A stretch of DNA of 64,000 nucleotides from Rhizobium sp. NFR03 (GTDB taxonomy: Bacteria > Pseudomonadota > Alphaproteobacteria > Rhizobiales > Rhizobiaceae). The stretch is from positions 248,001 through 312,000 of the forward strand of contig NZ_FOGR01000005.1 of the NCBI RefSeq assembly GCF_900111275.1, written 5' to 3'. Below are positions 1-64,000 of the stretch, one piece after another (positions within the stretch are counted from its first letter, which is position 1; each line of letters opens with the position of its first letter). The position numbers and the translations under genes are program-made. Under the pieces are notes generated by a model. That model saw nothing but the letters and a program-made list of their open reading frames with translations. It ran no database searches and was not told where the DNA came from.

Positions 1-2
1 CG

Positions 3-251
3 GCGCCCATGTATCTGCCGGGCGATTATCCGCCTGGACATCGCATCGAAATCGCGGCTTCCTTCGGCATTTGTAACGTCACCGAACCGCAGACGACGTG
101 CAATGCCGCATTCCGGTTGGCGGACGACGCGCTCTATCGGGCGAAGTCGCTCGGCCGAGGCTGCGTCGTCGTGGCGGGCGCCATGCTTGCCGGGGAGCAG
201 TCAGCAGACACAGACGATCTCCGCCGCGCTGCAGCCAGCCTGCGCAGCTGA
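3..251 (+). CDS. C-terminal end of a GGDEF diguanylate cyclase (partial)
   Basis: The reading frame is open to the left edge, so the gene begins outside the window. The visible 80 or so residues match the end of a GGDEF domain: a beta strand of the ASFGI type followed by the ADDALYRAKSLGR segment that closes these domains, then a short tail. GGDEF enzymes make cyclic di-GMP from two GTP. The catalytic GG[D/E]EF loop itself is not visible, so activity cannot be judged. It converges on the minus-strand oxidoreductase 7 bases downstream. Confidence 0.85.
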   Translation, partial: APMYLPGDYPPGHRIEIAASFGICNVTEPQTTCNAAFRLADDALYRAKSLGRGCVVVAGAMLAGEQSADTDDLRRAAASLRS

Positions 252-258
252 TCCGACC

Positions 259-1257
259 TCATGCCGCGGCGGCAAGCTCCTGTCGTGCTTCGGCAAAGCG
301 GCGGACCGACTTCAGCCTTGCATCCATATCGAACACGGGCATGGAAATAATCAGCTCGTCCGCGCGGGTATCGGCTAGAAAGGCCTGCGTCTTCCGGCGC
401 ACCGTCTCCGGCCCGCCAACGATGGCGTAGGTCATCGCGTGATCGACAAACGCCTTTTCCGAAGCATTCCAGAGCCCGTCCATACTGTCGACCGGTGGCG
501 GAAACTGCCCGCGTGCATTGCGGCGGAGCGCCACGAAGGATTGCTGCATCGATGTGAAAAGATGTTGCGCTTCCTCGTCGGTATCTGCGGCCACGCCCAT
601 GATGCCGACCATGGCATAAGGCTTGTCGAGAATGGCCGACGGCTCGAAACGTTCGCGATAGATCTCCAGCGCCGAAAACAGCATGTCGGGAGCGAAATGC
701 GAGGCGAACGCGAAGGGCAGGCCAAGCATGCCGGCAAGCTGCGCGCTGTAATGACTGGAGCCGAGAAGCCAGATCGGAACATTGGTTCCAGCGCCGGGTG
801 TAGCGATAACCTCGCCCTCGCGGGGCGTGCCAAGCAGGCCCTGGAGTTCCACGACATCGTTCGGGAAGGAATTTGCACTTCCTTCCATGTGGCGCCTCAG
901 CGCTGCTGCCGTGCGCATGTCCGTTCCCGGCGCCCGTCCAAGGCCGAGGTCGATCCGGCCCGGATGGAGTGCGGCGAGCGTGCCGAACTGTTCGGCGATA
1001 ACGAGCGGCGAATGGTTGGGAAGCATGATGCCGCCGGAGCCGACACGGATCGTTTTCGTGCCCGCCGCAACATGCGAGATGACAAGCGCGGTGGCCGCGC
1101 TGGCGATGCCGCTCATACCATGATGCTCGGCCAGCCAGAACCGCTCGTACCCCGCTCGTTCGGCCTCCTGCGCCAATCGACGCGAGTTGTCGAGCGCTTG
1201 TGAAACGGTGCTGCCTTTGGTGATCGGCGACAGGTCGAGAATGGAAAAGGGGACCAT
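259..1257 (-). CDS. Luciferase-like (LLM class) flavin-dependent oxidoreductase, YhbW-like
   Basis: This 332-residue protein starts with the short-loop LLM signature (FSILDLSPI), has the AEHHGM motif near residue 45 and [14 protein letters not shown] near residue 100, all typical of the YhbW/MsnO8 subgroup of bacterial-luciferase-like TIM-barrel proteins that use reduced FMN or F420. The length is normal for the subgroup. Substrate is unknown for most members, including this one. It is divergent from ruvC with a 150-base gap and has no obvious functional link to either neighbour. Confidence 0.85.
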
Positions 1258-1348
1258 GGCGAGCGGCCTTCAATTGATGAACGTCATTGTCATGTAAGAG
1301 ACCCGTTTGCCGAATCCAAGGGCGGCTCAGAACGCGTTCGTTGCGGAT

Positions 1349-1363
1349 GTTTTTGTTTTGTTC
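1349..1363 (+). promoter_or_regulatory. Possible LexA (SOS) box upstream of ruvC
   Basis: The sequence reads GTTT-N7-GTTC, one mismatch from the alphaproteobacterial LexA consensus GTTC-N7-GTTC, and lies 45 bases before the ruvC start in a T-rich stretch. The position suits a repressor site for a DNA-repair operon. The mismatch and the low complexity of the region keep this tentative. Confidence 0.35.
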
Positions 1364-1407
1364 ACATTTTGCTGGCAGCGTCCGGGTGCAAAGGCTAGGA
1401 TATTTTC

Positions 1408-1932
1408 ATGCAATCCACGATTCGCATTATCGGTATCGATCCCGGGCTCCGCCGCATGGGATGGGGCGTGATCGACACGCTGGGCAACACCTTGCGCTTC
1501 GTGGATTCCGGCACGATCCTGTCGGATGGAGATGCGGATCTCGCCTCGCGGCTCTGCCAGCTGCATGACGGGCTTGCCGATATCATCCATCTTCACAAGC
1601 CGGATGAGGCGGCTGTCGAGCAGACCTTCGTCAACAAGGACGCCGTGGCGACGCTGAAGCTCGGGCAGGCTCGAGGCATCGCCATGCTGGTGCCGGCCCG
1701 CGCCGGGCTGAAGGTGGCGGAGTATGCCCCAAACGCCGTCAAGAAGTCGGTGATCGGCGTCGGGCATGGCGAAAAGCAGCAGATCCACATGATGATCAAG
1801 GTTCTGATGCCCAAGGCGACTTTCAAGGGCAACGACGCCGCCGACGCGCTGGCTATCGCCATTTGCCATGCGCACAATCGTCAGAGCTTTGCCGGCAGTC
1901 TTGCACACCGGATCGCGGCTGCCACGGCGTAA
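1408..1932 (+). CDS. ruvC: Crossover junction endodeoxyribonuclease RuvC
   Basis: RuvC is the Holliday-junction resolvase that nicks the two like-polarity strands of a four-way junction after RuvAB branch migration. The 174-residue product begins with the expected RNase-H-fold strand and first catalytic Asp ([18 protein letters not shown]), has the conserved Glu segment ([12 protein letters not shown], near residue 70) and the C-terminal acidic pair in [15 protein letters not shown]. Length is normal. It is first in a ruvC-ruvA-vapB-vapC-ruvB arrangement, separated by 102 bases from ruvA. Confidence 0.97.
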
Positions 1933-2034
1933 GGACTTTGCCGATGGAGCGCGACGGGTCTCGACAGCCTGCGGCTCGTCGGTCATGACGACTTTACCTG
2001 TAAGCTTTCTTCTTTTTCTCGAGGACCTCAGCGG

Positions 2035-2652
2035 ATGATTGGCAAGTTGAAGGGCACGATCGACGAGATCGTCGACGACCACGTCGTGATCGATGTCCAT
2101 GGTGTCGGCTATGTCGCCTACTGCTCGGCGCGGACGCTCGGCAAGCTTGGCACATCCGGCGAGGCGGTGGTGCTGTTCATCGAAACCTATGTGCGGGAAG
2201 ACCAGCTTCGCCTGTTCGGCTTCCTCACTGCGTTGGAGCGTGAATGGTTCCGCCTGTTGCAGAGCGTCCAAGGGGTCGGTGCGAAGGTCGCGCTTGCCGT
2301 CCTCTCGGTTCTCACGCCGGGCGAACTTGCCAATGCCATCGCGCTACAGGACAAGACCTCCATTTCCCGTGCCCCCGGCGTCGGCCCGAAGGTGGCCGTG
2401 CGCATCGTCACCGAACTGAAGAACAAGGCCCCGGCCTTCGCCGGTGAGGCCTCTGCCGGCATTGGCTTCAAGCAGGAACTGGGCGAGGGGGCCGTGCCCG
2501 CGCCGGTCGCGGATGCCGTCTCGGCGCTGACCAATCTCGGCTACTCCCGCGATCAGGCCGCCAACGCCATCGCCGCGGCCCTGCGCAATGGCGGCGAGGG
2601 GGCAGATAGCGCCAAGCTGATCCGGCTTGGTCTGAGGGAGCTGTCGCAGTAA
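2035..2652 (+). CDS. ruvA: Holliday junction branch migration protein RuvA
   Basis: RuvA tetramers bind the four-way junction and load the RuvB motor. The 205-residue product starts [12 protein letters not shown], the usual OB-fold N-terminus, has the paired helix-hairpin-helix region ([14 protein letters not shown] and [17 protein letters not shown]) and a flexible acidic linker before the C-terminal RuvB-binding domain ([16 protein letters not shown]). A GAGGA ribosome site precedes the ATG. Normally ruvB would follow at once, but here a toxin-antitoxin pair intervenes. Confidence 0.97.
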
Positions 2653-2682
2653 GCGCTACCGGCACATATGATTCCGCCTGTT

Positions 2683-2700
2683 TTTGTTTGGTCCAACAAA
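2683..2700. promoter_or_regulatory. Inverted repeat before vapB, candidate autoregulatory operator
   Basis: A TTTGTT / AACAAA inverted repeat with a six-base centre sits 27 bases upstream of the vapB start, in an AT-rich gap unlike the flanking GC-rich DNA. VapB-type antitoxins usually repress their own operon from such palindromes. Position and symmetry are seen; function is inferred. Confidence 0.4.
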
Positions 2701-2727
2701 TGTTATTTTGTCGGAAAGGAGCCTATC

Positions 2728-3012
2728 ATGACGAAAACTCTGACGATGACGGCTAAAGGCCAGATTACGATTCCGAAAGATGCGCGTGAAGCCCTCGGTC
2801 TTCGGGGTGGCGACCAGCTCGTGTTGAGTGTGGTCGGTAACGAAGTCGTTGTCACGCCGAAGAATATTGATCTACACGAGCTAGCCGGTCTCTTAGGTGA
2901 TCCGCCTGCCGGTACAGCGACCCTTCAGGAGCTTGACGAAGCTGTGATGGAGGCCGCGGGTCAGCATGTTTCACCCTCTGAGCGTCGCGTCAAAAGACAC
3001 GATGCCGCATGA
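2728..3012 (+). CDS. AbrB/SpoVT-type antitoxin, VapB-like
   Basis: This 94-residue protein begins with a swapped-hairpin AbrB domain (MTAKGQITIPKDAREALGLRGGDQL), the DNA-binding fold of VapB/MazE antitoxins. The C-terminal half is hydrophilic and would wrap the toxin. I chose the ATG at 2728 over an upstream in-frame one because a strong GGAAAGGAG ribosome site lies just ahead of it. Its stop overlaps the toxin start (ATGA), so the pair is translationally coupled. Base composition is lower in GC than ruvA and ruvB, in keeping with acquisition by transfer. Confidence 0.88.
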   Translation: MTKTLTMTAKGQITIPKDAREALGLRGGDQLVLSVVGNEVVVTPKNIDLHELAGLLGDPPAGTATLQELDEAVMEAAGQHVSPSERRVKRHDAA

Positions 3013-3410
3013 GGCAATATGACATCGACACCAATGTTATTTTGCGTCTGATCGTCAATGACGATGCGGAACAGCGTCGTCTCGCTGTTCAGTTGAGCGA
3101 ACAGTTGGGTAACGCCTTTGTCGGCCATCTCACCCTGATAACGTTGATCGAACTGGATTGGGCGCTGCGCTCACGCTACGGGTACGTGCGAGCGGACGTG
3201 GTCGCGGCCGTCAACGCGTTGCTTCGCGTGCGCGGGCTGTCCATCGAGTCGCATGACCTCGTCGTTTCGGCCTTGAAGCTGATGCGCGGAAAGTCGGATT
3301 TTGCGGATGTCCTGATTGCCCTCAAGTGCCGCGATGCTGGATGCGAGAAGACGGTGACGTTCGACCAGACTGCGGCCCGCCTTATCCCCGGAATGGAACT
3401 TCTCGCATGA
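3009..3410 (+). CDS. PIN-domain ribonuclease toxin, VapC-like
   Basis: The 133-residue product is a PIN domain: an N-terminal DTNVILRL strand with the first catalytic Asp, a central Glu in [12 protein letters not shown], and the C-terminal acidic pair in [13 protein letters not shown] followed by VTFDQTA. VapC toxins cut specific tRNAs or rRNA when their antitoxin is lost. It overlaps the antitoxin by four bases at its start, and its own stop overlaps the ruvB ATG (ATGA) at its end, so the toxin is wedged between two coupled genes. Confidence 0.88.
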
Positions 3411-4447
3411 CAGACGAAGCCCGACTGATTTCCTCTGAAAAGCGCGGCGAGGATCTCGATACCGCGCTTCGGCCGCAGTCGCTGGACGAGTTCACGGGCC
3501 AGGCGGAAGCGCGGGCCAATCTGAAGGTCTTCATCGAGGCGGCGAAGCATCGTGGAGAGGCGCTGGATCATGTGCTGTTCGTCGGTCCGCCCGGCCTCGG
3601 CAAGACGACGCTGGCGCAAATCATGGCCAAGGAACTCGGGGTCAATTTCCGCTCCACGTCCGGTCCCGTTATCGCCAAGGCCGGCGATCTGGCGGCGCTG
3701 CTGACCAATCTGGAAGAGCGCGATGTGCTCTTCATCGATGAAATTCATCGGCTGAACCCGGCGGTCGAGGAAATCCTCTATCCCGCCATGGAGGATTTCC
3801 AGCTTGACCTGATCATCGGCGAGGGGCCTGCTGCGCGCTCGGTGAAGATCGACCTTTCGAAGTTCACGCTCGTTGCCGCCACCACCCGGCTTGGGCTGCT
3901 GACGACGCCGTTGCGCGACCGTTTCGGCATTCCGGTACGTCTCAGTTTTTATACGGTAGAGGAGCTGGAGCTGATCGTGCGGCGCGGCGCGCGGCTGATG
4001 GGGCTCGGCATTACCGACGAGGGAGCGCGCGAGATCGCCCGTCGCGCTCGTGGAACACCGCGCATCGCCGGACGGCTCCTGCGCCGGGTGCGGGATTTCG
4101 CGCAGGTCGCGGGGGCCGAGGCGGTGACGCGGCAGATCGCCGACGAGGCGCTGACGCGGCTTCTCGTCGATAATATGGGCCTCGACCAGCTCGACAAGCG
4201 CTACCTCGGCATGATCGCGCTCAATTTCGGCGGCGGTCCCGTCGGCATCGAGACGATCGCGGCAGGACTGTCCGAACCGCGTGATGCGATCGAGGATATC
4301 ATCGAGCCCTACATGATCCAGCAGGGCTTCATCCAGCGCACGCCGCGCGGCCGCGTGCTGACCATCAATGCCTGGAAACATCTCGGCCTCGTGCCGCCTA
4401 AGGATCTCGAAGCGTCGCAATTCCGCCTGTTCCAGGAGGACGACTGA
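3407..4447 (+). CDS. ruvB: Holliday junction branch migration ATPase RuvB
   Basis: RuvB is the hexameric AAA+ motor that drives branch migration with RuvA. The 346-residue protein carries Walker A (GPPGLGKTT), Walker B (LFIDEIH), the sensor/arginine-finger segment around TTPLRDRFG, and the C-terminal winged helix ([12 protein letters not shown]). I chose the ATG at 3407 because it gives the family's usual N-terminus (MTDEARLIS) and length; the longer open frame runs back into vapC. Translation is probably coupled to the toxin gene. Confidence 0.96.
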
Positions 4448-5314
4448 TTGCTCTCCCGGCGCGTGTTTCTGAAGATATCAGGCGCGTTCGTGCTGGCGGC
4501 TATGTCCACAGGCGCCTATGCCGTGGGCATCGAGCCGCGCAGCCGCCCGCGCGTCGTCACGCACCGCATCACGCCGCCCGGCTGGCCGCAGGGTCTGGCG
4601 CTGCGGCTCGTGCTCGTCAGCGATATTCACGCCTGCGACCCCTATATGCCCGCATCGCGGATCGCGGAGATCGCGCAGCAGGCCAATGGCCTTGGTGGCG
4701 ACATGATCCTGCTTCTGGGAGACTTTCTCTCGGGCATGCGTCTGGGCTCGCAGGTGTCGCCGGACGCCTGGGGTGAAGCGCTGCGGCCTTTGAAAGCGCC
4801 GCTCGGCGTTCACGCGATTCTCGGCAATCATGACTGGCTTGACGATCCCCAAGCCATGGACAGCGGCAGGCCCGTGGTCGTTCAGGCCGTGCTCGATCGT
4901 CTCGGCGTGCCGCTCTACAGCAATCGCGCCGTGCGGCTTGAAAAGGATGGGCATGCCTTCTGGCTGGCTGGCCTTGCCGATCAACTGTTTCCAGCCGCCG
5001 GCCTCGACGATCTCCCCGGCACGTTGGCAAGCGTGACCGACAACGCACCCGTCATCCTCATGGCGCATGAGCCCGACATCTTCCCGACCGTCCCCGCACG
5101 CGTCGCCGTCACGTTGTCCGGTCACACCCATGGCGGGCAGATCCGCCTGTTCGGCTATTCTCCCGTCGTGCCGTCACGCTTCGGCAGTCGCTATGCCTAT
5201 GGGCACATCGTCGAGGACGGCCGCCATCTTGTCGTGTCCGGCGGGCTTGGCACGTCTATCCTTCCCGTCCGGCTCGGCTCGCCACCGGAAATCACCGTCG
5301 TGGAGTTGGGCTGA
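4448..5314 (+). CDS. Metallophosphoesterase, YaeI/LpxG-like, with N-terminal export signal
   Basis: The 288-residue product has the five calcineurin-like metal motifs in order: SDIHACD, GDF, GNHDW, a lone His in MAHEPD, and SGHTHGGQ. The N-terminus (SRRVFLKISGAFVLAA) resembles a twin-arginine signal or signal anchor, so the enzyme probably acts at the inner membrane or in the periplasm. Relatives include E. coli YaeI and the lipid A enzyme LpxG. The predicted start is a TTG directly abutting the ruvB stop, which suggests co-transcription. The substrate is unknown. Confidence 0.85.
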   Translation: MLSRRVFLKISGAFVLAAMSTGAYAVGIEPRSRPRVVTHRITPPGWPQGLALRLVLVSDIHACDPYMPASRIAEIAQQANGLGGDMILLLGDFLSGMRLGSQVSPDAWGEALRPLKAPLGVHAILGNHDWLDDPQAMDSGRPVVVQAVLDRLGVPLYSNRAVRLEKDGHAFWLAGLADQLFPAAGLDDLPGTLASVTDNAPVILMAHEPDIFPTVPARVAVTLSGHTHGGQIRLFGYSPVVPSRFGSRYAYGHIVEDGRHLVVSGGLGTSILPVRLGSPPEITVVELG

Positions 5315-5823
5315 TGAGCAAGCGCAAGATGGTTCGGCTCGATGCCGGCAACAAACGGTTCAATTTCCGGATCGCAGGGCTCGGTTTTCGCGACGGGCAT
5401 GTCCTCGTCCACCGGGCCGTGCACGAGACGTTCTGGACCTTTCCCGGCGGTCGCGCCGAAATCGGCGAGACGTCCGAAGCGACCCTTCGTCGCGAGATGC
5501 AGGAGGAACTGGGCGTCGATGTCACCGTCGGGCGCCTCTTGTGGACGGTCGAGAATTTCTTCCATTACGAGGCGCGCGACTACCACGAGATCGGCTTCTA
5601 CTATCTGATGACCGTGCCTCCGGTGTTTCCGTTCCATGCAAGCGAGATCGTGCACCGCAACCGGGACGGCAAGAGCGATCTGGAGTTCAAATGGGTGCCT
5701 GCGACGGTCGCAGCACTCCGGGCGCTCGATATTCCGCCCTATTTCATTGCCGAAGAGATCGAGACACTGCCCGAGACCAGCCGACATATCGTCTGGCACG
5801 ACGGCGATCTCGACCGCATCTGA
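5314..5823 (+). CDS. NUDIX hydrolase
   Basis: This 169-residue protein contains a complete Nudix box (GGRAEIGETSEATLRREMQ continuing to EELG, near residues 45-67), the metal-binding helix that hydrolyses nucleoside diphosphates linked to another moiety. The start ATG overlaps the preceding phosphoesterase stop, so the two are co-translated. Exact substrate cannot be told from sequence. The C-terminal DLDRI tail ends 64 bases before the next gene. Confidence 0.9.
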   Translation: MSKRKMVRLDAGNKRFNFRIAGLGFRDGHVLVHRAVHETFWTFPGGRAEIGETSEATLRREMQEELGVDVTVGRLLWTVENFFHYEARDYHEIGFYYLMTVPPVFPFHASEIVHRNRDGKSDLEFKWVPATVAALRALDIPPYFIAEEIETLPETSRHIVWHDGDLDRI

Positions 5824-5887
5824 CGGAACCCGTTTCGCCGACGCGCATTTTCCGAGGCGACCAAGCGTCGCGTCAGAGGAGCGAGCG

Positions 5888-6103
5888 ATGAAGAAATTTA
5901 CGAAGGGCACCACGGTGTCGTGGAAATGGGGGCAGGGCACGGCGGAAGGAAAGGTGGACGAAAGCTTCACCGAGGATGTCGAGCGCACCATCAAGGGTCA
6001 CAAGATCAAGCGCAAGGCCTCGACAGACGAGCCGGCCTACCTCATCAGCCAGGACGACGGCGCGCATGTGCTGAAAAGCCATTCGGAACTGAGTGCAAGC
6101 TGA
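5888..6103 (+). CDS. DUF2945 / hypervirulence-associated TUDOR-domain protein
   Basis: This 71-residue protein (KKFTKGTTVSWKWGQGTAEG near the start, then KASTDEPAYLI) fits the DUF2945 family, a small SH3/Tudor-like barrel found in many soil bacteria and fungi. It has no membrane segment. GGAG precedes the ATG. The stop overlaps the start of the next gene by one base. Function is unknown. Confidence 0.82.
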   Translation: MKKFTKGTTVSWKWGQGTAEGKVDESFTEDVERTIKGHKIKRKASTDEPAYLISQDDGAHVLKSHSELSAS

Positions 6104-6426
6104 TGGCCGGCGATCATTTTCCCCCGGAAGCGGTCGCCAAGGCGGCGGAAAAAGGCCTCGAGCTTCGTCAAACGTTCAAGCGGGGCGGCACGCAGATCGG
6201 TGTCGCGCGCGCCCGCGACCTCAAGAACCGCGCCAACCTGTCTCCCGATACGATCAAGCGGATGTCGAGCTATTTTTCCCGCCACAAGGTCGACAAGCGC
6301 GCCAGGAATTTCGGCGACGATAGCGATCCCTCTCCCGGCTACATCGCCTGGCTGCTCTGGGGTGGAGACGCCGGACGGGATTGGGCGGAGAAGCAGAAGG
6401 AGACGCTGGGGAAGGAGAAAAAGTGA
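6103..6426 (+). CDS. Small conserved-looking hypothetical protein
   Basis: I do not recognise a characterised family. The 107-residue product is very basic and soluble, with a patterned core (GTQIGVARARDLKNRANLS) and a Trp-rich C-terminus (GYIAWLLWGGDAGRDWAEK). Segments of this kind occur in small proteins of phage and soil-bacterial genomes. Its ATG overlaps the stop of the DUF2945 gene, so the two are translationally coupled and probably work together. Confidence 0.7.
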   Translation: MAGDHFPPEAVAKAAEKGLELRQTFKRGGTQIGVARARDLKNRANLSPDTIKRMSSYFSRHKVDKRARNFGDDSDPSPGYIAWLLWGGDAGRDWAEKQKETLGKEKK

Positions 6427-6469
6427 GTAGCAAGTCGTGATCAGTTTGTAGTGTCGCCGGTCGGGCTTC

Positions 6470-7369
6470 TCACGGCTTGGCCATGAGGCGTTCCGCAAGC
6501 GCTGCGATGTCGGCGCGGAAGCGGTCGGTTCCGCCGGGATGCCAGCCGAGCGAGCGCAGACGGGACGTGTCCATCTGGTGGAAGAGGCTTTTGTCCAACG
6601 GTCTGGGCAGAGGGTGAGTGCAGCCAGTGACCTGCTGAAGTTCCGAGAGGACGTCGTGGTGGCTCGTCAGGAGGTCGGAAGCGTTGAAGGCCCTGCCGCT
6701 GACAAGCGTTGTATCGGTCTTGAGAAGAAGAAGGACGGCAGCTGCCAGATCGTCGCCGTGGATCTCCGTGCCGACGCGATCCTCGACCGGCCGGCCGGAA
6801 AGGTAGTCCTGCTCGAGCACTTCCCATTTATGCGGCAGATCGGGGAGGAGGCCGTAAACACCCGTCGGGCGGAGGCTTGCCGTCACGAAATCATCCGCAT
6901 TCAGCCCGCCGAGAGCCTGTTCCGCTTCCCATTTGACGGCACCATAGAGACTTTCGGGTGCAGGCTTCATGTCCTCGGCAAGAAGAACGCCATCCGGCTG
7001 GCGACCATAGACGGCGCGGCTGGACAGGAAGATGCAGCGCCTGACGCCAGCCTGTTTCGCCGCTTCGAACAGGCGCACAGAGCCATGAAGGTTGGCGCGC
7101 CGGAAGCCCTCGGGATCGTTGCCCTCGCCACCGCGATATCGGCCGGGCACATGCTGGAAGGCGGCATGGACCAGAGCATCGCATCCGTCGAAATCCGGCG
7201 GGGTCGCATCAGGATCGAGGGACAGGAACGTGGCCTCGACATGACGCGAGAAGGGCAGGGTCGGCCTTGCCGACCTGACACCGGCCACGACCTCATGGCC
7301 ATGTGCCAGCAGATGCTCGACCACGAAGCGGCCGACAATGCCCGTTGCGCCCGAGACCAGAACCCGCAT
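6470..7369 (-). CDS. sqdC: NAD-dependent epimerase/dehydratase, sulfolipid cluster protein SqdC
   Basis: This 299-residue protein is a short extended SDR: a Rossmann GATGIVG loop at the N-terminus and a YGAVKWEAE active-site Tyr-Lys near residue 140. I chose the ATG at 7369 (MRVLVSGATG) over a longer frame because it gives the canonical first beta strand and overlaps the sqdD stop as ATGA. In Ensifer and Rhodobacter an SDR-type SqdC is encoded with sqdB and sqdD and is needed for normal sulfoquinovosyl diacylglycerol synthesis. The assignment rests on that gene order. Confidence 0.82.
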   Translation of the reverse strand: MRVLVSGATGIVGRFVVEHLLAHGHEVVAGVRSARPTLPFSRHVEATFLSLDPDATPPDFDGCDALVHAAFQHVPGRYRGGEGNDPEGFRRANLHGSVRLFEAAKQAGVRRCIFLSSRAVYGRQPDGVLLAEDMKPAPESLYGAVKWEAEQALGGLNADDFVTASLRPTGVYGLLPDLPHKWEVLEQDYLSGRPVEDRVGTEIHGDDLAAAVLLLLKTDTTLVSGRAFNASDLLTSHHDVLSELQQVTGCTHPLPRPLDKSLFHQMDTSRLRSLGWHPGGTDRFRADIAALAERLMAKP

Positions 7370-8202
7370 CAGCCGGCCTGTTCGCTGGAGGAGGGCCCGG
7401 AAAGGCTCGCGATATCGGGAATGCCGGTGCCCTCGTGGAAGGCATGCCAGAGGTCGATCAGCGGTTTCAGCGCCTCCGCCTTCGGATGGTCCGTCTCCCA
7501 CGGCTTTTCATACTGGTAGTGCAACACGCCGATCGACGGCCAGTCCCACAGGGCCGGCAGCGCGAACCACACATATTGCAGCATGTTCATCGTCACCGGC
7601 AGTCCATGCCAGTCCGGAAAGAAGGTCTGCAGAAAACTCTGGTCGGTACGGGGCCAGAACGCATCCGGCATATCCAGCCTTTGCAACATCGCCCGGAACG
7701 TCTCGTCAGAGGGTCTGGCCACGAAGACGCCGGAGTTCAGCCGGTGGAAATCAGCAAGGCTTTCATAGACGTTGGGCGCGGCCGAGAATTCCGGATAGGC
7801 GAAAAGCCGGTCGATGTTCCTCAGAACCAGAGCATCGGCGTCGATGAAGATGCAACGCTCGTATTCCGTCAACTGCCAGAGCCGCAGTTTGCAAAAGTTG
7901 TCGAGCGGCGAATGGAAGGCCGGCTTGCGCCCCTTGGTGAAGGGCGCCGCAGCATGGACGTTGCGCCGCGCGTGCCGCTCGTTGAACATATCCGATAATG
8001 GCAGCAGATCGGTTTCGATCAGCCGCACATCGAACGTGGCCAGTGGCGCGAGCGCATCCCTGTCAACCGCCGGCGTATGGAAAACGACGATATCGGCCTG
8101 TGTGCCCGTCCTGCGGATCGAGCGGCAGAGCGCTTTCGCGCCCATCGCGTAATCCGCATTGGTCACCAGTGTCACATAGGCGTGAGCGGTTTTCCCGCTC
8201 AT
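7369..8202 (-). CDS. sqdD: GT8/glycogenin-like glycosyltransferase, sulfolipid protein SqdD
   Basis: The 277-residue product is a glycogenin-type glycosyltransferase: a VTLVTNADYAMGAKAL start, the metal-binding DxD in CIFIDADALVL near residue 120, and RLNSGVFVARPS. In bacteria with the sqdBDC operon SqdD is the likely transferase that moves sulfoquinovose from its UDP form to diacylglycerol. Its start overlaps the end of sqdB by four bases and its stop overlaps sqdC, so the three form a tight minus-strand operon. Confidence 0.85.
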   Translation of the reverse strand: MSGKTAHAYVTLVTNADYAMGAKALCRSIRRTGTQADIVVFHTPAVDRDALAPLATFDVRLIETDLLPLSDMFNERHARRNVHAAAPFTKGRKPAFHSPLDNFCKLRLWQLTEYERCIFIDADALVLRNIDRLFAYPEFSAAPNVYESLADFHRLNSGVFVARPSDETFRAMLQRLDMPDAFWPRTDQSFLQTFFPDWHGLPVTMNMLQYVWFALPALWDWPSIGVLHYQYEKPWETDHPKAEALKPLIDLWHAFHEGTGIPDIASLSGPSSSEQAG

Positions 8203-9419
8203 GACACCGATTTCAGCCGGCGCCCTTCCGGATCGTGAACGATCTTTGCCGCGATGTCTTTCGTCCAGGCGGAGACGGCGGGAACGCGGCTGCGATCGAC
8301 GCGATAGGCGTATTTCCTGGCCACATCGACGATCTCCGACAGCAGGCCGTCCTTGAGCTTCGTCGGGGCGAGACCCAGGTCGAGAAACTTGTCGTTCTTC
8401 ACCACAAGCTCGTTCTCCGGCGCTTCCTTGCGCGGGTTGGGCAGCCAGGCGATCTCGGCACCGGTTATGTCACCGATCATCCGGGCGAGATCGCGCACCC
8501 GGTGCGTCTCCGTCATCTGGTTGAAGATCTCGACACGCGATCCGCGTTGCGGCGGGTTCTTCAGGGCAAGCTCGATGCAGCGCACGGAGTCCTGAATGTG
8601 AATGAAGGCGCGGGTCTGCCCGCCGGTGCCATGCACCGTCAGAGGGTAGCCGATGGCGGCCTGGATGAGGAAGCGGTTCAGCACCGTGCCGTAGTCGCCG
8701 TCATAGTCGAAGCGGTTGACCAGCTGCTCATGGCGCCGGGTCTGCTCGGTGTGCGTGCCCCAGACGATGCCCTGATGCAGGTCGGTGATGCGCAGCGCGT
8801 CGTTCTTGGCGTAGAACTGGAACAGCAACTGATCGAGGCACTTGGTCATATGATAGATCGAGCCTGGATTAGCCGGGTAAAGAATGTCCTGGCTCACCGT
8901 CTCCCCGCTCTCGGTGGTGATGCCGACGGGCAGATATCCCTCGGGGATCGCGGCGCCCACCGTCGAATAACCGTAGACGCCCATGGTGCCCAGATGCACC
9001 AGATGCGCATCGAGGTTCAACTCCACCAGCGCGTTGAGCAGGTTGTGCGTTGCCGAGACGTTGTTGTTGACCGTGTAGTTCTTGTGCCGGTCGCTCTTCA
9101 TCGAATAGGGCGCTGCACGCTGTTCGGCAAAGTGGATGACGGCGTCCGGGCAATGCTCGGCCAGCCAGTTCTTGAGAAGCTCGTAGTCGCGACCGAGGTC
9201 GATCAGGTTGAAGTGGATGCGGCGCCCCGTCTCGGCATGCCAGATGCGCGTGCGCTCCTGGATCGAGTCCATGGGGGTCAGGGACTGCACACCGAGCTCC
9301 GTGTCGATCCATCGGCGCGAGAGATTGTCGAGAATATGGACGTCGTGGCCCGCCTCGGACAAGTGCAAGGCCGTCGGCCAGCCGATGAAACCGTCTCCGC
9401 CCATCACTGCAATCTTCAT
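8199..9419 (-). CDS. sqdB: UDP-sulfoquinovose synthase SqdB
   Basis: SqdB makes UDP-sulfoquinovose from UDP-glucose and sulfite, the first committed step of sulfolipid synthesis. The 406-residue protein shows the family hallmarks: MGGDGFIGW NAD-binding loop, HFAEQRAAPYSM, the catalytic Thr in LGTMGVYG, a YHMTKCLD Tyr-Lys pair, and GGQTRAFIHIQDSVRC. A near-perfect AGGAGG ribosome site precedes the ATG. It heads the sqdB-sqdD-sqdC operon. In rhizobia this lipid class partly replaces phospholipids under phosphate limitation. Confidence 0.94.
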   Translation of the reverse strand: MKIAVMGGDGFIGWPTALHLSEAGHDVHILDNLSRRWIDTELGVQSLTPMDSIQERTRIWHAETGRRIHFNLIDLGRDYELLKNWLAEHCPDAVIHFAEQRAAPYSMKSDRHKNYTVNNNVSATHNLLNALVELNLDAHLVHLGTMGVYGYSTVGAAIPEGYLPVGITTESGETVSQDILYPANPGSIYHMTKCLDQLLFQFYAKNDALRITDLHQGIVWGTHTEQTRRHEQLVNRFDYDGDYGTVLNRFLIQAAIGYPLTVHGTGGQTRAFIHIQDSVRCIELALKNPPQRGSRVEIFNQMTETHRVRDLARMIGDITGAEIAWLPNPRKEAPENELVVKNDKFLDLGLAPTKLKDGLLSEIVDVARKYAYRVDRSRVPAVSAWTKDIAAKIVHDPEGRRLKSVS

Positions 9420-9591
9420 GACGTCGCCTCCTGAAGAAAAGTCGATTGGCGGTTGCCCGCCTTCCGAACGAATTTTGCGCCTTCACCGCTGTAATTAGAA
9501 ATTATGACAGTTGTTCAATGCTTGTCGCGATCGCCTCTTTGCGCCACAACGGCCTTGCGAGCATGAGGATGGGCATAAGAGGCGGCAGGAC

Positions 9592-10023
9592 GTGGATTAT
9601 TCGATTGCGGGTACGCTGGGCGAGGAGGGGCATCTGCTCCACCAGCGGGTCTATTACGAAGACACCGATTTCTCCGGCCTCGTCTATCACGCCCGCTACC
9701 TGCATTTCCTCGAGCGTGGCCGCACGGACTATCTGCGCTGCCTCGGCGTCGAGCAGCGGGCGCTTCTGACGGCCGATGCCGAGGGGCTCGTCTTCGTGGT
9801 CCACCGCATGGAGATCGACTTTCGCCTGCCGGCGCGCATGGACGATATCCTCACCATCCGCACCGTAACGGAGAAAGCGGGCGGTGCGAAAATGGTGCTG
9901 CAACAGCAGATCCTCTGCGACGAGCGCCTGCTCATCTCTGCAAAGGTCATCATCGCCGTCATCAACGCGGCCGGCCGTCCACGACGCCTGCCGGACGCTC
10001 TGGCGAACAGGTTTCTCGCCTGA
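9592..10023 (+). CDS. ybgC: Tol-Pal associated acyl-CoA thioesterase YbgC
   Basis: YbgC is a 4-hydroxybenzoyl-CoA-thioesterase-like hot-dog enzyme encoded with tol-pal. The conserved YYEDTDFSGLVYHARYL motif holds the catalytic Asp, followed by ERGRTDYLR. The frame also has an ATG at 9511, but I prefer the GTG at 9592 (VDYSIAGTL), which gives the family's usual length of about 143 residues and has an AAGAGG ribosome site. Unusually, a glycosyltransferase gene separates it from tolQ. Confidence 0.88.
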   Translation: MDYSIAGTLGEEGHLLHQRVYYEDTDFSGLVYHARYLHFLERGRTDYLRCLGVEQRALLTADAEGLVFVVHRMEIDFRLPARMDDILTIRTVTEKAGGAKMVLQQQILCDERLLISAKVIIAVINAAGRPRRLPDALANRFLA

Positions 10024-10102
10024 GACAGCTCCGTTTCCGTTCGCCCCGGCGCGTCGCTAACCGAAGCTTCATCCCCCGGTGGTAGAGAACGAGCGATAGG
10101 GG

Positions 10103-11143
10103 ATGTCCATGAAGATAGCCGTCAATGCCCGGGTTACGAAGTTTGCGATGGGTGGCCAGCAGCGGGTTGCCGCCGAAATCGCCACGCGGCTGGGGCCGAT
10201 GACCGAAATCGTGCCGGATCGGCCCCTCGGCGGCATGAAGGCGCACGCCTGGGAGCAGTTCGCACTGCCGGTCCGGGCGCGCGGCCACCTCCTCTGGTCG
10301 CCATCGGCCACCGGGCCCATCGCCAAGGCGGATCAGGTCGTCACCCTCCACGATGTCGCCTTTCTGGATGTACCCGAATTCTTCTCCCGATCGTTCACGG
10401 CGTTTTACAAGGCGCTGCTGCCGGTGCTGGTCAAGCGTGTGGCGCGCGTCGTTACGGTGTCGGAGTTTTCCCGCCAGCGCATCGCGACCACGCTCGGCAT
10501 TGACGCGAGCCGGATCGACGTCATCCCGAATGGCGTCAGCAGCCATTTCCGCCCGTATCTTGCCCATGAAATAGCAGCCACCCGTGCCGCGCTCGACCTG
10601 CCCGCACGCTACCTGCTGCTGCAGGCGACCGCCGACCGGCGCAAGAACCTGGCCGCGACGCTGCGCGCCTGGGCCATCGCGCAGCGCGCGCTTCAGCAAG
10701 AGATCACGCTCGTCGTCTCCGGCAATCTCGGGCGCGCCCATGTCTTCGGCGATGTCGCGTCCATTCCCGACGTGCCACGCACGAAGATGATCGGCTATGT
10801 CGATGAGGTGCATATGGGCCCGTTGATGGCCGGTGCCGAAGCCTTCCTGTTTCCCTCGCTTTACGAAGGCTTCGGCCTGCCGATCATCGAGGCCATGGCC
10901 TGCAACACGCCGGTTCTGACGGCCGCGGCAACGGCGACGGGCGAGATCGCGGGCAATGCCGCCATGCTGGTCGATCCCACGTCCGACACCGCGATCGCGG
11001 ATGGCATCGTATCGCTCATGCGCGACGATGGATTGCGGTCACGGCTGGCGGCGGATGGTCTCGTCCGCGCGCGGGACTTCTCCTGGGACAATGCCGCCGA
11101 CCGGTACCGGTCGCTCTTCCGCTCTCTCGGCGCCGATATCTGA
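10103..11143 (+). CDS. GT4-family glycosyltransferase (group 1)
   Basis: This 346-residue protein is a GT-B glycosyltransferase: an N-terminal acceptor domain, VVTVSEFSRQRIA and VIPNGVSSHFRP in the linker region, and the donor-site EX7E segment in PSLYEGFGLPIIEAMAC near residue 255. The family transfers mannose, glucose or similar from nucleotide sugars to lipids or polysaccharides. It lies alone between ybgC and tolQ. The upstream ATG at 10103 or the next one, six bases on, could be the start. Confidence 0.87.
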   Translation: MSMKIAVNARVTKFAMGGQQRVAAEIATRLGPMTEIVPDRPLGGMKAHAWEQFALPVRARGHLLWSPSATGPIAKADQVVTLHDVAFLDVPEFFSRSFTAFYKALLPVLVKRVARVVTVSEFSRQRIATTLGIDASRIDVIPNGVSSHFRPYLAHEIAATRAALDLPARYLLLQATADRRKNLAATLRAWAIAQRALQQEITLVVSGNLGRAHVFGDVASIPDVPRTKMIGYVDEVHMGPLMAGAEAFLFPSLYEGFGLPIIEAMACNTPVLTAAATATGEIAGNAAMLVDPTSDTAIADGIVSLMRDDGLRSRLAADGLVRARDFSWDNAADRYRSLFRSLGADI

Positions 11144-11206
11144 CGCACCGCTATCCGGAGCGATGATCGTACATTCGCACGGTATCGGCTTACGGATACG
11201 CCGTCG

Positions 11207-11225
11207 GTAACACTCCCTTAACCAT
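11207..11225 (+). promoter_or_regulatory. CtrA-like box upstream of tolQ
   Basis: GTAA-N7-TTAACCAT matches seven of the eight core positions of the CtrA consensus TTAA-N7-TTAA, with the extended CCAT tail. It is 211 bases before the tolQ start in a 292-base gene-free gap. Binding is inferred from motif and from the ctrA gene in the same window. Confidence 0.45.
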
Positions 11226-11435
11226 AATGATGTCTTATCGACCCACGGGATTTTGTGCAGTGCACGTCATCCTTTGACCAAGATTACGCGGGAAAGGTTT
11301 GCTCGAAGCTTGGATTGCACGTGTGCGATCGGCGGCGGGCTGCCGGGGCGAACTTGAAAACAATGACGTTTGAGCGACCTGGCGTCGAGCATGTGATGGC
11401 TCTTGCCGGGCGTCCGGATTCGGGGATTTGATAGC

Positions 11436-12155
11436 ATGGAACAGGCTGGATTGGCCGCTGTGACCACGGACGTGACGTTGTGGTCTCTTTTCATGGAGGC
11501 CGGTTTCGTCGTGAAGCTGGTCATGCTCGGGCTCATGGCCGCGTCGGTCTGGACCTGGGCCATCGTGGTCGACAAGACCATTCGCTATGCCCGCGTCCGT
11601 CGCCAGCTCGATAGTTTCGAGCAGGTGTTCTGGTCGGGCCAGTCGCTGGAAGAGCTTTACCGCACCCTTTCCGACCGCCAGACCTCCGGCATGGGGGCGA
11701 TCTTCGTCTCGGCCATGCGCGAATGGAAGAAGAGCTTCGAGCGTGGCGCACGTTCGCCCATCGGCCTCCAGATGCGGATAGACCGCGCCATGGACGTGAC
11801 GCTGTCTCGCGAGTCCGAAGCGCTGGAAGCGCGGCTCGGTTCGCTTGCCACCATCGGTTCGGCCGGGCCGTTCGTCGGCCTTTTCGGAACCGTCATCGGC
11901 ATCATGACCTCGTTCCAGGCCATCGCCGGTTCGAAGTCCACCAATCTCGCCGTCGTGGCGCCGGGTATCGCGGAAGCGCTGCTGGCCACCGCCATCGGCC
12001 TGCTCGCCGCTATCCCCGCGGTTATCGCCTACAACAAGTTCACGGCGGATGCGGGCAAGATCAATTCCCGCATGGAAGGCTTTGCCGACGAGTTCTCCGC
12101 GATCCTGTCGCGCCAGATCGACGAAAAGCTGCAGCCGCGCCAGGCGGCGCAATAA
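11436..12155 (+). CDS. tolQ: Tol-Pal system proton-channel protein TolQ
   Basis: TolQ is the inner-membrane motor subunit that, with TolR, uses the proton gradient to energise TolA and constrict the envelope during division. The 239-residue protein has three membrane segments: near residues 20-45, and a C-terminal pair around GPFVGLFGTVIGIMTSF and AEALLATAIGLLAAIPAVIAY. I chose the ATG at 11436 (MEQAGLAAV) because it gives the family length; an upstream ATG adds eleven residues. First gene of tolQRAB. Confidence 0.95.
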   Translation: MEQAGLAAVTTDVTLWSLFMEAGFVVKLVMLGLMAASVWTWAIVVDKTIRYARVRRQLDSFEQVFWSGQSLEELYRTLSDRQTSGMGAIFVSAMREWKKSFERGARSPIGLQMRIDRAMDVTLSRESEALEARLGSLATIGSAGPFVGLFGTVIGIMTSFQAIAGSKSTNLAVVAPGIAEALLATAIGLLAAIPAVIAYNKFTADAGKINSRMEGFADEFSAILSRQIDEKLQPRQAAQ

Positions 12156-12179
12156 AGAACACTGACGGAGACCTTAACG

Positions 12180-12641
12180 ATGGGTATGGCAGTGGGCGGA
12201 TCCAAAGGCTCGGGCGGCAGACGCGGCGGGCGTGGTCGCGGACGCGGCGGCAAGGCCGTCATGAGCGAAATCAACGTGACCCCGTTCGTGGACGTCATGC
12301 TGGTGCTTCTCATCATCTTCATGGTGGCCGCACCGATGATGACCGTCGGCGTGCCGATCGACCTGCCGGAAACGCAGGCGAAGGCGCTGAATTCCGATAC
12401 GCAGCCGATCACGATCTCGGTCAATCCGGCCGGCGAGATCTTCCTGCAGGAAAGCCCGATCACCATTGAAGAGGTCGTGCCGAAGCTCGAGGCCATTGCC
12501 AAGACCGGCTACGAGGAGCGCATCTATGTGCGCGGCGACACCAATGCGGACTACGGAACGGTCATGAAGGTCATGGCCCGCATCTCGTCCGCCGGCTTCA
12601 AGAACCTGGGTCTCGTGACCCTTCAGGAAACGGACAAGTGA
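12180..12641 (+). CDS. tolR: Tol-Pal system protein TolR (ExbD/TolR family)
   Basis: TolR partners TolQ in the proton-driven motor. The 153-residue protein has a single N-terminal membrane helix carrying the essential Asp (TPFVDVMLVLLIIFMV, near residue 40) and a periplasmic C-terminal domain. The first 30 residues are unusually rich in Gly and Arg (GGRRGGRGRGRGG), a cytoplasmic extension that is longer and more basic than in E. coli TolR. Lies 24 bases after tolQ. Confidence 0.95.
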   Translation: MGMAVGGSKGSGGRRGGRGRGRGGKAVMSEINVTPFVDVMLVLLIIFMVAAPMMTVGVPIDLPETQAKALNSDTQPITISVNPAGEIFLQESPITIEEVVPKLEAIAKTGYEERIYVRGDTNADYGTVMKVMARISSAGFKNLGLVTLQETDK

Positions 12642-12650
12642 GCCTTTGAC

Positions 12651-13775
12651 ATGAAGGGCAGCATCGCAACCTCCGCTGTACTTCACGGACTGGTGCTCAC
12701 CTGGGCACTGGTTTCGCTCGGCAGTCCGAAGCCTCTCGAGGTCGCGCCGGTCGAGTCCGTGCCGGTGGAGATCATCAGCGAGATGAGCCAAATCCAGCAG
12801 GGCGACCTCAAGGCACCCATGGCCGAGAAATCTGCGCCCAAGCCCTCCGAAAAGCCCCAGACACTGCCCGAGGCCGAAAATGCCGGCGATAACGACGTCG
12901 ATATGAAGACGCCGCCGAAGCCGGTTTCCAAGCCGATCGAGAACCAGGCCTCCGCCGCGCCGCCGAAGTCGGAAGACGCGCCGCCGTCCCCCGATCCGGT
13001 GAAGGAAGAGGTCAAGCCGTCCGAAAAGCCACCCGCCGAACCCGCAACCGAAGTCGCCGCCCTGCCGGCGCCCAAGGAAGAGGTGAAGCCGGACCCCAAG
13101 CCCGATCCGAAGCCCGATCCGAAGCCGGAGCCGGAAGCGAAGGCCGAGCCGAAGCCGGAACCGACCCCGACACCGGCCGAGCCGACGCCGGCAGAGGCCC
13201 CGGATGCCGCGGCCCTGCCGCAGAACGTGCCGGCCCCGACCGCGCGTCCGAAGGTCGAGGAGACCGCGGCCGCCCAGACCGCCAAGACGCCAGACCGGAA
13301 GACGGACGCTGCCCCCAAGGAGCAGAAGAAGACGTCCTCCCAGAAGGAAAGCGACTTCAATGCCGACGAGGTGGCAGCCCTCCTCAACAAGACGGAATCC
13401 TCCGGCGGCGGCGCCAAGCGTTCGCAGGACAAGGCGGCTCTCGGCGGCAAGAAGACCACGACCGGAAACACGCTGTCGATGAGCGAGATGGACGCGCTGA
13501 AGGGCATGATCCAGAAAAACTGGTCGATCATTCCCGGCATGGCGGATCTTCAGGGCATGGTGATCACGGTTACGATCCAGCTCGATCCCCAGGGCGAGAT
13601 CGTCGGTCAGCCCGAGGTCGAGGCGACCGGGGGAACGGCGACCTCGCAGCGCGCCATGATCGGCAGCGCGACGCGCGCGGTCCGTCGCTCGGCGCCCTTC
13701 AAGCTGCCGCCAGAGAAATACGATTCCTGGCAGGAAGTCGTCATCCACTTCGATCCGTCGGACATGCTGCTTTGA
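12651..13775 (+). CDS. tolA: TolA-like envelope-spanning protein
   Basis: TolA links the TolQR motor to TolB and Pal at the outer membrane. The 374-residue product has an N-terminal membrane anchor (SAVLHGLVLTWALVSL), a long central spacer rich in Pro, Lys and Glu with repeated PKPDPKPDPK units around residues 145-180, and a C-terminal globular domain beginning near MDALKGMIQKNWSI that matches TolA/TonB C-terminal folds. The spacer is Pro-rich rather than the Ala/Lys coiled coil of enterics, as in other alphaproteobacteria. It follows tolR by nine bases. Confidence 0.9.
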   Translation: MKGSIATSAVLHGLVLTWALVSLGSPKPLEVAPVESVPVEIISEMSQIQQGDLKAPMAEKSAPKPSEKPQTLPEAENAGDNDVDMKTPPKPVSKPIENQASAAPPKSEDAPPSPDPVKEEVKPSEKPPAEPATEVAALPAPKEEVKPDPKPDPKPDPKPEPEAKAEPKPEPTPTPAEPTPAEAPDAAALPQNVPAPTARPKVEETAAAQTAKTPDRKTDAAPKEQKKTSSQKESDFNADEVAALLNKTESSGGGAKRSQDKAALGGKKTTTGNTLSMSEMDALKGMIQKNWSIIPGMADLQGMVITVTIQLDPQGEIVGQPEVEATGGTATSQRAMIGSATRAVRRSAPFKLPPEKYDSWQEVVIHFDPSDMLL

Positions 13776-13865
13776 CCGCTGGCTCACTGAAACACATCAC
13801 TCCGGCCATCGCCTCGCGCGACGGACGTCACCATACCGAATGGACTGCTGAGAGGCTCCGTAACC

Positions 13866-15170
13866 ATGCTTAGACGCACCTTTTTCCGGCTCTTCGTCGC
13901 GCTGACGGGTCTGGTCGCTGCTGCGACCGTGCCTGCGCAAGCGCGCGTCGAGATCAACATCAACCGGGGCAATGTCGAGCCGCTGCCGATCGCCATCACC
14001 GACTTCCTGCAAGGGGAGATGGGGCAGAAGATCTCGGACGTCGTGGCCGCCGACCTGAAGCGCTCGGGCCTGTTCGCGCCGGTCGACCGCAAGGCCTTCA
14101 TCGAGAAGGTCACCAACCCGGATGCCCCGCCGCGCTTTGAAGACTGGCGTGTGCTGAACGTTCAGGCGCTGGTCACCGGCCGCGTCACGCAGGAGGCCGA
14201 TGGTCGCCTGAAGGCCCAGTTCCGCCTGTGGGATGCGACCGCGCAGAACCAGATCACCGGCCAGCAATACTTCACGCAGCCGGAAAACTGGCGGCGTCTC
14301 GCCCACATCATCGCCGATGCGATCTACAAGGAAATCACCGGCGAAGAGGGCTACTTCGATACGCGTGTCGTCTATGTCGCCGAAAGCGGCCCGAAGACGG
14401 CCCGCAAGCGCCAGCTCGCCATCATGGACCAGGACGGCGCCAATGCGCGCGCCATCACCAATTCCAACGATATCGTGCTGACGCCGCGCTTCTCGCCGAG
14501 CCGCCAGGAGATCACCTATATGTCGTTCGAGGGCCAGGAGCCGCGGGTCTACCTGCTGCAACTGGAAACCGGGCAGCGCGAGGTGGTCGGCAACTTCCCC
14601 GGCATGACCTTCGCGCCGCGCTTCTCGCCGGATGGCCAGCGCGTCATCATGAGCCTTCAGCAGGAAGGCAATGCGAATATCTATACGATGGACCTGCGCT
14701 CGCGCACCACGACGCGCCTGACCTCGACGGCGGCCATCGACACGTCGCCATCCTATTCGCCGGACGGCGCGCGCATCGTGTTCGAAAGCGACCGCGGCGG
14801 TCGCCAGCAGCTCTACGTCATGGGCGCGGACGGTTCCGGGCAGACGCGCATCTCGTTCGGCGACGGTTCCTATTCCACGCCGGTCTGGTCTCCGCGCGGC
14901 GACCTCATCGCCTTCACCAAGCAGTCGGGCGGGAAGTTCTCCATCGGCGTGATGAAGCCGGACGGTTCTGGCGAGCGCATCCTGACATCCGGCTTCCACA
15001 ATGAAGGCCCCACCTGGGCGCCGAACGGCCGCGTGCTGATGTTCTTCCGCCAGGACAGCGGTGCCGGTGGCCCGCAGCTCTATTCCATCGATCTTACGGG
15101 CTATAACGAGCAGCGTGTTGCCACGCAGGGCTTCGCGTCGGATCCGGCCTGGTCTCCGCTTCTGGAATAG
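13866..15170 (+). CDS. tolB: Tol-Pal system periplasmic beta-propeller protein TolB
   Basis: TolB shuttles between Pal and TolA. The 434-residue product has a signal peptide ([21 protein letters not shown]), an N-terminal domain (residues about 25-150) and a C-terminal six-bladed WD40-like propeller with repeated PxFSPDGxx units such as [14 protein letters not shown] and [15 protein letters not shown]. Length matches the family. It sits 90 bases downstream of tolA. Confidence 0.96.
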
Positions 15171-15257
15171 CCCGACCTCGTGATTGCGGCGGGAATCGTG
15201 GCAGAATGCCGCTTTCTCGCCGCAAAATCCTGATTACGACCGGTTGATGGTCGCGCG

Positions 15258-15276
15258 TTGAGAGAGTTTTAACCAT
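15258..15276 (+). promoter_or_regulatory. CtrA-like box in the tolB-pal gap
   Basis: TTGA-N7-TTAACCAT differs from TTAA-N7-TTAA at one core position. It lies 95 bases upstream of the pal start within a 200-base gap, suggesting that pal has its own, cell-cycle-controlled promoter. Motif seen; function inferred. Confidence 0.45.
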
Positions 15277-15370
15277 CTGCGTTGCATGAAGATTAACCGC
15301 TTCCGCTTACAGTTCGGCAACCCTGATATTGTTTACCCCCCGACCTTCGCTTACCCAAGGAGACCGGCTC

Positions 15371-15904
15371 ATGAGCCGCATTCACGTCCCGGCCGCAGGC
15401 CGCCTTCAGTCCCTCGCGCGCAACCCTGTCGCGATCGCCCTGTTCATGTCGCTGGCCATTGCTGGCTGCGCCTCCAAGAAAAACAACATGCCGAACGACG
15501 CCGCCGGCCTCGGCCTTGGAGCCGGCTCTGCAACGCCGGGTTCGCAGCAGGACTTCACGGTCAACGTCGGCGACCGCATCTTCTTCGACACGGACAGCTC
15601 GTCCATCCGCGCCGATGCGCAGGCAACGCTGTCGCGTCAGGCACAGTGGCTCGCCAAGTACCCCAACTACCAGATCACCGTCGAAGGCCATGCCGACGAA
15701 CGCGGCACACGCGAATACAACCTCGCGCTCGGCGCCCGCCGCGCTGCCGCTGCCAAGGAGTTCCTCGCGAGCCAGGGCGTTCCCGCCGGCCGCATGCGCA
15801 CCATCTCCTACGGCAAGGAAAAGCCGGTCGCCGTTTGCGACGACATTTCCTGCTGGTCGCAGAACCGCCGCTCGGTCACCGTTCTCGGCGGCGGCAACAT
15901 GTAA
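15371..15904 (+). CDS. pal: Peptidoglycan-associated lipoprotein Pal
   Basis: Pal anchors the outer membrane to peptidoglycan and is the outer partner of TolB. The 177-residue product has a lipoprotein signal with lipobox LAIAGC, and an OmpA-like C-terminal domain with FFDTDSSSI and the peptidoglycan-binding VEGHADERGTREYNLALG. I chose the ATG at 15371, preceded by AAGGAG, over one 14 codons upstream. A strong terminator follows, separating it from ybgF. Confidence 0.96.
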   Translation: MSRIHVPAAGRLQSLARNPVAIALFMSLAIAGCASKKNNMPNDAAGLGLGAGSATPGSQQDFTVNVGDRIFFDTDSSSIRADAQATLSRQAQWLAKYPNYQITVEGHADERGTREYNLALGARRAAAAKEFLASQGVPAGRMRTISYGKEKPVAVCDDISCWSQNRRSVTVLGGGNM

Positions 15905-15977
15905 GTCTCGACCGATCGGGCTTGGCGGGCGCTCGGCCCGTCGCTCCGATCTTTCGACGACAGGTTTCGAAATGCAG

Positions 15978-16008
15978 AAGGCGGTCCGCAGGGGCCGCCT
16001 TTCTTTTT
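15978..16008 (+). terminator. Rho-independent terminator after pal
   Basis: A GC-rich stem (AGGCGGTCC opposite GGGCCGCCT, tetraloop-sized centre) is followed by a T-rich run. It lies 74 bases past the pal stop, so ybgF must have its own promoter or depend on readthrough. Confidence 0.8.
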
Positions 16009-16139
16009 CGTCACACTTTGACCGAACTCCGTTGCTTTTTGCAGGCAATTGGAAAACTGTGCGGCGGTTGCAGTGCGGTAGAGGCGGGACTCCTTCGCTT
16101 CGGCCTGCGACATGATCGGTATCGAACGGGACACATGAC

Positions 16140-17180
16140 ATGAAGAACATTGTCGTGGCAGCCATGATCGGTCTTGGCGCCTTCGGGTCGCTGAGCCAGC
16201 CCGTGACTGCCATGCCGCTTTCCGGCTGGTTGGACAAAGCGTTCCACCGCAATGAGACGAAGCCTGCGCAACAGGCGCCGGTGCTGAAAGTGCAGGCCAG
16301 CGAGGCCGGGCGCATCGGGCAGCTCGAGGAAACGATCCGCTCCCTCAACGGGCGTATCGAGGAGATGAGCTTCCAGCTCCTGCAGATGCAGGAGCAGATC
16401 CGGAAGTTCCAGGAAGACAACGAACTGCGCTTCCAGGACATCGAAGGCGCCAAGCCTGCGGCTCCGCGCAAGAGCGGGGCGCTCGAAACCCCGCGCACCT
16501 CCGGCGAGGCCATGGCGACCACCGGTCGCACGGCACCGTCTGCAAACGTTACCGATCCCGGCGCAAGCACGGGATCGGAGACGGCCTCGGGTGTTCCCGG
16601 TGCCTCTGCCGGCGGTCTGCCGACGACGCTCGGCCAGATCATTCTCGACGACGCCGGCAACCCGATTGGCGCCAATGCCGACAGGCTCCCCGATCCCGAC
16701 CCGGATCTCGGCGCTGTCGCCTCAACCGATCCGGGGACGCGCGCCGCGCCGGGCCTGAACGCCACGCCCGAGACCGAGCAGCAGACGGCGAGCCTCGACA
16801 ATCCCGGCGATCTCTATCAGTCGGCCTATGGTCACGTGCTCTCCGGCGACTACAGTCAGGCGGAAAACGAGTTCCGCGACTATCTCGAAGCCTTCCCCAA
16901 GGGCGAGAAGGCGGCAGATGCAAGCTTCTGGATGGGCGAAGCGCAATATTCCCAAGGCAAGTTCAACGACAGCGCCAAGACGTTCCTGAATGCGCATCAG
17001 GCCTATTCCAAGTCGCCCAAGGCGCCGGAAATGCTGCTGAAGCTCGGCATGTCGCTGGCCGCGCTCGACAATAAGGAAACCGCCTGCGCGACGCTCCGCG
17101 AAGTCGGCAAGCGTTATCCCAAGGCTTCGCCAGCCGTAAAGGCCAAGGTCACGACCGAGCAGAGCCGCCTGTCCTGCTGA
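16140..17180 (+). CDS. ybgF: Tol-Pal system protein YbgF/CpoB
   Basis: YbgF (CpoB) coordinates peptidoglycan synthesis with Tol-driven constriction. The 346-residue protein has a signal peptide, a coiled-coil trimerisation stretch near residues 55-95 (GQLEETIRSLNGRIEEMSFQ), a low-complexity linker of about 120 residues, and C-terminal TPR repeats (ENEFRDYLEAFPKGEKAADA and AQYSQGKFNDSAKTFL). The stop overlaps the tilS start. Confidence 0.92.
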   Translation: MKNIVVAAMIGLGAFGSLSQPVTAMPLSGWLDKAFHRNETKPAQQAPVLKVQASEAGRIGQLEETIRSLNGRIEEMSFQLLQMQEQIRKFQEDNELRFQDIEGAKPAAPRKSGALETPRTSGEAMATTGRTAPSANVTDPGASTGSETASGVPGASAGGLPTTLGQIILDDAGNPIGANADRLPDPDPDLGAVASTDPGTRAAPGLNATPETEQQTASLDNPGDLYQSAYGHVLSGDYSQAENEFRDYLEAFPKGEKAADASFWMGEAQYSQGKFNDSAKTFLNAHQAYSKSPKAPEMLLKLGMSLAALDNKETACATLREVGKRYPKASPAVKAKVTTEQSRLSC

Positions 17181-18622
17181 TGCGGGCGCCGTCGCCGGCC
17201 CGGCCGAGCGCTGAAGGCGCGACCAGAAAGCCAAGCGCTGAAGGCGCGACCAGAGAACCGGGTCCTGACGGCGCGTCCGGAGAACCGCTCGCCGCCGCTC
17301 ATGCCTTTCTCTCCCGCCTGCGCCGGCCGTCCACGGTGCTCGTCGCCGTCTCCGGCGGTAGCGATTCGGTCGGCCTCCTGCTGGCGCTTCATCGCGCTTC
17401 GACGACGTCCGGCGCCTCCCACCGCCTCGTGGCCTGCACCGTCGATCATGCGCTGCGCGCCGGTTCGGCGGCGGAAGCCGATGCGGTCTCGCGCCGCTGC
17501 AAGGCACTCGGCATTCCTCACACGGTCGCCCGCTGGTCGCATTCCGGCGTTCCCTCAGCTCTCCAGGCCTCGGCTCGCCTTGCCCGCTACCGGCTCCTGC
17601 GGGAGGCAGCGCAGAGTTTCGAGGCGGATCTGGTCGTCACCGGTCATTCCCGGGACGATCAGGTCGAGACCGTTGCCATGCGCGCTGCCCGCAGCCAAAA
17701 CGCTCGTCCCGCCGGCGAGCCACCCCCGATCGGCCTTGCCGGAATGGCGGATGCCGTCCTCTTCGACCGTGCCCTCTGGATCTGCCGCCCCTTCCTGAGC
17801 GTTCGCAGGCAAGCCATCCGCGATGACCTCACATCCCTCGGTGAGGGTTGGATCGACGATCCGAGCAATGACGATCCCCGCTTCGAACGCGTCCGTTTTC
17901 GTCAGGCGGGTGCTGATATCGCAGGGCCGGAGGCCGGAGATGCCTCTCGCGACGCAACGTTACGCCGCGCAAAGGCCGATGCGGCTGTATCGCGGCTTCT
18001 TACGGATCACGTCCGCCTGCACGCCGCCACCGCAGCCGATATCGCACTTGCGGATCTCGATGTGGCGGACAGCGACGGGCAAAGGCTGCTTGCCGTGCTC
18101 GCTACGACCCTTGCCGGCAAGCCGCACGCCATGGGGCAGGAGACGGCTGCCCGCCTCTGTAAAGCCCTCGTCACGCGCATGCCGGGCGCATTCACGGCCG
18201 GCGGCTGCGTGTTCGAGCAGCGCGGCGGGCGGCTGTTCATCTATCGGGAGCGTCGCAATCTTCCGCCACCGACAACGGTGGAACCGGGGCAGGCGCTGAT
18301 CTGGGACGGCCGCTTCAGGATCGAGAATCACGGTGCAACCGGCATAACGCTTCTGGCGGGCGCGGATCGTGATCTTGCCGGAAAGCTGATGGCGGGCGGC
18401 GTTCCCTCAGGCGTTGCCGGGCGTATCGCGCAGGCATTCCCCGGTGTTTCCTTTCCCGACGGCGCGACGGCCGATCCGAACACGTTTTCCCTCACACCTG
18501 TCATCGCCCCATACGACACCTTTTTGCCGCGTTTCGACCTGATGATTGCGCAAAGCATGGCTGCGCTCTTCAACCGCGCACCGTTTCCGACATGTCCGGT
18601 TGACGATATCTCGATGAAATGA
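17180..18622 (+). CDS. tilS: tRNA(Ile)-lysidine synthase TilS
   Basis: TilS adds lysine to C34 of the CAU-anticodon tRNA-Ile, switching its identity from Met to Ile. The 480-residue protein has the PP-loop ATP motif VAVSGGSDSVG at residues 56-66 and the domain order of the N-type ATP pyrophosphatase fold (HSRDDQVET). The first 40 residues are atypical: three tandem nine-residue repeats (PSAEGATRK type) that look like a recent expansion. The ATG overlaps the ybgF stop; an internal start is possible but none is clearly better. Confidence 0.9.
   Translation: MRAPSPARPSAEGATRKPSAEGATREPGPDGASGEPLAAAHAFLSRLRRPSTVLVAVSGGSDSVGLLLALHRASTTSGASHRLVACTVDHALRAGSAAEADAVSRRCKALGIPHTVARWSHSGVPSALQASARLARYRLLREAAQSFEADLVVTGHSRDDQVETVAMRAARSQNARPAGEPPPIGLAGMADAVLFDRALWICRPFLSVRRQAIRDDLTSLGEGWIDDPSNDDPRFERVRFRQAGADIAGPEAGDASRDATLRRAKADAAVSRLLTDHVRLHAATAADIALADLDVADSDGQRLLAVLATTLAGKPHAMGQETAARLCKALVTRMPGAFTAGGCVFEQRGGRLFIYRERRNLPPPTTVEPGQALIWDGRFRIENHGATGITLLAGADRDLAGKLMAGGVPSGVAGRIAQAFPGVSFPDGATADPNTFSLTPVIAPYDTFLPRFDLMIAQSMAALFNRAPFPTCPVDDISMK
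17204..17284 (+). repeat. Three tandem 27-bp units inside the tilS 5' end
   Basis: Units at 17204-17230, 17231-17257 and 17258-17284 encode PSAEGATRK, PSAEGATRE and PGPDGASGE. Units one and two are nearly identical at the DNA level; unit three is diverged. The length of 27 keeps frame, so the repeat only lengthens the N-terminus of TilS. Confidence 0.85.
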
Positions 18623-18728
18623 TCGGGCAAAGGGCGGTTTGCCTTGGCAAGGCCTGTCGCGAACCCTATGTTAGCGAAGAAATATGGGCCCCGGTCGCGG
18701 GGTGCCAGCACCGGTTCCGGGGAGTTCG

Positions 18729-20666
18729 ATGAACCCTAATTTTCGTAATCTTGCCCTCTGGGCCATTATCGCTCTTTTGCTGATTGCGCTGTTCAGCATG
18801 TTTCAGCAGCCGTCGGAGCGTAGCGCCTCGCGGGAAGTTCCGTTTTCGCAGTTCCTGAAGGATGTCGATGGCAGCCGCGTCAAGGACGTCGTCATCACAG
18901 GCAACAAGGTGCTCGGCACCTACAACGAGAGCGGCGCGACGTTCCAGACCTATGCCCCGTCGATCGATACGGCGTTCACGGAACGGCTTGAAGCCAAGAA
19001 CGTGACGGTCACCGTTCGTCCCGAGACGGATGGCTCCAATGGCTTCCTGAGCTTCATCGGCACGCTTCTCCCCATGCTGCTTATCCTCGGCGTCTGGCTG
19101 TTCTTCATGCGGCAGATGCAGGGCGGATCGCGCGGCGCGATGGGTTTCGGCAAGTCGAAGGCGAAGCTTCTCACCGAAGCGCATGGCCGCATCACGTTCG
19201 ATGACGTTGCCGGCGTCGACGAAGCCAAGCAGGACCTTGAGGAAATCGTTGAATTCCTGCGCGATCCGCAGAAGTTCCAGCGCCTCGGCGGTCGTATTCC
19301 GCGCGGCGTGCTGCTCGTCGGGCCTCCCGGCACCGGTAAGACGCTTCTTGCCCGCTCCGTTGCCGGCGAAGCCAATGTGCCCTTCTTCACGATCTCCGGT
19401 TCGGATTTCGTCGAAATGTTCGTCGGCGTCGGCGCCAGCCGTGTCCGCGACATGTTCGAGCAGGCCAAGAAGAACGCGCCCTGCATCATCTTCATCGATG
19501 AAATCGACGCGGTCGGTCGTCATCGCGGTGCCGGTCTCGGCGGCGGTAATGACGAACGCGAGCAGACGCTGAACCAGCTTCTGGTCGAAATGGACGGCTT
19601 CGAGGCGAACGAGGGCATCATTCTCATCGCTGCCACCAACCGTCCCGACGTTCTCGACCCCGCGCTTTTGCGTCCGGGCCGTTTCGACCGCCAGGTCGTC
19701 GTGCCCAATCCCGATATCAACGGCCGCGAGCGTATCCTCAAGGTTCACGTCCGCAATGTGCCGCTCGCGCCGAATGTCGACCTGAAGATTCTTGCCCGCG
19801 GCACGCCCGGCTTCTCGGGTGCCGATCTGATGAATCTCGTCAACGAATCCGCCCTGATGGCCGCACGCCGCAACAAGCGCGTCGTCACCATGGCCGAGTT
19901 CGAAGACGCCAAGGACAAGATCATGATGGGTGCGGAACGCCGCAACTCCGCCATGACCGAGTCTGAAAAGAAGCTGACGGCCTACCACGAAGCCGGCCAT
20001 GCCATCGTCGCGTTGAAGGTGCCCGCGGCCGATCCGCTGCACAAGGCGACCATCATTCCACGCGGCCGTGCGCTCGGCATGGTCATGCAGTTGCCGGAAG
20101 GCGACCGCTATTCGATGAGCTACAAGTGGATGGTCTCGCGCCTCGCCATCATGATGGGCGGTCGCGTTGCCGAGGAAATCACCTTCGGCAAGGAGAACAT
20201 CACGTCCGGCGCGTCGTCCGATATCGAGCAGGCGACGAAGCTTGCCCGCGCCATGGTCACGCAATGGGGTTTCTCCGACCAACTCGGTCAGGTGTCCTAC
20301 GGTGAAAACCAGCAGGAAGTCTTCCTCGGGCACTCCGTCTCGCAGTCGAAGAACGTTTCGGAAGCGACGGCCCAGAAGATCGACAACGAGGTTCGCCGTC
20401 TGATCGACGAAGCCTATGACGAAGCGCGCCGCATCATCACGGACATGAACTCCGAATTCGTGGCGGTGGCCGAAGGCCTGCTGGAGTACGAAACGCTGAC
20501 TGGCGACGAAATCAAGGCCCTGATCCGCGGCGACAAGCCCGCTCGCGATCTGGGTGACGATTCGCCTCCGCACCGCGGATCGGCCGTTCCCTCGGCCGGC
20601 ACCAAGAAGGATGGCACGACGCCCAAGGGCGAGGCGGAAGGTGGCCTCGAGCCGCAGCCGCAATAA
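18729..20666 (+). CDS. ftsH: ATP-dependent zinc metalloprotease FtsH
   Basis: FtsH is the essential membrane AAA+ protease that degrades short-lived and misfolded membrane proteins, LpxC and sigma-32 in model species. The 645-residue product has two N-terminal membrane helices with a periplasmic loop, Walker A GPPGTGKT near residue 198, Walker [12 protein letters not shown], the second region of homology ([19 protein letters not shown]) and the zinc site HEAGH near residue 420. I chose the ATG at 18729 (MNPNFRNL), the family N-terminus. RpoH, a typical FtsH substrate, is encoded at 51 kb. Confidence 0.96.
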
Positions 20667-20690
20667 GGCGGGGATAATTTGCACCGATCG

Positions 20691-20720
20691 AACCCTCCGG
20701 CTGATGCCGGAGGGTTTTTT
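20691..20720 (+). terminator. Rho-independent terminator after ftsH
   Basis: A perfect AACCCTCCGGC / GCCGGAGGGTT stem with a four-base loop is followed by six T residues, 24 bases past the ftsH stop. Confidence 0.92.
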
Positions 20721-20748
20721 GCATGAGGCGTCCTGAGCGCTATCCTTT

Positions 20749-20832
20749 GTCATGCTCGGGCTTGTCCAGAGTATGTGCAACACATTGATTTCATTGGCGT
20801 TAGCAGATGCCTGGTACAAGCCCGAGCACGAC
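20749..20832. repeat. Rhizobial palindromic intergenic element (RIME-like), copy 1
   Basis: Two 30-base arms (20749-20778 and 20803-20832) are near inverted copies built on GTCATGCTCGGGCTTGT. The second copy in this window, at 58341-58448, shares the same outer arms. Palindromes of this shape are known from rhizobial and Brucella intergenic regions. No coding potential. Confidence 0.7.
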
Positions 20833-21554
20833 GTTTTACCAGCAGGAAACCTTTTCGGCCGTCCGAACCCGTCGCGCCACGTCAAAATCATTCCATTTTC
20901 TCAGATTTTTCCACTGTTGCTTTTCCCCGCGCCTTTTCCCTCCGCCATACTTGCCTCGTCCCGTTATCGGATACACCGGAAGGCGTTTCGGCGAGGCGGG
21001 GCCGGTGCCGGATGTGAGGAAACGACGCATGTCCTCCCATCCGGGCTCGTGAAAGGGCTGTCCGTCGTAGACCTCGAAAGGGCCTTCGGCGTGGCGATGT
21101 CATTGAAGAGGCGGCGACCGTTGAAACCGCGGTCGTCCTGTGAAACCCGGCAAGTCGCGCCGCGACTGCCGGACGCGCCATCGGGTCGAGCCGATGGAAG
21201 CCTCTGCAAGACAGCCGGCCTGCGGGAAAAACCACCGAACGAGGCGCTGGAAGATGTCATCTTCCACCATCTACCCCACGCGGCAGCTTCCAGCGCCCGT
21301 CCGACCTTGCCCTTCATCACCACGGCGCTTTTGCGTGCGTGGTTATCGGTGCGTTTCCTGCCGATATCGGTAATCTTACGAAGGTAACGGCGTGTAATCA
21401 TTTCTGATGGCCGCAAGGATGCCGTTTTGCGCTTGTCTGTGGCAAAAGCACGATGAAGCACCGTGCGTGCGATGAAGACAGGGGCGTCCGGCCCGGCCTC
21501 GCGTTAGGGCAGACGGCCAGCAAAAGACGGCCGGGACGATAGGATGGAGCGATC
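20833..21554. other. Gene-poor stretch between ftsH and glmM
   Basis: About 720 bases follow the palindromic element with no convincing gene. Frames of 60-210 codons exist on both strands but lack ribosome sites and recognisable protein character, and are rich in Arg, Ser and Pro as expected of random high-GC frames. The glmM promoter must lie near the right end. Confidence 0.55.
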
Positions 21555-22907
21555 ATGAAGCGCAGATATTTCGGCACCGACGGCATTCGCGGGCAGTCCA
21601 ACATTTTCCCGATGACGCCCGATCTCGCCATGCGGGTCGGTATCGCCGTCGGCACCATCTTTCGCCGCGGCGCGCATCGCCACCGGGTTGTCATCGGCAA
21701 GGACACCCGTCTTTCCGGCTATATGCTTGAGAACGCCATGGTCGCGGGTTTCACGGCGGCCGGCGTCGATGCCTTCGTCCTCGGCCCCATCCCCACGCCG
21801 GCCGTCGCCATGCTGACGCGGTCTCTGCGCGCGGATATCGGCGTTATGATCTCGGCCTCGCACAATCCCTTCGAGGATAACGGCATCAAGCTGTTCGGTC
21901 CCGATGGCTACAAACTGTCGGATGATATCGAGAGCCAGATCGAGGATCTGCTCGATCAGGACCTGTCGATGCAGCTCGCCCGCAGCAACGAGATCGGCCG
22001 TGCGAAGCGCATCGATGGCGTGCATGACCGTTATATCGAACATGCCAAACGCACGCTGCCGCGCGATGTCACGCTGAAGGGCCTGCGCATCGCCATCGAT
22101 TGCGCAAACGGTGCAGCCTACAAGGTCGCGCCGGCCGCCCTGTGGGAGCTCGGCGCCGACGTGGTGACGATCGGCACCGAGCCGAACGGAACGAACATCA
22201 ATCTGGATTGCGGCTCCACCAGCCCGGCGGCGCTATCGAAGAAGGTGCACGAGGTGCGGGCCGACATCGGCATCGCGCTCGATGGCGACGCGGACCGCGT
22301 CCTGATCGTCGACGAGAAGGGGACCATCATCGACGGCGACCAGCTGATGGCCGTGATTGCCGATAGCTGGGCGGCCGAAGGCACCCTGCGTGGTGGCGGC
22401 ATCGTTGCCACTGTCATGTCCAATCTCGGGCTGGAGCGTTACCTCCAGAGCCGCAAGCTTTCGCTCCAGCGCACGAAGGTCGGCGACCGCTATGTGGTCG
22501 AACACATGCGTGAGAAAGGCTTCAACATCGGCGGCGAGCAGTCGGGCCATATCGTGCTCTCGGATTTCGGCACGACGGGCGATGGTCTCGTTGCCGCTCT
22601 TCAGGTGCTCTCCAGCGTCAAGCGGCTCGGCAAGCCTGTCAGCGAGGTCTGCCACAAGTTCACGCCGGTTCCGCAGGTTTTGAAGAATGTGCGTGTTTCC
22701 GCCGGCAAGCCGCTCGAGGACAATGCTGTGCTTCAGGCGATTGCGGATGCGGAAGCCGCGCTTTCGAAGAACGGCCGTCTGCTCATCCGCCCCTCCGGCA
22801 CCGAGCCGCTGATCCGCGTGATGGCGGAAGGCGACGACCGCGGCCAGGTCGAGCGGATCGTCGATGAACTCGTTTCCGTCATCGGCTCCGCTCGCCACGC
22901 AGCATGA
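21555..22907 (+). CDS. glmM: Phosphoglucosamine mutase GlmM
   Basis: GlmM interconverts glucosamine-6-phosphate and glucosamine-1-phosphate on the way to UDP-GlcNAc for peptidoglycan and lipid A. The 450-residue protein has the N-terminal YFGTDGIRG, the phosphoserine loop [14 protein letters not shown] near residue 102, the metal loop DGDADR near residue 243, and the phosphate-binding [12 protein letters not shown] at the C-terminus. All four domains are present. It follows ftsH as in many rhizobia and ends at a terminator. Confidence 0.97.
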
Positions 22908-22938
22908 GTTCTTTAATACTTACCCGTGGAAACAATGG

Positions 22939-22966
22939 ACCCGGCCTCGTGCCGGGTTTCTTATTT
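22939..22966 (+). terminator. Rho-independent terminator after glmM
   Basis: ACCCGGC / GCCGGGT stem with a five-base loop and a T-rich tail, 32 bases past the glmM stop. Confidence 0.85.
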
Positions 22967-22989
22967 CGAAACACGGTGAATTTTCTTGG

Positions 22990-23006
22990 TTAAACGACCT
23001 TTAACC
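22990..23006 (+). promoter_or_regulatory. Perfect CtrA-type box before Omp25-like gene 1
   Basis: TTAA-N7-TTAACC matches the full CtrA consensus and lies 84 bases before the ATG of the barrel protein at 23090. Confidence 0.6.
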
Positions 23007-23089
23007 AATCTCCTTCATGATGCTTTCCAACAGGACGGTCGGGCTGCACGACAAAGGTGGGCTGACACAACATCGTAATGGAGTGAGCC

Positions 23090-23923
23090 ATGAAGACTAT
23101 CGTCATCGGCGTTGTGGCAGCTATGCTGACCGGCACCGCCGCCTTTGCCGCCGACATCTACCAGCCGCCGCTCGAACCCGTCGTCGAAGCTGCTCCCGTC
23201 GAGGTCAGCGCCGCCAGCGGCTGGTACCTGCGCGGCGATGTCGGCTATGCCTTCACCAAGCTTCGCGGCGCGAAATTCTACCAAGGCTCCAACTCCTACG
23301 AGCGCGATTTCGATAGCTACGATCTCGACAACAGCTGGACCGGCGGCGTCGGCGTGGGTTACCAGATCACCAATCATCTGCGCACGGACGTTACGCTCGA
23401 CTATCTCGGCAAGTCCGACTTCAAGGGCTCGACCTCCGGCAGCTGCGGCGTCGCCGAATTCTGCACATCGCGCGATATATCCTCGATGACCGCCTGGAGC
23501 CTGATGGCCAACGCCTATGTGGATATCGGCACGTACGGCGTCTTCACGCCTTACGTCGGCGCAGGCATCGGCGGCACGCAGGTGCGCTGGGACAAGCTGA
23601 AGAACACCAGCTGCGAAACCGGCAATCCGGATAATTGCGACGGTGAATTCGAGCATGGCGGCAAGCGCAAGTGGCGCTTCACCTATGGCCTGATGGCAGG
23701 TACGGCGATCGACATCACCTGTAACCTGCAGGCCGACGTCGGCTATCGCTTCCGCCAGATCGTCGGCGGCGACATGTTCGGTTACAAGGAAAGCGGTGGC
23801 CCGGGTCGCGACAAGGGCGTCTACGTCCACGAAGCACGCGCCGGTCTTCGCTACTCCTTCGGCGGCTGCGAACAGGCCGCCTATGTCCCCGAGTACCCGG
23901 TCGAACAGCCGGTCTACAAGTAA
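23090..23923 (+). CDS. Outer-membrane beta-barrel protein, Omp25/Omp31-like (copy 1)
   Basis: The 277-residue product has a signal peptide (VAAMLTGTAAFA), an AAP-rich leader of the Omp25/Omp31 type (DIYQPPLEPVVEAAP) and an eight-strand-type barrel with alternating aromatic strands: GWYLRGDVGYAF, TGGVGVGYQI, TPYVGAGIGGTQ, LQADVGYRFRQI, and a final ARAGLRYSFG strand. An unusual Tyr/Pro-rich tail with VPEYPVEQPVYK follows the last strand. These proteins are abundant in the outer membrane of Rhizobiales. Its paralogue lies at 24558. A perfect CtrA-type box is upstream. Confidence 0.88.
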   Translation: MKTIVIGVVAAMLTGTAAFAADIYQPPLEPVVEAAPVEVSAASGWYLRGDVGYAFTKLRGAKFYQGSNSYERDFDSYDLDNSWTGGVGVGYQITNHLRTDVTLDYLGKSDFKGSTSGSCGVAEFCTSRDISSMTAWSLMANAYVDIGTYGVFTPYVGAGIGGTQVRWDKLKNTSCETGNPDNCDGEFEHGGKRKWRFTYGLMAGTAIDITCNLQADVGYRFRQIVGGDMFGYKESGGPGRDKGVYVHEARAGLRYSFGGCEQAAYVPEYPVEQPVYK

Positions 23924-23947
23924 TCCATTCTCCCTCCTCGCTTCCGG

Positions 23948-23982
23948 AAAGCCGCCCCGAAAGGGCGGCTTTCGTGCTTTTT
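23948..23982 (+). terminator. Rho-independent terminator after Omp25-like gene 1
   Basis: AAAGCCGCCC / GGGCGGCTTT stem with a five-base loop, then a T-rich stretch, 25 bases past the stop. Confidence 0.88.
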
Positions 23983-24118
23983 CGGCACAGGGCAGTCGCG
24001 CCGTGAATGGACGGTATTAACCAGCATGGCGGGCGTAGCCGACGGTTGCTTGTTCCCTCCGCGTCGCGGGTTAGGGTCGATACCGGATGATTCGATGAAA
24101 ACTTGACGGGATGCGACG

Positions 24119-24442
24119 ATGGACAGACACTTCTGGCGGATCACCGGCCATGCCGGCATGGACCAGATCTTCGAGCGCATCGTGCCCGTGGACAGCTTGC
24201 CGGAGGCCGCCGTGCGCCTGCTTCTCCAGTGCCTGCTTGCCCGCGAGGTGGATATCAACCAGCTGATAGACGGTTTCGGCCTGGCCAGTACGGAGGGTGC
24301 CGGTCCGCTCGACGTGGTGATGGAGCCCGGTCCGCCGCTGCAGTACCGGCTTGCCGGCGCGGACGTCGTTTTCGAGGCAAGCGTGATGACGGAACGCCCG
24401 CCGCAGTTCCGCCCCGGCTTCAGCTCCGGCCTTGCCGCCTGA
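24119..24442 (+). CDS. Hypothetical protein, 107 residues
   Basis: I do not recognise the family. The frame has the codon bias of its neighbours and encodes a compact acidic soluble protein (MDRHFWRITGHAGMDQIFER start, helical ARE-VDINQLIDGFGL centre) with no signal or membrane segment. It lies alone between two outer-membrane protein genes and ends just before the CtrA-type box of the second. Confidence 0.62.
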   Translation: MDRHFWRITGHAGMDQIFERIVPVDSLPEAAVRLLLQCLLAREVDINQLIDGFGLASTEGAGPLDVVMEPGPPLQYRLAGADVVFEASVMTERPPQFRPGFSSGLAA

Positions 24443-24456
24443 GAGGGGCTCGCCTG

Positions 24457-24475
24457 TTAACGCACCATTAACCAT
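24457..24475 (+). promoter_or_regulatory. Perfect CtrA-type box before Omp25-like gene 2
   Basis: TTAA-N7-TTAACCAT, an exact consensus match with the extended CCAT tail, begins 101 bases before the ATG at 24558. A further GTTAAC lies 15 bases downstream. Confidence 0.62.
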
Positions 24476-24557
24476 ACCGGCCCAAAGGTTAACGCCTGTA
24501 CATCAGTCGCCCGCATGATTCGCCGGGAGGCTGCGACACCGGGCAATCGAGGGCTCC

Positions 24558-25331
24558 ATGACGCGTCTTTCACCATCGGCTACCAAGGCACCATCGGCGT
24601 GGAGCTCTCTTGCCGGCATGGCGTGTGCCATGCTCGGTGCGGGTTTCGGTCTGTCGGCGGCGCAGGCCGAAGACGTCCCGCTCTCGGCACCCGAGGTCAC
24701 AATCGCGACAGACAGCGTCACTACCGGTCTCTACCTGCGTGGCGATCTCGGCTACACGGCGTTTCGCGATGACGGTGCGCCCGATCTTTCGGACGGTGGC
24801 GCCCGCCGCGGCTTTGACGACGATCGTTTCGACCGTCCCGTTTCCGGCACGCTCGGTCTCGGCTACCGGCTGACCGACATTCTGCGCGCCGACATCACAG
24901 CCGATCTCTTCGATGGCCGTTTCGAAGGTACGAACGACACCGCTGGTGTCGCGGCCCGCTACAGAGCGGACCTGCGCGGCGTCGGCATCATGGCCAATGG
25001 CTATGTCGATCTGGCAACCGTCGCCGGCTTCACGCCCTATCTCGGCGCCGGCATCGGCGCGACCTATGTCGATTGGCAGGACGTCACCGCGCGTACCGGC
25101 TCGGCCGCGATTGGCGGTGCCCCTTATGAAGGCGACGACAGCTGGCGCTTTACCTATGCTCTCATGGCAGGTGCGTCCTACGACCTCACGGAGCGGCTGA
25201 AACTCGATGTCAGCTACCGCTACTCCGACATCGCGAGCGGCGATATGTTCGCCCGCTCCGGCGAGAAGGCCCGCGACGACGGCCTTTCTCGCCACGAAAT
25301 CCGTGCCGGTCTGCGTTTTTCGCTGTACTAG
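24558..25331 (+). CDS. Outer-membrane beta-barrel protein, Omp25/Omp31-like (copy 2)
   Basis: The 257-residue product has a signal peptide ending near AAQAED and barrel strands closely parallel to those of copy 1: GLYLRGDLGYTAF, LGLGYRLTDILRADI, TPYLGAGIGATYVDW, LKLDVSYRYSDIASGDM, and a terminal IRAGLRFSLY ending in an aromatic residue as expected for BAM recognition. The two share strand order and several loops, so they arose by duplication. Outer-membrane porin-like or structural role. Confidence 0.87.
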   Translation: MTRLSPSATKAPSAWSSLAGMACAMLGAGFGLSAAQAEDVPLSAPEVTIATDSVTTGLYLRGDLGYTAFRDDGAPDLSDGGARRGFDDDRFDRPVSGTLGLGYRLTDILRADITADLFDGRFEGTNDTAGVAARYRADLRGVGIMANGYVDLATVAGFTPYLGAGIGATYVDWQDVTARTGSAAIGGAPYEGDDSWRFTYALMAGASYDLTERLKLDVSYRYSDIASGDMFARSGEKARDDGLSRHEIRAGLRFSLY

Positions 25332-25399
25332 CCTGACCGACGCGCAACGAGGAACCTTGTTGCGGTCCGCAGGTTCTGGCTCCAGCAAAGGAGCCTGCC

Positions 25400-25711
25400 A
25401 TGACCGACATCGGAAACCCCATTCCCCGCGGTACGATCGATACCGACGCGCCCCTCGTGGATGAAGCGCTTGCCGCGAAGGAAGACCAATCCTCCAGCGA
25501 CGCCGCAGATACGGTGGCCGCGCTCAAGGCGGAAATCGAAACGCTTCGCACGCGCATCTCCGACCACCGTTCGGACGCCGCGGCGAAGGTCCGCTCAACA
25601 GTCCGCGACCGTCCGCTCGTCAGCTTGGCGGCGGCCGTTCTCGTCGGCTACGGCATCGCTCTCGTCCTTCACGGTGGCCACTCGACGGGCATCCGGCACC
25701 GTTCGCGGTAA
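25400..25711 (+). CDS. DUF883/ElaB-like small membrane-anchored protein
   Basis: The 103-residue product has an amphipathic, charged N-terminal and central helix (TVAALKAEIETLRTRI) and a C-terminal membrane segment preceded by RDRPLVSLAAAVLVGYG, the layout of the ElaB/YqjD/DUF883 family of C-tail-anchored inner-membrane proteins, some of which bind ribosomes in stationary phase. A strong AAAGGAG ribosome site precedes the ATG. Confidence 0.7.
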   Translation: MTDIGNPIPRGTIDTDAPLVDEALAAKEDQSSSDAADTVAALKAEIETLRTRISDHRSDAAAKVRSTVRDRPLVSLAAAVLVGYGIALVLHGGHSTGIRHRSR

Positions 25712-25852
25712 GCTTGCGCGCTGGGGTTTCCGCACGCTCTTCGACCGGACGGAGAGCCGTCGCAGCCCCGCGCCGGAGGCTGGCCGGAGGTCGTGACACG
25801 GAGTTTTCACTTGTGTTCCATGAGCAGTTTCTATAATCACGGCGGCAGGACA

Positions 25853-25890
25853 CGCCTCCCTAACGAGGCGCTTTCTATCTGGAAGGATAG
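25853..25890 (+). promoter_or_regulatory. Structured leader of serC (two hairpins, second covers the ribosome site)
   Basis: Hairpin 1 is CGCCTC / GAGGCG with a six-base loop (25853-25870). Hairpin 2 is CTATC / GATAG with the Shine-Dalgarno bases GGAAGG in its loop and 3' arm (25875-25890), five bases before the serC ATG. The position and shape fit the serC RNA motif reported for alphaproteobacteria, a likely cis-regulator of serine synthesis. The assignment to that motif is from memory of its description. Confidence 0.5.
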
Positions 25891-25895
25891 CCACC

Positions 25896-27074
<1,179 letters not shown>

Positions 27075-27179
27075 AGCTGGCTTGAGCAGGGCCGCGCCAT
27101 GCCGCGCGGTCCTTGCTGAATCCGCCACGCATCACATCCCGCTTCTTTTCAAGACGTTTCTCATCAGTGGAGGCCTCTC

Positions 27180-28775
27180 ATGGCACCTCGCGTTCTCGTA
27201 TCCGACGAACTGTCTGAAACCGCCGTCCAGATCTTTCGCGATCGCGGCGTCGATGTCGATTTCCAGCCGCAGCTCGGCAAGGACAAGGAAAAGCTGGCCG
27301 AAATCATCGGCAATTACGATGGCCTCGCCATCCGCTCCGCCACGAAGGCGACGGAAAAGCTGATCGCGGCCGCGACCAATCTGAAGGTCATCGGCCGCGC
27401 CGGTATCGGTGTCGATAATGTCGATATCCCCGCTGCTTCGCGCCGCGGTATCATCGTCATGAACACGCCGTTCGGCAACTCCATCACCACGGCCGAACAT
27501 GCCATCGCGCTGATGTTTGCGGTTGCCCGCCAGCTGCCCGCCGCCGACACGTCGACGCAGGCCGGCAAGTGGGAAAAGTCCAAGTTCATGGGCGTGGAGA
27601 TCACCGGCAAGACGCTCGGTGTCATCGGCGCCGGGAATATCGGCTCCATCGTCATCTCCCGTGGCATCGGCCTCAAGATGCAGGTCATCGCGTATGATCC
27701 CTTCCTGTCCAGGGAACGCGCCGAGGAAATGGGCGTCACGAAGGTCGAGCTGGACGAACTGCTCGCACGCGCCGACTTCATCACCCTGCACGTGCCGATG
27801 ACCGACAAGACGCGTGGCATCCTGAATGCCGAAGCCATCGCCAAGACCAAGCCCGGCGTGCGCATCATCAACTGCGCCCGTGGCGGCCTGGTAGACGAGG
27901 CAGCCCTTGCCGAAGCCATCAAGTCCGGCCATGTCGCTGGTGCCGGCTTTGACGTCTTCGAAACCGAGCCTGCCAAGGAAAGCCCGCTGTTCGGCCTGCC
28001 GAACGTCGTCTGCACCCCGCATCTGGGGGCCGCCACCACGGAAGCGCAGGAAAACGTCGCCCTTCAGGTCGCCGAGCAGATGTCGGATTATCTGGTCAAG
28101 GGTGCTGTTTCCAACGCGATCAACATGCCCTCGATCACGGCCGAGGAAGCCCCGATCCTGAAGCCGTTCATCCGGCTTGCGGAAGTGCTCGGCGCCTTCG
28201 TCGGTCAGGTCACGGAAAGCGCGATCAAGGAAATCGAGATCCTCTATGACGGCTCGACAGCCGCCATGAACACTAAGGCACTGACGAGCGCGGCGCTTGC
28301 CGGCCTCATCCGCAGCCAGGTTTCCGACGTCAACATGGTTTCCGCGCCGATCATGATCAAGGAAAAGGGCGTCATTCTGTCCGAGGTCAAGCGTGACAAG
28401 ACCGGCGTGTTCGACGGCTACATCAAGCTGACGGTAACGACGGAAAACCAGGCGCGTTCGGTCGCCGGCACGGTGTTCTCGGATGGCAAGCCACGCTTCA
28501 TCCAGATCAAGGACATCAACCTCGATGCCGACGTCGGCAGCCACATGGTCTACATCACCAATACCGACGTTCCCGGCATGATCGGCTTCATCGGCAAGAC
28601 CTTCGGCGATGCCGGCGTCAACATCGCTAACTTCCAGCTCGGCCGCAAGGATGCCGGTTCGGACGCCATCGCGCTGCTCTACGTCGACGGCCCGGTGCCT
28701 GAGAGCCTCCTGAAAACGCTGACCGACAACCCGGCCATCCGCCAGGCAAAGCCGCTGGTCTTCAACGTCGACTAA
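27180..28775 (+). CDS. serA: D-3-phosphoglycerate dehydrogenase SerA
   Basis: SerA oxidises 3-phosphoglycerate, the entry step of serine synthesis. The 531-residue product is the long form: substrate-binding domain, NAD Rossmann motif GVIGAGNIGSIV near residue 148, catalytic Arg/His in INCARGGLVDE and CTPHLGAAT, an intervening domain, and a C-terminal ACT domain (VYITNTDVPGMIGFIGKT) that commonly binds serine for feedback control. A GGAGG ribosome site precedes the ATG. Confidence 0.97.
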   Translation: MAPRVLVSDELSETAVQIFRDRGVDVDFQPQLGKDKEKLAEIIGNYDGLAIRSATKATEKLIAAATNLKVIGRAGIGVDNVDIPAASRRGIIVMNTPFGNSITTAEHAIALMFAVARQLPAADTSTQAGKWEKSKFMGVEITGKTLGVIGAGNIGSIVISRGIGLKMQVIAYDPFLSRERAEEMGVTKVELDELLARADFITLHVPMTDKTRGILNAEAIAKTKPGVRIINCARGGLVDEAALAEAIKSGHVAGAGFDVFETEPAKESPLFGLPNVVCTPHLGAATTEAQENVALQVAEQMSDYLVKGAVSNAINMPSITAEEAPILKPFIRLAEVLGAFVGQVTESAIKEIEILYDGSTAAMNTKALTSAALAGLIRSQVSDVNMVSAPIMIKEKGVILSEVKRDKTGVFDGYIKLTVTTENQARSVAGTVFSDGKPRFIQIKDINLDADVGSHMVYITNTDVPGMIGFIGKTFGDAGVNIANFQLGRKDAGSDAIALLYVDGPVPESLLKTLTDNPAIRQAKPLVFNVD

Positions 28776-28806
28776 GCGAACACGTTCAAACGTGAAGCAC
28801 CGATAG

Positions 28807-28840
28807 CGCGTCGGACCTCCCAGGGTCCGGCGCGTTTTTC
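28807..28840 (+). terminator. Rho-independent terminator after serA
   Basis: An interrupted stem of CGCG and CGGACC paired with GGTCCG and CGCG, followed by five T residues, 31 bases past the serA stop. It sits in the convergent gap before the minus-strand permease. Confidence 0.85.
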
Positions 28841-28852
28841 ATGTCGGATGTT

Positions 28853-29743
28853 TCAACCAGCCGCCTTCGGTCGACCCTTTTCCGCCACCGCAATGCCGAC
28901 GAGCGCGAGAAGAAGGGCAATAATATGGAAGGTGTGAAGGGTTTCGCCGATAAGCGCGATCGACAGGAGCGTGCCGAAAATGGGGATGAGGTTGATGAAC
29001 AGCCCGGCGCGGTTGGGGCCGATCAGCTCCACACCGCGCACATAGAGGATCTGCGATAAAAACGAGGGGAAGATGCCGGCATAGGCGACGATGATCCAGC
29101 CCGTCATATCCGGCCAGATCATCGCACCGGACGTGTTTTCCCAGATCATCAGGGGTATGCTGCTCAGAAGCGCCGCGAAGGCGGAAACGGCGATCAGGCT
29201 TTTCCAGTGGATGCCCGGCTTGTAGCGCAGCGACACGGTGTAGCCCGCATAGACGAGAACGGCGAACATCATCAGCGCATCGCCGCGATTGAGATCGAGC
29301 GAGAGCAAGGTCGAGAGGTCGCCATGTGATGTGGTCAGCGCCACGGCGAAGAGGGTGAGCACGAAGCCGAACCATTGGGCGAGGGAGACACCGGTGCGAA
29401 ACAGCACGAAGTTCATGGCGAAGATCACCATGGGGATCGCGGCCTGTTCGATCACGGCGTTGATGGCGCTGGTATATTGAAGGGCGGAATAGAGCGAGGC
29501 ATTGAAGGCGGTAAAGCCGACGGCACCGTAGCTGAACAGCAGAAGCCAGTGACGGCGGATCAGGGGCCAGTCCTTGCGGACCTGCGGCACGGCGATGGCC
29601 ATCAGCAGCGTGCACGCGATGACCCAGCGCATCCCCGTCAGGAGCATCGGGCTGACATGGCCGACGGCGATCTTGCCCGCCACGGAGTTGCCACCCCAGA
29701 TGAAGGTGGTGAGCGCAAGGATCAGATAGGCCTGGATGTTCAA
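28853..29743 (-). CDS. DMT superfamily (EamA) permease
   Basis: The 296-residue protein has ten predicted membrane helices in two EamA repeats (FIWGGNSVAGKIAVG in the first; the PNRAGLFINLIPIFGTLLSI region in the second). Members export amino acids, nucleotides or metabolites, or import small solutes. The substrate is unknown. I chose the ATG at 29743 (MNIQAYLILALTTF), which begins the first helix. It is the only minus-strand gene between serA and purA. Confidence 0.88.
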   Translation of the reverse strand: MNIQAYLILALTTFIWGGNSVAGKIAVGHVSPMLLTGMRWVIACTLLMAIAVPQVRKDWPLIRRHWLLLFSYGAVGFTAFNASLYSALQYTSAINAVIEQAAIPMVIFAMNFVLFRTGVSLAQWFGFVLTLFAVALTTSHGDLSTLLSLDLNRGDALMMFAVLVYAGYTVSLRYKPGIHWKSLIAVSAFAALLSSIPLMIWENTSGAMIWPDMTGWIIVAYAGIFPSFLSQILYVRGVELIGPNRAGLFINLIPIFGTLLSIALIGETLHTFHIIALLLALVGIAVAEKGRPKAAG

Positions 29744-30034
29744 GCTGAAATTCCGTCTCGGGCAAGAGAAGCGAGGGGTTCATGACGCGTGCTCTGCGGT
29801 GCATATCGCGTAAAGAGGCGTGTTGCCATGCAAAAAGCCCTGAATCCCGGGCGAACGGAATAGCTTTTGAAAAAACAAGACAGTATAGATGCGCGGGTTT
29901 GCAGCCCCGGATGACGGGTGGATGCAGCACCATGGGTCGGTGCGGGATGCCTTTGCCGGACGAGGCAGGGCGGTCGCATGCAGTGCGAAGATGAGCGCGG
30001 ATGAAAACGTGCGCTTGCAGACAGGAAAAACGAA

Positions 30035-31333
30035 ATGACGAATGTCGTGGTTGTCGGATCGCAATGGGGGGACGAGGGCAAGGGCAAGATCGTCGACTGG
30101 CTCTCCGAACGCGCCGATGTCGTCGTCCGCTTCCAGGGTGGGCATAATGCCGGCCACACGCTCGTCATCGACGGAACCAGCTACAAACTGTCGCTGCTGC
30201 CCTCCGGCGTCGTTCGCCCGGGCAAGCTTGCCGTCATCGGCAATGGCGTCGTCATCGACCCGCATGCGCTGATCGCCGAGATCGAGAAGCTGGACGGGCA
30301 GGGCGTCACGATCACGCCGGAAAACCTGCGCATCGCCGACAATGCGACGCTCATCCTGTCGCTCCACCGCGAGCTGGACGGCATCCGCGAGGATGCAGCT
30401 TCCAACAGCGGCACCAAGATCGGCACCACGCGCCGCGGTATCGGCCCGGCTTACGAGGACAAGGTCGGTCGCCGCGCCATCCGCGTCATGGATCTTGCCG
30501 ATCTCTCGACGCTGCCGGCCAAGGTCGATCGTCTGCTGACCCATCACAATGCCTTGCGTCGCGGCCTGAACGAAGCCGAGGTCAGCCATTCTGCGATCAT
30601 GGACGAGCTATCCTCGATTGCCGCCCGCGTTCTGCCCTTCATGGATACCGTCTGGCTGCTGCTCGACCGACTGCGCCGCAAGGGTGCGCGCATCCTGTTC
30701 GAAGGCGCGCAGGGCACGCTTCTCGATATCGACCACGGCACCTATCCTTTCGTGACCTCGTCCAACACCGTTGCCGGTCAGGCCGCTGCCGGTTCGGGCA
30801 TGGGGCCGGGCTCGCTCGGTTATATCCTCGGGATCACCAAGGCTTACACGACCCGCGTCGGCGAAGGCCCGTTTCCGACAGAGCTGCACGACGAGATCGG
30901 GCAGTTTCTCGGCGAGAAGGGCCATGAATTCGGCACCGTCACCGGGCGCAAGCGCCGCTGCGGCTGGTTCGATGCGGCCCTCGTGCGCCAGTCAGTCGCA
31001 ACGAACGGCATCACCGGCATCGCGCTGACGAAGCTGGACGTGCTGGATGGCCTGAAGGAGCTGAAGATCTGCGTGGGCTATACGCTCGACGGCGTCGAGA
31101 TCGATCATCTGCCGGCCAGCCAGGCCAGTCAGGCCCGGGTCGAGCCGGTTTATGTCACGCTGGAAGGCTGGCAGGAGTCGACAGTGGGTGCGCGCAGCTG
31201 GGCCGATCTGCCGGCCCAGGCCATCAAATATGTTCGACAGGTCGAAGAGTTGATCGGTGCGCCCGTTGCTCTCCTGTCTACAAGTCCCGAGCGTGACGAC
31301 ACGATACTTGTTACCGATCCGTTTGAGGACTAG
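30035..31333 (+). CDS. purA: Adenylosuccinate synthetase PurA
   Basis: PurA joins IMP and aspartate with GTP in the first step of AMP synthesis. The 432-residue protein begins [19 protein letters not shown] with the catalytic Asp and P-loop-like motif, has the QGGHNAGHT site, the [16 protein letters not shown] site near residue 130, and the C-terminal guanine-binding segment. Length and order are standard. It stands alone, 291 bases after the divergent permease. Confidence 0.97.
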
Positions 31334-31453
31334 GTTAACAGACCGGTGACGGGTGATGGAAAAGGCTTAAGGCGCGGGTTTTGCACAGATCCCGCGCTTG
31401 CGCTGTATTGAGTATCGGCCTAATCACCCCGAAGGGTTAAAAGAAAGTTTTCG

Positions 31454-34096
31454 ATGGCGGATTTTGTAGCAGTTATTCGCAGGACCGTGGACGGCTTGTC
31501 CGACAACAGTCCGGAGATGCGTTCCAGGGTTTACGAAAAGGCCCGGGGCGCTGTCCGTCGCCAGCTTGAAAGCATGAAGCCTCGTCCATCCGACGAGATG
31601 ATCGACCGCCAGATGGGCAAGCTCGAAGCTGCCATCACGGAGGTGGAGGCGAGCCACGCGCCATCGTCCGTTGCGGAAGCACCTGCCGAGGAGGCGCTGC
31701 CTGCTGTCGTTGCCGCAGCCGCTGTCGCTCCGGCGGTCGTTGCCGCTGAAGATGTTCCGGCCGAGCCGGAGCCTGCCACCGTCGCTTTCGAGCAGCAGCC
31801 CGTTCCCTATGATGTGACCCATGTCGCGCCGGACCAAAGCGTCGAGGCAGCACCCGATATCCCGGAGCCTGAGCCTGAAGCTGAGCGCCATCCGGAGCCG
31901 GAACGCGAGCCAGAACCGGAGCCGGAGCCGGTTTACGAAGAACCCGCTCCCCTGCCTGTTTATGCCGATGAGCCCGAGCCGGTTGCCTATGCGCCGCCGG
32001 AGTCTGTGCCAGAGCCCGAAGCTCAGCCCGAGGATCAGCCGGAGCCCCTTTACGAGCCCGAGCCCGAGGAGCGCGTTGATCCTTCGTTCGACCCACCCGC
32101 CGAGCCGGCGTCCGATCGGGATGCGCTGGACGCGGCAGACGTGCTGGCCGAAGAATATGCGCAGATGCACGAGCCTTCGTCGCACGCGTGGGAGCCCGTC
32201 GATGAGAACGACACGGTAGCGCTCGAAGAGCCTGCGACCGTGGAAGCTGAGAGCGTCGAGCCCTGGACCGAAGCCGCAGAGGGCGCAGCGCAGGACCGGG
32301 TCGAGCCTGAGGCCCCGGAGCCTGCCGAGCCCGCGTCGATCGAGCCCGACTATAACGAACCGGAACAGGCCTCTGCCGAGCCTGCGGTCTACGAGACGGC
32401 CCCCGTGCTGGTGCCGATCGAGCCCGAGCGCGATGTCAGCGCGATGCCGGCGGCGAGCTGGGATCTGCCCGAGTGGAACGATGCGCCGGCCGAGTTGCCC
32501 GTTGCGCCGGTCGCCGCGCATGTCGAGCCTGTCTGGACGGAAAGCGTCGAGACGCATTCCACCGAACACGCCGCGGATCACGATTCCGGCTGGGCTGATG
32601 TACCGGTTGCCCATGATGATCACAATTATGTCGCCGACCCGGCATCCGTGGTCCTTCCCCCCGTTTCCGGCGGCCTGACGCCGGAGGGCGAGCCGTCGCA
32701 TTCGTGGGCGCTCGACGAGACGGACCCTTTCCAGCAGGACGTTCGCCCGGAGGGTATCGAGCCTGCCGTGTCGGACTGGTCCTGGCCGGTCGATCGTACG
32801 AACGAGACCGAACAGGCCGAGGCAGGCGCCGAGCCGCCGCCGCCGCAGAACTGGGACGAGATCGACAGCCTGCTGGCTGCCGGCGGCGTTGCGGCTGCGG
32901 CCCAGAGCCGTCCTCCACTGGATCCAGCAGAGGCTCCTCCCGCACCGCGTCGCCCGGCGTCCTATCGCGCCGAGCCGCGCAAGTCGGCCTTCAGCATCAA
33001 GCGGATCGCCACCGTACTCGTTCTCCTGCTCGTCTTCGGCGGCGGGGGCTATGCCTACTGGACAAACCGCGATGCCGTGAATGGCTGGGTTTCCGGGACG
33101 ATTGCCTCCCTGAACACGGCGCCGCCGACAGCCAATAATGGCGGGACATCGGCGACGGGCAGCGGCGGCGCGGCGTCCGGCACCGCAGCAAGCGGCAATG
33201 CGACGACCGATGTGGCGTCTGCCGCGCCGAGCAACAAGTTTACCCAGCGCCTCCAGACGGATGGCACGGAAGTCGACGAAGGCGCGGCCCAGCCGCCGGC
33301 CGGCGCCAGCGCCGCGCAGGAAGGCAAATCCGTCGCCGCCCAGACAGAGGCAAGCAGACCGGTCGATACGGCCGATGCCGGGGCAACGGTAACGCCGCCC
33401 GTAGCCGATCCGGCGGCTGCGACGCCCGCAACGACGACGCCCGCTCCGACGACCCCGGGCGCCGATGCCGCGCCCGCAGCGAATCCGCCGGTCAGCCCGA
33501 CGCCGGCACCCAACGAAGCCACGACCCAGATGCCAGCCGGCGCGCAGAAAATGTTCCTCTACGAGGAGCGCCTCGGCCAGACGGCTCCAACCGCGATCGA
33601 GGGCGGCGTCGCGTGGTCGCTGAAGGAAGAAGCGCCGGAAGCGGGGCAGCGTCCGGAACCGGTCATTCAGGCGCAGATTACAGTCCCGGATCGCGGACTG
33701 ACCGCCCTGATGACGATCAAGCGCAACACTGACACGTCCTTGCCGGCCAGCCACACGATCGAGTTCGTGTTCTCGCTCCCGGAGAATTTCGAGGGCGGCA
33801 GCATCGACAGCGTCCAGCGCGTGGCTCTGAAGCGCAACGAGCAGGATCGCGGCGACCCGTTGATCGCAGTGCCTGCAAAGATCACCGACGACTTCCACAT
33901 GATCGCGCTCAACGATTTCCCGGAAGCCGTAACGACCAATCTCGATCTTCTGCGGACGCGCTCGTGGATCGACATTCCCCTGACCTATCGCAACGGCCGC
34001 CGTGCGCTGCTGACGCTGGAAAAGGGTGCGGCCGGCAATGAAGCGTTCACCCAGGCGCTGGCTGCATGGAGCCAGGCACGTCCGGCTGGCAACTGA
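31454..34096 (+). CDS. Large bitopic Pro/Glu-rich protein, function unknown
   Basis: I do not recognise a characterised family. The 880 residues divide into a conserved-looking N-terminal helix bundle of about 70 residues (VAVIRRTVDGLSDNSPEMRS), a long acidic EPEPEP-type disordered cytoplasmic segment (residues about 75-500), one membrane helix near 515-535 (IATVLVLLLVFGGGGYAYW), an Ala/Thr/Pro linker, and a C-terminal domain of about 190 residues in the periplasm (MFLYEERLGQTAP onward). A bitopic scaffold or envelope-linking role is plausible, but this is inference from layout only. It lies 120 bases after purA. Confidence 0.8.
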   Translation: MADFVAVIRRTVDGLSDNSPEMRSRVYEKARGAVRRQLESMKPRPSDEMIDRQMGKLEAAITEVEASHAPSSVAEAPAEEALPAVVAAAAVAPAVVAAEDVPAEPEPATVAFEQQPVPYDVTHVAPDQSVEAAPDIPEPEPEAERHPEPEREPEPEPEPVYEEPAPLPVYADEPEPVAYAPPESVPEPEAQPEDQPEPLYEPEPEERVDPSFDPPAEPASDRDALDAADVLAEEYAQMHEPSSHAWEPVDENDTVALEEPATVEAESVEPWTEAAEGAAQDRVEPEAPEPAEPASIEPDYNEPEQASAEPAVYETAPVLVPIEPERDVSAMPAASWDLPEWNDAPAELPVAPVAAHVEPVWTESVETHSTEHAADHDSGWADVPVAHDDHNYVADPASVVLPPVSGGLTPEGEPSHSWALDETDPFQQDVRPEGIEPAVSDWSWPVDRTNETEQAEAGAEPPPPQNWDEIDSLLAAGGVAAAAQSRPPLDPAEAPPAPRRPASYRAEPRKSAFSIKRIATVLVLLLVFGGGGYAYWTNRDAVNGWVSGTIASLNTAPPTANNGGTSATGSGGAASGTAASGNATTDVASAAPSNKFTQRLQTDGTEVDEGAAQPPAGASAAQEGKSVAAQTEASRPVDTADAGATVTPPVADPAAATPATTTPAPTTPGADAAPAANPPVSPTPAPNEATTQMPAGAQKMFLYEERLGQTAPTAIEGGVAWSLKEEAPEAGQRPEPVIQAQITVPDRGLTALMTIKRNTDTSLPASHTIEFVFSLPENFEGGSIDSVQRVALKRNEQDRGDPLIAVPAKITDDFHMIALNDFPEAVTTNLDLLRTRSWIDIPLTYRNGRRALLTLEKGAAGNEAFTQALAAWSQARPAGN

Positions 34097-34245
34097 CCGG
34101 CTGGCAATTTACCGGCGCGAACGTCCGGGGCCGCGTTGCCGTCCCGGGCGCCCGAGCATCTCGCCGGAAGACGTAGAGCGACTGTTCGCCCGGCGGGCAC
34201 AGAGGAATTGGCAACGCTTTCGCAGGTCGAGGACGCGAAAGCGCT

Positions 34246-34713
34246 TCACGGCCTGTTCGGTGGGTGGCCCTCGGGTTCTATCTTGAAGACATCGTCCCCC
34301 ACGAACACAATGACATAGCCGCCTCGCGTTTCGGCCTCAGCGGCCCAGCGCTCCAGCAGGTGTTTATAAGGCGCCTGCTGCCAGATCGCGGGATGATCCG
34401 GATCGACCAGCACGGTCGTCTGCGGCCCCTGCTGATACACCATCATATGCGCGACCAGCGGGTCCCAATCCGGTTCGAGGTCCGGCTTCGTCATCCACGC
34501 GCAAAGGAAGTCACGACAGAGCGTCGGGCGCTCGGCATAGATCGTGCATCCGCGCCCCGCCACGCAATGACGACACCAGGCATTCGCCGGCTTTTCCAGC
34601 GCGTCGATATCGGGCAGGCGGCAGCAGAGCGTGCAGGTGCGACAGCTCCGGCCGGGAAGGGGCAAAGGCGCGAGGTTGCTGGCAGCAACGGGTTCGATAT
34701 CAGTCCGTGTCAC
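34246..34713 (-). CDS. YkgJ-like cysteine-cluster protein
   Basis: The product contains the Cys-rich YkgJ/Fe-S-or-zinc motif: CRTCTLCCRLPDI, then WCRHCVAGRGCTIY and RPTLCRDFLCAW, followed by an alpha/beta tail. The longer open frame reaches 35061, but I chose the GTG at 34713 because the upstream part is low-complexity and lacks homology; this gives 155 residues. Such proteins are predicted to bind metal but their role is unknown. Confidence 0.75.
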   Translation of the reverse strand: MTRTDIEPVAASNLAPLPLPGRSCRTCTLCCRLPDIDALEKPANAWCRHCVAGRGCTIYAERPTLCRDFLCAWMTKPDLEPDWDPLVAHMMVYQQGPQTTVLVDPDHPAIWQQAPYKHLLERWAAEAETRGGYVIVFVGDDVFKIEPEGHPPNRP

Positions 34714-34893
34714 GCGACAGTCGCTTCCTTCGTGTCGTTGCGCACCTTGCTCACCTCTTTCTCGTCTCTCCCGATCGTGTAGCGGGGCAGTTCCGCCGCG
34801 TGACGGGTAAGGCTGTCGGTACGCTTCCCGACACAGAACCACAAGCTGTCCGTTCGGTGCTATCTTTCGCGTGCAGCAACATGGAATGTCGAC

Positions 34894-35118
34894 ATGCACC
34901 CGAACTTCCGCTTCAGCATCTTCGTGCACGGACGGTTGGCGCTCCCGGCGATGACCTTGAGCAGCCAGGCTCTCCGCCGCACGCTGATGATTGCCAGCGA
35001 CAACAACGAAGCCCGGGCCGACTATATCTACCAGCATGTCGAAGAGACAGGACGCTGCCAACTGTTCACGGAGGATGAGCAGACCGGCTACGTGATCGAG
35101 AAGATTCTCTCGTCATAG
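34894..35118 (+). CDS. Small protein, tandem paralogue A
   Basis: This 74-residue protein aligns end to end with the next gene: FRFSIFVHGRLALPAMTLS matches YRLSVFQAGKLARHPVELT, and the C-terminal TGYVIEKI matches PYYVVERV. Both look like small single-domain soluble proteins with no signal. The ribosome site here is weak. I do not recognise the family. Confidence 0.62.
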   Translation: MHPNFRFSIFVHGRLALPAMTLSSQALRRTLMIASDNNEARADYIYQHVEETGRCQLFTEDEQTGYVIEKILSS

Positions 35119-35140
35119 CCGGAAAACGGAGGAGACGGAC

Positions 35141-35374
35141 ATGGTGAAAGAATATCGACTGAGCGTTTTTCAGGCGGGCAAGCTTGCCCGGCATCCGGTC
35201 GAACTGACGGATGTCGAGCTACGGGCGCATCTTCTCGTGGTGACGGATTTCGACGAACCGAAAGTCAACGGCGTCTGCAAATATGCGAGCCGCTGCGGCC
35301 GTAGCGAGTTTTCCCTGTCGGTGGACGGGCCCTATTATGTCGTGGAGCGCGTTCCCGTTCACGCAACGGCATGA
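35141..35374 (+). CDS. Small protein, tandem paralogue B
   Basis: The 77-residue product is a paralogue of the gene 22 bases upstream (see shared motifs there). A strong GGAGGAG ribosome site precedes the ATG. The pair is followed by a strong terminator and is probably one transcript. Function unknown. Confidence 0.68.
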   Translation: MVKEYRLSVFQAGKLARHPVELTDVELRAHLLVVTDFDEPKVNGVCKYASRCGRSEFSLSVDGPYYVVERVPVHATA

Positions 35375-35425
35375 TGCTCGCACCGTTCCGGCAAGCGGCC
35401 GGGACAGTGAGACTTGCAAGTCACG

Positions 35426-35457
35426 AAAAAGCCGGCTGGTGGACCAGCCGGCTTTTT
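35426..35457 (+). terminator. Rho-independent terminator after the small paralogues
   Basis: AAAAAGCCGGCTGGT / ACCAGCCGGCTTTTT is a perfect stem with a two-base centre and T-run in both directions, so it may terminate transcripts from both strands. Confidence 0.92.
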
Positions 35458-35482
35458 GCGTTTGAAAGACCGTAAGCGGGTT

Positions 35483-35522
35483 AGAGAATTCTCGGTGAAC
35501 ACGCGTTCACCGGAAATTCTCT
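35483..35522. repeat. 18-bp-arm inverted repeat in a convergent gap
   Basis: Arms at 35483-35500 and 35505-35522 are inverted copies with two mismatches and a four-base ACGC loop. It lies between the bidirectional terminator and the minus-strand barrel gene. It lacks a T-run, so it is not an ordinary terminator. Confidence 0.65.
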
Positions 35523-35540
35523 ATCCTCTTGTTTTCTCCG

Positions 35541-35586
35541 CATTGTCCGACGCCAAAGCGATCCCGCTTCGGCTGGAAATGCTCTA
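35541..35586. repeat. Rhizobial palindromic repeat overlapping the barrel gene stop
   Basis: The minus strand reads AGAGCATTTCCAGCCGAAG and onward to GGCGTCGGACAATG, an imperfect palindrome that resembles a short repeat common in rhizobial intergenic DNA. It begins within the stop codon of the adjacent minus-strand gene. Assignment to a repeat family is from recall. Confidence 0.5.
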
Positions 35587-36327
35587 GAAGCTCTTACGGA
35601 AGCCGACGATGACAGCGTGGCTGCGGAAATCGGTTTCCGAACGCGAGCCGTCACGTGCCGTGAAGGAGAAGTCGTCGGCTGCCGTGAAGCGGTAACCGAT
35701 GTCGAACGTGGTGTTGGTCAGCATGGCGAAATTGGTGAACAGGCCCAGTTCCTGGATGTTGATACCGACGCCGGCGTCGAGGTGGTAGGCAAAGCGCGTG
35801 TCGTCATCGTCCATCAGCGTGGCAACGCCGGCAATGCCCTGGCGACGCAGTTCGAGGTTCATGACACCGACGCCGCCGCCGACGTAAGGCGTGATGGCCG
35901 AAAGCGGGCCACCGAGCGGAATGTCGAGGTAGCCGTTGACGTAGCCCTGGATGGTGCGTGCATCGCCGAAGCTGTCGATGGAGCGGGCGGCGCCGAGGCC
36001 GCTCGAGCTATGATTGTCGACCGAAGCATTGCCCATGCCGACTTCAATTTCGACGCGCGGGGAAACATAGCCCATGTCGCCGAAGTTGTAACCGGCACGA
36101 ACACCCGAGTAATAGCCGACGTCGTAGTCCGTGTTAACCGTGGTGCCGGCAACGCCAAAGGATGTGTCGTCGAGGAATGTCAGGCTGCTGACCGAACCGA
36201 GGTAGAAGCCGCCATTGGTTTCGACGACGACCGGGCCGACCGGCTCCGTCAGATCCGCAGCGCGTACGATGGAACCGGAAGCCGCGAGAGCAACGCCAGC
36301 GAGGAGGATCTTGGTAAAGCGGGTCAT
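35584..36327 (-). CDS. Outer-membrane beta-barrel protein
   Basis: The 247-residue product has a signal peptide (KILLAGVALAASGSIVRA) and alternating barrel strands (GGFYLGSVSSLTFL, VRAGYNFGDMGYVSPRVEIEVGMG, TPYVGGGVGVMNLEL, FRSHAVIVGFRKSF ending in Phe). It shares the small-barrel layout of the two Omp25-like proteins but is too diverged to call a close paralogue. The terminal Phe suits insertion by BAM. Confidence 0.85.
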   Translation of the reverse strand: MTRFTKILLAGVALAASGSIVRAADLTEPVGPVVVETNGGFYLGSVSSLTFLDDTSFGVAGTTVNTDYDVGYYSGVRAGYNFGDMGYVSPRVEIEVGMGNASVDNHSSSGLGAARSIDSFGDARTIQGYVNGYLDIPLGGPLSAITPYVGGGVGVMNLELRRQGIAGVATLMDDDDTRFAYHLDAGVGINIQELGLFTNFAMLTNTTFDIGYRFTAADDFSFTARDGSRSETDFRSHAVIVGFRKSF

Positions 36328-36636
36328 GACGACATCCTTCGAAAGAGAGCGGCGCAGTCAGCAAGTGTGCGTCGGATGTTGAGTAAGTAGCCGGTTTTTG
36401 CGCGAGCAGTAGAGGAGACGGCGCCGAAAAGCGGTGGCGTTCACCTCGAAAAATGGGGCTGTTGCATGAAAGTCACGAATGCGTCCTCCACGTGTGTTGG
36501 AAAAGACTTAAGGATGAGGGCGCGAGATGGCCAGCTGCCGGGCACAGCGCTATGTTCCGTAACACGATGCCGCCGACCCTCGCTGGACGGCAGAACCGTC
36601 GGCGCAGCGCTGTGCAAGAACCCGTGAGGAAGCCTG
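36328..36636. other. Gene-free divergent gap
   Basis: This 309-base gap between a minus-strand barrel gene and a plus-strand lipoprotein hydrolase must hold both promoters. I see no RNA gene or repeat in it. Confidence 0.5.
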
Positions 36637-37797
36637 ATGATTGTGATCCGCGCAGGTGCTGCTGCCTTCCCGCGTGTCCGCGCCGCCTTGCTGCTTCTTC
36701 TGTTCGGCTTGGTTTTTCCACTCGGCGGCTGTGCCAGCCGGCCAACGGCCTCGGTGCTCGATCCTGCTTCTGGAGCAGGGAGAGATGCGGCGGTGTCCGG
36801 CGACAAGGCGCTGACGCTCTTTGCCGTGACCAATCGCGAGCGGGACGGCGAGGGCTTCGACAGTGGACGCGCGCGTGCGCTGACCTACGAGCGGTACAGG
36901 TTTTCCATACCCGCGTCGCACCAGCCTGCAGCGATCGAGTATCCCTCGAAGCGGGCCGATTCCGCCCGCGCGATAACGGTGCGGGAGCGCCGCACGCTTG
37001 ACCAGCGCAGCTTGGTGGCGGCCATCGTTTCGCAGCCCGGCTTCGATGGCACGGTCGGGCTCTTCGTGCACGGGTTCAACTATCGCTATCAGGAAGGCGT
37101 TTTCCGCCTGACGCAGATGGCGGTGGATTCGCGCAGCAAGGCGACGCCGGTGCTGTTTTCCTGGCCGTCCGAAGGTGCGTTATCAGGCTACCTTGCCGAT
37201 CGCGATGCCGTTCTCTTTTCGCGCGACGACCTGGTGTCCTTGATGGCGGCACTCAGCGAAACCCGCAAGGTGCGGCAGATCCTCGTGTTCGGCCACAGCA
37301 TGGGCGGCTTTCTCATCATGGAATCGCTGCGGCAGTTGCGTCTGACGGATCGCGCCGATGTGCTCGACAAGCTGACGGTCATCCTCGCGGCACCCGATAT
37401 CGATGCGGATCTCTTTCGCCGCCAGATGGACGTGATCGGCCGGTTGCGCTCGCCCCTCGTGCTGCTCGTTTCGCCAAAGGACGAGGCTCTGGCCGCGTCG
37501 AGCCTCCTCAGCGGCTCGCGGCCGCGGGTCGGGCGGCTGGATGTGGAGGATCCGAAGGTGCGGGAAACGGCAAAGGCATATGGCGTCCTCGTGGTCGATA
37601 TCACCTCTCTGAATGCACCGGACGGGCTCGGTCATGATCGTTATGCAAGTCTTGCGGCGATTGCACCGCAGGTCAGCGCGCTCGGACGGCCCGGCGCTGC
37701 CACGCCCACGGACGTCGGCGCCTTCATTCTCGATGCCGCGGGGCAGGTGGTGGCAAGTCCGTTCACCGTCGCCGGCCGGATACTCGCTCCGAAGTGA
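36637..37797 (+). CDS. Alpha/beta hydrolase lipoprotein, DUF900-like
   Basis: The 386-residue product has a lipoprotein signal with lipobox LGGC, then an alpha/beta hydrolase: GLFVHGFNYRYQEGV oxyanion region near residue 145, nucleophile elbow VFGHSMGGFL near residue 222, and the catalytic Asp/His region toward the end (GLGHDRYASL). This is the DUF900 esterase-like family, exposed in the periplasm or outer membrane. Substrate unknown. Its stop overlaps the earliest possible start of the next gene. Confidence 0.85.
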   Translation: MIVIRAGAAAFPRVRAALLLLLFGLVFPLGGCASRPTASVLDPASGAGRDAAVSGDKALTLFAVTNRERDGEGFDSGRARALTYERYRFSIPASHQPAAIEYPSKRADSARAITVRERRTLDQRSLVAAIVSQPGFDGTVGLFVHGFNYRYQEGVFRLTQMAVDSRSKATPVLFSWPSEGALSGYLADRDAVLFSRDDLVSLMAALSETRKVRQILVFGHSMGGFLIMESLRQLRLTDRADVLDKLTVILAAPDIDADLFRRQMDVIGRLRSPLVLLVSPKDEALAASSLLSGSRPRVGRLDVEDPKVRETAKAYGVLVVDITSLNAPDGLGHDRYASLAAIAPQVSALGRPGAATPTDVGAFILDAAGQVVASPFTVAGRILAPK

Positions 37798-37841
37798 CGG
37801 GCAGGCAGGCGCGTCATCATCTCCCGAAAGAGGCTCAAAGC

Positions 37842-38858
37842 ATGCGTTTGATCACGACCCTCGCCACAGGCCTCGTCAGTGCGCTCTTTCTCCTGCTGGC
37901 GCTGCTCGCCACCGTATGGACGGCGTTGGCGCTCTGGTATCGCATTCCCGGTGATGGGCTGCTGCGCGGCGCGGCGGTGTTTCTCTGGGTTGTCTTCGTC
38001 CTCGGCCTCATCGTGTTCGGCCGGCGTTATCCTCTTGCCGCCGTCGGCATCTTTCTCGTGGGGCTCATTGCCGTGGGGCTCTGGTGGCAGACCATTCGCC
38101 CGAGGCTCGATCGCGACTGGGCGCCCGATGTTGCGCGCACGGTGACAGGGACAATCGGCGCGGGAGAGGGCGGCGATGTCGTCACGCTCCGCAACGTGCG
38201 CAACTTCCGCTGGACGAGCGACCGGGATGCCGAACCGCTGTGGGAAACCCGCCGTTACGATCTTGATACGATCACCGGCACGGATCTGATCCTGTCCTAC
38301 TGGGGCATGGATGCCATCGCCCACACGCTCGTCAGCTTCAGCTTCGCCGATGGCCAGCGCGTTGCGTTTTCGGTGGAGATCCGCCGTGAAAAGACGGAGC
38401 AGTTTTCCTCCGTCGCCGGTTTCTTCAAGAGCTACGAGCTCGCCTTCATCGCGGCCGACGAGAGCGACATCCTCTATCTCAGGACCAACATGCGCCGGGA
38501 GGATACCTATCTCTATCCGCTGGCACTGCCCCGACAGGCCGCGGCTGCCCTTTTCCTCACCTATGTGCACGCCGCCAACGAGCGCGCCGAGACGCCGCAA
38601 TTCTACGATACGCTGACCAGCAACTGCACCACCGTCATCTTCGATCTCGCCCGGCTGGTTTCTCCCGGCATTCCCATGGACTGGCGCATCCTCCTCTCCG
38701 GCTATCTCCCGAGCTACCTCCTCGATCAGGATGCCACGCTCTGGAAGCTGCCGGAAAAGGAACTGCGCGCAAAAGCGGCCATCAGCGCGAAGGCGCAAGC
38801 ACAGCCGACCAACGGTCCGGATTACTCGACGATCATCCGCGCGGATACCGCGCCATAA
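37842..38858 (+). CDS. DUF4105 membrane protein
   Basis: The 338-residue protein has three membrane helices at the N-terminus (LITTLATGLVSALFLLLALLA and the ensuing LWVVFVLGLIVFG region) and a periplasmic DUF4105 domain with the TSNCTTVIFDLARL signature near residue 260. The Cys-Thr motif suggests a protease-like or transglutaminase-like fold. A GTG overlapping the preceding stop (37794) is an alternative start adding 16 residues. Confidence 0.82.
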   Translation: MRLITTLATGLVSALFLLLALLATVWTALALWYRIPGDGLLRGAAVFLWVVFVLGLIVFGRRYPLAAVGIFLVGLIAVGLWWQTIRPRLDRDWAPDVARTVTGTIGAGEGGDVVTLRNVRNFRWTSDRDAEPLWETRRYDLDTITGTDLILSYWGMDAIAHTLVSFSFADGQRVAFSVEIRREKTEQFSSVAGFFKSYELAFIAADESDILYLRTNMRREDTYLYPLALPRQAAAALFLTYVHAANERAETPQFYDTLTSNCTTVIFDLARLVSPGIPMDWRILLSGYLPSYLLDQDATLWKLPEKELRAKAAISAKAQAQPTNGPDYSTIIRADTAP

Positions 38859-38893
38859 AGGGCCTGCAGGTCGTCAACCGAAAACGCGCGCCG

Positions 38894-39211
38894 TCATCTC
38901 CACCGCCTGTGCAGCGCGAAGGCAATGCCGAGAACAACCACTGCCGTTGGCCAGAAATCCGTCATCTGGTCGAACGACCATTTCCACATCTCATATCCTT
39001 CGAGATGCGGCGGCTTCATCTTCACACTGACCTCGAAGTCCCGCTTCTCCCGCCCATGAAAATGCCCGATGGCAAACGCCAGTCCCATGAGCACAGCCAC
39101 CCGCCGCTCGAAGAGAACGCAGAACAGGACGGCCACCACGGCAGCCATGACGATCGCCTCGATGATATGGCCGAGCCAGTCGAAATTTGCCTGGATATAA
39201 GTCCAGTCCAT
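38894..39211 (-). CDS. Small membrane protein, hypothetical
   Basis: The 105-residue product has two likely helices (DWLGHIIEAIVMAAVVAVLFCVLF region and WPTAVVVLGIAFALHRRW at the C-terminus). I chose the ATG at 39211 (MDWTYIQANF), preceded by GAGGAAAG, because the upstream part of the frame is low quality. Family not recognised. Confidence 0.68.
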   Translation of the reverse strand: MDWTYIQANFDWLGHIIEAIVMAAVVAVLFCVLFERRVAVLMGLAFAIGHFHGREKRDFEVSVKMKPPHLEGYEMWKWSFDQMTDFWPTAVVVLGIAFALHRRWR

Positions 39212-39429
39212 GGGGTGCTTGCTTTCCTCAGGACGGTGGCCTGAGGAACTATCCTCAGCCTGCGTATGCGACGTTCTCTCAACCGGCTTTGGCGACAAGG
39301 CGCGTGTTCGTAGAGGGACACAGCAATAGACGTCTCCTAGGACGTACGTCTGCGTCAACATGGCCGATGTTGTCCGCAACAGTTTTGAGATAGTCCTCCT
39401 CCCGCAAACCACCAGAATGGAATACCGAA

Positions 39430-39537
39430 ATGTGGGATTGGTTCCCGATCGTCTTCTTCCCGCTCAAGCTTCTCGTCCTCGGCACGGGCATGTTCTTCGC
39501 CATCAAGTGGCATCGGGATCAAGCCAAGAAAAAATGA
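39430..39537 (+). CDS. 35-residue single-helix membrane protein
   Basis: The frame encodes MWDWFPIVFFPLKLLVLGTG then a MFFAIKWHRDQAKKK tail: one hydrophobic helix with a positively charged end, which is the usual topology of short regulatory membrane proteins. It is too short for most gene finders. The ribosome site is weak, so it is offered on composition and frame only. Confidence 0.5.
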   Translation: MWDWFPIVFFPLKLLVLGTGMFFAIKWHRDQAKKK

Positions 39538-39709
39538 CGAAGCCGGCTGGCTTTGAGCGGCAGCCGATGAGAGATCTGCCGCCTGCTTGCTTTGAAGTGG
39601 GCAAAGAGGTGATCGTAGGTCAGCTGTGTCCGGCGATACGAATGCCAGCGGGGCACGCGTGCATCCAGCTGAAATCGCCACTTTTGTATCGATATAAAAT
39701 ATCTGGAAT

Positions 39710-39786
39710 TGGTAGCGGGAGAGGGACTCGAACCCCCGACACGCGGATTATGATTCCGCTGCTCTAACCACCTGAGCTACCCCGCC
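39710..39786 (-). tRNA. tRNA-Met (anticodon CAU), probably elongator
   Basis: The minus strand reads GGCGGGGTAGCTCAG at the 5' end, has a GCGGA/TCCGC anticodon stem with loop ATCATAA (anticodon CAT), a GGGGG TTCGAGT CCCTC T-arm and an encoded CCA end. All four stems pair. The first base G rather than the unpaired C of initiator tRNA points to the elongator. A CAU tRNA could also be a lysidine-modified Ile tRNA, and TilS is encoded in this window, so charge identity needs a check. Confidence 0.9.
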
Positions 39787-39931
39787 GCCGGATGCGACCT
39801 TTGGTCGGTCGCTTGCGGTGGGCGGCTTATAAGATGTGGGTCAGGGGGGTGTCAAGCGATGGTGGAAAAAAAGGGTGGGGATGTGAGGGCAGCCGCCAAG
39901 CGCTGCCGAATGGCGGCGTGCAGCCGCCGGA

Positions 39932-41128
39932 TCAGGCGGCAGCGGGGGCTTCGAGGAGGTGGCGCAGGGCCTGTTCGGCAGCGGGTTCGCGTTCCGAGCG
40001 CAGGATGAAGCCGCCGCCGTAGACGCGGGCGTCTTCGCCGGGGCCGGAATAGAGCGCGCAGGCCTGTCCGGGCGCGATGCCGGCTTCGCCTTCCATGAGT
40101 TCCACGGTTATGCCGGAGGCATCGACCTTGAGCAAGGCGGGGGCAGGAACGCGCGTGGAGCGGACCTTGGCGTAGCAGGCGAGGCCTTCCGCCGGCAGGT
40201 CCTCAAGCGCGACGTCGCCCAACCAGTTCATATCACGCAGCTGGACCCGGCGTGTCTCCAGCGCCTCGCGCGGGCCGACGATGACGCGGCAGGAGCGGGC
40301 GTCGAGGTGAACGACGTAGAGCGGCTCGCCGGTGGCGACGCCGATGCCGCGGCGCTGGCCGATGGTATAATGCAGGATGCCCTCGTGGCGCCCAAGAACG
40401 CGGCCGTCGAGGTGAACGATATCGCCGGCCAGCGCCGCATTCGGGCGCAGCTTGGAGACGATGTCGCTATACTTGCCCTGCGGCACGAAACAGATGTCCT
40501 GGCTGTCTGCCTTCTTGGCAACGACGAGGCCCATATCCTCGGCCAGCGCCCGGGTTTCGGCCTTGGTCAGGTGGCCGAGCGGGAAGCGCAGGTAGTCGAT
40601 CTGCTCCTGCGTGGTCGCAAACAGGAAGTAGCTCTGATCGCGGTCGGCATCAGCCGGGCGATAGAGCGAGCGGCGGCCGGGGAAGCCCGGCTGCGGATTG
40701 GCACGCGAGCGGATGTAGTGGCCCGTGGCCAGCGCATCGGCACCCAGATCGCGGGCGGTCGCCAGCAGGTCGGCAAACTTGACGGTCTGGTTGCAGGCGA
40801 CGCAGGGAATGGGGGTTTCCCCGGCAATATAGCTTTCGGCAAACGGATTGATGACCGTCTCGCGGAACCGCTGCTCGTAATCGAGCACATAATGGGGGAT
40901 GCCCAGGACCTCGCAGACGCGGCGGGCGTCATCGATATCCTGACCCGCGCAGCAGGAGCCGGCACGGTGAACGGCCGCGCCATGATCGTAGAGCTGCAGC
41001 GTGATGCCGAAGACATCATAGCCCTCCCGCTTCAGAATGCCCGCGACGACGGAACTATCGACGCCGCCGGACATGGCGACGACGACGCGGGTATCTTCAG
41101 GCTTGCGGTCGAAATCGAGGCTGTTCAC
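39932..41128 (-). CDS. mnmA: tRNA 2-thiouridylase MnmA
   Basis: MnmA thiolates U34 of tRNAs for Lys, Glu and Gln. The 398-residue protein has the PP-loop [16 protein letters not shown] near residue 15, the catalytic Cys in [11 protein letters not shown], a [11 protein letters not shown] segment with the second Cys, and a C-terminal beta-barrel domain. I chose the GTG at 41128, which gives the usual short N-terminus ([11 protein letters not shown]); an ATG 22 codons upstream is possible. It is on the same strand as, and upstream of, the Met tRNA. Confidence 0.94.
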
Positions 41129-41285
41129 GAGAGATGGTCCGATTCTGTCGGATGACCGGCGCGGCGTTCGCGCCTGCACCTTGCTTGACGCCAATATAAA
41201 AGGTCGAAGCCGGGTCTACAAGCGCTGCTCGACGTGACGGGTGACTCTCACCCCATGTCGACGGCTGCGACCGCGCGTAAAACCC

Positions 41286-42017
41286 TCAGATGATTTTCAG
41301 CCGCATCGCCCGGGCGATAGCCTGCATGCGGTTGACGGCATCGAGCTTGCGGGCGGCGGTCTTGAAATAGCTGCTGACAGTATAGGCGGAGATGCCGAGG
41401 ATGATCGCGATCTCATCGCTGCTCTTGCCGGCAGCGGCCCAGCGGAGGCATTCGATCTCGCGGGCAGAGAGTTTTTCGCGTGTGGAGACGCCAGCGTCCA
41501 TGGCGCGCTCCAACCGCTCGAACAGCTGGAGCAGGACGTAATAGAGCTCCGCCGCCTCGATGCCTTCCGGCGCATCGCGGCTGCCGGACAGCGTGACGAT
41601 GAACGGATCCGCATAGGTCGTGTGCAACAGGACCGCGAGAGTGAAGGCCATGGACGGCGCGATTTCGACGGCGGTCACGGGTTTGCCGCGAAGGCCAAGA
41701 AGGGTGGCCGTCTCTTTGAAGACAGGGAGCTTGGTGTGGCGCAGTTCCTCCACCAGGCGGCTTAGCCGGAAGATGTCCAGCGCATCGTAGCCCCGCACCA
41801 GATCGGCGGGCCAGCTGCTGACGACGAGGCGTTCGGAGAAGTTCTGCTGGTCACCGGCGGGAACGCGAACGATCATGAAATTGTCGAAGCCGAATTCGGC
41901 AGCGCATTGCCGCATGAGGCGCAGGACCTCGTATTCCGTCTGGACGGAGGACGTATCCGCGGTCGGGAAAAGCAGGTTCGATTTGCTGCTTCTCACCGTT
42001 TCATCGACATCAGGCAT
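41286..42017 (-). CDS. LuxR-family transcriptional regulator with N-terminal ligand-binding domain
   Basis: The 243-residue protein pairs an N-terminal domain of autoinducer-binding type (FGFDNFMIVRVPAGD near residue 50) with a C-terminal LuxR helix-turn-helix (LSAREIECLRWAAAGKSSDE with the ISAYTVSSYFKTAARKL recognition helix). I see no LuxI synthase nearby, so it is an orphan of the LuxR-solo or Vis type. I chose the ATG at 42017. It is divergent from sciP, across a gap of over 600 bases. Confidence 0.85.
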   Translation of the reverse strand: MPDVDETVRSSKSNLLFPTADTSSVQTEYEVLRLMRQCAAEFGFDNFMIVRVPAGDQQNFSERLVVSSWPADLVRGYDALDIFRLSRLVEELRHTKLPVFKETATLLGLRGKPVTAVEIAPSMAFTLAVLLHTTYADPFIVTLSGSRDAPEGIEAAELYYVLLQLFERLERAMDAGVSTREKLSAREIECLRWAAAGKSSDEIAIILGISAYTVSSYFKTAARKLDAVNRMQAIARAMRLKII

Positions 42018-42651
42018 AGCGTTTTCACCACTGCCGGCTCGGCCGGCTCCTTGTTTCCGCGTCCTTCCGCCTGCAAATGAAACGGTCTCGCTGCACGTCC
42101 GGCGTCTCGTCCTCATCGGGCGGGCATGCCGGGCGGCATCGGGACGTACAGTCTACCGGAAAAACGATATGATGGCACCCTGGGGATGCGCATGCTGTAA
42201 ATCTCTCAGCCCGTGCCGGGCCGGAGGCTCATATCCTGCAGTTTTTTTGACGTTACCGGCCCCCGGGACGGTGTTTCAGCCTCTTCCGAGGCCTTGTCAC
42301 GCCAAAAAATGAGCCCGACGCCAGCTGCAGACACGCCGCATGCCCCTGCATCGCGCCGACTTGTATGAAAATCTTACAAAAATTCCTACCCGCTCCCTGC
42401 GCATGGCAGCTATGCGGCAGGGAACCCGTAGAATGCAGGATTCCCGCGGCTTTGCGGTGTGCAAGGGCCTGATGCAATCGCCGCTTGATGTCGTGTTTGC
42501 AGGCGGAAACGGCTCTTCTTTCCGCGTTGCAGGAGGCCTTTGCGGCAAGTCATTCGAATGATGGATAAATTGTGTTGTCGAGCTTAGGCAAATCTTAAAT
42601 GTGGCAAGCTAGGCTCTCCGAATATGGTCTTGAGTATGTGTAGAGAGTCCA
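42018..42651. other. Gene-free 634-base region between LuxR gene and sciP
   Basis: No frame here looks like a real protein. The right end holds a CtrA-type box and a GANTC site just before sciP; the middle has several short GC-rich hairpins (for example GCCTC near 42280 opposite GAGGC) that could belong to a small RNA. No T-run confirms one. Confidence 0.5.
42584..42598 (+). promoter_or_regulatory. CtrA-like box upstream of sciP
   Basis: TTAG-N7-TTAA, one mismatch from consensus, 54 bases before the sciP ATG. A GAGTC (GANTC, CcrM methylation site) lies three bases before the ATG. In Caulobacter sciP is activated by CtrA. Confidence 0.5.
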
Positions 42652-42927
42652 ATGACCGAAATGGTACGACCCCGCGTGAAGTATGTCATCGGCCCGGATG
42701 GCAGCCCACTGACGATTGCCGATCTTCCCCCGGCGAACACGCGGCGCTGGGTGATTAGACGGAAGGCAGAAGTGGTTGCAGCCGTTCGCGGCGGGCTGCT
42801 GAGCCTTGAAGAGGCCTGTGAGCGGTATACGCTGACGGTCGAGGAATTTCTGTCCTGGCAGGCTTCGATCAACGATCATGGTCTTGCAGGACTGCGCACG
42901 ACGCGTATCCAGCAATATCGCCACTGA
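42652..42927 (+). CDS. sciP: CtrA inhibitor SciP (DUF1153)
   Basis: SciP is a small helix-turn-helix protein that binds CtrA on DNA and blocks RNA polymerase recruitment in G1 cells. The 91-residue product is a near full-length match to the family: RPRVKYVIGPDGSPLTIADL, RRKAEVVAAVRGGLLSLEEA and the terminal GLAGLRTTRIQQYR. Its position two genes from ctrA is typical in Rhizobiales. A CtrA-type box upstream suggests it is itself CtrA-controlled, forming a negative loop. Confidence 0.93.
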   Translation: MTEMVRPRVKYVIGPDGSPLTIADLPPANTRRWVIRRKAEVVAAVRGGLLSLEEACERYTLTVEEFLSWQASINDHGLAGLRTTRIQQYRH

Positions 42928-42954
42928 GATCATCAGGGCATCAACGATCGGCTT

Positions 42955-42990
42955 GAGCGGTCGCGACTTTCGTCGCGGCCGCTCGTTTGC
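42955..42990 (+). terminator. Rho-independent terminator after sciP
   Basis: A 13-base stem GAGCGGTCGCGAC / GTCGCGGCCGCTC (one G-T pair) with a four-base loop, 28 bases past the sciP stop. The T-run is short, but the hairpin is strong. Confidence 0.75.
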
Positions 42991-43318
42991 GTTCCGGATG
43001 CCTGTTGTCACACCGTCTCGATCGGGATGAGATCAGCTTCAGCGTATCCGTGTGGCGGCGCTTCCGGATAAGGCTGCGTTCATGAGCCACTCCGGCGATG
43101 CCTGACACCCCATAGGCTCGGTCGCGGGAAGGCTTCGCGCAAGCTCCTTGGCTTACCGTTCGTCGCATGTGTCCGTCTGTCGCGCACGAGAGGGCGCGAT
43201 CGGCGGTGAAAGACGGGGAAATTGAAAGCACAACGACAACGGCCGCGCGTCGGAGCGAGGCGCGGCGGCGTAGGTCAGGCTGGACTGCCGGTCAGGTTAG
43301 ACTGCCGGCAGATCAGGA
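42991..43318. other. Gene-free stretch after sciP, with a short direct repeat
   Basis: About 330 bases with no supported gene. Two adjacent 17-base direct repeats at 43274-43290 and 43291-43307 (GTCAGG..ACTGCCG type) differ at two positions. They may be a slippage product. Confidence 0.5.
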
Positions 43319-43669
43319 TCAGGCGCGCAACCGCACGAGACCGTCGCGTTCTTCGAGTGCGGAGGCTTTGGCGAATTCGGCCTGGACTTCTTCCAGAGCG
43401 AGTTCGGCGGCGTCCTGCTGGACTTTCAGTTCCCGAACCGACACCTGCAGATTGTCGGCCCGCTGGCGGGCCGCCTTGGCAAATGTCGGATAGGCAAAAT
43501 GGGACGGATCCGAAATGCCAGACTTTTTCTCCTCGAATGCGATCTGATGCTCCAAATCCTTGGTCATCCTTTCGAATTCGGTCATCATCATCTGAAGCTG
43601 CTTCAGTTGACGCTGTTTGTCCTTCACCTGAAATTCCTTCAGGCGGACAAGGCTCTCACGTGACTTCAT
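43319..43669 (-). CDS. FliJ-like flagellar export chaperone
   Basis: The 116-residue protein is almost entirely alpha-helical coiled coil (ESLVRLKEFQVKDKQRQLKQ start; RADNLQVSVRELKVQQDAAE centre), matching the FliJ family of flagellar export stalk/chaperone proteins in length and heptad pattern. No flagellar genes surround it. A FliJ-like gene next to ctrA recurs in Rhizobiales, so a cell-cycle-linked expression is plausible. I chose the ATG at 43669, preceded by GGGAG. Confidence 0.78.
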   Translation of the reverse strand: MKSRESLVRLKEFQVKDKQRQLKQLQMMMTEFERMTKDLEHQIAFEEKKSGISDPSHFAYPTFAKAARQRADNLQVSVRELKVQQDAAELALEEVQAEFAKASALEERDGLVRLRA

Positions 43670-44115
43670 ACGCAATACTCCCGCGGTGCGAGACCCGGCA
43701 TCTCACTTGCAACCCTTACCGATGGCTCATGCCTTCGGCTCCGCGAAAAAACCCCAGTGATATTAACAAATGCCTACCGCTGGTAACGTTTCGTTTACGG
43801 GCATAGTTAATCCTAGGGACGATCATTTAAGGCCCGGTAAATGGCCAACGCGAAATACGACGCTTTGGTCTTTTGGCGAGTCTCTGGAATCCGATAGAGC
43901 TGTTCGCTCACTTCAAAGGTGAGAAAGCGGGTTTATCAAAAGCAAACGAAATCAAGGGGCTGAGAAAAATATTTAACAAATGCTGTGCACCTTGCCAGAG
44001 GGAATCAGAATTTGTTAACCATTTGGTGGCAAGCTCCAAATCAGGCAACGACTGGATCCGTTTAGCGTCAGGCAGCCTTGCACTACCTTTCGGCGGCGGA
44101 AAAGGGGACAAAAAC
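43670..44115. other. ctrA upstream control region
   Basis: This 446-base region divides fliJ-like (minus) from ctrA (plus). GANTC methylation sites occur at 43878-43882, 43887-43891 and 44002-44006, and a CtrA-type half-site TTAACCAT at 44015-44022. Several short frames exist but are AT-rich and lack ribosome sites. The layout resembles Caulobacter ctrA, whose early promoter is methylation-sensitive and whose later one is autoregulated. Confidence 0.55.
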
Positions 44116-44814
44116 ATGCGGGTTCTGCTTATCGAGGACGACAGCGCGACAGCGCAGAGCATCGAATTGATGCTCAAGTCCGAGAGTTTCAATGTGTACA
44201 CCACCGATCTCGGTGAAGAGGGCGTCGATCTCGGCAAACTCTACGACTACGACATCATTCTGCTGGACCTCAACCTGCCCGACATGTCGGGCTATGAGGT
44301 GCTCCGGACCCTTCGCCTCTCCAAGGTGAAGACCCCGATCCTCATCCTCTCCGGCATGGCCGGCATCGAGGACAAGGTTCGCGGCTTGGGCTTCGGTGCG
44401 GACGACTACATGACCAAGCCGTTCCACAAGGACGAGCTTGTGGCGCGCATCCATGCGATCGTTCGCCGCTCCAAGGGTCATGCCCAGTCCGTTATTTCGA
44501 CCGGCGAGCTGATCGTCAACCTGGATGCAAAGACCGTCGAAGTCGGCGGACAGCGCGTTCACCTGACGGGCAAGGAATACCAGATGCTGGAGCTGCTTTC
44601 GCTCCGCAAGGGTACGACCCTGACCAAGGAAATGTTCCTGAACCACCTTTACGGCGGTATGGACGAGCCGGAACTGAAGATTATCGACGTCTTCATCTGC
44701 AAGCTGCGCAAGAAGCTCGCAAACGCTGCCGGCGGCGCAAACTACATCGAGACCGTCTGGGGCCGTGGCTACGTGCTGCGCGAACCGGAAGGCGATCTCG
44801 CCGAAAGCGCCTGA
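44116..44814 (+). CDS. ctrA: Cell cycle master response regulator CtrA
   Basis: CtrA is the OmpR-class regulator that controls DNA replication, division and envelope genes in alphaproteobacteria. The 232-residue protein has the acidic pocket (IEDD), acceptor Asp-51 in [11 protein letters not shown], the KPF switch lysine, and a C-terminal winged helix ([28 protein letters not shown]). Length is that of Caulobacter CtrA. I chose the ATG at 44116, the family N-terminus. The C-terminal end lacks an obvious degradation tag beyond the short AESA-type tail, a feature worth noting. Confidence 0.96.
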
Positions 44815-44888
44815 TCTTCCGGATGTTTTGAGAGCCATCGGCGATCATGCATCCCGCAGTGCAGGATCGCCGTTATCGGCGCCGACCG

Positions 44889-44913
44889 ACCCGCCCTTCG
44901 TGGCGGGTTTTTC
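44889..44913 (+). terminator. Rho-independent terminator after ctrA
   Basis: ACCCGCC / GGCGGGT stem with a six-base loop followed by a T-run, 75 bases past the ctrA stop. Confidence 0.88.
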
Positions 44914-44954
44914 GTTTTTCGCTGTCTGGAGAAGGATCGCCTCTCGTGGAGACG

Positions 44955-44981
44955 AAAAAGGCCGCCTTGCGGGCGGCCTTT
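44955..44981 (-). terminator. Terminator serving the receiver gene on the minus strand
   Basis: AAAAAGGCCGCC / GGCGGCCTTT stem; read on the minus strand it ends in a T-run, so it faces the convergent receiver gene that ends at 45026. Confidence 0.82.
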
Positions 44982-45025
44982 GCGGGGGCAGGGGGTAGGC
45001 AAGGAAAGCCGAAGAACCCTCGTGG

Positions 45026-45388
45026 TCAGGCAGCTGCGGCGTAGGCGGCGAAGACGCTGGTGAGGATTTTCCGGTCGAATGGCTTCAGCAGGAAGTCGTC
45101 GGCACCGGCACGCTTGCCCGCCATCATCTTGCGCAGATCCGCCTCGATGACGCAGTAATAGATACGAACGGATTTGCCTTCGGACATCACGCGAATGTTC
45201 GCGATCAGCTCCAGCGCGCCATCCAGGCCCGCATCGACGATGATGATGTTGGGAAGCTCGGCTTCGCAGCGCGCCAGCGCCTCAAGGCCATTGGCGGCTT
45301 CCGAGACGAGAAAGCCCATGCCGGAGAGGATGCGCTTTCCGACCTTGCGCACCACGTCGGAGTCGTCGGCGATCATCAAGCGCTGCAT
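45026..45388 (-). CDS. Divergent single-domain response regulator
   Basis: The 120-residue product is a stand-alone receiver: acid pair Asp-8/Asp-9, acceptor Asp-52 in IIIVDAGLDG and switch Lys-102 in FLLKPFDRK. The usual Thr/Ser that relays phosphorylation is replaced by Cys-79 (IYYCVIEAD), and the loop lacks the standard Pro. It is encoded on the same strand downstream of chpT, 209 bases away, so it may receive phosphate from ChpT. It resembles DivK and CpdR only at fold level. I chose the ATG at 45388, preceded by AGGAG. Confidence 0.82.
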   Translation of the reverse strand: MQRLMIADDSDVVRKVGKRILSGMGFLVSEAANGLEALARCEAELPNIIIVDAGLDGALELIANIRVMSEGKSVRIYYCVIEADLRKMMAGKRAGADDFLLKPFDRKILTSVFAAYAAAA

Positions 45389-45597
45389 GGAGCTCCTAGC
45401 CCTTTCATTCCCGTGAACAGAAGACCTCGATGCCAGGCCGCTGGCGGATATCCGCCCCGGCGCTGCATCAACGTCCAGTTGCGCACCCCTGCGATCTGGC
45501 ACGCCAGGTCGCAGGTGTATGCTCGTCTCGGGAGTATAAGGCGCCTTTGGCAAACAAACCGTTACCGGAGCGACGAAGAATGGCGGCGACGACGCTC

Positions 45598-46239
45598 CTA
45601 GATGGAGGACGCCACGAAGACGATCTCTTCCGGTGTCGGCAGGATCTCGATCTTCATGCTGGCCTCGTCGGCCAGAAGCACCGTGTAATATGGCTGGATC
45701 GTGTGCGCGTCGACGGCTTCTTCCAGCGTGCCGGAGAGGAGTTCGACAAGCTTGGGTGGTACGCGCATCATCTTGCCGCGCACGACAAGCTTGAAGACCG
45801 CATCGTATTCCGGGTTTTCCAGTGTCACATCCAGCGAACCGCCGCGTGGAATGGCGCCGTAGGCGATGAGGAAGAGATTCAACAGCAGCTTCACGCGGTT
45901 CTTTGGAATGATAACGCGCGGGCCCGTCCAGGAGATCTCGGTTTTCTTCTCCACGACTGCGAAATCGCGTGCTGCTTTCTCCGCTTCGCCGGTGTCGATG
46001 GACGCTCCGACGGAGCCGGAGGCACCGAAGGCGAGACGGGCGAACTTCAGGCGGACGGCTGCGTTCAGCGCGCTGGTGCGGATGAGGTCCATGGCATCAG
46101 CGTCGGCGCCCCCTTCGTCGAGAAGCTCAAGGCCGTTATTGATGGCGCCGACGGGCGAGATGATGTCGTGGCAGACGCGGCTGCAAAGCAGCGCGGCGAG
46201 ATCGGGGCCGGTCAGGGTCAGGTTCGGATTCTTTTCCAT
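45598..46239 (-). CDS. chpT: Histidine phosphotransferase ChpT
   Basis: ChpT passes phosphate from the hybrid kinase CckA to CtrA and CpdR. The 213-residue protein has the DHp-like helix with His-24/Asp-25 in CSRVCHDIISPVGAINNG, near residues 19-36, followed by a degenerate ATPase-like domain without the nucleotide-binding boxes, the arrangement seen in the ChpT structures. It lies near ctrA as in many Rhizobiales. AAGGA precedes the ATG. Confidence 0.92.
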   Translation of the reverse strand: MEKNPNLTLTGPDLAALLCSRVCHDIISPVGAINNGLELLDEGGADADAMDLIRTSALNAAVRLKFARLAFGASGSVGASIDTGEAEKAARDFAVVEKKTEISWTGPRVIIPKNRVKLLLNLFLIAYGAIPRGGSLDVTLENPEYDAVFKLVVRGKMMRVPPKLVELLSGTLEEAVDAHTIQPYYTVLLADEASMKIEILPTPEEIVFVASSI

Positions 46240-46380
46240 CGTCGTGTCCTTAAAGGTCGCTCTTGCCGATCATCCCGGTGCGCAAAGCCGTCGCGCGGGG
46301 CCGTATTCGGGTGTGGTTTAGAGGGTGAAGATTGCGCGGACGTGGCGTGTCCAGTCCGGCCATAATGACACCATGTTTGG

Positions 46381-46395
46381 TAAACCAATTGTTAA
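46381..46395. promoter_or_regulatory. CtrA-like box upstream of the eipA-like gene
   Basis: TAAA-N7-TTAA, one mismatch from the core consensus, 100 bases before the ATG. In Brucella the eipA promoter is bound by CtrA. Confidence 0.45.
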
Positions 46396-46495
46396 GATGA
46401 TGGGTTCAGAGTGGCGGAATCCCGGGCCGGGGCCGCAGACAGGCACGGCCTGCTCCTGCCGGTACTCTATCGGCCTTGGGATAACGGAGGATGCG

Positions 46496-47131
46496 ATGCT
46501 GCAGAAATCGAATTTTGCGCCCTCGAGGGACGTTGCCATGTGCCTTCCGCTGGCCGCCCTGTGGTCTTCTATGAAAGCCGTCATGTTCGGCATGCTGGCG
46601 CTCTGTGTCGGGGTTTCGACCGCCGCCGCGCAAGCCGCCGGCAATACGTCTCAATATTCCATCCAGGAAATCGTGGATGCGGGACATGGGTTCTTCGGGT
46701 CCACGTCCGGCGGTCTTGCGAAAGTGGTGGAGCGGGCCTTCCAGAGTTACGGGCTTCCGAACGGCTATATTCTCGGACAGGAAGGCTCTGGCGCCTTCGT
46801 TGCCGGGCTGACCTATGGTGAGGGAAGCCTGAACACCAAGAATGCCGGTCAGCACAGTGTCTACTGGCAAGGTCCCTCGCTCGGTCTCGATGCAGGCGGT
46901 CAGGGCAGCCGCATCATGATGCTGGTCTATAACCTCCCGAGCGTGCCCGGCCTTTACAAGCGGTTCGGTGGCGTCTCCGGTTCGGCCTATGTCGTGGCCG
47001 GCGTCGGCATGACGGTGCTGACGGACGAGCATATCGTGCTCGTCCCTATTCGAACCGGCGTCGGCGCCCGCCTCGGCATTAATGTGGGCTACCTCAAGCT
47101 GACGCAGCAGCCGACATGGAACCCCTTCTGA
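46496..47131 (+). CDS. EipA-like envelope integrity protein (DUF1134)
   Basis: The 211-residue product has a signal-type N-terminus and a DUF1134 barrel-like domain (QEIVDAGHGFFGSTSGG, then GQEGSGAFVAGLTYGEG and GVGMTVL). In Brucella this protein, EipA, is periplasmic and required for cell-envelope integrity, and its gene is CtrA-regulated. I chose the ATG at 46496, which follows GGAGG. It is divergent from chpT across 256 bases. Confidence 0.85.
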   Translation: MLQKSNFAPSRDVAMCLPLAALWSSMKAVMFGMLALCVGVSTAAAQAAGNTSQYSIQEIVDAGHGFFGSTSGGLAKVVERAFQSYGLPNGYILGQEGSGAFVAGLTYGEGSLNTKNAGQHSVYWQGPSLGLDAGGQGSRIMMLVYNLPSVPGLYKRFGGVSGSAYVVAGVGMTVLTDEHIVLVPIRTGVGARLGINVGYLKLTQQPTWNPF

Positions 47132-47271
47132 CCCTGTTTCCCGGTGTCGTCAGCGTTATGCTTTGGTGGTCTGCGCGTGTCGCCGATCCCTTGCCAATCC
47201 GGGGCTGACCGCGAATAATGATGCGCAAGGGGATGATGCCCTTGTCCAACCGCCTGTGAAGTGACCTCCGC

Positions 47272-48414
47272 GTGATACAATTTGCACTGCTGTTCGCCTT
47301 GGGCTTCCTCACCGCGATCTTTCTCGGTGCGCTGGTCGCACCTGTCATCCATCGGCGCATCGTGCGGTTTGCGGAAGATCGGTTGAAGGCGACGACGCCA
47401 CTGACCCAACAGGAAGTTCGTGCGCAGAAGGATGCGGCACGCGCGATCTATGCCGCGGAAAATGTGCGAACCAGTCAGACGCTGAAGCGCGAGCGCGACA
47501 AGGCGATTTCTCTCATGCTGGCGCGCGAGAAGGCCGAGCAGGACATGCGCACGGTCCGCGCCGAGAATGAGGAGCTGCGCGCGCAGCTGGACGAAATGAA
47601 CGCGGAGGCGGGAGACCTGCGCTCCGGCATCCGGCTTCTGGAGCAGCATATCGAGCGGCTGAAAGATGCGTTGGGCACGCTGGAGACGGATTACGCTTCC
47701 AAGACCGAGCAGGCAGCTTTGCTGGCACGCCAGCTCGACAGGGTTTCCGCAGAACTCGATGAAGTCCGGGCCGTCTCGGCTGCGGAAGCGTTGCAGGTCG
47801 ATGAGCTCCATGCCCGTGCCGGTGGCCTGCGCGATGAGCGCGAAACCCTGCGCGACGAGCGGCGGCGGGAAAGCGAGAGGGCGAAGGCGCTGGAACTGAA
47901 GCTGGCGCAGCAGGAGATCCGGGCAAAGCAGCTTGAAGCCCGGTTGGCGACAGCCAATGCGCTGCTGGCCGACCGGGAAACCCACCTGGAACGCGGCAGT
48001 GCGGAAATAGACCGCCTGTCTGCGCGTGTTCGCGAGATGACGGCGGAACTGGCGGCAGCCATGCAGGCGTCGCGCGCCGGGCATGACGTCGGTTCGCAGA
48101 GCGTCGGACAGGAGAACGCGATCGCGCTTCCGGCACCGGACGAGCCAAGACTGCTCTCGCCGCCCGCCATTCCGACGCCGGAAAGCTTGCGGACCGACGC
48201 AGGCGACTTCATCGAGCGCCTTGTTGCCGCAGATCCGGCAGAGGACGCGGCCTTGCGCGAAGACCTGCTGCAGATTGCGGCGGCGATGACGGCGCTGACG
48301 GCGAAGACCGAGGGGGAGACATCGCCCATCCCCGCTCTGCTGGCGCGGGAAACCGAAGGCACTACCACGACGCTTGCCGCGCGGACCCGGTCGCTCCTGT
48401 CATCGACGTCCTGA
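47272..48414 (+). CDS. Membrane-anchored coiled-coil protein, function unknown
   Basis: The 380-residue product has one N-terminal membrane helix (FALLFALGFLTAIFLGALVA), then about 230 residues of Ala/Glu/Arg heptad coiled coil (REKAEQDMRTVRAENEELRA and AKALELKLAQQEIRAK), and a Pro-rich tail. The layout suggests a bitopic rod projecting from the membrane. The start is a GTG. I do not recognise a named family. Confidence 0.75.
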   Translation: MIQFALLFALGFLTAIFLGALVAPVIHRRIVRFAEDRLKATTPLTQQEVRAQKDAARAIYAAENVRTSQTLKRERDKAISLMLAREKAEQDMRTVRAENEELRAQLDEMNAEAGDLRSGIRLLEQHIERLKDALGTLETDYASKTEQAALLARQLDRVSAELDEVRAVSAAEALQVDELHARAGGLRDERETLRDERRRESERAKALELKLAQQEIRAKQLEARLATANALLADRETHLERGSAEIDRLSARVREMTAELAAAMQASRAGHDVGSQSVGQENAIALPAPDEPRLLSPPAIPTPESLRTDAGDFIERLVAADPAEDAALREDLLQIAAAMTALTAKTEGETSPIPALLARETEGTTTTLAARTRSLLSSTS

Positions 48415-48417
48415 TAT

Positions 48418-49242
48418 CTAGACAAGGCCATTCAGGCTGGCGATGCGATGAAGGGCTATTCCCGTCGCGGTGGCGACATTGAGGCTGTCGAGACCCGGCT
48501 TCTGCCGAATGCGGGCCGTGCGGATCGCGGTCATGATGGCGGGCGGCAGGCCCTCGCCCTCGGCACCCACCACCAGCGCCGTACGCCGGGCCGGCGGAAT
48601 ATCATCCAGATCGGTCTCGCCACGGGGCGACAGGCCCCAGAGCGCAAAGCCGCGATTCTCGATCGCCGCCAGCAGGTCGCCCGCCGTGCCCTGGCGCACG
48701 AAAGGTACGGTGAGCACCGCGCCGACGGAGACGCGGATCGCCTTGCGATAGAGCGGATCGCAGCAGGTCTCGTCCAGAAGCACGGCGCTCGCGCCGAAGG
48801 CCGCGGCGTTGCGGAAGATCGAGCCGACATTGTCGTGATTGGAAAGACCACAGGCGGCGAGGATCAGACCCTCGGCTGGCAGGGTCGAGAGGATATCATC
48901 GAGGGTCTGCCGTCTCTGCCGCATGCCGATGGCAAGCACGCCGCGATGCATGTCGAAGCCGGCGATGGCGTTGAAGACAGCGGCGTCCGCAACGAAGACC
49001 GGCACCGTGCTGTCGAACTGCGCAAGAATATCGGCAACACCGGCGACCCGGTTTTCAAGAAGCAGAATCGCCTCGGCCGTAAACGCACCGCCGCCGCCAG
49101 CCGAGGCCGCCAGCATGCGCAGCACCACGGTGCCTTCCGCGATGAAGCGGTTGTGGCGGCCTGTGAGGTCGCGCTCACGAATCGAGACGAAGGCGGCGAT
49201 GCGCGGATCGGCCGGGTCCGTGATGCGCTCGGTGACGCGCAC
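48418..49242 (-). CDS. TrmH/SpoU-family RNA methyltransferase
   Basis: This 274-residue protein has the SpoU SAM-knot motifs: SNHDNVGSIFRNAAAFG (motif 1), VVGAEGEGLP (motif 2) and GLDSLNVATATGIALH (motif 3). Members 2'-O-methylate ribose in rRNA or tRNA. The substrate is not fixed by sequence. It lies three bases after the 126-residue gene on the same strand and they are probably co-expressed. Confidence 0.9.
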   Translation of the reverse strand: MRVTERITDPADPRIAAFVSIRERDLTGRHNRFIAEGTVVLRMLAASAGGGGAFTAEAILLLENRVAGVADILAQFDSTVPVFVADAAVFNAIAGFDMHRGVLAIGMRQRRQTLDDILSTLPAEGLILAACGLSNHDNVGSIFRNAAAFGASAVLLDETCCDPLYRKAIRVSVGAVLTVPFVRQGTAGDLLAAIENRGFALWGLSPRGETDLDDIPPARRTALVVGAEGEGLPPAIMTAIRTARIRQKPGLDSLNVATATGIALHRIASLNGLV

Positions 49243-49244
49243 GG

Positions 49245-49625
49245 TCAGTTCGCGGGTACGGAGATGTCGGCGACGATGCGGTTGGCGGCGATGTCGTAGA
49301 CGAGCGCCTTGCGGACACCGGCGAGCGTGCCGAAGAACAGGATCTGCCCGCCGGAGAGCGACGTGTCGGTGATCTCGAAGCCCTGCGGCAGGACGGCTGT
49401 CGCTGCCAGCGGCGCATCGCTCGGCACGCCGGCTGTCGCGTTTGCCAGGGACGGCGCCGCGCTCGGACGCGTGACCTTGTAGACAATCGCGCCCAGCACG
49501 GCCATAAGCATGACCAACATCACACCCGCCGAGACCAGCTGCAGGCGGATCATCTTGCGGCGAACGTTTTCCATGACCGGATCGAGCGGCTTTTCGTCCT
49601 GATCGTCTGGTTCCTGGAGCGACAT
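49245..49625 (-). CDS. Small bitopic membrane protein
   Basis: The 126-residue product has a short charged cytoplasmic start (LQEPDDQDEKPLDPVMENV), one membrane helix (VSAGVMLVMLMAVLGAIVY) and a periplasmic segment of about 70 residues. Annotated in some relatives as fimbrial, but no motif supports that. I chose the ATG at 49625; a much longer frame continues upstream as a shadow of rluD. Confidence 0.72.
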   Translation of the reverse strand: MSLQEPDDQDEKPLDPVMENVRRKMIRLQLVSAGVMLVMLMAVLGAIVYKVTRPSAAPSLANATAGVPSDAPLAATAVLPQGFEITDTSLSGGQILFFGTLAGVRKALVYDIAANRIVADISVPAN

Positions 49626-49655
49626 GGGCGGTTTGACCTCACGGATTGAGCAAGA

Positions 49656-50678
49656 ATGAACGACCCCTTTAAAGAAGCGGACGCCGCAAGGAAAGTCCTG
49701 ACGGCGCAAGAGGATGCATCCGGGCGCATGGATGCGTGGCTGACCGAGCAGATGGACGGGCTTTTCTCGCGCAATCGGCTCAAGGCGCTGATCGAGCAGG
49801 GCGCCGTGCGCGTCAACGGCAAGCCGGTGCTGGAGCCCAAGCGCAAGGTGCAGCCGGGGGACGTGTTCGAGATCGGCATGCCGGAGCCTGAAGACCCGGA
49901 GCCCAAGGGCGAGAACATCCCGCTCGACGTGCTGTATGAAGACGACGACGTGATCGTGCTCATCAAGCCGCCGGGGCTCGTGGTGCATCCCGGTGCCGGC
50001 AACTGGACGGGCACGCTGGTCAATGCGCTCATTCATCATTGCGGCGACAGTCTTTCGGGTATCGGCGGCGTCAAGCGGCCGGGCATCGTCCACCGTCTGG
50101 ACAAGGACACCAGTGGCGTCATGGTCGTGGCGAAGAACGATCTCGCTCACCGGCACCTTTCCGACCAGTTTGCCGACCACGGCCGCACCGGACCGCTGGA
50201 GCGCGCCTATGCCGCCATCGTCTGGGGCCGGCCGCGCGGCCTTCGCGGCACGATCGACGCACCGCTCGGGCGCGCCGGAGACCGGATCAAGCGGGCGGTG
50301 AAGAAGCACGATGCGGACGATGCGCGCGAGGCGATCACGCACTATGAAGTGACCGAGCGTTACCACGAAAAGCCCGACGCGACGGCGCTCGCCGCCATGG
50401 TCGAATGCCGGCTGGAAACGGGGCGCACGCACCAGATCCGCGTCCACATGGCCTATATCGGGCATCCTCTCGTCGGCGACGTCGATTACGGCGCAGCGTT
50501 CCGAACGAAATCGAATCTTCTCCCGGAGCCTGCCAAGGCGGTGGTCGACCGGTTCCCGCGTCAGGCGCTGCATGCCTTCATGCTGGCGTTCGAGCATCCG
50601 GCAACCGGGGAAACGATGCGCTTTACCTCGCCACTGCCGGACGACATGCTGGAGCTGGCTGCCGCCCTGAAGGCCTGA
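49656..50678 (+). CDS. rluD: Ribosomal large-subunit pseudouridine synthase RluD-like
   Basis: The 340-residue protein has an N-terminal S4 domain (FSRNRLKALIEQGAVRVNGK) and the RluA-type catalytic motif with its Asp in PGIVHRLDKDTSGVM near residue 150, plus RLETGRTHQIRVHMAYIGH. These enzymes make pseudouridines in 23S rRNA. It precedes rpoH, separated by the DUF2171 gene, an order frequent in Rhizobiales. Confidence 0.92.
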   Translation: MNDPFKEADAARKVLTAQEDASGRMDAWLTEQMDGLFSRNRLKALIEQGAVRVNGKPVLEPKRKVQPGDVFEIGMPEPEDPEPKGENIPLDVLYEDDDVIVLIKPPGLVVHPGAGNWTGTLVNALIHHCGDSLSGIGGVKRPGIVHRLDKDTSGVMVVAKNDLAHRHLSDQFADHGRTGPLERAYAAIVWGRPRGLRGTIDAPLGRAGDRIKRAVKKHDADDAREAITHYEVTERYHEKPDATALAAMVECRLETGRTHQIRVHMAYIGHPLVGDVDYGAAFRTKSNLLPEPAKAVVDRFPRQALHAFMLAFEHPATGETMRFTSPLPDDMLELAAALKA

Positions 50679-50799
50679 GGCCTGTCGTCGCCCCTTCGCG
50701 CGGTCGCGAAATCTTGGGTTCTGCATGCATCCTTTTGCCGATGTCGGCGTTTTTCCCGTATCGACAGCCCCAGTATCGACAGCCAAGGAGAGAAACGTC

Positions 50800-51057
50800 A
50801 TGATCGATGCCATAGAGATCAAGGAACATGCCGAAGTCATCAGTGCCGATGGCGTGCATGTGGGAACCGTCGACGGTGTCGAAGGCAGCCGTATCAAGCT
50901 GACGAAGAAGGACAATCCCGTCGGCCATCAGGATCATCACCATTTCATCGACCTTTCGCTGGTCGATAGTGTCGATGACAACCGTGTACGGCTGAGCGCC
51001 AAGAGCGACGAAGCGTTTCTATCCGAGCAGGAGGAAGACGGAGACTCGATCCAGTAG
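50800..51057 (+). CDS. DUF2171 small protein
   Basis: The 85-residue product has a PRC-barrel-like core (EIKEHAEVISADGVHVGTVD) and an HHHF segment, matching the DUF2171 family, which has no known role. AAGGAGAG precedes the ATG at 50800, which I prefer over an ATG 25 codons upstream. Confidence 0.8.
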   Translation: MIDAIEIKEHAEVISADGVHVGTVDGVEGSRIKLTKKDNPVGHQDHHHFIDLSLVDSVDDNRVRLSAKSDEAFLSEQEEDGDSIQ

Positions 51058-51171
51058 GGTTCGCCTCCGTCCGATAAATGGGCGTGAGGGGTTGAACTCG
51101 GCCTCATCATGCCAATCTTACCGAGATATCCCGAAGCCCAAGGATGGGGCCGCAATCGTGCGGCTGCATCC

Positions 51172-51200
51172 TTGAATCATGCCCGGCCCGTACTTATCTT
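51172..51200 (+). promoter_or_regulatory. Sigma-70-type promoter of rpoH
   Basis: TTGAAT (51172-51177), a 17-base spacer and TATCTT (51195-51200) form a plausible -35/-10 pair 75 bases before the rpoH ATG. Confidence 0.5.
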
Positions 51201-51274
51201 GGTGACCTGTGGGGTCGAAGGACCCACATGCCCGGCTTGCCAGATGGAGGCCGGAACGAGAAAGGGGTGCAAAC

Positions 51275-52180
51275 ATGGCCCGTAGTACGATGCCGACACT
51301 GACCGCCGGCGAAGGTGGTCTCAATCGATATCTCGATGAAATCCGCAAATTTCCCATGCTGGAGCCGCAGGTCGAGTATATGCTCGCCAAGCGCTATCAG
51401 GAGCATGACGATCGCAAGGCCGCCCACCAGCTCGTAACCAGCCATCTGCGCCTCGTGGCGAAGATTGCGATGGGCTATCGCGGCTACGGCCTGCCGATCG
51501 GCGAAGTCGTTTCCGAAGGCAATGTCGGCCTGATGCAGGCCGTGAAGAAGTTCGATCCCGAGCGCGGCTTCCGCCTGGCGACCTACGCCATGTGGTGGAT
51601 CAAAGCTTCGATCCAGGAATATATCCTGCGCTCATGGTCGCTCGTGAAGATGGGGACGACCGCGAACCAGAAGCGGCTGTTCTTCAATCTTCGGCGCCTC
51701 AAGGGCAAGATTCAGGCGCTTGATGAAGGCGACCTGAAGCCGGATCAGGTGAAGCAGATCGCGACGACGCTGAACGTTTCGGAGGCCGAGGTCATTTCGA
51801 TGAACCAGCGCCTTTCCGGCGACGCTTCGCTCAACGCTCCGATCAAGGCGGGCGAAGGCGAATCCGGTCAGTGGCAGGATTGGCTGGTAGACGACAGCGA
51901 GAGCCAGGAAGACATCCTCATCGAGCAGGACGAACTGGAAAATCGCCGTTCGCTTTTGTCGGGTGCGATGAACGTGCTCAACGATCGCGAGCGCCGCATC
52001 TTCCAGGCCCGTCGCCTGACGGAAGATCCGGTCACGCTGGAAGAACTCTCGACCGAGTTCGAGATCAGCCGCGAACGTGTCCGTCAGATCGAGGTTCGCG
52101 CGTTCGAAAAGGTTCAGGACGCCGTACAGAAGGCGGCTCTGGCGAAGTTGCAGGCTTTGCGGGTCGTCGAGGACGCGTAA
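51275..52180 (+). CDS. rpoH: RNA polymerase sigma-32 factor RpoH
   Basis: RpoH directs heat-shock transcription. The 301-residue product has region 2 (HLRLVAKIAMGYRGYGLPIG, YAMWWIKASIQEYILR), the sigma-32-specific RpoH box (NQKRLFFNLRRLK) near residue 131, and region 4 (EFEISRERVRQIEVRAFEK). I chose the ATG at 51275 (MARSTMPTL). Rhizobia often carry two rpoH genes; which this is cannot be told here. Confidence 0.96.
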   Translation: MARSTMPTLTAGEGGLNRYLDEIRKFPMLEPQVEYMLAKRYQEHDDRKAAHQLVTSHLRLVAKIAMGYRGYGLPIGEVVSEGNVGLMQAVKKFDPERGFRLATYAMWWIKASIQEYILRSWSLVKMGTTANQKRLFFNLRRLKGKIQALDEGDLKPDQVKQIATTLNVSEAEVISMNQRLSGDASLNAPIKAGEGESGQWQDWLVDDSESQEDILIEQDELENRRSLLSGAMNVLNDRERRIFQARRLTEDPVTLEELSTEFEISRERVRQIEVRAFEKVQDAVQKAALAKLQALRVVEDA

Positions 52181-52202
52181 CCCAAACGGGATTGTCAGAT
52201 TT

Positions 52203-52240
52203 AAAAGCCCGGCTGCTCTCGCAGTCGGGCTTTTTGTTTT
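52203..52240 (+). terminator. Rho-independent terminator after rpoH
   Basis: AAAGCCCGGCTG / CAGTCGGGCTTT stem with a short loop and a long T-run, 22 bases past the stop. Confidence 0.92.
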
Positions 52241-52388
52241 TTTTCGCTTATGGAGGAGTTGCTGAAAATGCGACCGATCTTTTTAGCGGGTTGGTTCCGA
52301 GCGGAGGCTACAAGACGGATATCGATCCGGCATTGCCACAGGTGCTGCGGCGCGGATTGCGGTTAAAGTCATAGGAAAGGGGCAGGTC

Positions 52389-52562
52389 ATGCAGAATACA
52401 ATGGAGTGCTTCGCCATGCCGACACTGCGGCCCCGGCCTGCTCGCAGGCAGAAAAACCGCGCAACGTGGCCGACGCTGAGGATACTGGCGCTCGCCGGTG
52501 CCCTCGCGCTATCTGCCGGATTATGGGTGGCTGGATACGCTCTGGTTCGTCTGATCCTGTAG
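52389..52562 (+). CDS. 57-residue membrane protein, hypothetical
   Basis: The frame runs from ATG at 52389 behind GAAAGGGG-type ribosome site, with a basic N-terminal half (RPRPARRQKNRATW) and one membrane helix (ILALAGALALSAGLWVAGYA) near its end. It is short and unmatched to any family I know, so confidence is limited. Confidence 0.5.
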   Translation: MQNTMECFAMPTLRPRPARRQKNRATWPTLRILALAGALALSAGLWVAGYALVRLIL

Positions 52563-52570
52563 CTTAAGCG

Positions 52571-52891
52571 CTATGCGGCGGTGTCTGTCGCTTCGATGAG
52601 GATGCGCAGTTCGCAATTCAGCGCGTCGGCGATCTGCCGCGGGTCGTACTCATCCCGCGCGGCTGCATCGATATCGAACAACTCGATAACCGCGAGGTCG
52701 ATTTGCTGTTCGACCGCTGAGACCGGCTCCGGTTCGTAATAAATCCGGCAATGATCGACAAAATCGCGATCAACCTCGCCATCCAGCAAGAGCGCAAGCG
52801 TTTTTCCGTTTTCGTCGCGGAAGTGGAAGACCGTGTTCAGGCCTTCAGGGGTCGTTGCAATGTGACGTGCTGCGAATGCGAGTTCCGACAT
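52571..52891 (-). CDS. Hypothetical 106-residue acidic protein
   Basis: The product is soluble and acidic (SELAFAARHIATTPEGLNTV start; DIDAAARDEYDPRQIADALN near the end). It has no signal, membrane segment or recognised domain. A GAGG ribosome site precedes the ATG. Confidence 0.6.
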   Translation of the reverse strand: MSELAFAARHIATTPEGLNTVFHFRDENGKTLALLLDGEVDRDFVDHCRIYYEPEPVSAVEQQIDLAVIELFDIDAAARDEYDPRQIADALNCELRILIEATDTAA

Positions 52892-52974
52892 AGACGACCT
52901 CGAATGTTCCCAACAGTCTGCAAACTACCAGATAGTATGGTGCGTTGTCGCTGACTTTTTGCAGTGCAGCAAAA

Positions 52975-53157
52975 TCAGCCGGCAAAGCGTTCCATGACGA
53001 AGCTGTCGGGCGAGCCTGATATCAGCCGGTTGGTCTTCTCCAGCGACATGGAACTCATGGAAACAGCCGGCGCATCCCGCTGCGAAAGAACGGTCGCCGT
53101 CAGGAAGATGGCGATAAGCGCGATATAGGCTGGCAGGGCTGCAAATCGTTTCGACAT
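52975..53157 (-). CDS. 60-residue membrane or exported protein
   Basis: The product has an N-terminal hydrophobic helix (LPAYIALIAIFLTATVLS) followed by a Ser/Met-rich tail. I chose the ATG at 53157, preceded by AGGAGAG. Function unknown. Confidence 0.62.
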   Translation of the reverse strand: MSKRFAALPAYIALIAIFLTATVLSQRDAPAVSMSSMSLEKTNRLISGSPDSFVMERFAG

Positions 53158-53326
53158 GGCATCTCTCCTGGTTTGCGGCACAACTCACGCTTTCCTGGAA
53201 AGTTCCGTCGAGCGGCTGGAGGGGCGCATACCGCGGAAAGTGCTTCTTTGCCGGCTTTGTGCGCTTGCCGGTCCGACCTGACCGTTTAAGATGCCTACGG
53301 GTAGCCTTTCACGTACGGAGCCGTTG

Positions 53327-54628
53327 ATGACGTTCGACACCATCATTCGCCATGCCAATCTTGCCGATGACCGCGTGGATATCGACATCGCGATTTCGAA
53401 GGGCCGTATCGTTGCGGTGGAGCCTGGCATCACGGCGGAGGCAGGCGAGGTCATCGATGCGGGTGGCCGGCTCGTCAGCGCGCCGTTCATCGACATTCAC
53501 TTTCACATGGATGCGACGCTGTCGCTCGGCACGCCCCGGCTCAATCGCTCGGGTACGCTGCTCGAAGGCATCCAGCTGTGGGGCGAGCTAAAGCCGCTGC
53601 TGACCAAGGAGGCGGTCATCGAGCGCGCTTTGCGGTACTGCGATCTCGCGGTCTCGCAAGGGCTGCTCGCCGTGCGCAGCCATGTCGATGTCTGCGACGA
53701 GCGCCTGACAGGGGTGGAGGCGTTGCTGGAGGTAAAGGATCTCGTCCGGGACTATCTCGATCTGCAACTGGTGGCCTTTCCACAGGACGGGTATTTCCGC
53801 TCGGCCTCCGCGGCCCGCAATCTCGAACGCTCGCTCGACATGGGCGTCGATGTCGTCGGCGGCATTCCGCATTTCGAACGGACGATGGAGGATGGGCGCC
53901 GCTCCGTCACCGTGCTCTGCGAGATCGCGGCGGAGCGGGGATTGCTGGTCGACCTGCATTGCGACGAGACGGACGACCCGCTGTCGCGCCATATCGAGAC
54001 GCTTGCCTATGAGACGCAGCGCCTCGGACTTCAGGGACGCGTCGCCGGCTCGCACCTCACCTCCATGCATTCGATGGACAACTACTACGTTTCCAAGCTG
54101 CTGCCGCTGATCGCCGAGGCGGAAATCCATTGCGTGCCCAATCCACTGGCCAACATCGTTCTGCAAGGGCGCCACGACACATACCCCAAGCGGCGCGGCA
54201 TGATGCGCGTCCCCGAGCTGATGGCGCTCGGCGTGAACGTCGCCTACGGGCAGGACAGTTGCATGGACCCATGGTACTCGTTCGGCAATGCCGACATGCT
54301 GGATGTCGCGCACATGGCCGTTCATACGGGGCACATGACGAGCCCGGCGGCGGTCAGAGCCTCTTTTCAGGCTGTGACCGAAAACGCGGCCCGCACCTTC
54401 GGGCTCGATGGCTATGGCATCGCGCCGGGGTGTCATGCCGACCTCGTGCTTCTCGAAGCGCGTGATGCCGCGGAGGCGGTACGCATGCGGGCGAACCGTC
54501 TGATGGTGCTGCGCCGCGGCAAGATCATCGCGCAGACGCCGCCACGCACCGCTACACTCTCGCTTGCCGGCAGGCCCGGCACGCTGGAACCGTGGCGCTA
54601 TGCGCCTGTCGAGGCGTCGGCTTCGTGA
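53327..54628 (+). CDS. Cytosine-deaminase-like amidohydrolase with altered pocket
   Basis: The 433-residue protein aligns throughout with E. coli cytosine deaminase: HFHMDATLSLG metal ligands His-58/His-60, Gln-153 in VAFPQDG, His-211/Glu-214 in DLHCDETDD, His-243 in AGSHLTSMHS, and the metal Asp-310. In CodA this Asp is followed by Asp-314, which binds the pyrimidine; here it is Ser-311 (GQDSCMDPW), and the preceding His is Gln-309. So substrate is probably not cytosine. It starts a plus-strand cluster of three more oxidation genes. Confidence 0.88.
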   Translation: MTFDTIIRHANLADDRVDIDIAISKGRIVAVEPGITAEAGEVIDAGGRLVSAPFIDIHFHMDATLSLGTPRLNRSGTLLEGIQLWGELKPLLTKEAVIERALRYCDLAVSQGLLAVRSHVDVCDERLTGVEALLEVKDLVRDYLDLQLVAFPQDGYFRSASAARNLERSLDMGVDVVGGIPHFERTMEDGRRSVTVLCEIAAERGLLVDLHCDETDDPLSRHIETLAYETQRLGLQGRVAGSHLTSMHSMDNYYVSKLLPLIAEAEIHCVPNPLANIVLQGRHDTYPKRRGMMRVPELMALGVNVAYGQDSCMDPWYSFGNADMLDVAHMAVHTGHMTSPAAVRASFQAVTENAARTFGLDGYGIAPGCHADLVLLEARDAAEAVRMRANRLMVLRRGKIIAQTPPRTATLSLAGRPGTLEPWRYAPVEASAS

Positions 54629-54829
54629 GCCACGACCTCCCGGCGCCTCGCCTCGGGCAGAGCGAACGCAATGCGGCCGACAGCACAGGCGCGCTTCCCA
54701 CGGGCGGGTTCAATGCGCAACCGCCGACATGATTGTTTAGAAAAACGCACATAGAACGTCGTTTCCAAGGCTTGTTCGCCGGTCGGTTCCCGCCATACTC
54801 CTTCTGTCGACGACACAAGGGGATCTCGC
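54629..54829. other. Gap with AT-rich promoter-like patch
   Basis: This 201-base gap between the amidohydrolase and the monooxygenase includes an AT-rich patch around 54730-54770 that may hold a promoter. No gene seen. Confidence 0.4.
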
Positions 54830-56206
54830 ATGGCACGGCAGGACAAGCTCAAGCTAGGGACATTCGTCTATACGTTCGGATTTCACCCGGCGAGCTGGCT
54901 GCACCCTTCCAGCGATGTGAACGGGGCAAACGACATCGCGCATCTCAAAAAGGTCGCGCAGATGTCGGAGGCGGCCAAGTTCGATTTCCTGTTCATGGCG
55001 GATTCGCCGGCAGCCGGCATCGGCGATCCCGATGCGCTGGCCCGCAGCCCCACCAAGATGAACCGCTTCGAGCCGCTGACGCTTCTCTCGGCGCTGTCCA
55101 TGGTGACGGAGCGGCTGGGCCTCGTGGCCACGGCATCGACCAGCTATTACGAGCCTTTCAACCTCGCCCGTATTTTCGCCTCCATCGACCAGCTGTCGAA
55201 CGGGCGCGCCTGCTGGAACGTCGTCACATCGGATCATGACGAGACGGGATATAATTTCAACCGCACCGGTCTGGATCCGCATGCGCTGCGCTACGAGCGC
55301 TGCCGGGAGTTCGTGGATGTCGTCTTCGGGCTTTGGGACAGCTTCGAGAAGGATGCTCTGCTGCTTAACCGCGACAGCGGGCTCTACTACGACAAGGCCC
55401 GGCACCACATGCTGAACCATGTCGGGAAGCACTATCAGGTGCGTGGTCCGCTGAATATCGCGCCATCCGCGCAGGGCCGGCCCGTGATCGCGCAGGCGGG
55501 CGGGTCGGAAGCCGGCATGGATCTTGCGGCACGCACTGCCGAGATCGTCTTCAGCCTCGCGTCCAATATCGAGCGGAACCGCGCCTTCTACACGAACGTC
55601 AAGGAACGAATGCCGGCGCTCGGTCGTCATCCCGACGACCTCAAGATCATGCCCGGCGTGGTGCTGAATGTCGGCGAGACGGAGGCCGAGGCGCGCGCCA
55701 AGGTCGATTTCCTGATCGACAAGCTTCACCCCGATGTGGGGCGGTTGATGCTGTCGGAATTTCTGGAGGCGGACCTGCGCGGCGTGCCGCTGGACCAACC
55801 CTTTCCGATGGACCGGCTTCCCGAGCAGCCGAAGGGTTCCAAGGCGTTGTTCGAGGAGCTGACCGACTTCGTGAGGAAGGGCCATACGGTGGGTGAGCTC
55901 ATTCGGCTCTATGCCGAAAAGCATACCGGAAACGGCATCACCGGCACGCCGGTTCAGATCGCGGATTTCATGGAAGAATGGTTCGAAACACGGGCGGCGG
56001 ACGGCTTCATCCTGATGTTCCCGACGCTGCCGGCAAGTCTTGAGGATTTCACGGCGCTGGTGCTGCCGGAATTGCGCCGCCGCGGCCTGTTCCGGGAGGA
56101 ATACGAGGGCGCGACGCTGCGTGAGAACCTCGGGCTATCCATGCCGGTCAACCGTCATACCGCCGCGCGGCAACTTTCCGGCTCGCCTCACGTTCAGGCT
56201 CGGTAA
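54830..56206 (+). CDS. NtaA/SnaA/DszA-type flavin monooxygenase
   Basis: The 458-residue product is an LLM monooxygenase of the long NtaA/DszA/SnaA group: LGTFVYTFGFHPASW start, FLFMADSPAAG, LVATASTSYYEPFNLAR, WNVVTSD and the PVIAQAGGSEAGMDLAAR donor segment near residue 215. Members use reduced FMN supplied by a separate reductase to oxidise nitrilotriacetate, dibenzothiophene sulfone, pristinamycin or related amides and sulfones. The next gene encodes such a reductase. The substrate is unknown. Confidence 0.9.
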   Translation: MARQDKLKLGTFVYTFGFHPASWLHPSSDVNGANDIAHLKKVAQMSEAAKFDFLFMADSPAAGIGDPDALARSPTKMNRFEPLTLLSALSMVTERLGLVATASTSYYEPFNLARIFASIDQLSNGRACWNVVTSDHDETGYNFNRTGLDPHALRYERCREFVDVVFGLWDSFEKDALLLNRDSGLYYDKARHHMLNHVGKHYQVRGPLNIAPSAQGRPVIAQAGGSEAGMDLAARTAEIVFSLASNIERNRAFYTNVKERMPALGRHPDDLKIMPGVVLNVGETEAEARAKVDFLIDKLHPDVGRLMLSEFLEADLRGVPLDQPFPMDRLPEQPKGSKALFEELTDFVRKGHTVGELIRLYAEKHTGNGITGTPVQIADFMEEWFETRAADGFILMFPTLPASLEDFTALVLPELRRRGLFREEYEGATLRENLGLSMPVNRHTAARQLSGSPHVQAR

Positions 56207-56343
56207 AGCATAAGCGAAGATCGCAGCCCGTCTTTTGCGGTCCCAATTTTGGTAGAAGGAAGATGTTCAGTGCATTCGGATAGACAGGAGGCCCCGGCCG
56301 AGGAACCGTCGTGCGGGCTGGTCCAGATACGAGGTGCCGAGAC

Positions 56344-56871
56344 ATGACTGCTGCCGTTTATCCGTCGCCCGTAGAGGCGCCCGCGCCCGATGCCGCCGCT
56401 TTCAAACTCTCGATGCGCCATCTCGCAGGCGCCGTCTGCGTCATCACGGTGGGCAACGGGGAGGGGCGGACCGGATTTACCGCGACATCGGTTACCTCCC
56501 TTTCGGCCGAGGTGCCCTCGGTCATCGTCAGTCTCAACCGGACATCCTCTTCCTGGCCGGTGCTGGAGCGAAGCGGCCATTTCTGCGTCAACGTTCTGGC
56601 GGAAGGTCAGGAGGGTGTCGCGAAAGCCTTCGCCGGGGCGGACGGACGTCGCGGCGCCGAGCGCTATGCCGGCGCCGAATGGACGAAACTCGACAGCGGC
56701 GGGTGGGCGCTCGCCGATGCGCTGACCGTGATCGATTGCGGCCTCGACGAGGCGCTGCATCGCCACACGCACGCCATCCTCATCGGCCGTGTGCGCAGCG
56801 TGCAGGTCCGTCAGGGCGTGGCGCCGCTTCTCTACTTCAATGGCGGCTTCCGCACGCTGCTTCCCGAATAG
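56344..56871 (+). CDS. Flavin reductase partner of the monooxygenase
   Basis: The 175-residue product is a flavin reductase domain protein (GRTGFTATSVTSLSAEVPS near residue 42, HTHAILIGRVRSV near residue 140), the usual NAD(P)H-dependent supplier of FMNH2 to two-component monooxygenases such as that just upstream. I chose the ATG at 56344, 11 codons into the longer frame, after a sequence lacking family signal. It lies 137 bases downstream of the monooxygenase. Confidence 0.88.
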   Translation: MTAAVYPSPVEAPAPDAAAFKLSMRHLAGAVCVITVGNGEGRTGFTATSVTSLSAEVPSVIVSLNRTSSSWPVLERSGHFCVNVLAEGQEGVAKAFAGADGRRGAERYAGAEWTKLDSGGWALADALTVIDCGLDEALHRHTHAILIGRVRSVQVRQGVAPLLYFNGGFRTLLPE

Positions 56872-56881
56872 GACGACCTGC

Positions 56882-58267
56882 ATGCCCGATATCGATGCCG
56901 TCATCGCCGCCATTACCGCGGCCGTTCCCGGTGTGGACATTCGGACAGGTGCCGATATCGCAGCCCTCCATCCCGGCGAACATCCCGACAATCTCGGCGG
57001 CTTTGCCGTCGTTGCGCCGCGCGATGTCGCTTCGCTCTCAAGAATTGTCGGGATCTGTGCCGGCGCCGAAATTCCGATCGTTACCCATGGCGGGCGGACG
57101 GGCCTTGTCGGCGGCGGCATCTCGGCTGCGGGCGAGATCGTCATCTCGCTCCGCCATCTCGACCGCATCATCGAGATCGACCCGATCGGCGGCGTGGCGG
57201 TGGTGGAAGCCGGGGTGACCCTTGAGGCATTGCAGCAGGCAGCGGCCGTGGACGGTCTGGAGCCGGGTATCGATCTCGCGGCGCGGGGATCCGCCACGCT
57301 CGGCGGCATGGCCTCCACCAATGCCGGCGGCGTCATGGCGTTCCGCAACGGTGTGATGCGCCATCGTGTCCTGGGGCTGGAGGCTGTGTTGCCGGATGGC
57401 AGCATCTATCGCGACATGGTGCGTGTGGTGAAAAATTCCGCGGGCTACGACCTGAAGCATCTTCTGATCGGAGCGGAGGGAACGCTCGGCGTCATCACCG
57501 GGCTGGTGGTGAAGCTGGACCCGGTGCCGGCGGCCAGCGCCACGGCGCTGTTCGGCCTTCCATCCACGGATGCCGCACTGGCGCTAATGGGTCTCGCCCG
57601 GGCCACGGGCCGGTTGCGGGCCTGCGAAGCGATGTGGTCTCGCTATTTCGGTTTGACGGCGCAGCATTTCGGTTGGGCGCAAACGGGCGATGCCACGCCT
57701 GTACATCTTGCGGTCGGCCTTGGCGGTGAAACGGACGAGGCGCTTTTCGGCGTGCTTGCCGGGCTCTACGAGGTGATCGCGCAGACCTATCCGGAAACGA
57801 CGGCCGTGGTTGCCGCTTCCGTGCAACAGGCCCATGAAATCTGGCGGCTGAGGGAGGAGACGGGGTTGATGTATCGCTCCTTTCCCGGCGCGCCTTCCTA
57901 CGACATTTCCGTGCCGATCGACCGGCTCGGCGCCTACCTCGCACGGATCGCTCCGGCGCTGGACACCATTGACGGCCTCTCTCCGTTCATCTTCGGCCAT
58001 GTCGCCGACGGGAACCTGCACATCGTCCTCGACCGGCCGGGAAGCTGGATGACGGACGAGCGCCGCGATGCTGTCGAGCGCGTGCTTTATGACGGGATCG
58101 GCGCGATGGGCGGCTCGTTTTCCGCCGAGCATGGCGTCGGCTCGAAGCGCATTCACGCGCTGCTAGCGACGGCCGACCCGGTGAAGCTTGCAACCATGCG
58201 GGCGATCAAGCAGGCGCTCGACCCGAAGGGGCTTTTAAATCCGGGCAAAGTGCTGCCCGTGGCGTAA
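56882..58267 (+). CDS. GlcD-type FAD-linked oxidase
   Basis: The 461-residue product has a PCMH FAD-binding domain (VTHGGRTGLVGGGISAAG) and the C-terminal FAD-oxidase C domain (FGHVADGNLHIVL, SAEHGVGSKRI, LDPKGLLNPGKVLP). Members oxidise 2-hydroxyacids such as glycolate, D-lactate or 2-hydroxyglutarate. I chose the ATG at 56882. In this cluster it could oxidise a carboxylic product of the monooxygenase step; that is inference. Confidence 0.9.
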   Translation: MPDIDAVIAAITAAVPGVDIRTGADIAALHPGEHPDNLGGFAVVAPRDVASLSRIVGICAGAEIPIVTHGGRTGLVGGGISAAGEIVISLRHLDRIIEIDPIGGVAVVEAGVTLEALQQAAAVDGLEPGIDLAARGSATLGGMASTNAGGVMAFRNGVMRHRVLGLEAVLPDGSIYRDMVRVVKNSAGYDLKHLLIGAEGTLGVITGLVVKLDPVPAASATALFGLPSTDAALALMGLARATGRLRACEAMWSRYFGLTAQHFGWAQTGDATPVHLAVGLGGETDEALFGVLAGLYEVIAQTYPETTAVVAASVQQAHEIWRLREETGLMYRSFPGAPSYDISVPIDRLGAYLARIAPALDTIDGLSPFIFGHVADGNLHIVLDRPGSWMTDERRDAVERVLYDGIGAMGGSFSAEHGVGSKRIHALLATADPVKLATMRAIKQALDPKGLLNPGKVLPVA

Positions 58268-58340
58268 GGCCGCCTATCACACGGCTCCGGCTGATTGATT
58301 GGGCATTGTTTTGTTGTTGAGTGATGCCATCCTCCCTGCC

Positions 58341-58448
58341 GTCATGCTCGGTCTTGTGCCGAGCATCTGCTGCACTGTCCGCGATCTGAAGGACCATGGT
58401 GTTTGCGGGGACCTCACCAGATCCTCGGCACAAGGCCGAGGATGACGG
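58341..58448. repeat. Rhizobial palindromic intergenic element (RIME-like), copy 2
   Basis: Left half ATGCTCGG / CCGAGCAT (58344-58366) and right half ATCCTCGG / CCGAGGAT (58421-58443) are each hairpins, and also pair with each other. It shares outer arms with copy 1. It sits between the convergent catabolic and transporter gene sets. Confidence 0.72.
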
Positions 58449-58501
58449 AGGAGAGGGCGAACGGTTGCTTGACACCAGAACCTGGCATCGATCAAGCCGT
58501 A

Positions 58502-59293
58502 TCACACCAGCATCGAGGCGCCGCGGTCGAGATAGGTGTCGAGGAACTGTTCGAGGCGCGGGTGGCGCGGTTTGCCGAAGACCTCCGAAGGCGGGCCGGA
58601 GAACAGCAGGCGGCCCTGATCGAGAAAGCTGATCCGGCTGCCGACGGTTGCGGCAAAGCCGATCTCATGGCTGACGACCACCATGGTCATGCCGTCTGCC
58701 GCCAGATCCCGCATGACGTTCAGCACCTCGCCGGTCAGTTCCGGATCGAGCGAGGAGGTGGGTTCATCGAACAGCATGATCTTCGGCTTCAGCGCCAACG
58801 CCCGCGCAATCGCCACGCGCTGCTGCTGGCCGCCCGAGAGTTGCGAGGGATAGTGCCCGGCGCGGGCTTCCAGTCCGACTTTCACCAGTTGCTCCATGGC
58901 ACGCGCCTCGGCATCCCTCCGGCTCATCTTGTGCACGGTGCGCAGGGCCTCGCTGACATTGCCGAGCGCCGTCATGTGCGGCCAGAGATTGAACTGCTGG
59001 AAGACCATGCCGATCTTCGAGCGGATGGCGCGGTTCGTGACGGCGGGGATGCGCTCACGCACACCGGTCGGGCTTTCCGAAAAGCCGAGCACCTCGCCAT
59101 CTACTGTAATGGTGCCGCTCGTCGCCTCCTCCAGAAAGGCCATGCAGCGCAGAAGCGTGCTCTTGCCGGAGCCCGAGGGGCCGATGAGGCAGGAGACCTG
59201 ACCGGGCGGGATGTCCAGATCGATGCCATGCAGGACGGCAGTGTCGCCGTAGCGCTTGACGAGGTTTCGGACGGCGATGGCGGGAAGGGTCAT
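58502..59293 (-). CDS. Polar amino acid-type ABC transporter ATPase
   Basis: The 263-residue protein has Walker A GPSGSGKST, signature LSGGQQQR and Walker B IMLFDEPTSSLDPE, typical of the HisP/GlnQ group that imports polar amino acids and related compounds. Its start overlaps the preceding permease stop. It ends the four-gene minus-strand set. Confidence 0.95.
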   Translation of the reverse strand: MTLPAIAVRNLVKRYGDTAVLHGIDLDIPPGQVSCLIGPSGSGKSTLLRCMAFLEEATSGTITVDGEVLGFSESPTGVRERIPAVTNRAIRSKIGMVFQQFNLWPHMTALGNVSEALRTVHKMSRRDAEARAMEQLVKVGLEARAGHYPSQLSGGQQQRVAIARALALKPKIMLFDEPTSSLDPELTGEVLNVMRDLAADGMTMVVVSHEIGFAATVGSRISFLDQGRLLFSGPPSEVFGKPRHPRLEQFLDTYLDRGASMLV

Positions 59294-59958
59294 GTCGGGG
59301 AAAACCTGTAGCGGGACAAGCGATGCTCGGCATAGCGACCGAGCTTGTCGGTGACTTCCACCAGCACCCAGTAGAAGACGGCGAGCAGGAAGAGCGATTC
59401 GACGAAGGCATATTGCTGCGAGCCGATGGCGCTGACGGTCAGCGTCAGTTCCGGCACGGTGATGATGGAGAGGATGGCGGTTTCCTTCATCAGGATGACG
59501 GCCATGTTGATGGCGGGCGGCAGCACCAGCATGGTCATCTCAGGAAGAAGGATGCGCCGCACGATCTGGCCCTGGCTGAGGCCGACGCATTCCGCCGCCT
59601 CGATATGGCCTTTCGGGATGGCGGCAAAGCCGGCACGGAAGATTTCGCTGAAATAGGCGGCTCCATAGATCGTCAGGCCAAGGAGCCCGGCGGGAATGGG
59701 ATCGAGCGCGAGACCGATGAAGGGGCCGCCATAATAGAGCAGGAAGATCTGGATCAAAAAGGGCGTGCCGCGCAGGACCTCGACGGCGAGGCCAAGCGGC
59801 CAGTCGAGGATGCGGCCGCCATAGCGCCGGCCGACGGCGACGAGAAAGCCGACCGCGGCACCGCCGATGGTTCCGGCAATCCAGAGAAGCAGCGTGACGC
59901 CCGCGCCGGAAAGGATGGCCGGGAGCTGCGCGAGAATGACGTCGATATCGAAGGTCAT
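59290..59958 (-). CDS. ABC transporter permease (HisM/GlnP type)
   Basis: The 222-residue protein has five likely helices and the EAA loop (GHIEAAECVGLSQGQIVRRI). I chose the ATG at 59958; it overlaps the stop of the other permease as ATGA. The longer frame to 60606 is a shadow. Confidence 0.92.
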   Translation of the reverse strand: MTFDIDVILAQLPAILSGAGVTLLLWIAGTIGGAAVGFLVAVGRRYGGRILDWPLGLAVEVLRGTPFLIQIFLLYYGGPFIGLALDPIPAGLLGLTIYGAAYFSEIFRAGFAAIPKGHIEAAECVGLSQGQIVRRILLPEMTMLVLPPAINMAVILMKETAILSIITVPELTLTVSAIGSQQYAFVESLFLLAVFYWVLVEVTDKLGRYAEHRLSRYRFSPT

Positions 59959-60596
59959 CGCGGCACTCCGGGCAAGGACCGCTCTATGAGGCCACCGGTG
60001 CGCGCGACCACCCCGTTGATGACGAGATAGATGAGGCCGGCGCAGGCGAAGAGTTGCAGCGGCAGGAAGGTGCTGCCGGCCAGATCCTGCGCCATGCGCG
60101 TCAGTTCGACGATGCCGACGACGGAGACGAGCGAGGACGCCTTGAGGATGAGGATCGCCTCGTTGACGAGCGCGGGAAAGGTGAGCCGCAGCGCGATCGG
60201 CACCTTGATGCGCCGGAAGGCCTGGGACGGCGTAAGACCGACCATCTCGGCGGATTCGATCAGTCCGCGGGGAACGCTGGCAAAGCCGCCGCGCAGGTTC
60301 TCCGCCTGATAGGCTGCGGTGCAGAGCGAGAGACCGATGATGGCGGCGACGATGCTGGGCACGTTGAGGCCGATGACAGGCAGCAGATTGTAGATCAGCA
60401 GCAACTGCACGAGGAGAGGCACGCCGCGAAAGAAGCTGATGAAAATACGGGCAGGAACCGCCAGCGCACGGCGACCGGACAGGAGCATGCCGGAGAGAAG
60501 AATGGCGATCGCAAAGCCGATGAGGATCGACACGAGGCTGATGCCGATCGTGTAGAGCGAGGCTTTGAGGAGGAGTTCGAACAGCTTGAAGGACAT
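59955..60596 (-). CDS. ABC transporter permease (HisQ/GlnP type)
   Basis: The 213-residue product has the same permease fold (GLIESAEMVGLTPSQAFRRI loop). I chose the ATG at 60596 (MSFKLFELLLKASLY), which starts the first helix; a GTG at 60668 could add 24 residues. With its neighbour it forms a two-permease heterodimer. Confidence 0.9.
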   Translation of the reverse strand: MSFKLFELLLKASLYTIGISLVSILIGFAIAILLSGMLLSGRRALAVPARIFISFFRGVPLLVQLLLIYNLLPVIGLNVPSIVAAIIGLSLCTAAYQAENLRGGFASVPRGLIESAEMVGLTPSQAFRRIKVPIALRLTFPALVNEAILILKASSLVSVVGIVELTRMAQDLAGSTFLPLQLFACAGLIYLVINGVVARTGGLIERSLPGVPR

Positions 60597-60717
60597 TGCC
60601 GGCCAATTCGTCGGGTGGGCTGTCGGATGCGCAAAGGCGAGCGGGAGAACGGGGCTGAGTGAGGACACGTGCTCCGTGCCGGCTCAGCCCCGCTTTACAT
60701 TTAAATGGTCGTCTTGA

Positions 60718-61545
60718 TCAGAACGAGGGGTCCGTGACCGCGTCCGGCGTATCGAAGCTGGCGCCGAACCACTTTTCCTGAAGCTTTGCGAGGCGTCCGT
60801 CGCCCTTCATCTTGAGCAGCGCGGCATCGATCGCGTCCATCAGCGGGGCGTGGTCTGCGTCTTTGGTGCCAATGAAGCCGAAATAGGCCTTCTGGCCGAA
60901 GGGCGGCTGCACGACCTCGAACGTGTCCTTGCGCTGGCTGGCGACGAAGGCAATGTTTGGCAGGGAGTTTGCGACACCGGCGATACGCCCGGCCGCAAGG
61001 TCGGCATAGGATTCAGTGAAGGCGGGATATTCGCGGATATCGACCTTCTCGGGAAGCTTTTCGGAATAGCCCTGCAACTGGGCAAGCTGCGCCGTCGCCT
61101 TGCCGACGCCGATCTTCTTGCCGGCGATGTCTTCGGGCTTGGTGATGCTGGTATCGCCGGCCTTCTTCAGAATAGCGACCGTGGCCTCGGCCACCGGAGG
61201 CGTGAAGCGGTAACGCTCCATGCGGGCCTTGGTGATCGTGGCGGGGCCTGCGACCATGTCGAACTTGCCGGCTTCGAGGCCGGGGAGAACGCCTTCCCAC
61301 GGGAGGGCGATCCACTCGATTTCGACGCCGAGTTCCTTGCCGAGTTCAGCGAAGACATCGACGTTCAGGCCGGCATGCTCGCCGGCATCGATGAAGTCGA
61401 AGGGCGCGAAGGCGGTTTCGGTGCCGACCTTCATGGTGCCGGCGGCCTTGACGCGGGCAAGCGCGTCTTCTGCCTGGGCCGAGAAGGTAGCGCCGAGCAG
61501 GAAGGCTGCGGCAGCGAGGCCCTTCAGCAGGAAATGGGATTTCAT
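60718..61545 (-). CDS. Extracellular solute-binding protein (polar amino acid type)
   Basis: The 275-residue product has a signal peptide (LLKGLAAAAFLLGATFSAQA) and the SBP family 3 fold (VGTETAFAPFDFID, ITKARMERYRFTPP). It supplies the ligand to the ATPase/permease set. I chose the ATG at 61545, preceded by GGAGAG. The upstream gap carries a palindrome over its promoter. Confidence 0.92.
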   Translation of the reverse strand: MKSHFLLKGLAAAAFLLGATFSAQAEDALARVKAAGTMKVGTETAFAPFDFIDAGEHAGLNVDVFAELGKELGVEIEWIALPWEGVLPGLEAGKFDMVAGPATITKARMERYRFTPPVAEATVAILKKAGDTSITKPEDIAGKKIGVGKATAQLAQLQGYSEKLPEKVDIREYPAFTESYADLAAGRIAGVANSLPNIAFVASQRKDTFEVVQPPFGQKAYFGFIGTKDADHAPLMDAIDAALLKMKGDGRLAKLQEKWFGASFDTPDAVTDPSF

Positions 61546-61631
61546 GGTCGTCTCTCCAGTATCGTGCCGCGTATCCGACGCAGCGTTCCCGTCTTCAGAA
61601 TTGGATCTGCAGGCTTCTGCGTCCTGCATTT

Positions 61632-61649
61632 TGACTATACAAATAGACA
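61632..61649. promoter_or_regulatory. Palindrome over the transporter promoter, candidate GntR operator
   Basis: TGACTAT-acaa-ATAGACA (arms match at six of seven positions). On the minus strand a TTGACA (-35, 61665-61670) and TCTATT (-10, 61642-61647) lie 17 bases apart, so the palindrome covers the -10. A divergent GntR gene starts 118 bases away. Confidence 0.6.
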
Positions 61650-61766
61650 GGTCCTTGCATAAGGTGTCAACGACAAACTGCCCGCGGTGTGCGGCATCCG
61701 CTGCCTGTAACATGCAAGCCTCGTGCCGTGTCAGCGCTTCCCGTCCGCCTTTCTGAGGGCCGTGCC

Positions 61767-62471
61767 TTGACCTCGCTTCACCAGCGCATATTCGAAGATA
61801 TCGAGCAGAAGATCATGAGCGGCACGTGGCCGCCGGGGCAGCGCATTCCGGCCGAGCATGAGCTTGAGGTAACCTATGGATGCTCCCGCATGACGGTGAG
61901 CAAGGCGCTCTCGGCTCTGGCGACACGGGGCATGATCGTGCGCCGCCGAAGGGCCGGATCCTTTGTCGCTTCGCCGCAGATCGACCGGACCGTCATGGAC
62001 ATTTCCGACATCGGGACGGAGGCGAAAGTGGCAGGCCACACTTACAGTCACCGCATCCTGTCGCGGCGGATAGAGCGGTTATCCACGGCGGATGCCGCCG
62101 TGATCGAGGAAGCGGCCGGGGGCGAGGTGTTGCGGGTGGAATGCCTGCATATCGTGGATGCGAAGCCGAACGCGCTGGAAAAACGGCTGATCCTGCTCGA
62201 CGCAGTGCCTCAGGCACGCGACGAGACCTTCGAGACAAGCCCGCCGGGAAGCTGGCTTCTGGACCAGGTGCCCTGGTCTGAGGCCAAGCACATCATCCGT
62301 GCCGTTGCGGCCGATGCGGCGACGGCGAAGCTGCTGACCATCGAGAGACACGCCGCCTGCCTGCTTCTGACCCGCCAGACCTGGCAGAACGGTCGGACGG
62401 TGACCTTCGTTGAAATAACGCACCCCGGCGACCGTTACCAGTTCGCCGGGGTGTTTCATCCGTCCAAATAG
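61767..62471 (+). CDS. GntR-family regulator, HutC-like
   Basis: The 234-residue product has an N-terminal winged helix (HQRIFEDIEQKIMSGTWPPG, CSRMTVSKALSALATRGM) and a C-terminal UTRA effector domain (TYSHRILSRRIERLS, WLLDQVPWSEA). It resembles the histidine-utilisation repressor HutC. The TTG start at 61767 follows GAGG; the longer frame to 61689 lacks a ribosome site. Divergent from the SBP gene, it is the likely regulator of the locus. Confidence 0.82.
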   Translation: MTSLHQRIFEDIEQKIMSGTWPPGQRIPAEHELEVTYGCSRMTVSKALSALATRGMIVRRRRAGSFVASPQIDRTVMDISDIGTEAKVAGHTYSHRILSRRIERLSTADAAVIEEAAGGEVLRVECLHIVDAKPNALEKRLILLDAVPQARDETFETSPPGSWLLDQVPWSEAKHIIRAVAADAATAKLLTIERHAACLLLTRQTWQNGRTVTFVEITHPGDRYQFAGVFHPSK

Positions 62472-62494
62472 TGTCGGCAAAGCCGTTTCGGCGA

Positions 62495-63832
62495 CTATTC
62501 CCGCGCGAGCAGGCGCTTGTTGAGGAACAGTGCCAGCATGGTGCAGATCGCGCCCGACAGCAGGTAGTACCCTACGAAGGGCAGGCCGAACTTGCTCGAC
62601 AGGCCGAGCGTGATCAGCGGTGCGAAACCGGCGCCGAGGAACCATGCAAGGTCCGACGTGAAGGCCGCGCCCGAATAACGATAGCCCTGCGTAAAGCGCG
62701 ATGAGACCGATCCCGCGGCCTGCCCGAAGGAAAGGCCGAGCACGCCGAAGCCGGCGATGACGAAGGACGAGATGCCGGTCTGGCCGGAACCGAGCAGGAT
62801 CGGGCCGATGAAGCTGAAGATGGCGATGATGATGGCGCCGACGACGAGCTGGCTGCGGCGCCCGATGCGGTCGGCGAGAAGGCCCGAAGCGATGACCGTG
62901 AGAATGCCGAGGCCGGCGCCCGCGACCTGAACCAGCATGAACGAACCGATCGACTGGTCGCTGTTCAGGTTCGTCCAGGCCAGCGGAAAGATCGTGACGA
63001 CGTGGAACATGGCAAAGCTTGCCAGCGGTGCGAAGGCACCGATCAGGATATCGCGGCCATGGGTGCGGATCAGGTCGGTAAAAGCCACGGCTTCCAGCTC
63101 GTGACGCTCCAGGAGGTCGCCGAAATCCTTCGTCATGACGAGACGAAGGCGGGCGAAGAGGGCCACGACGTTGATGGCGAAAGCGACGAAGAACGGGTAG
63201 CGCCAGCCCCAGGAGAGGAAGTCGGCTTCCGACGTGTTGGCAACGAAGAAGCCGAACAGAATGCTGGCGAGCGCAAAGCCGATCGGCGCGCCAAGCTGCG
63301 GGATCATCGCGTACCAGCCACGATGCTTCTCCGGCGCGTTAAGCGCGAGCAGGGACGCAAGGCCGTCCCACGCGCCGCCGAGCGCGAGGCCCTGACCGAT
63401 GCGGAAGATGGCCAGCAGGTAGATCGACCAGACGCCGGCTTCCTGATAACTGGGCAGAAAGCCCATGCAGACCGTGGAAATGCCGAGGAGAAACAGGGCG
63501 ATGGTGAGCTTCGTACCGCGTCCGTAGGTCCGGTCGATCGCCATGAAGACGACGGAGCCGATGGGGCGCGCGACGAAGGCCAGCGAGAAGATGCAGAAGG
63601 AGTAGAGCGTCGCCGTCAGCGGGTCGGGCTCGAACGAGAAGACGAGCTTGGGGAAAACGAGAACCGAAGCGAGACCGAACACGAAGAAGTCGAAGAACTC
63701 CGACATGCGGCCGATGATTACGCCGAGCGCGATCGAGCCGGGAGATACGGGTGCGTCGCCGTGGATCTGCCGCGCGTCACGCTCCAGAGCTGAGGATGAG
63801 GGTCCGCCGGACGTCTCTGCTATCGTTGTCAT
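62495..63832 (-). CDS. MHS-type major facilitator transporter
   Basis: The 445-residue protein has 12 predicted helices and the metabolite-proton symporter signature (IGRMSEFFDFFVFGLASVLV, PIGSVVFMAIDRTYGRGTKL, and the RIGQGLALGGAWDGL loop). Members carry carboxylates, betaine or shikimate with protons. It converges on the regulator, 24 bases away. Confidence 0.9.
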   Translation of the reverse strand: MTTIAETSGGPSSSALERDARQIHGDAPVSPGSIALGVIIGRMSEFFDFFVFGLASVLVFPKLVFSFEPDPLTATLYSFCIFSLAFVARPIGSVVFMAIDRTYGRGTKLTIALFLLGISTVCMGFLPSYQEAGVWSIYLLAIFRIGQGLALGGAWDGLASLLALNAPEKHRGWYAMIPQLGAPIGFALASILFGFFVANTSEADFLSWGWRYPFFVAFAINVVALFARLRLVMTKDFGDLLERHELEAVAFTDLIRTHGRDILIGAFAPLASFAMFHVVTIFPLAWTNLNSDQSIGSFMLVQVAGAGLGILTVIASGLLADRIGRRSQLVVGAIIIAIFSFIGPILLGSGQTGISSFVIAGFGVLGLSFGQAAGSVSSRFTQGYRYSGAAFTSDLAWFLGAGFAPLITLGLSSKFGLPFVGYYLLSGAICTMLALFLNKRLLARE

Positions 63833-64000
63833 CGGAATGCCTCCATGCCGTCACAGGGCCGCGCGGTTCAACGCGTGCCGTCTTTTGAACGATGTTGATC
63901 AAACCGTGCCCGTTATCAAGTGGCAGGCATTATAATTTATATCCAGCGACGATATGACCCGTGTACGGAAGCGGTCATTTCAAGAGCGAGGCTCGACTTT
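63833..64000. other. Right-end intergenic DNA
   Basis: AT-rich 168 bases probably holding the promoter of the minus-strand MHS transporter. No gene is seen before the window ends. Confidence 0.5.

Follow-up and report, generated by a model that had tools for sequence, protein, structure and literature searches.

What is a single-domain receiver without Thr or Ser at its switch position doing between chpT and ctrA? The question is raised by a stretch of 64,000 nucleotides from Rhizobium sp. NFR03 (the window; contig NZ_FOGR01000005.1, positions 248,001 to 312,000), in which such a gene lies beside two genes of the CckA-ChpT-CtrA relay. Here, the protein is identified as an atypical single-domain receiver variant that is explained by operon loss. 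Judged by its place and sequence family, the gene appears to be all that remains of a chemotaxis operon which formerly stood between the two cell-cycle genes. The odd switch residue is attributed to the loss of the che operon from this locus, a history that was invisible to the initial annotation, which was made from the letters of the window.

The receiver gene and its switch position

The initial annotation described a receiver encoded at 45026-45388 next to chpT and gave no strand. The gene is confirmed, on the minus strand with a product of 120 amino acids, as is the adjacency of chpT, which scores above the NCBIfam cut-off; ctrA adjoins the receiver as well. By open frames the receiver lies 213 bases from chpT and 215 bases from ctrA, and no che gene was found between chpT and ctrA in the window. 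The features of the locus are as follows.

44116..44814, plus strand: ctrA, downstream of and convergent with the receiver (NCBIfam NF045991, 425.3 bits, cut-off 350; its start was set where the model match begins)
44955..44978, minus strand: GC-rich inverted repeat followed by a T run, terminator-like, 3' of the receiver (by eye)
45026..45388 including the stop, minus strand: receiver, an orphan CheY-like single-domain protein of 120 aa (ORF, translation, Pfam, synteny)
45083..45085, minus strand: codon of Lys-102 (translation, alignment)
45110..45115, minus strand: codons for Lys-92 and Arg-93, two adjacent basic residues found in orphan copies only (alignment)
45149..45151, minus strand: codon of Val-80, the switch position at Lys minus 22 (translation, alignment register)
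45152..45154, minus strand: codon of Cys-79, the ancestral Cys preceding the switch, misread as the switch (translation, alignment)
45218..45232, minus strand: residues 53-57, forming the beta3-alpha3 loop; operon copies have two residues more here and the conserved W-N-M-P, which the window protein has lost (alignment)
45233..45235, minus strand: codon of the acceptor Asp-52 (translation, alignment)
45362..45367, minus strand: codons of Asp-8 and Asp-9 (translation, alignment)
45393..45397, minus strand: AGGAG, likely ribosome binding site before the receiver ATG (by eye)
45561..45574, minus strand: putative Clr site, matching the core GTNNCNNNNGNNAC and placed 186 bases upstream of the receiver start codon (motif as given in PMC10127613)
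45598..46239, minus strand: chpT, upstream of the receiver on the same strand (NCBIfam NF046018, 297.6 bits, cut-off 240)

The product matches Pfam Response_reg (PF00072) over residues 5-111 with 56.8 bits (cut-off 30.2). AlphaFold2 predicts a receiver fold, the best of five models having a pLDDT of 88.3 and a pTM of 0.82 and the other four scoring 63 to 42, and structure comparison of the model with solved receivers gave Z up to 18.5. NCBIfam supplies no curated name for the protein, none of the 25 families listed (68 matching) reaching its cut-off.

Cys-79 had been read as standing at the position where Thr or Ser relays phosphorylation. The absence of Thr/Ser from the switch of the window protein stands, but the Cys lies one residue before that position. 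In all 169 aligned homologues the conserved Lys follows the switch column by exactly 22 residues. Counted back from the Lys in this way, the window's CtrA has Ser at the switch, 7/7 other receivers inspected in the genome have Thr or Ser, and the window receiver has Val-80. Cys-79 is ruled out as the switch residue by this register. The predominant motif of operon-linked relatives is C-T-T-E-N-D (Cys in 103/104, switch Thr in 101 and Ser in 3 of 104), and the relative L019 carries CTIETD, with Cys and switch Thr side by side. Cys-79 is thus the ancestral Cys that precedes the switch and not a substitute for it. The alignment that the annotation had proposed as a check gave a divided result: Thr/Ser fills the switch column of 104/104 operon copies, against the annotation, and of 14/64 orphans, while the retention of Asp-52 in 55/64 orphans speaks for it.

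A redox-sensitive protein, another suggestion of the annotation, would sense through Cys-79. This Cys is invariant in 80/80 near loci (the best 80 of the 281 named, counted apart from the linked and orphan copies); however, it is equally the Cys of the 103 operon copies, which keep Thr/Ser at the switch, and it is missing from 20/64 orphans. Cys-79 also falls within strand 4 of the AlphaFold2 model, which ends at residue 80, suggesting that its side chain would be buried. A redox role thus finds no support and is hardly credible.

A locked state is plausible, owing to Val-80 at the switch and not to Cys-79. A structural parallel is the CheY T87I variant (PDB 1vlz and 2id7; Z 17.1, among the 50 structural matches listed), in which the switch residue is likewise bulky and aliphatic, although these are laboratory mutants of a working CheY, unlike a natural Val-80 receiver. 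One of the structures carries a title that speaks of phosphorylation and activation being uncoupled.

Traces of a chemotaxis operon

Twenty homologues from the order and class were compared for gene content over 16 to 19 kb of surrounding sequence. CheA accompanies the receiver in 14/20, ChpT does so too in 12 of those 14, and CtrA in 10 of those 12; in each of the remaining 6/20 a lone receiver adjoins chpT, with ctrA in the region for five and absent in L189. Order and class alike contain repeated instances of chpT-cheA-cheW-cheY-cheB-cheR facing a convergent ctrA. A larger set comprised 104 che-linked copies and 64 orphans that have chpT and/or ctrA as neighbours but no che gene, a copy being called linked if its own strand carried at least one CheA/W/B/R match no more than 2.5 kb away; many loci were judged on 1.5-kb flanks. 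These counts derive from 187 loci, from which L081, another copy of the window gene, had already been left out: 23 loci of genomes already represented were dropped, L026, with no informative neighbours, was not assigned, and five eroded orphans (L245, L246, L248, L250, L251) were added, which came to light next to ChpT when the 18 family genomes with no receiver match were inspected. The sample takes in order-level matches in part, the best 30 class-level matches, and copies within the E-value limits.

The order chpT - receiver > < ctrA is found in 78/80 of the near loci and in 14/16 and 12/17 of other family loci, those outside the count having one or neither neighbour in the flank covered. 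The shared position between chpT and ctrA and the shared sequence family support the view that the window gene is orthologous to cheY in the chpT-cheA-cheW-cheY-cheB-cheR operon and has not moved from its ancestral position. The neighbours cheA, cheW, cheB and cheR are missing, and it is the operon copies that keep Thr/Ser at the switch, the D-W-N-M-P loop and their CheA.

The loss of the partner kinase was followed with the operon CheA of L176 as the query against seven family and six che-linked genomes. All six che-linked genomes gave matches at 52-74% identity. Four of the family genomes gave 33-39%; the window genome is one of these, with 33-34% at best, and thus holds no cognate CheA. No match was found at E<=1e-20 in G044, G036 or G128, all three of which have the receiver. 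The receiver may no longer be a chemotaxis protein.

The Caulobacter counterpart of the operon cheY is probably CC3471 ('CheYIV'), listed beside cheR CC3472 (PMC2529317). In NA1000 numbering chpT is CCNA_03584 (PMC7200025) and CCNA_03585 is a cheY receiver (PMC9648850); CC3471 and CCNA_03585 are presumably one gene. Deletion of CC3471 is reported solely in combination with 11 other cheY genes (PMC7534056). In Sinorhizobium meliloti, SMc00653 ('putative 2-component receiver domain protein') is the convergent neighbour of ctrA (PMC2780559) and is, by position and annotation, the S. meliloti orthologue of the receiver. The orthologue in strain 4H41 (L141) is 83% identical and has the same Val-80, although it carries Gly at residue 9 in place of the Asp-9 of the window receiver. 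No published account of the chpT-che-ctrA operon or of the orphan's origin was found in the open-licence literature searched; in Rhodospirillum rubrum ctrA, cckA and chpT are noted to be located with flagellar genes (PMC12363192). The locus also indicates that chemotaxis genes and the CckA-ChpT-CtrA relay are repeatedly associated in genomes.

The linked and orphan copies differ sharply in what they conserve. D8, D9, D52 and K102 are present in 104/104 linked copies, as is the switch Thr/Ser, whereas Thr/Ser has been lost from 50/64 orphans, in which the switch residue is Leu (21), Thr (13), Val (11), Ile (9), Met (5), Ala (4) or Ser (1). Asp-9 remains in 43 of the 64 and is lost in 21, residue 9 being neither Asp nor Glu in 13; Asp-52 is replaced in nine (Ala 4, Ser 3, Glu 2), while Lys-102 and Asp-8 are universal (64/64). 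The beta3-alpha3 loop is two residues shorter in 16/64, and both residues 92 and 93 are basic in 50/64 orphans vs 0/104 linked copies. With Asp or Glu allowed at residue 9 the quartet is complete in 45/64 orphans, and together with Thr/Ser in 14/64; phospho-chemistry in the orphans is therefore less constrained than in linked copies, yet not gone. By column, helix 1 (VxRKVxxRI), the AGA turn, KPF and Arg-106 are kept, and divergence is concentrated in the beta3-alpha3 loop, the end of the switch strand and helix 5, most of all in helix 5.

Nearer to the window, Val-80, Asp-52, Lys-92, Arg-93 and Lys-102, like Cys-79, are present in 80/80 of the best 80 of 281 loci, among which the closest named records are from Rhizobiaceae (Rhizobium sp., Ferranicluibacter rubi) at 98% identity. 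The Asp pair, Asp-52 and Lys-102 that the annotation listed as retained are all present in the window protein, but for the pair this does not extend to most near relatives, where residue 9 is most often Gly (50 of these 80) and otherwise Asp (26), Glu (3) or Ser (1). At the other extreme, seven members of the same family between chpT and ctrA (L205, L206, L245, L246, L248, L250, L251) have exchanged the acceptor Asp for Ala or Ser and kept KPF; by these residues they would be pseudo-receivers.

The 64 orphans are not independent, since linkage changes only four times on the best trees, two of these changes being forced by supported branches; trees of so short a protein resolve few forks. A second tree took 80 of the 168 assigned rows, with every fifth linked row and without five long-branched orphans. 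A paired test of linkage against switch residue had 2 to 4 usable pairs and was without power. On the second tree a family group of L025, L027, L029, L200 and L204 (tree support 90) has the basic pair with Thr still present, which suggests that the pair at 92-93 arose before Thr was lost, and six rows without the acceptor group together (tree support 100).

Receiver genes near the window are under purifying selection and are more than junk: compared with the window gene they have a median dN/dS of 0.10 (range 0.013-0.211, 79 finite values of the best 80 near loci of 281), and 1500 near pairs with dS between 0.2 and 1 give 0.11. The gene is present in the 1.5-Mb genome G044 (locus L023). A match at E<=1e-15 occurs in 43/61 family genomes; ChpT is encoded in 16 of the 18 others, five of these 16 having a strongly eroded receiver beside it. 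In the remaining 11/16 no receiver was found beside chpT within 1.5-kb flanks, so the job is dispensable.

Possible roles of the orphaned receiver

That the receiver has been conserved, though its partner kinase is lost and its switch partly given up, suggests a new job beside the cell-cycle relay. We tentatively favour, at a little under an even chance, an orphaned operon cheY that is now a non-switching docking receiver, with ChpT or CckA as its likeliest target. Synteny and alignment support the history behind this: the locus lost its che genes in the window's family, leaving cheY alone between chpT and ctrA, and the orphan lineage then lost the switch (Thr-80 to Val in the window) and had its beta3-alpha3 loop shortened. 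Many orphans also lost Asp-9 or the acceptor, with helix 1, AGA, KPF and Arg-106 staying and the basic pair at 92-93 appearing. A receiver that no longer switches would act by binding, through the face formed by helix 1 and beta5-alpha5. This is the face with which receivers dock on kinases and phosphotransferases, and it is the best-preserved part of the orphans. Its action would be largely without phosphorylation of its own, and ChpT or CckA is the likeliest partner because of the place of the gene and the precedents of Osp, acting on CckA, and FixT, acting on FixL. The intact quartet means that the window protein may be phosphorylated, possibly with no conformational output.

Both precedents are analogies. 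Osp of Rhodobacter sphaeroides, as described in PMC9430884, is receiver-like and single-domain, is tied to the CckA/ChpT/CtrA relay and inhibits CckA without phosphorylation; according to the same description its acid pair and Lys are missing, its gene has another location and is under activation by CtrA, and it has been reported from Rhodobacterales clades only. Membership of the window receiver in Osp is ruled out by D8, D9 and K102, present here against that description, and by the lack of a CtrA site upstream. FixT of S. meliloti and Caulobacter, a single-domain receiver that inhibits FixL while unphosphorylated (as told in PMC9430884), is set apart by its different partner and, by description, its missing acidic residues.

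Several observations weigh against docking. The quartet in 45/64 orphans, with Asp-52 in 55 and Lys-102 in all 64, is more than a plain binding protein needs; 14 orphans still have Thr/Ser, the independent events are few, the gene is dispensable and the gap holds no osp-like CtrA site. A more specific proposal, which we regard as doubtful, is that of a captured CheY serving as a non-switching adaptor on ChpT/CckA through helix 1, the KPF turn and the basic pair 92-93, throttling CtrA phosphorylation and having its level set by cAMP-Clr. Were it true, the grades of phospho-site erosion would be stages on the way from a signalling part to a plain binding protein. Somewhat less probable is the phosphate sink for ChpT that the annotation had offered, in which Asp-52 would take the phosphoryl group from ChpT and shed it unsignalled, draining the CckA-ChpT-CtrA relay, with Val-80 stopping output but not chemistry. 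The adjacent chpT, the intact Asp-8, Asp-9, Asp-52 and Lys-102 and the breadth of Asp-52 conservation, near and among orphans, make this conceivable for the window protein; it is not conserved across the orphans, however, the gene being retained where the acceptor is replaced (9/64) or residue 9 is neither Asp nor Glu (13/64), and Gly at residue 9 is the rule in the near loci.

Descent from an operon cheY also invites a role in motility, with the protein, unphosphorylated or fed by crosstalk, acting on the flagellar motor or the main CheA, as c-di-GMP-bound Cle acts on FliM in Caulobacter. The window genome does have other CheA genes (the 33-34% matches above), and Clr, the regulator of the S. 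meliloti orthologue, affects swimming (PMC10127613). Such a role is nonetheless unlikely: three genomes bear the receiver with no CheA match at the limit given, helix 5 is the most diverged part, and the C-terminal arginine-rich extension that follows the receiver in the Cle c-di-GMP effectors (PMC5677366), their hallmark, is absent, the 120-aa protein ending right after helix 5. Still less probable is a relic in slow decay, its selected role gone save for lineage-specific remnants. Progressive phospho-site loss and the ChpT-bearing family genomes with nothing beside chpT would fit such decay, but the low dN/dS near the window, the invariance of V80, K92, R93, D52 and K102 in the near loci and retention in a 1.5-Mb genome argue for selection.

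Whichever of these readings holds, the sampled linked copies keep the whole switch, and lone copies drift towards pseudo-receivers in the same genomic place. The orphan set thereby offers a natural series in which residues for phosphotransfer, switching and docking are set against each other.

Upstream sites and other neighbours

The Clr core motif lies 186 bases before the receiver start in the window and 90 bases before it in S. meliloti L141. Strict matches occur in 17/108 upstream gaps of related sequences (background 0.18 per kb), a patchy distribution. SMc00653 is a Clr-cAMP target in S. meliloti (PMC10127613), making it a candidate cAMP-responsive input near the CckA-ChpT-CtrA relay; it is also tabulated in a study on PhaR (PMC12542648).

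CtrA-like sites are found upstream of ctrA (43827-43841) and upstream of chpT (46381-46395), and a CtrA motif upstream of chpT is also reported in S. meliloti (PMC3616915). The chpT-receiver gap (45389-45597) contains no TTAA-N7-TTAA with up to one mismatch, and direct CtrA feedback on the receiver is ruled out by this absence. Over the whole window, a scan for the same pattern with at most one mismatch gave seven matches vs 1.73 expected, a number reached in 1/100 shuffles; besides the two sites named, there are perfect ones at 22990-23004 and 24457-24471 and three further sites.

Other genes nearby include a 91-aa DUF1153 protein upstream of ctrA (42652-42927, plus strand; Pfam 141.9 bits). 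In Caulobacter the small protein SciP, which inhibits CtrA, belongs to DUF1153, and sciP, ctrA, the receiver and chpT may stand together in the window. Divergent from ctrA is an ORF for a 118-aa coiled-coil-like protein (43319-43675, minus strand), FliJ-like by eye, with no Pfam match at E<=0.01. An EipA (envelope integrity protein A) family protein is encoded divergently from chpT at about 46520-47131 (plus strand; 241.7 bits), and a LuxR-type regulator lies at 41286-42116 on the minus strand, its autoinducer-binding domain scoring weakly (25.2 bits, cut-off 23).
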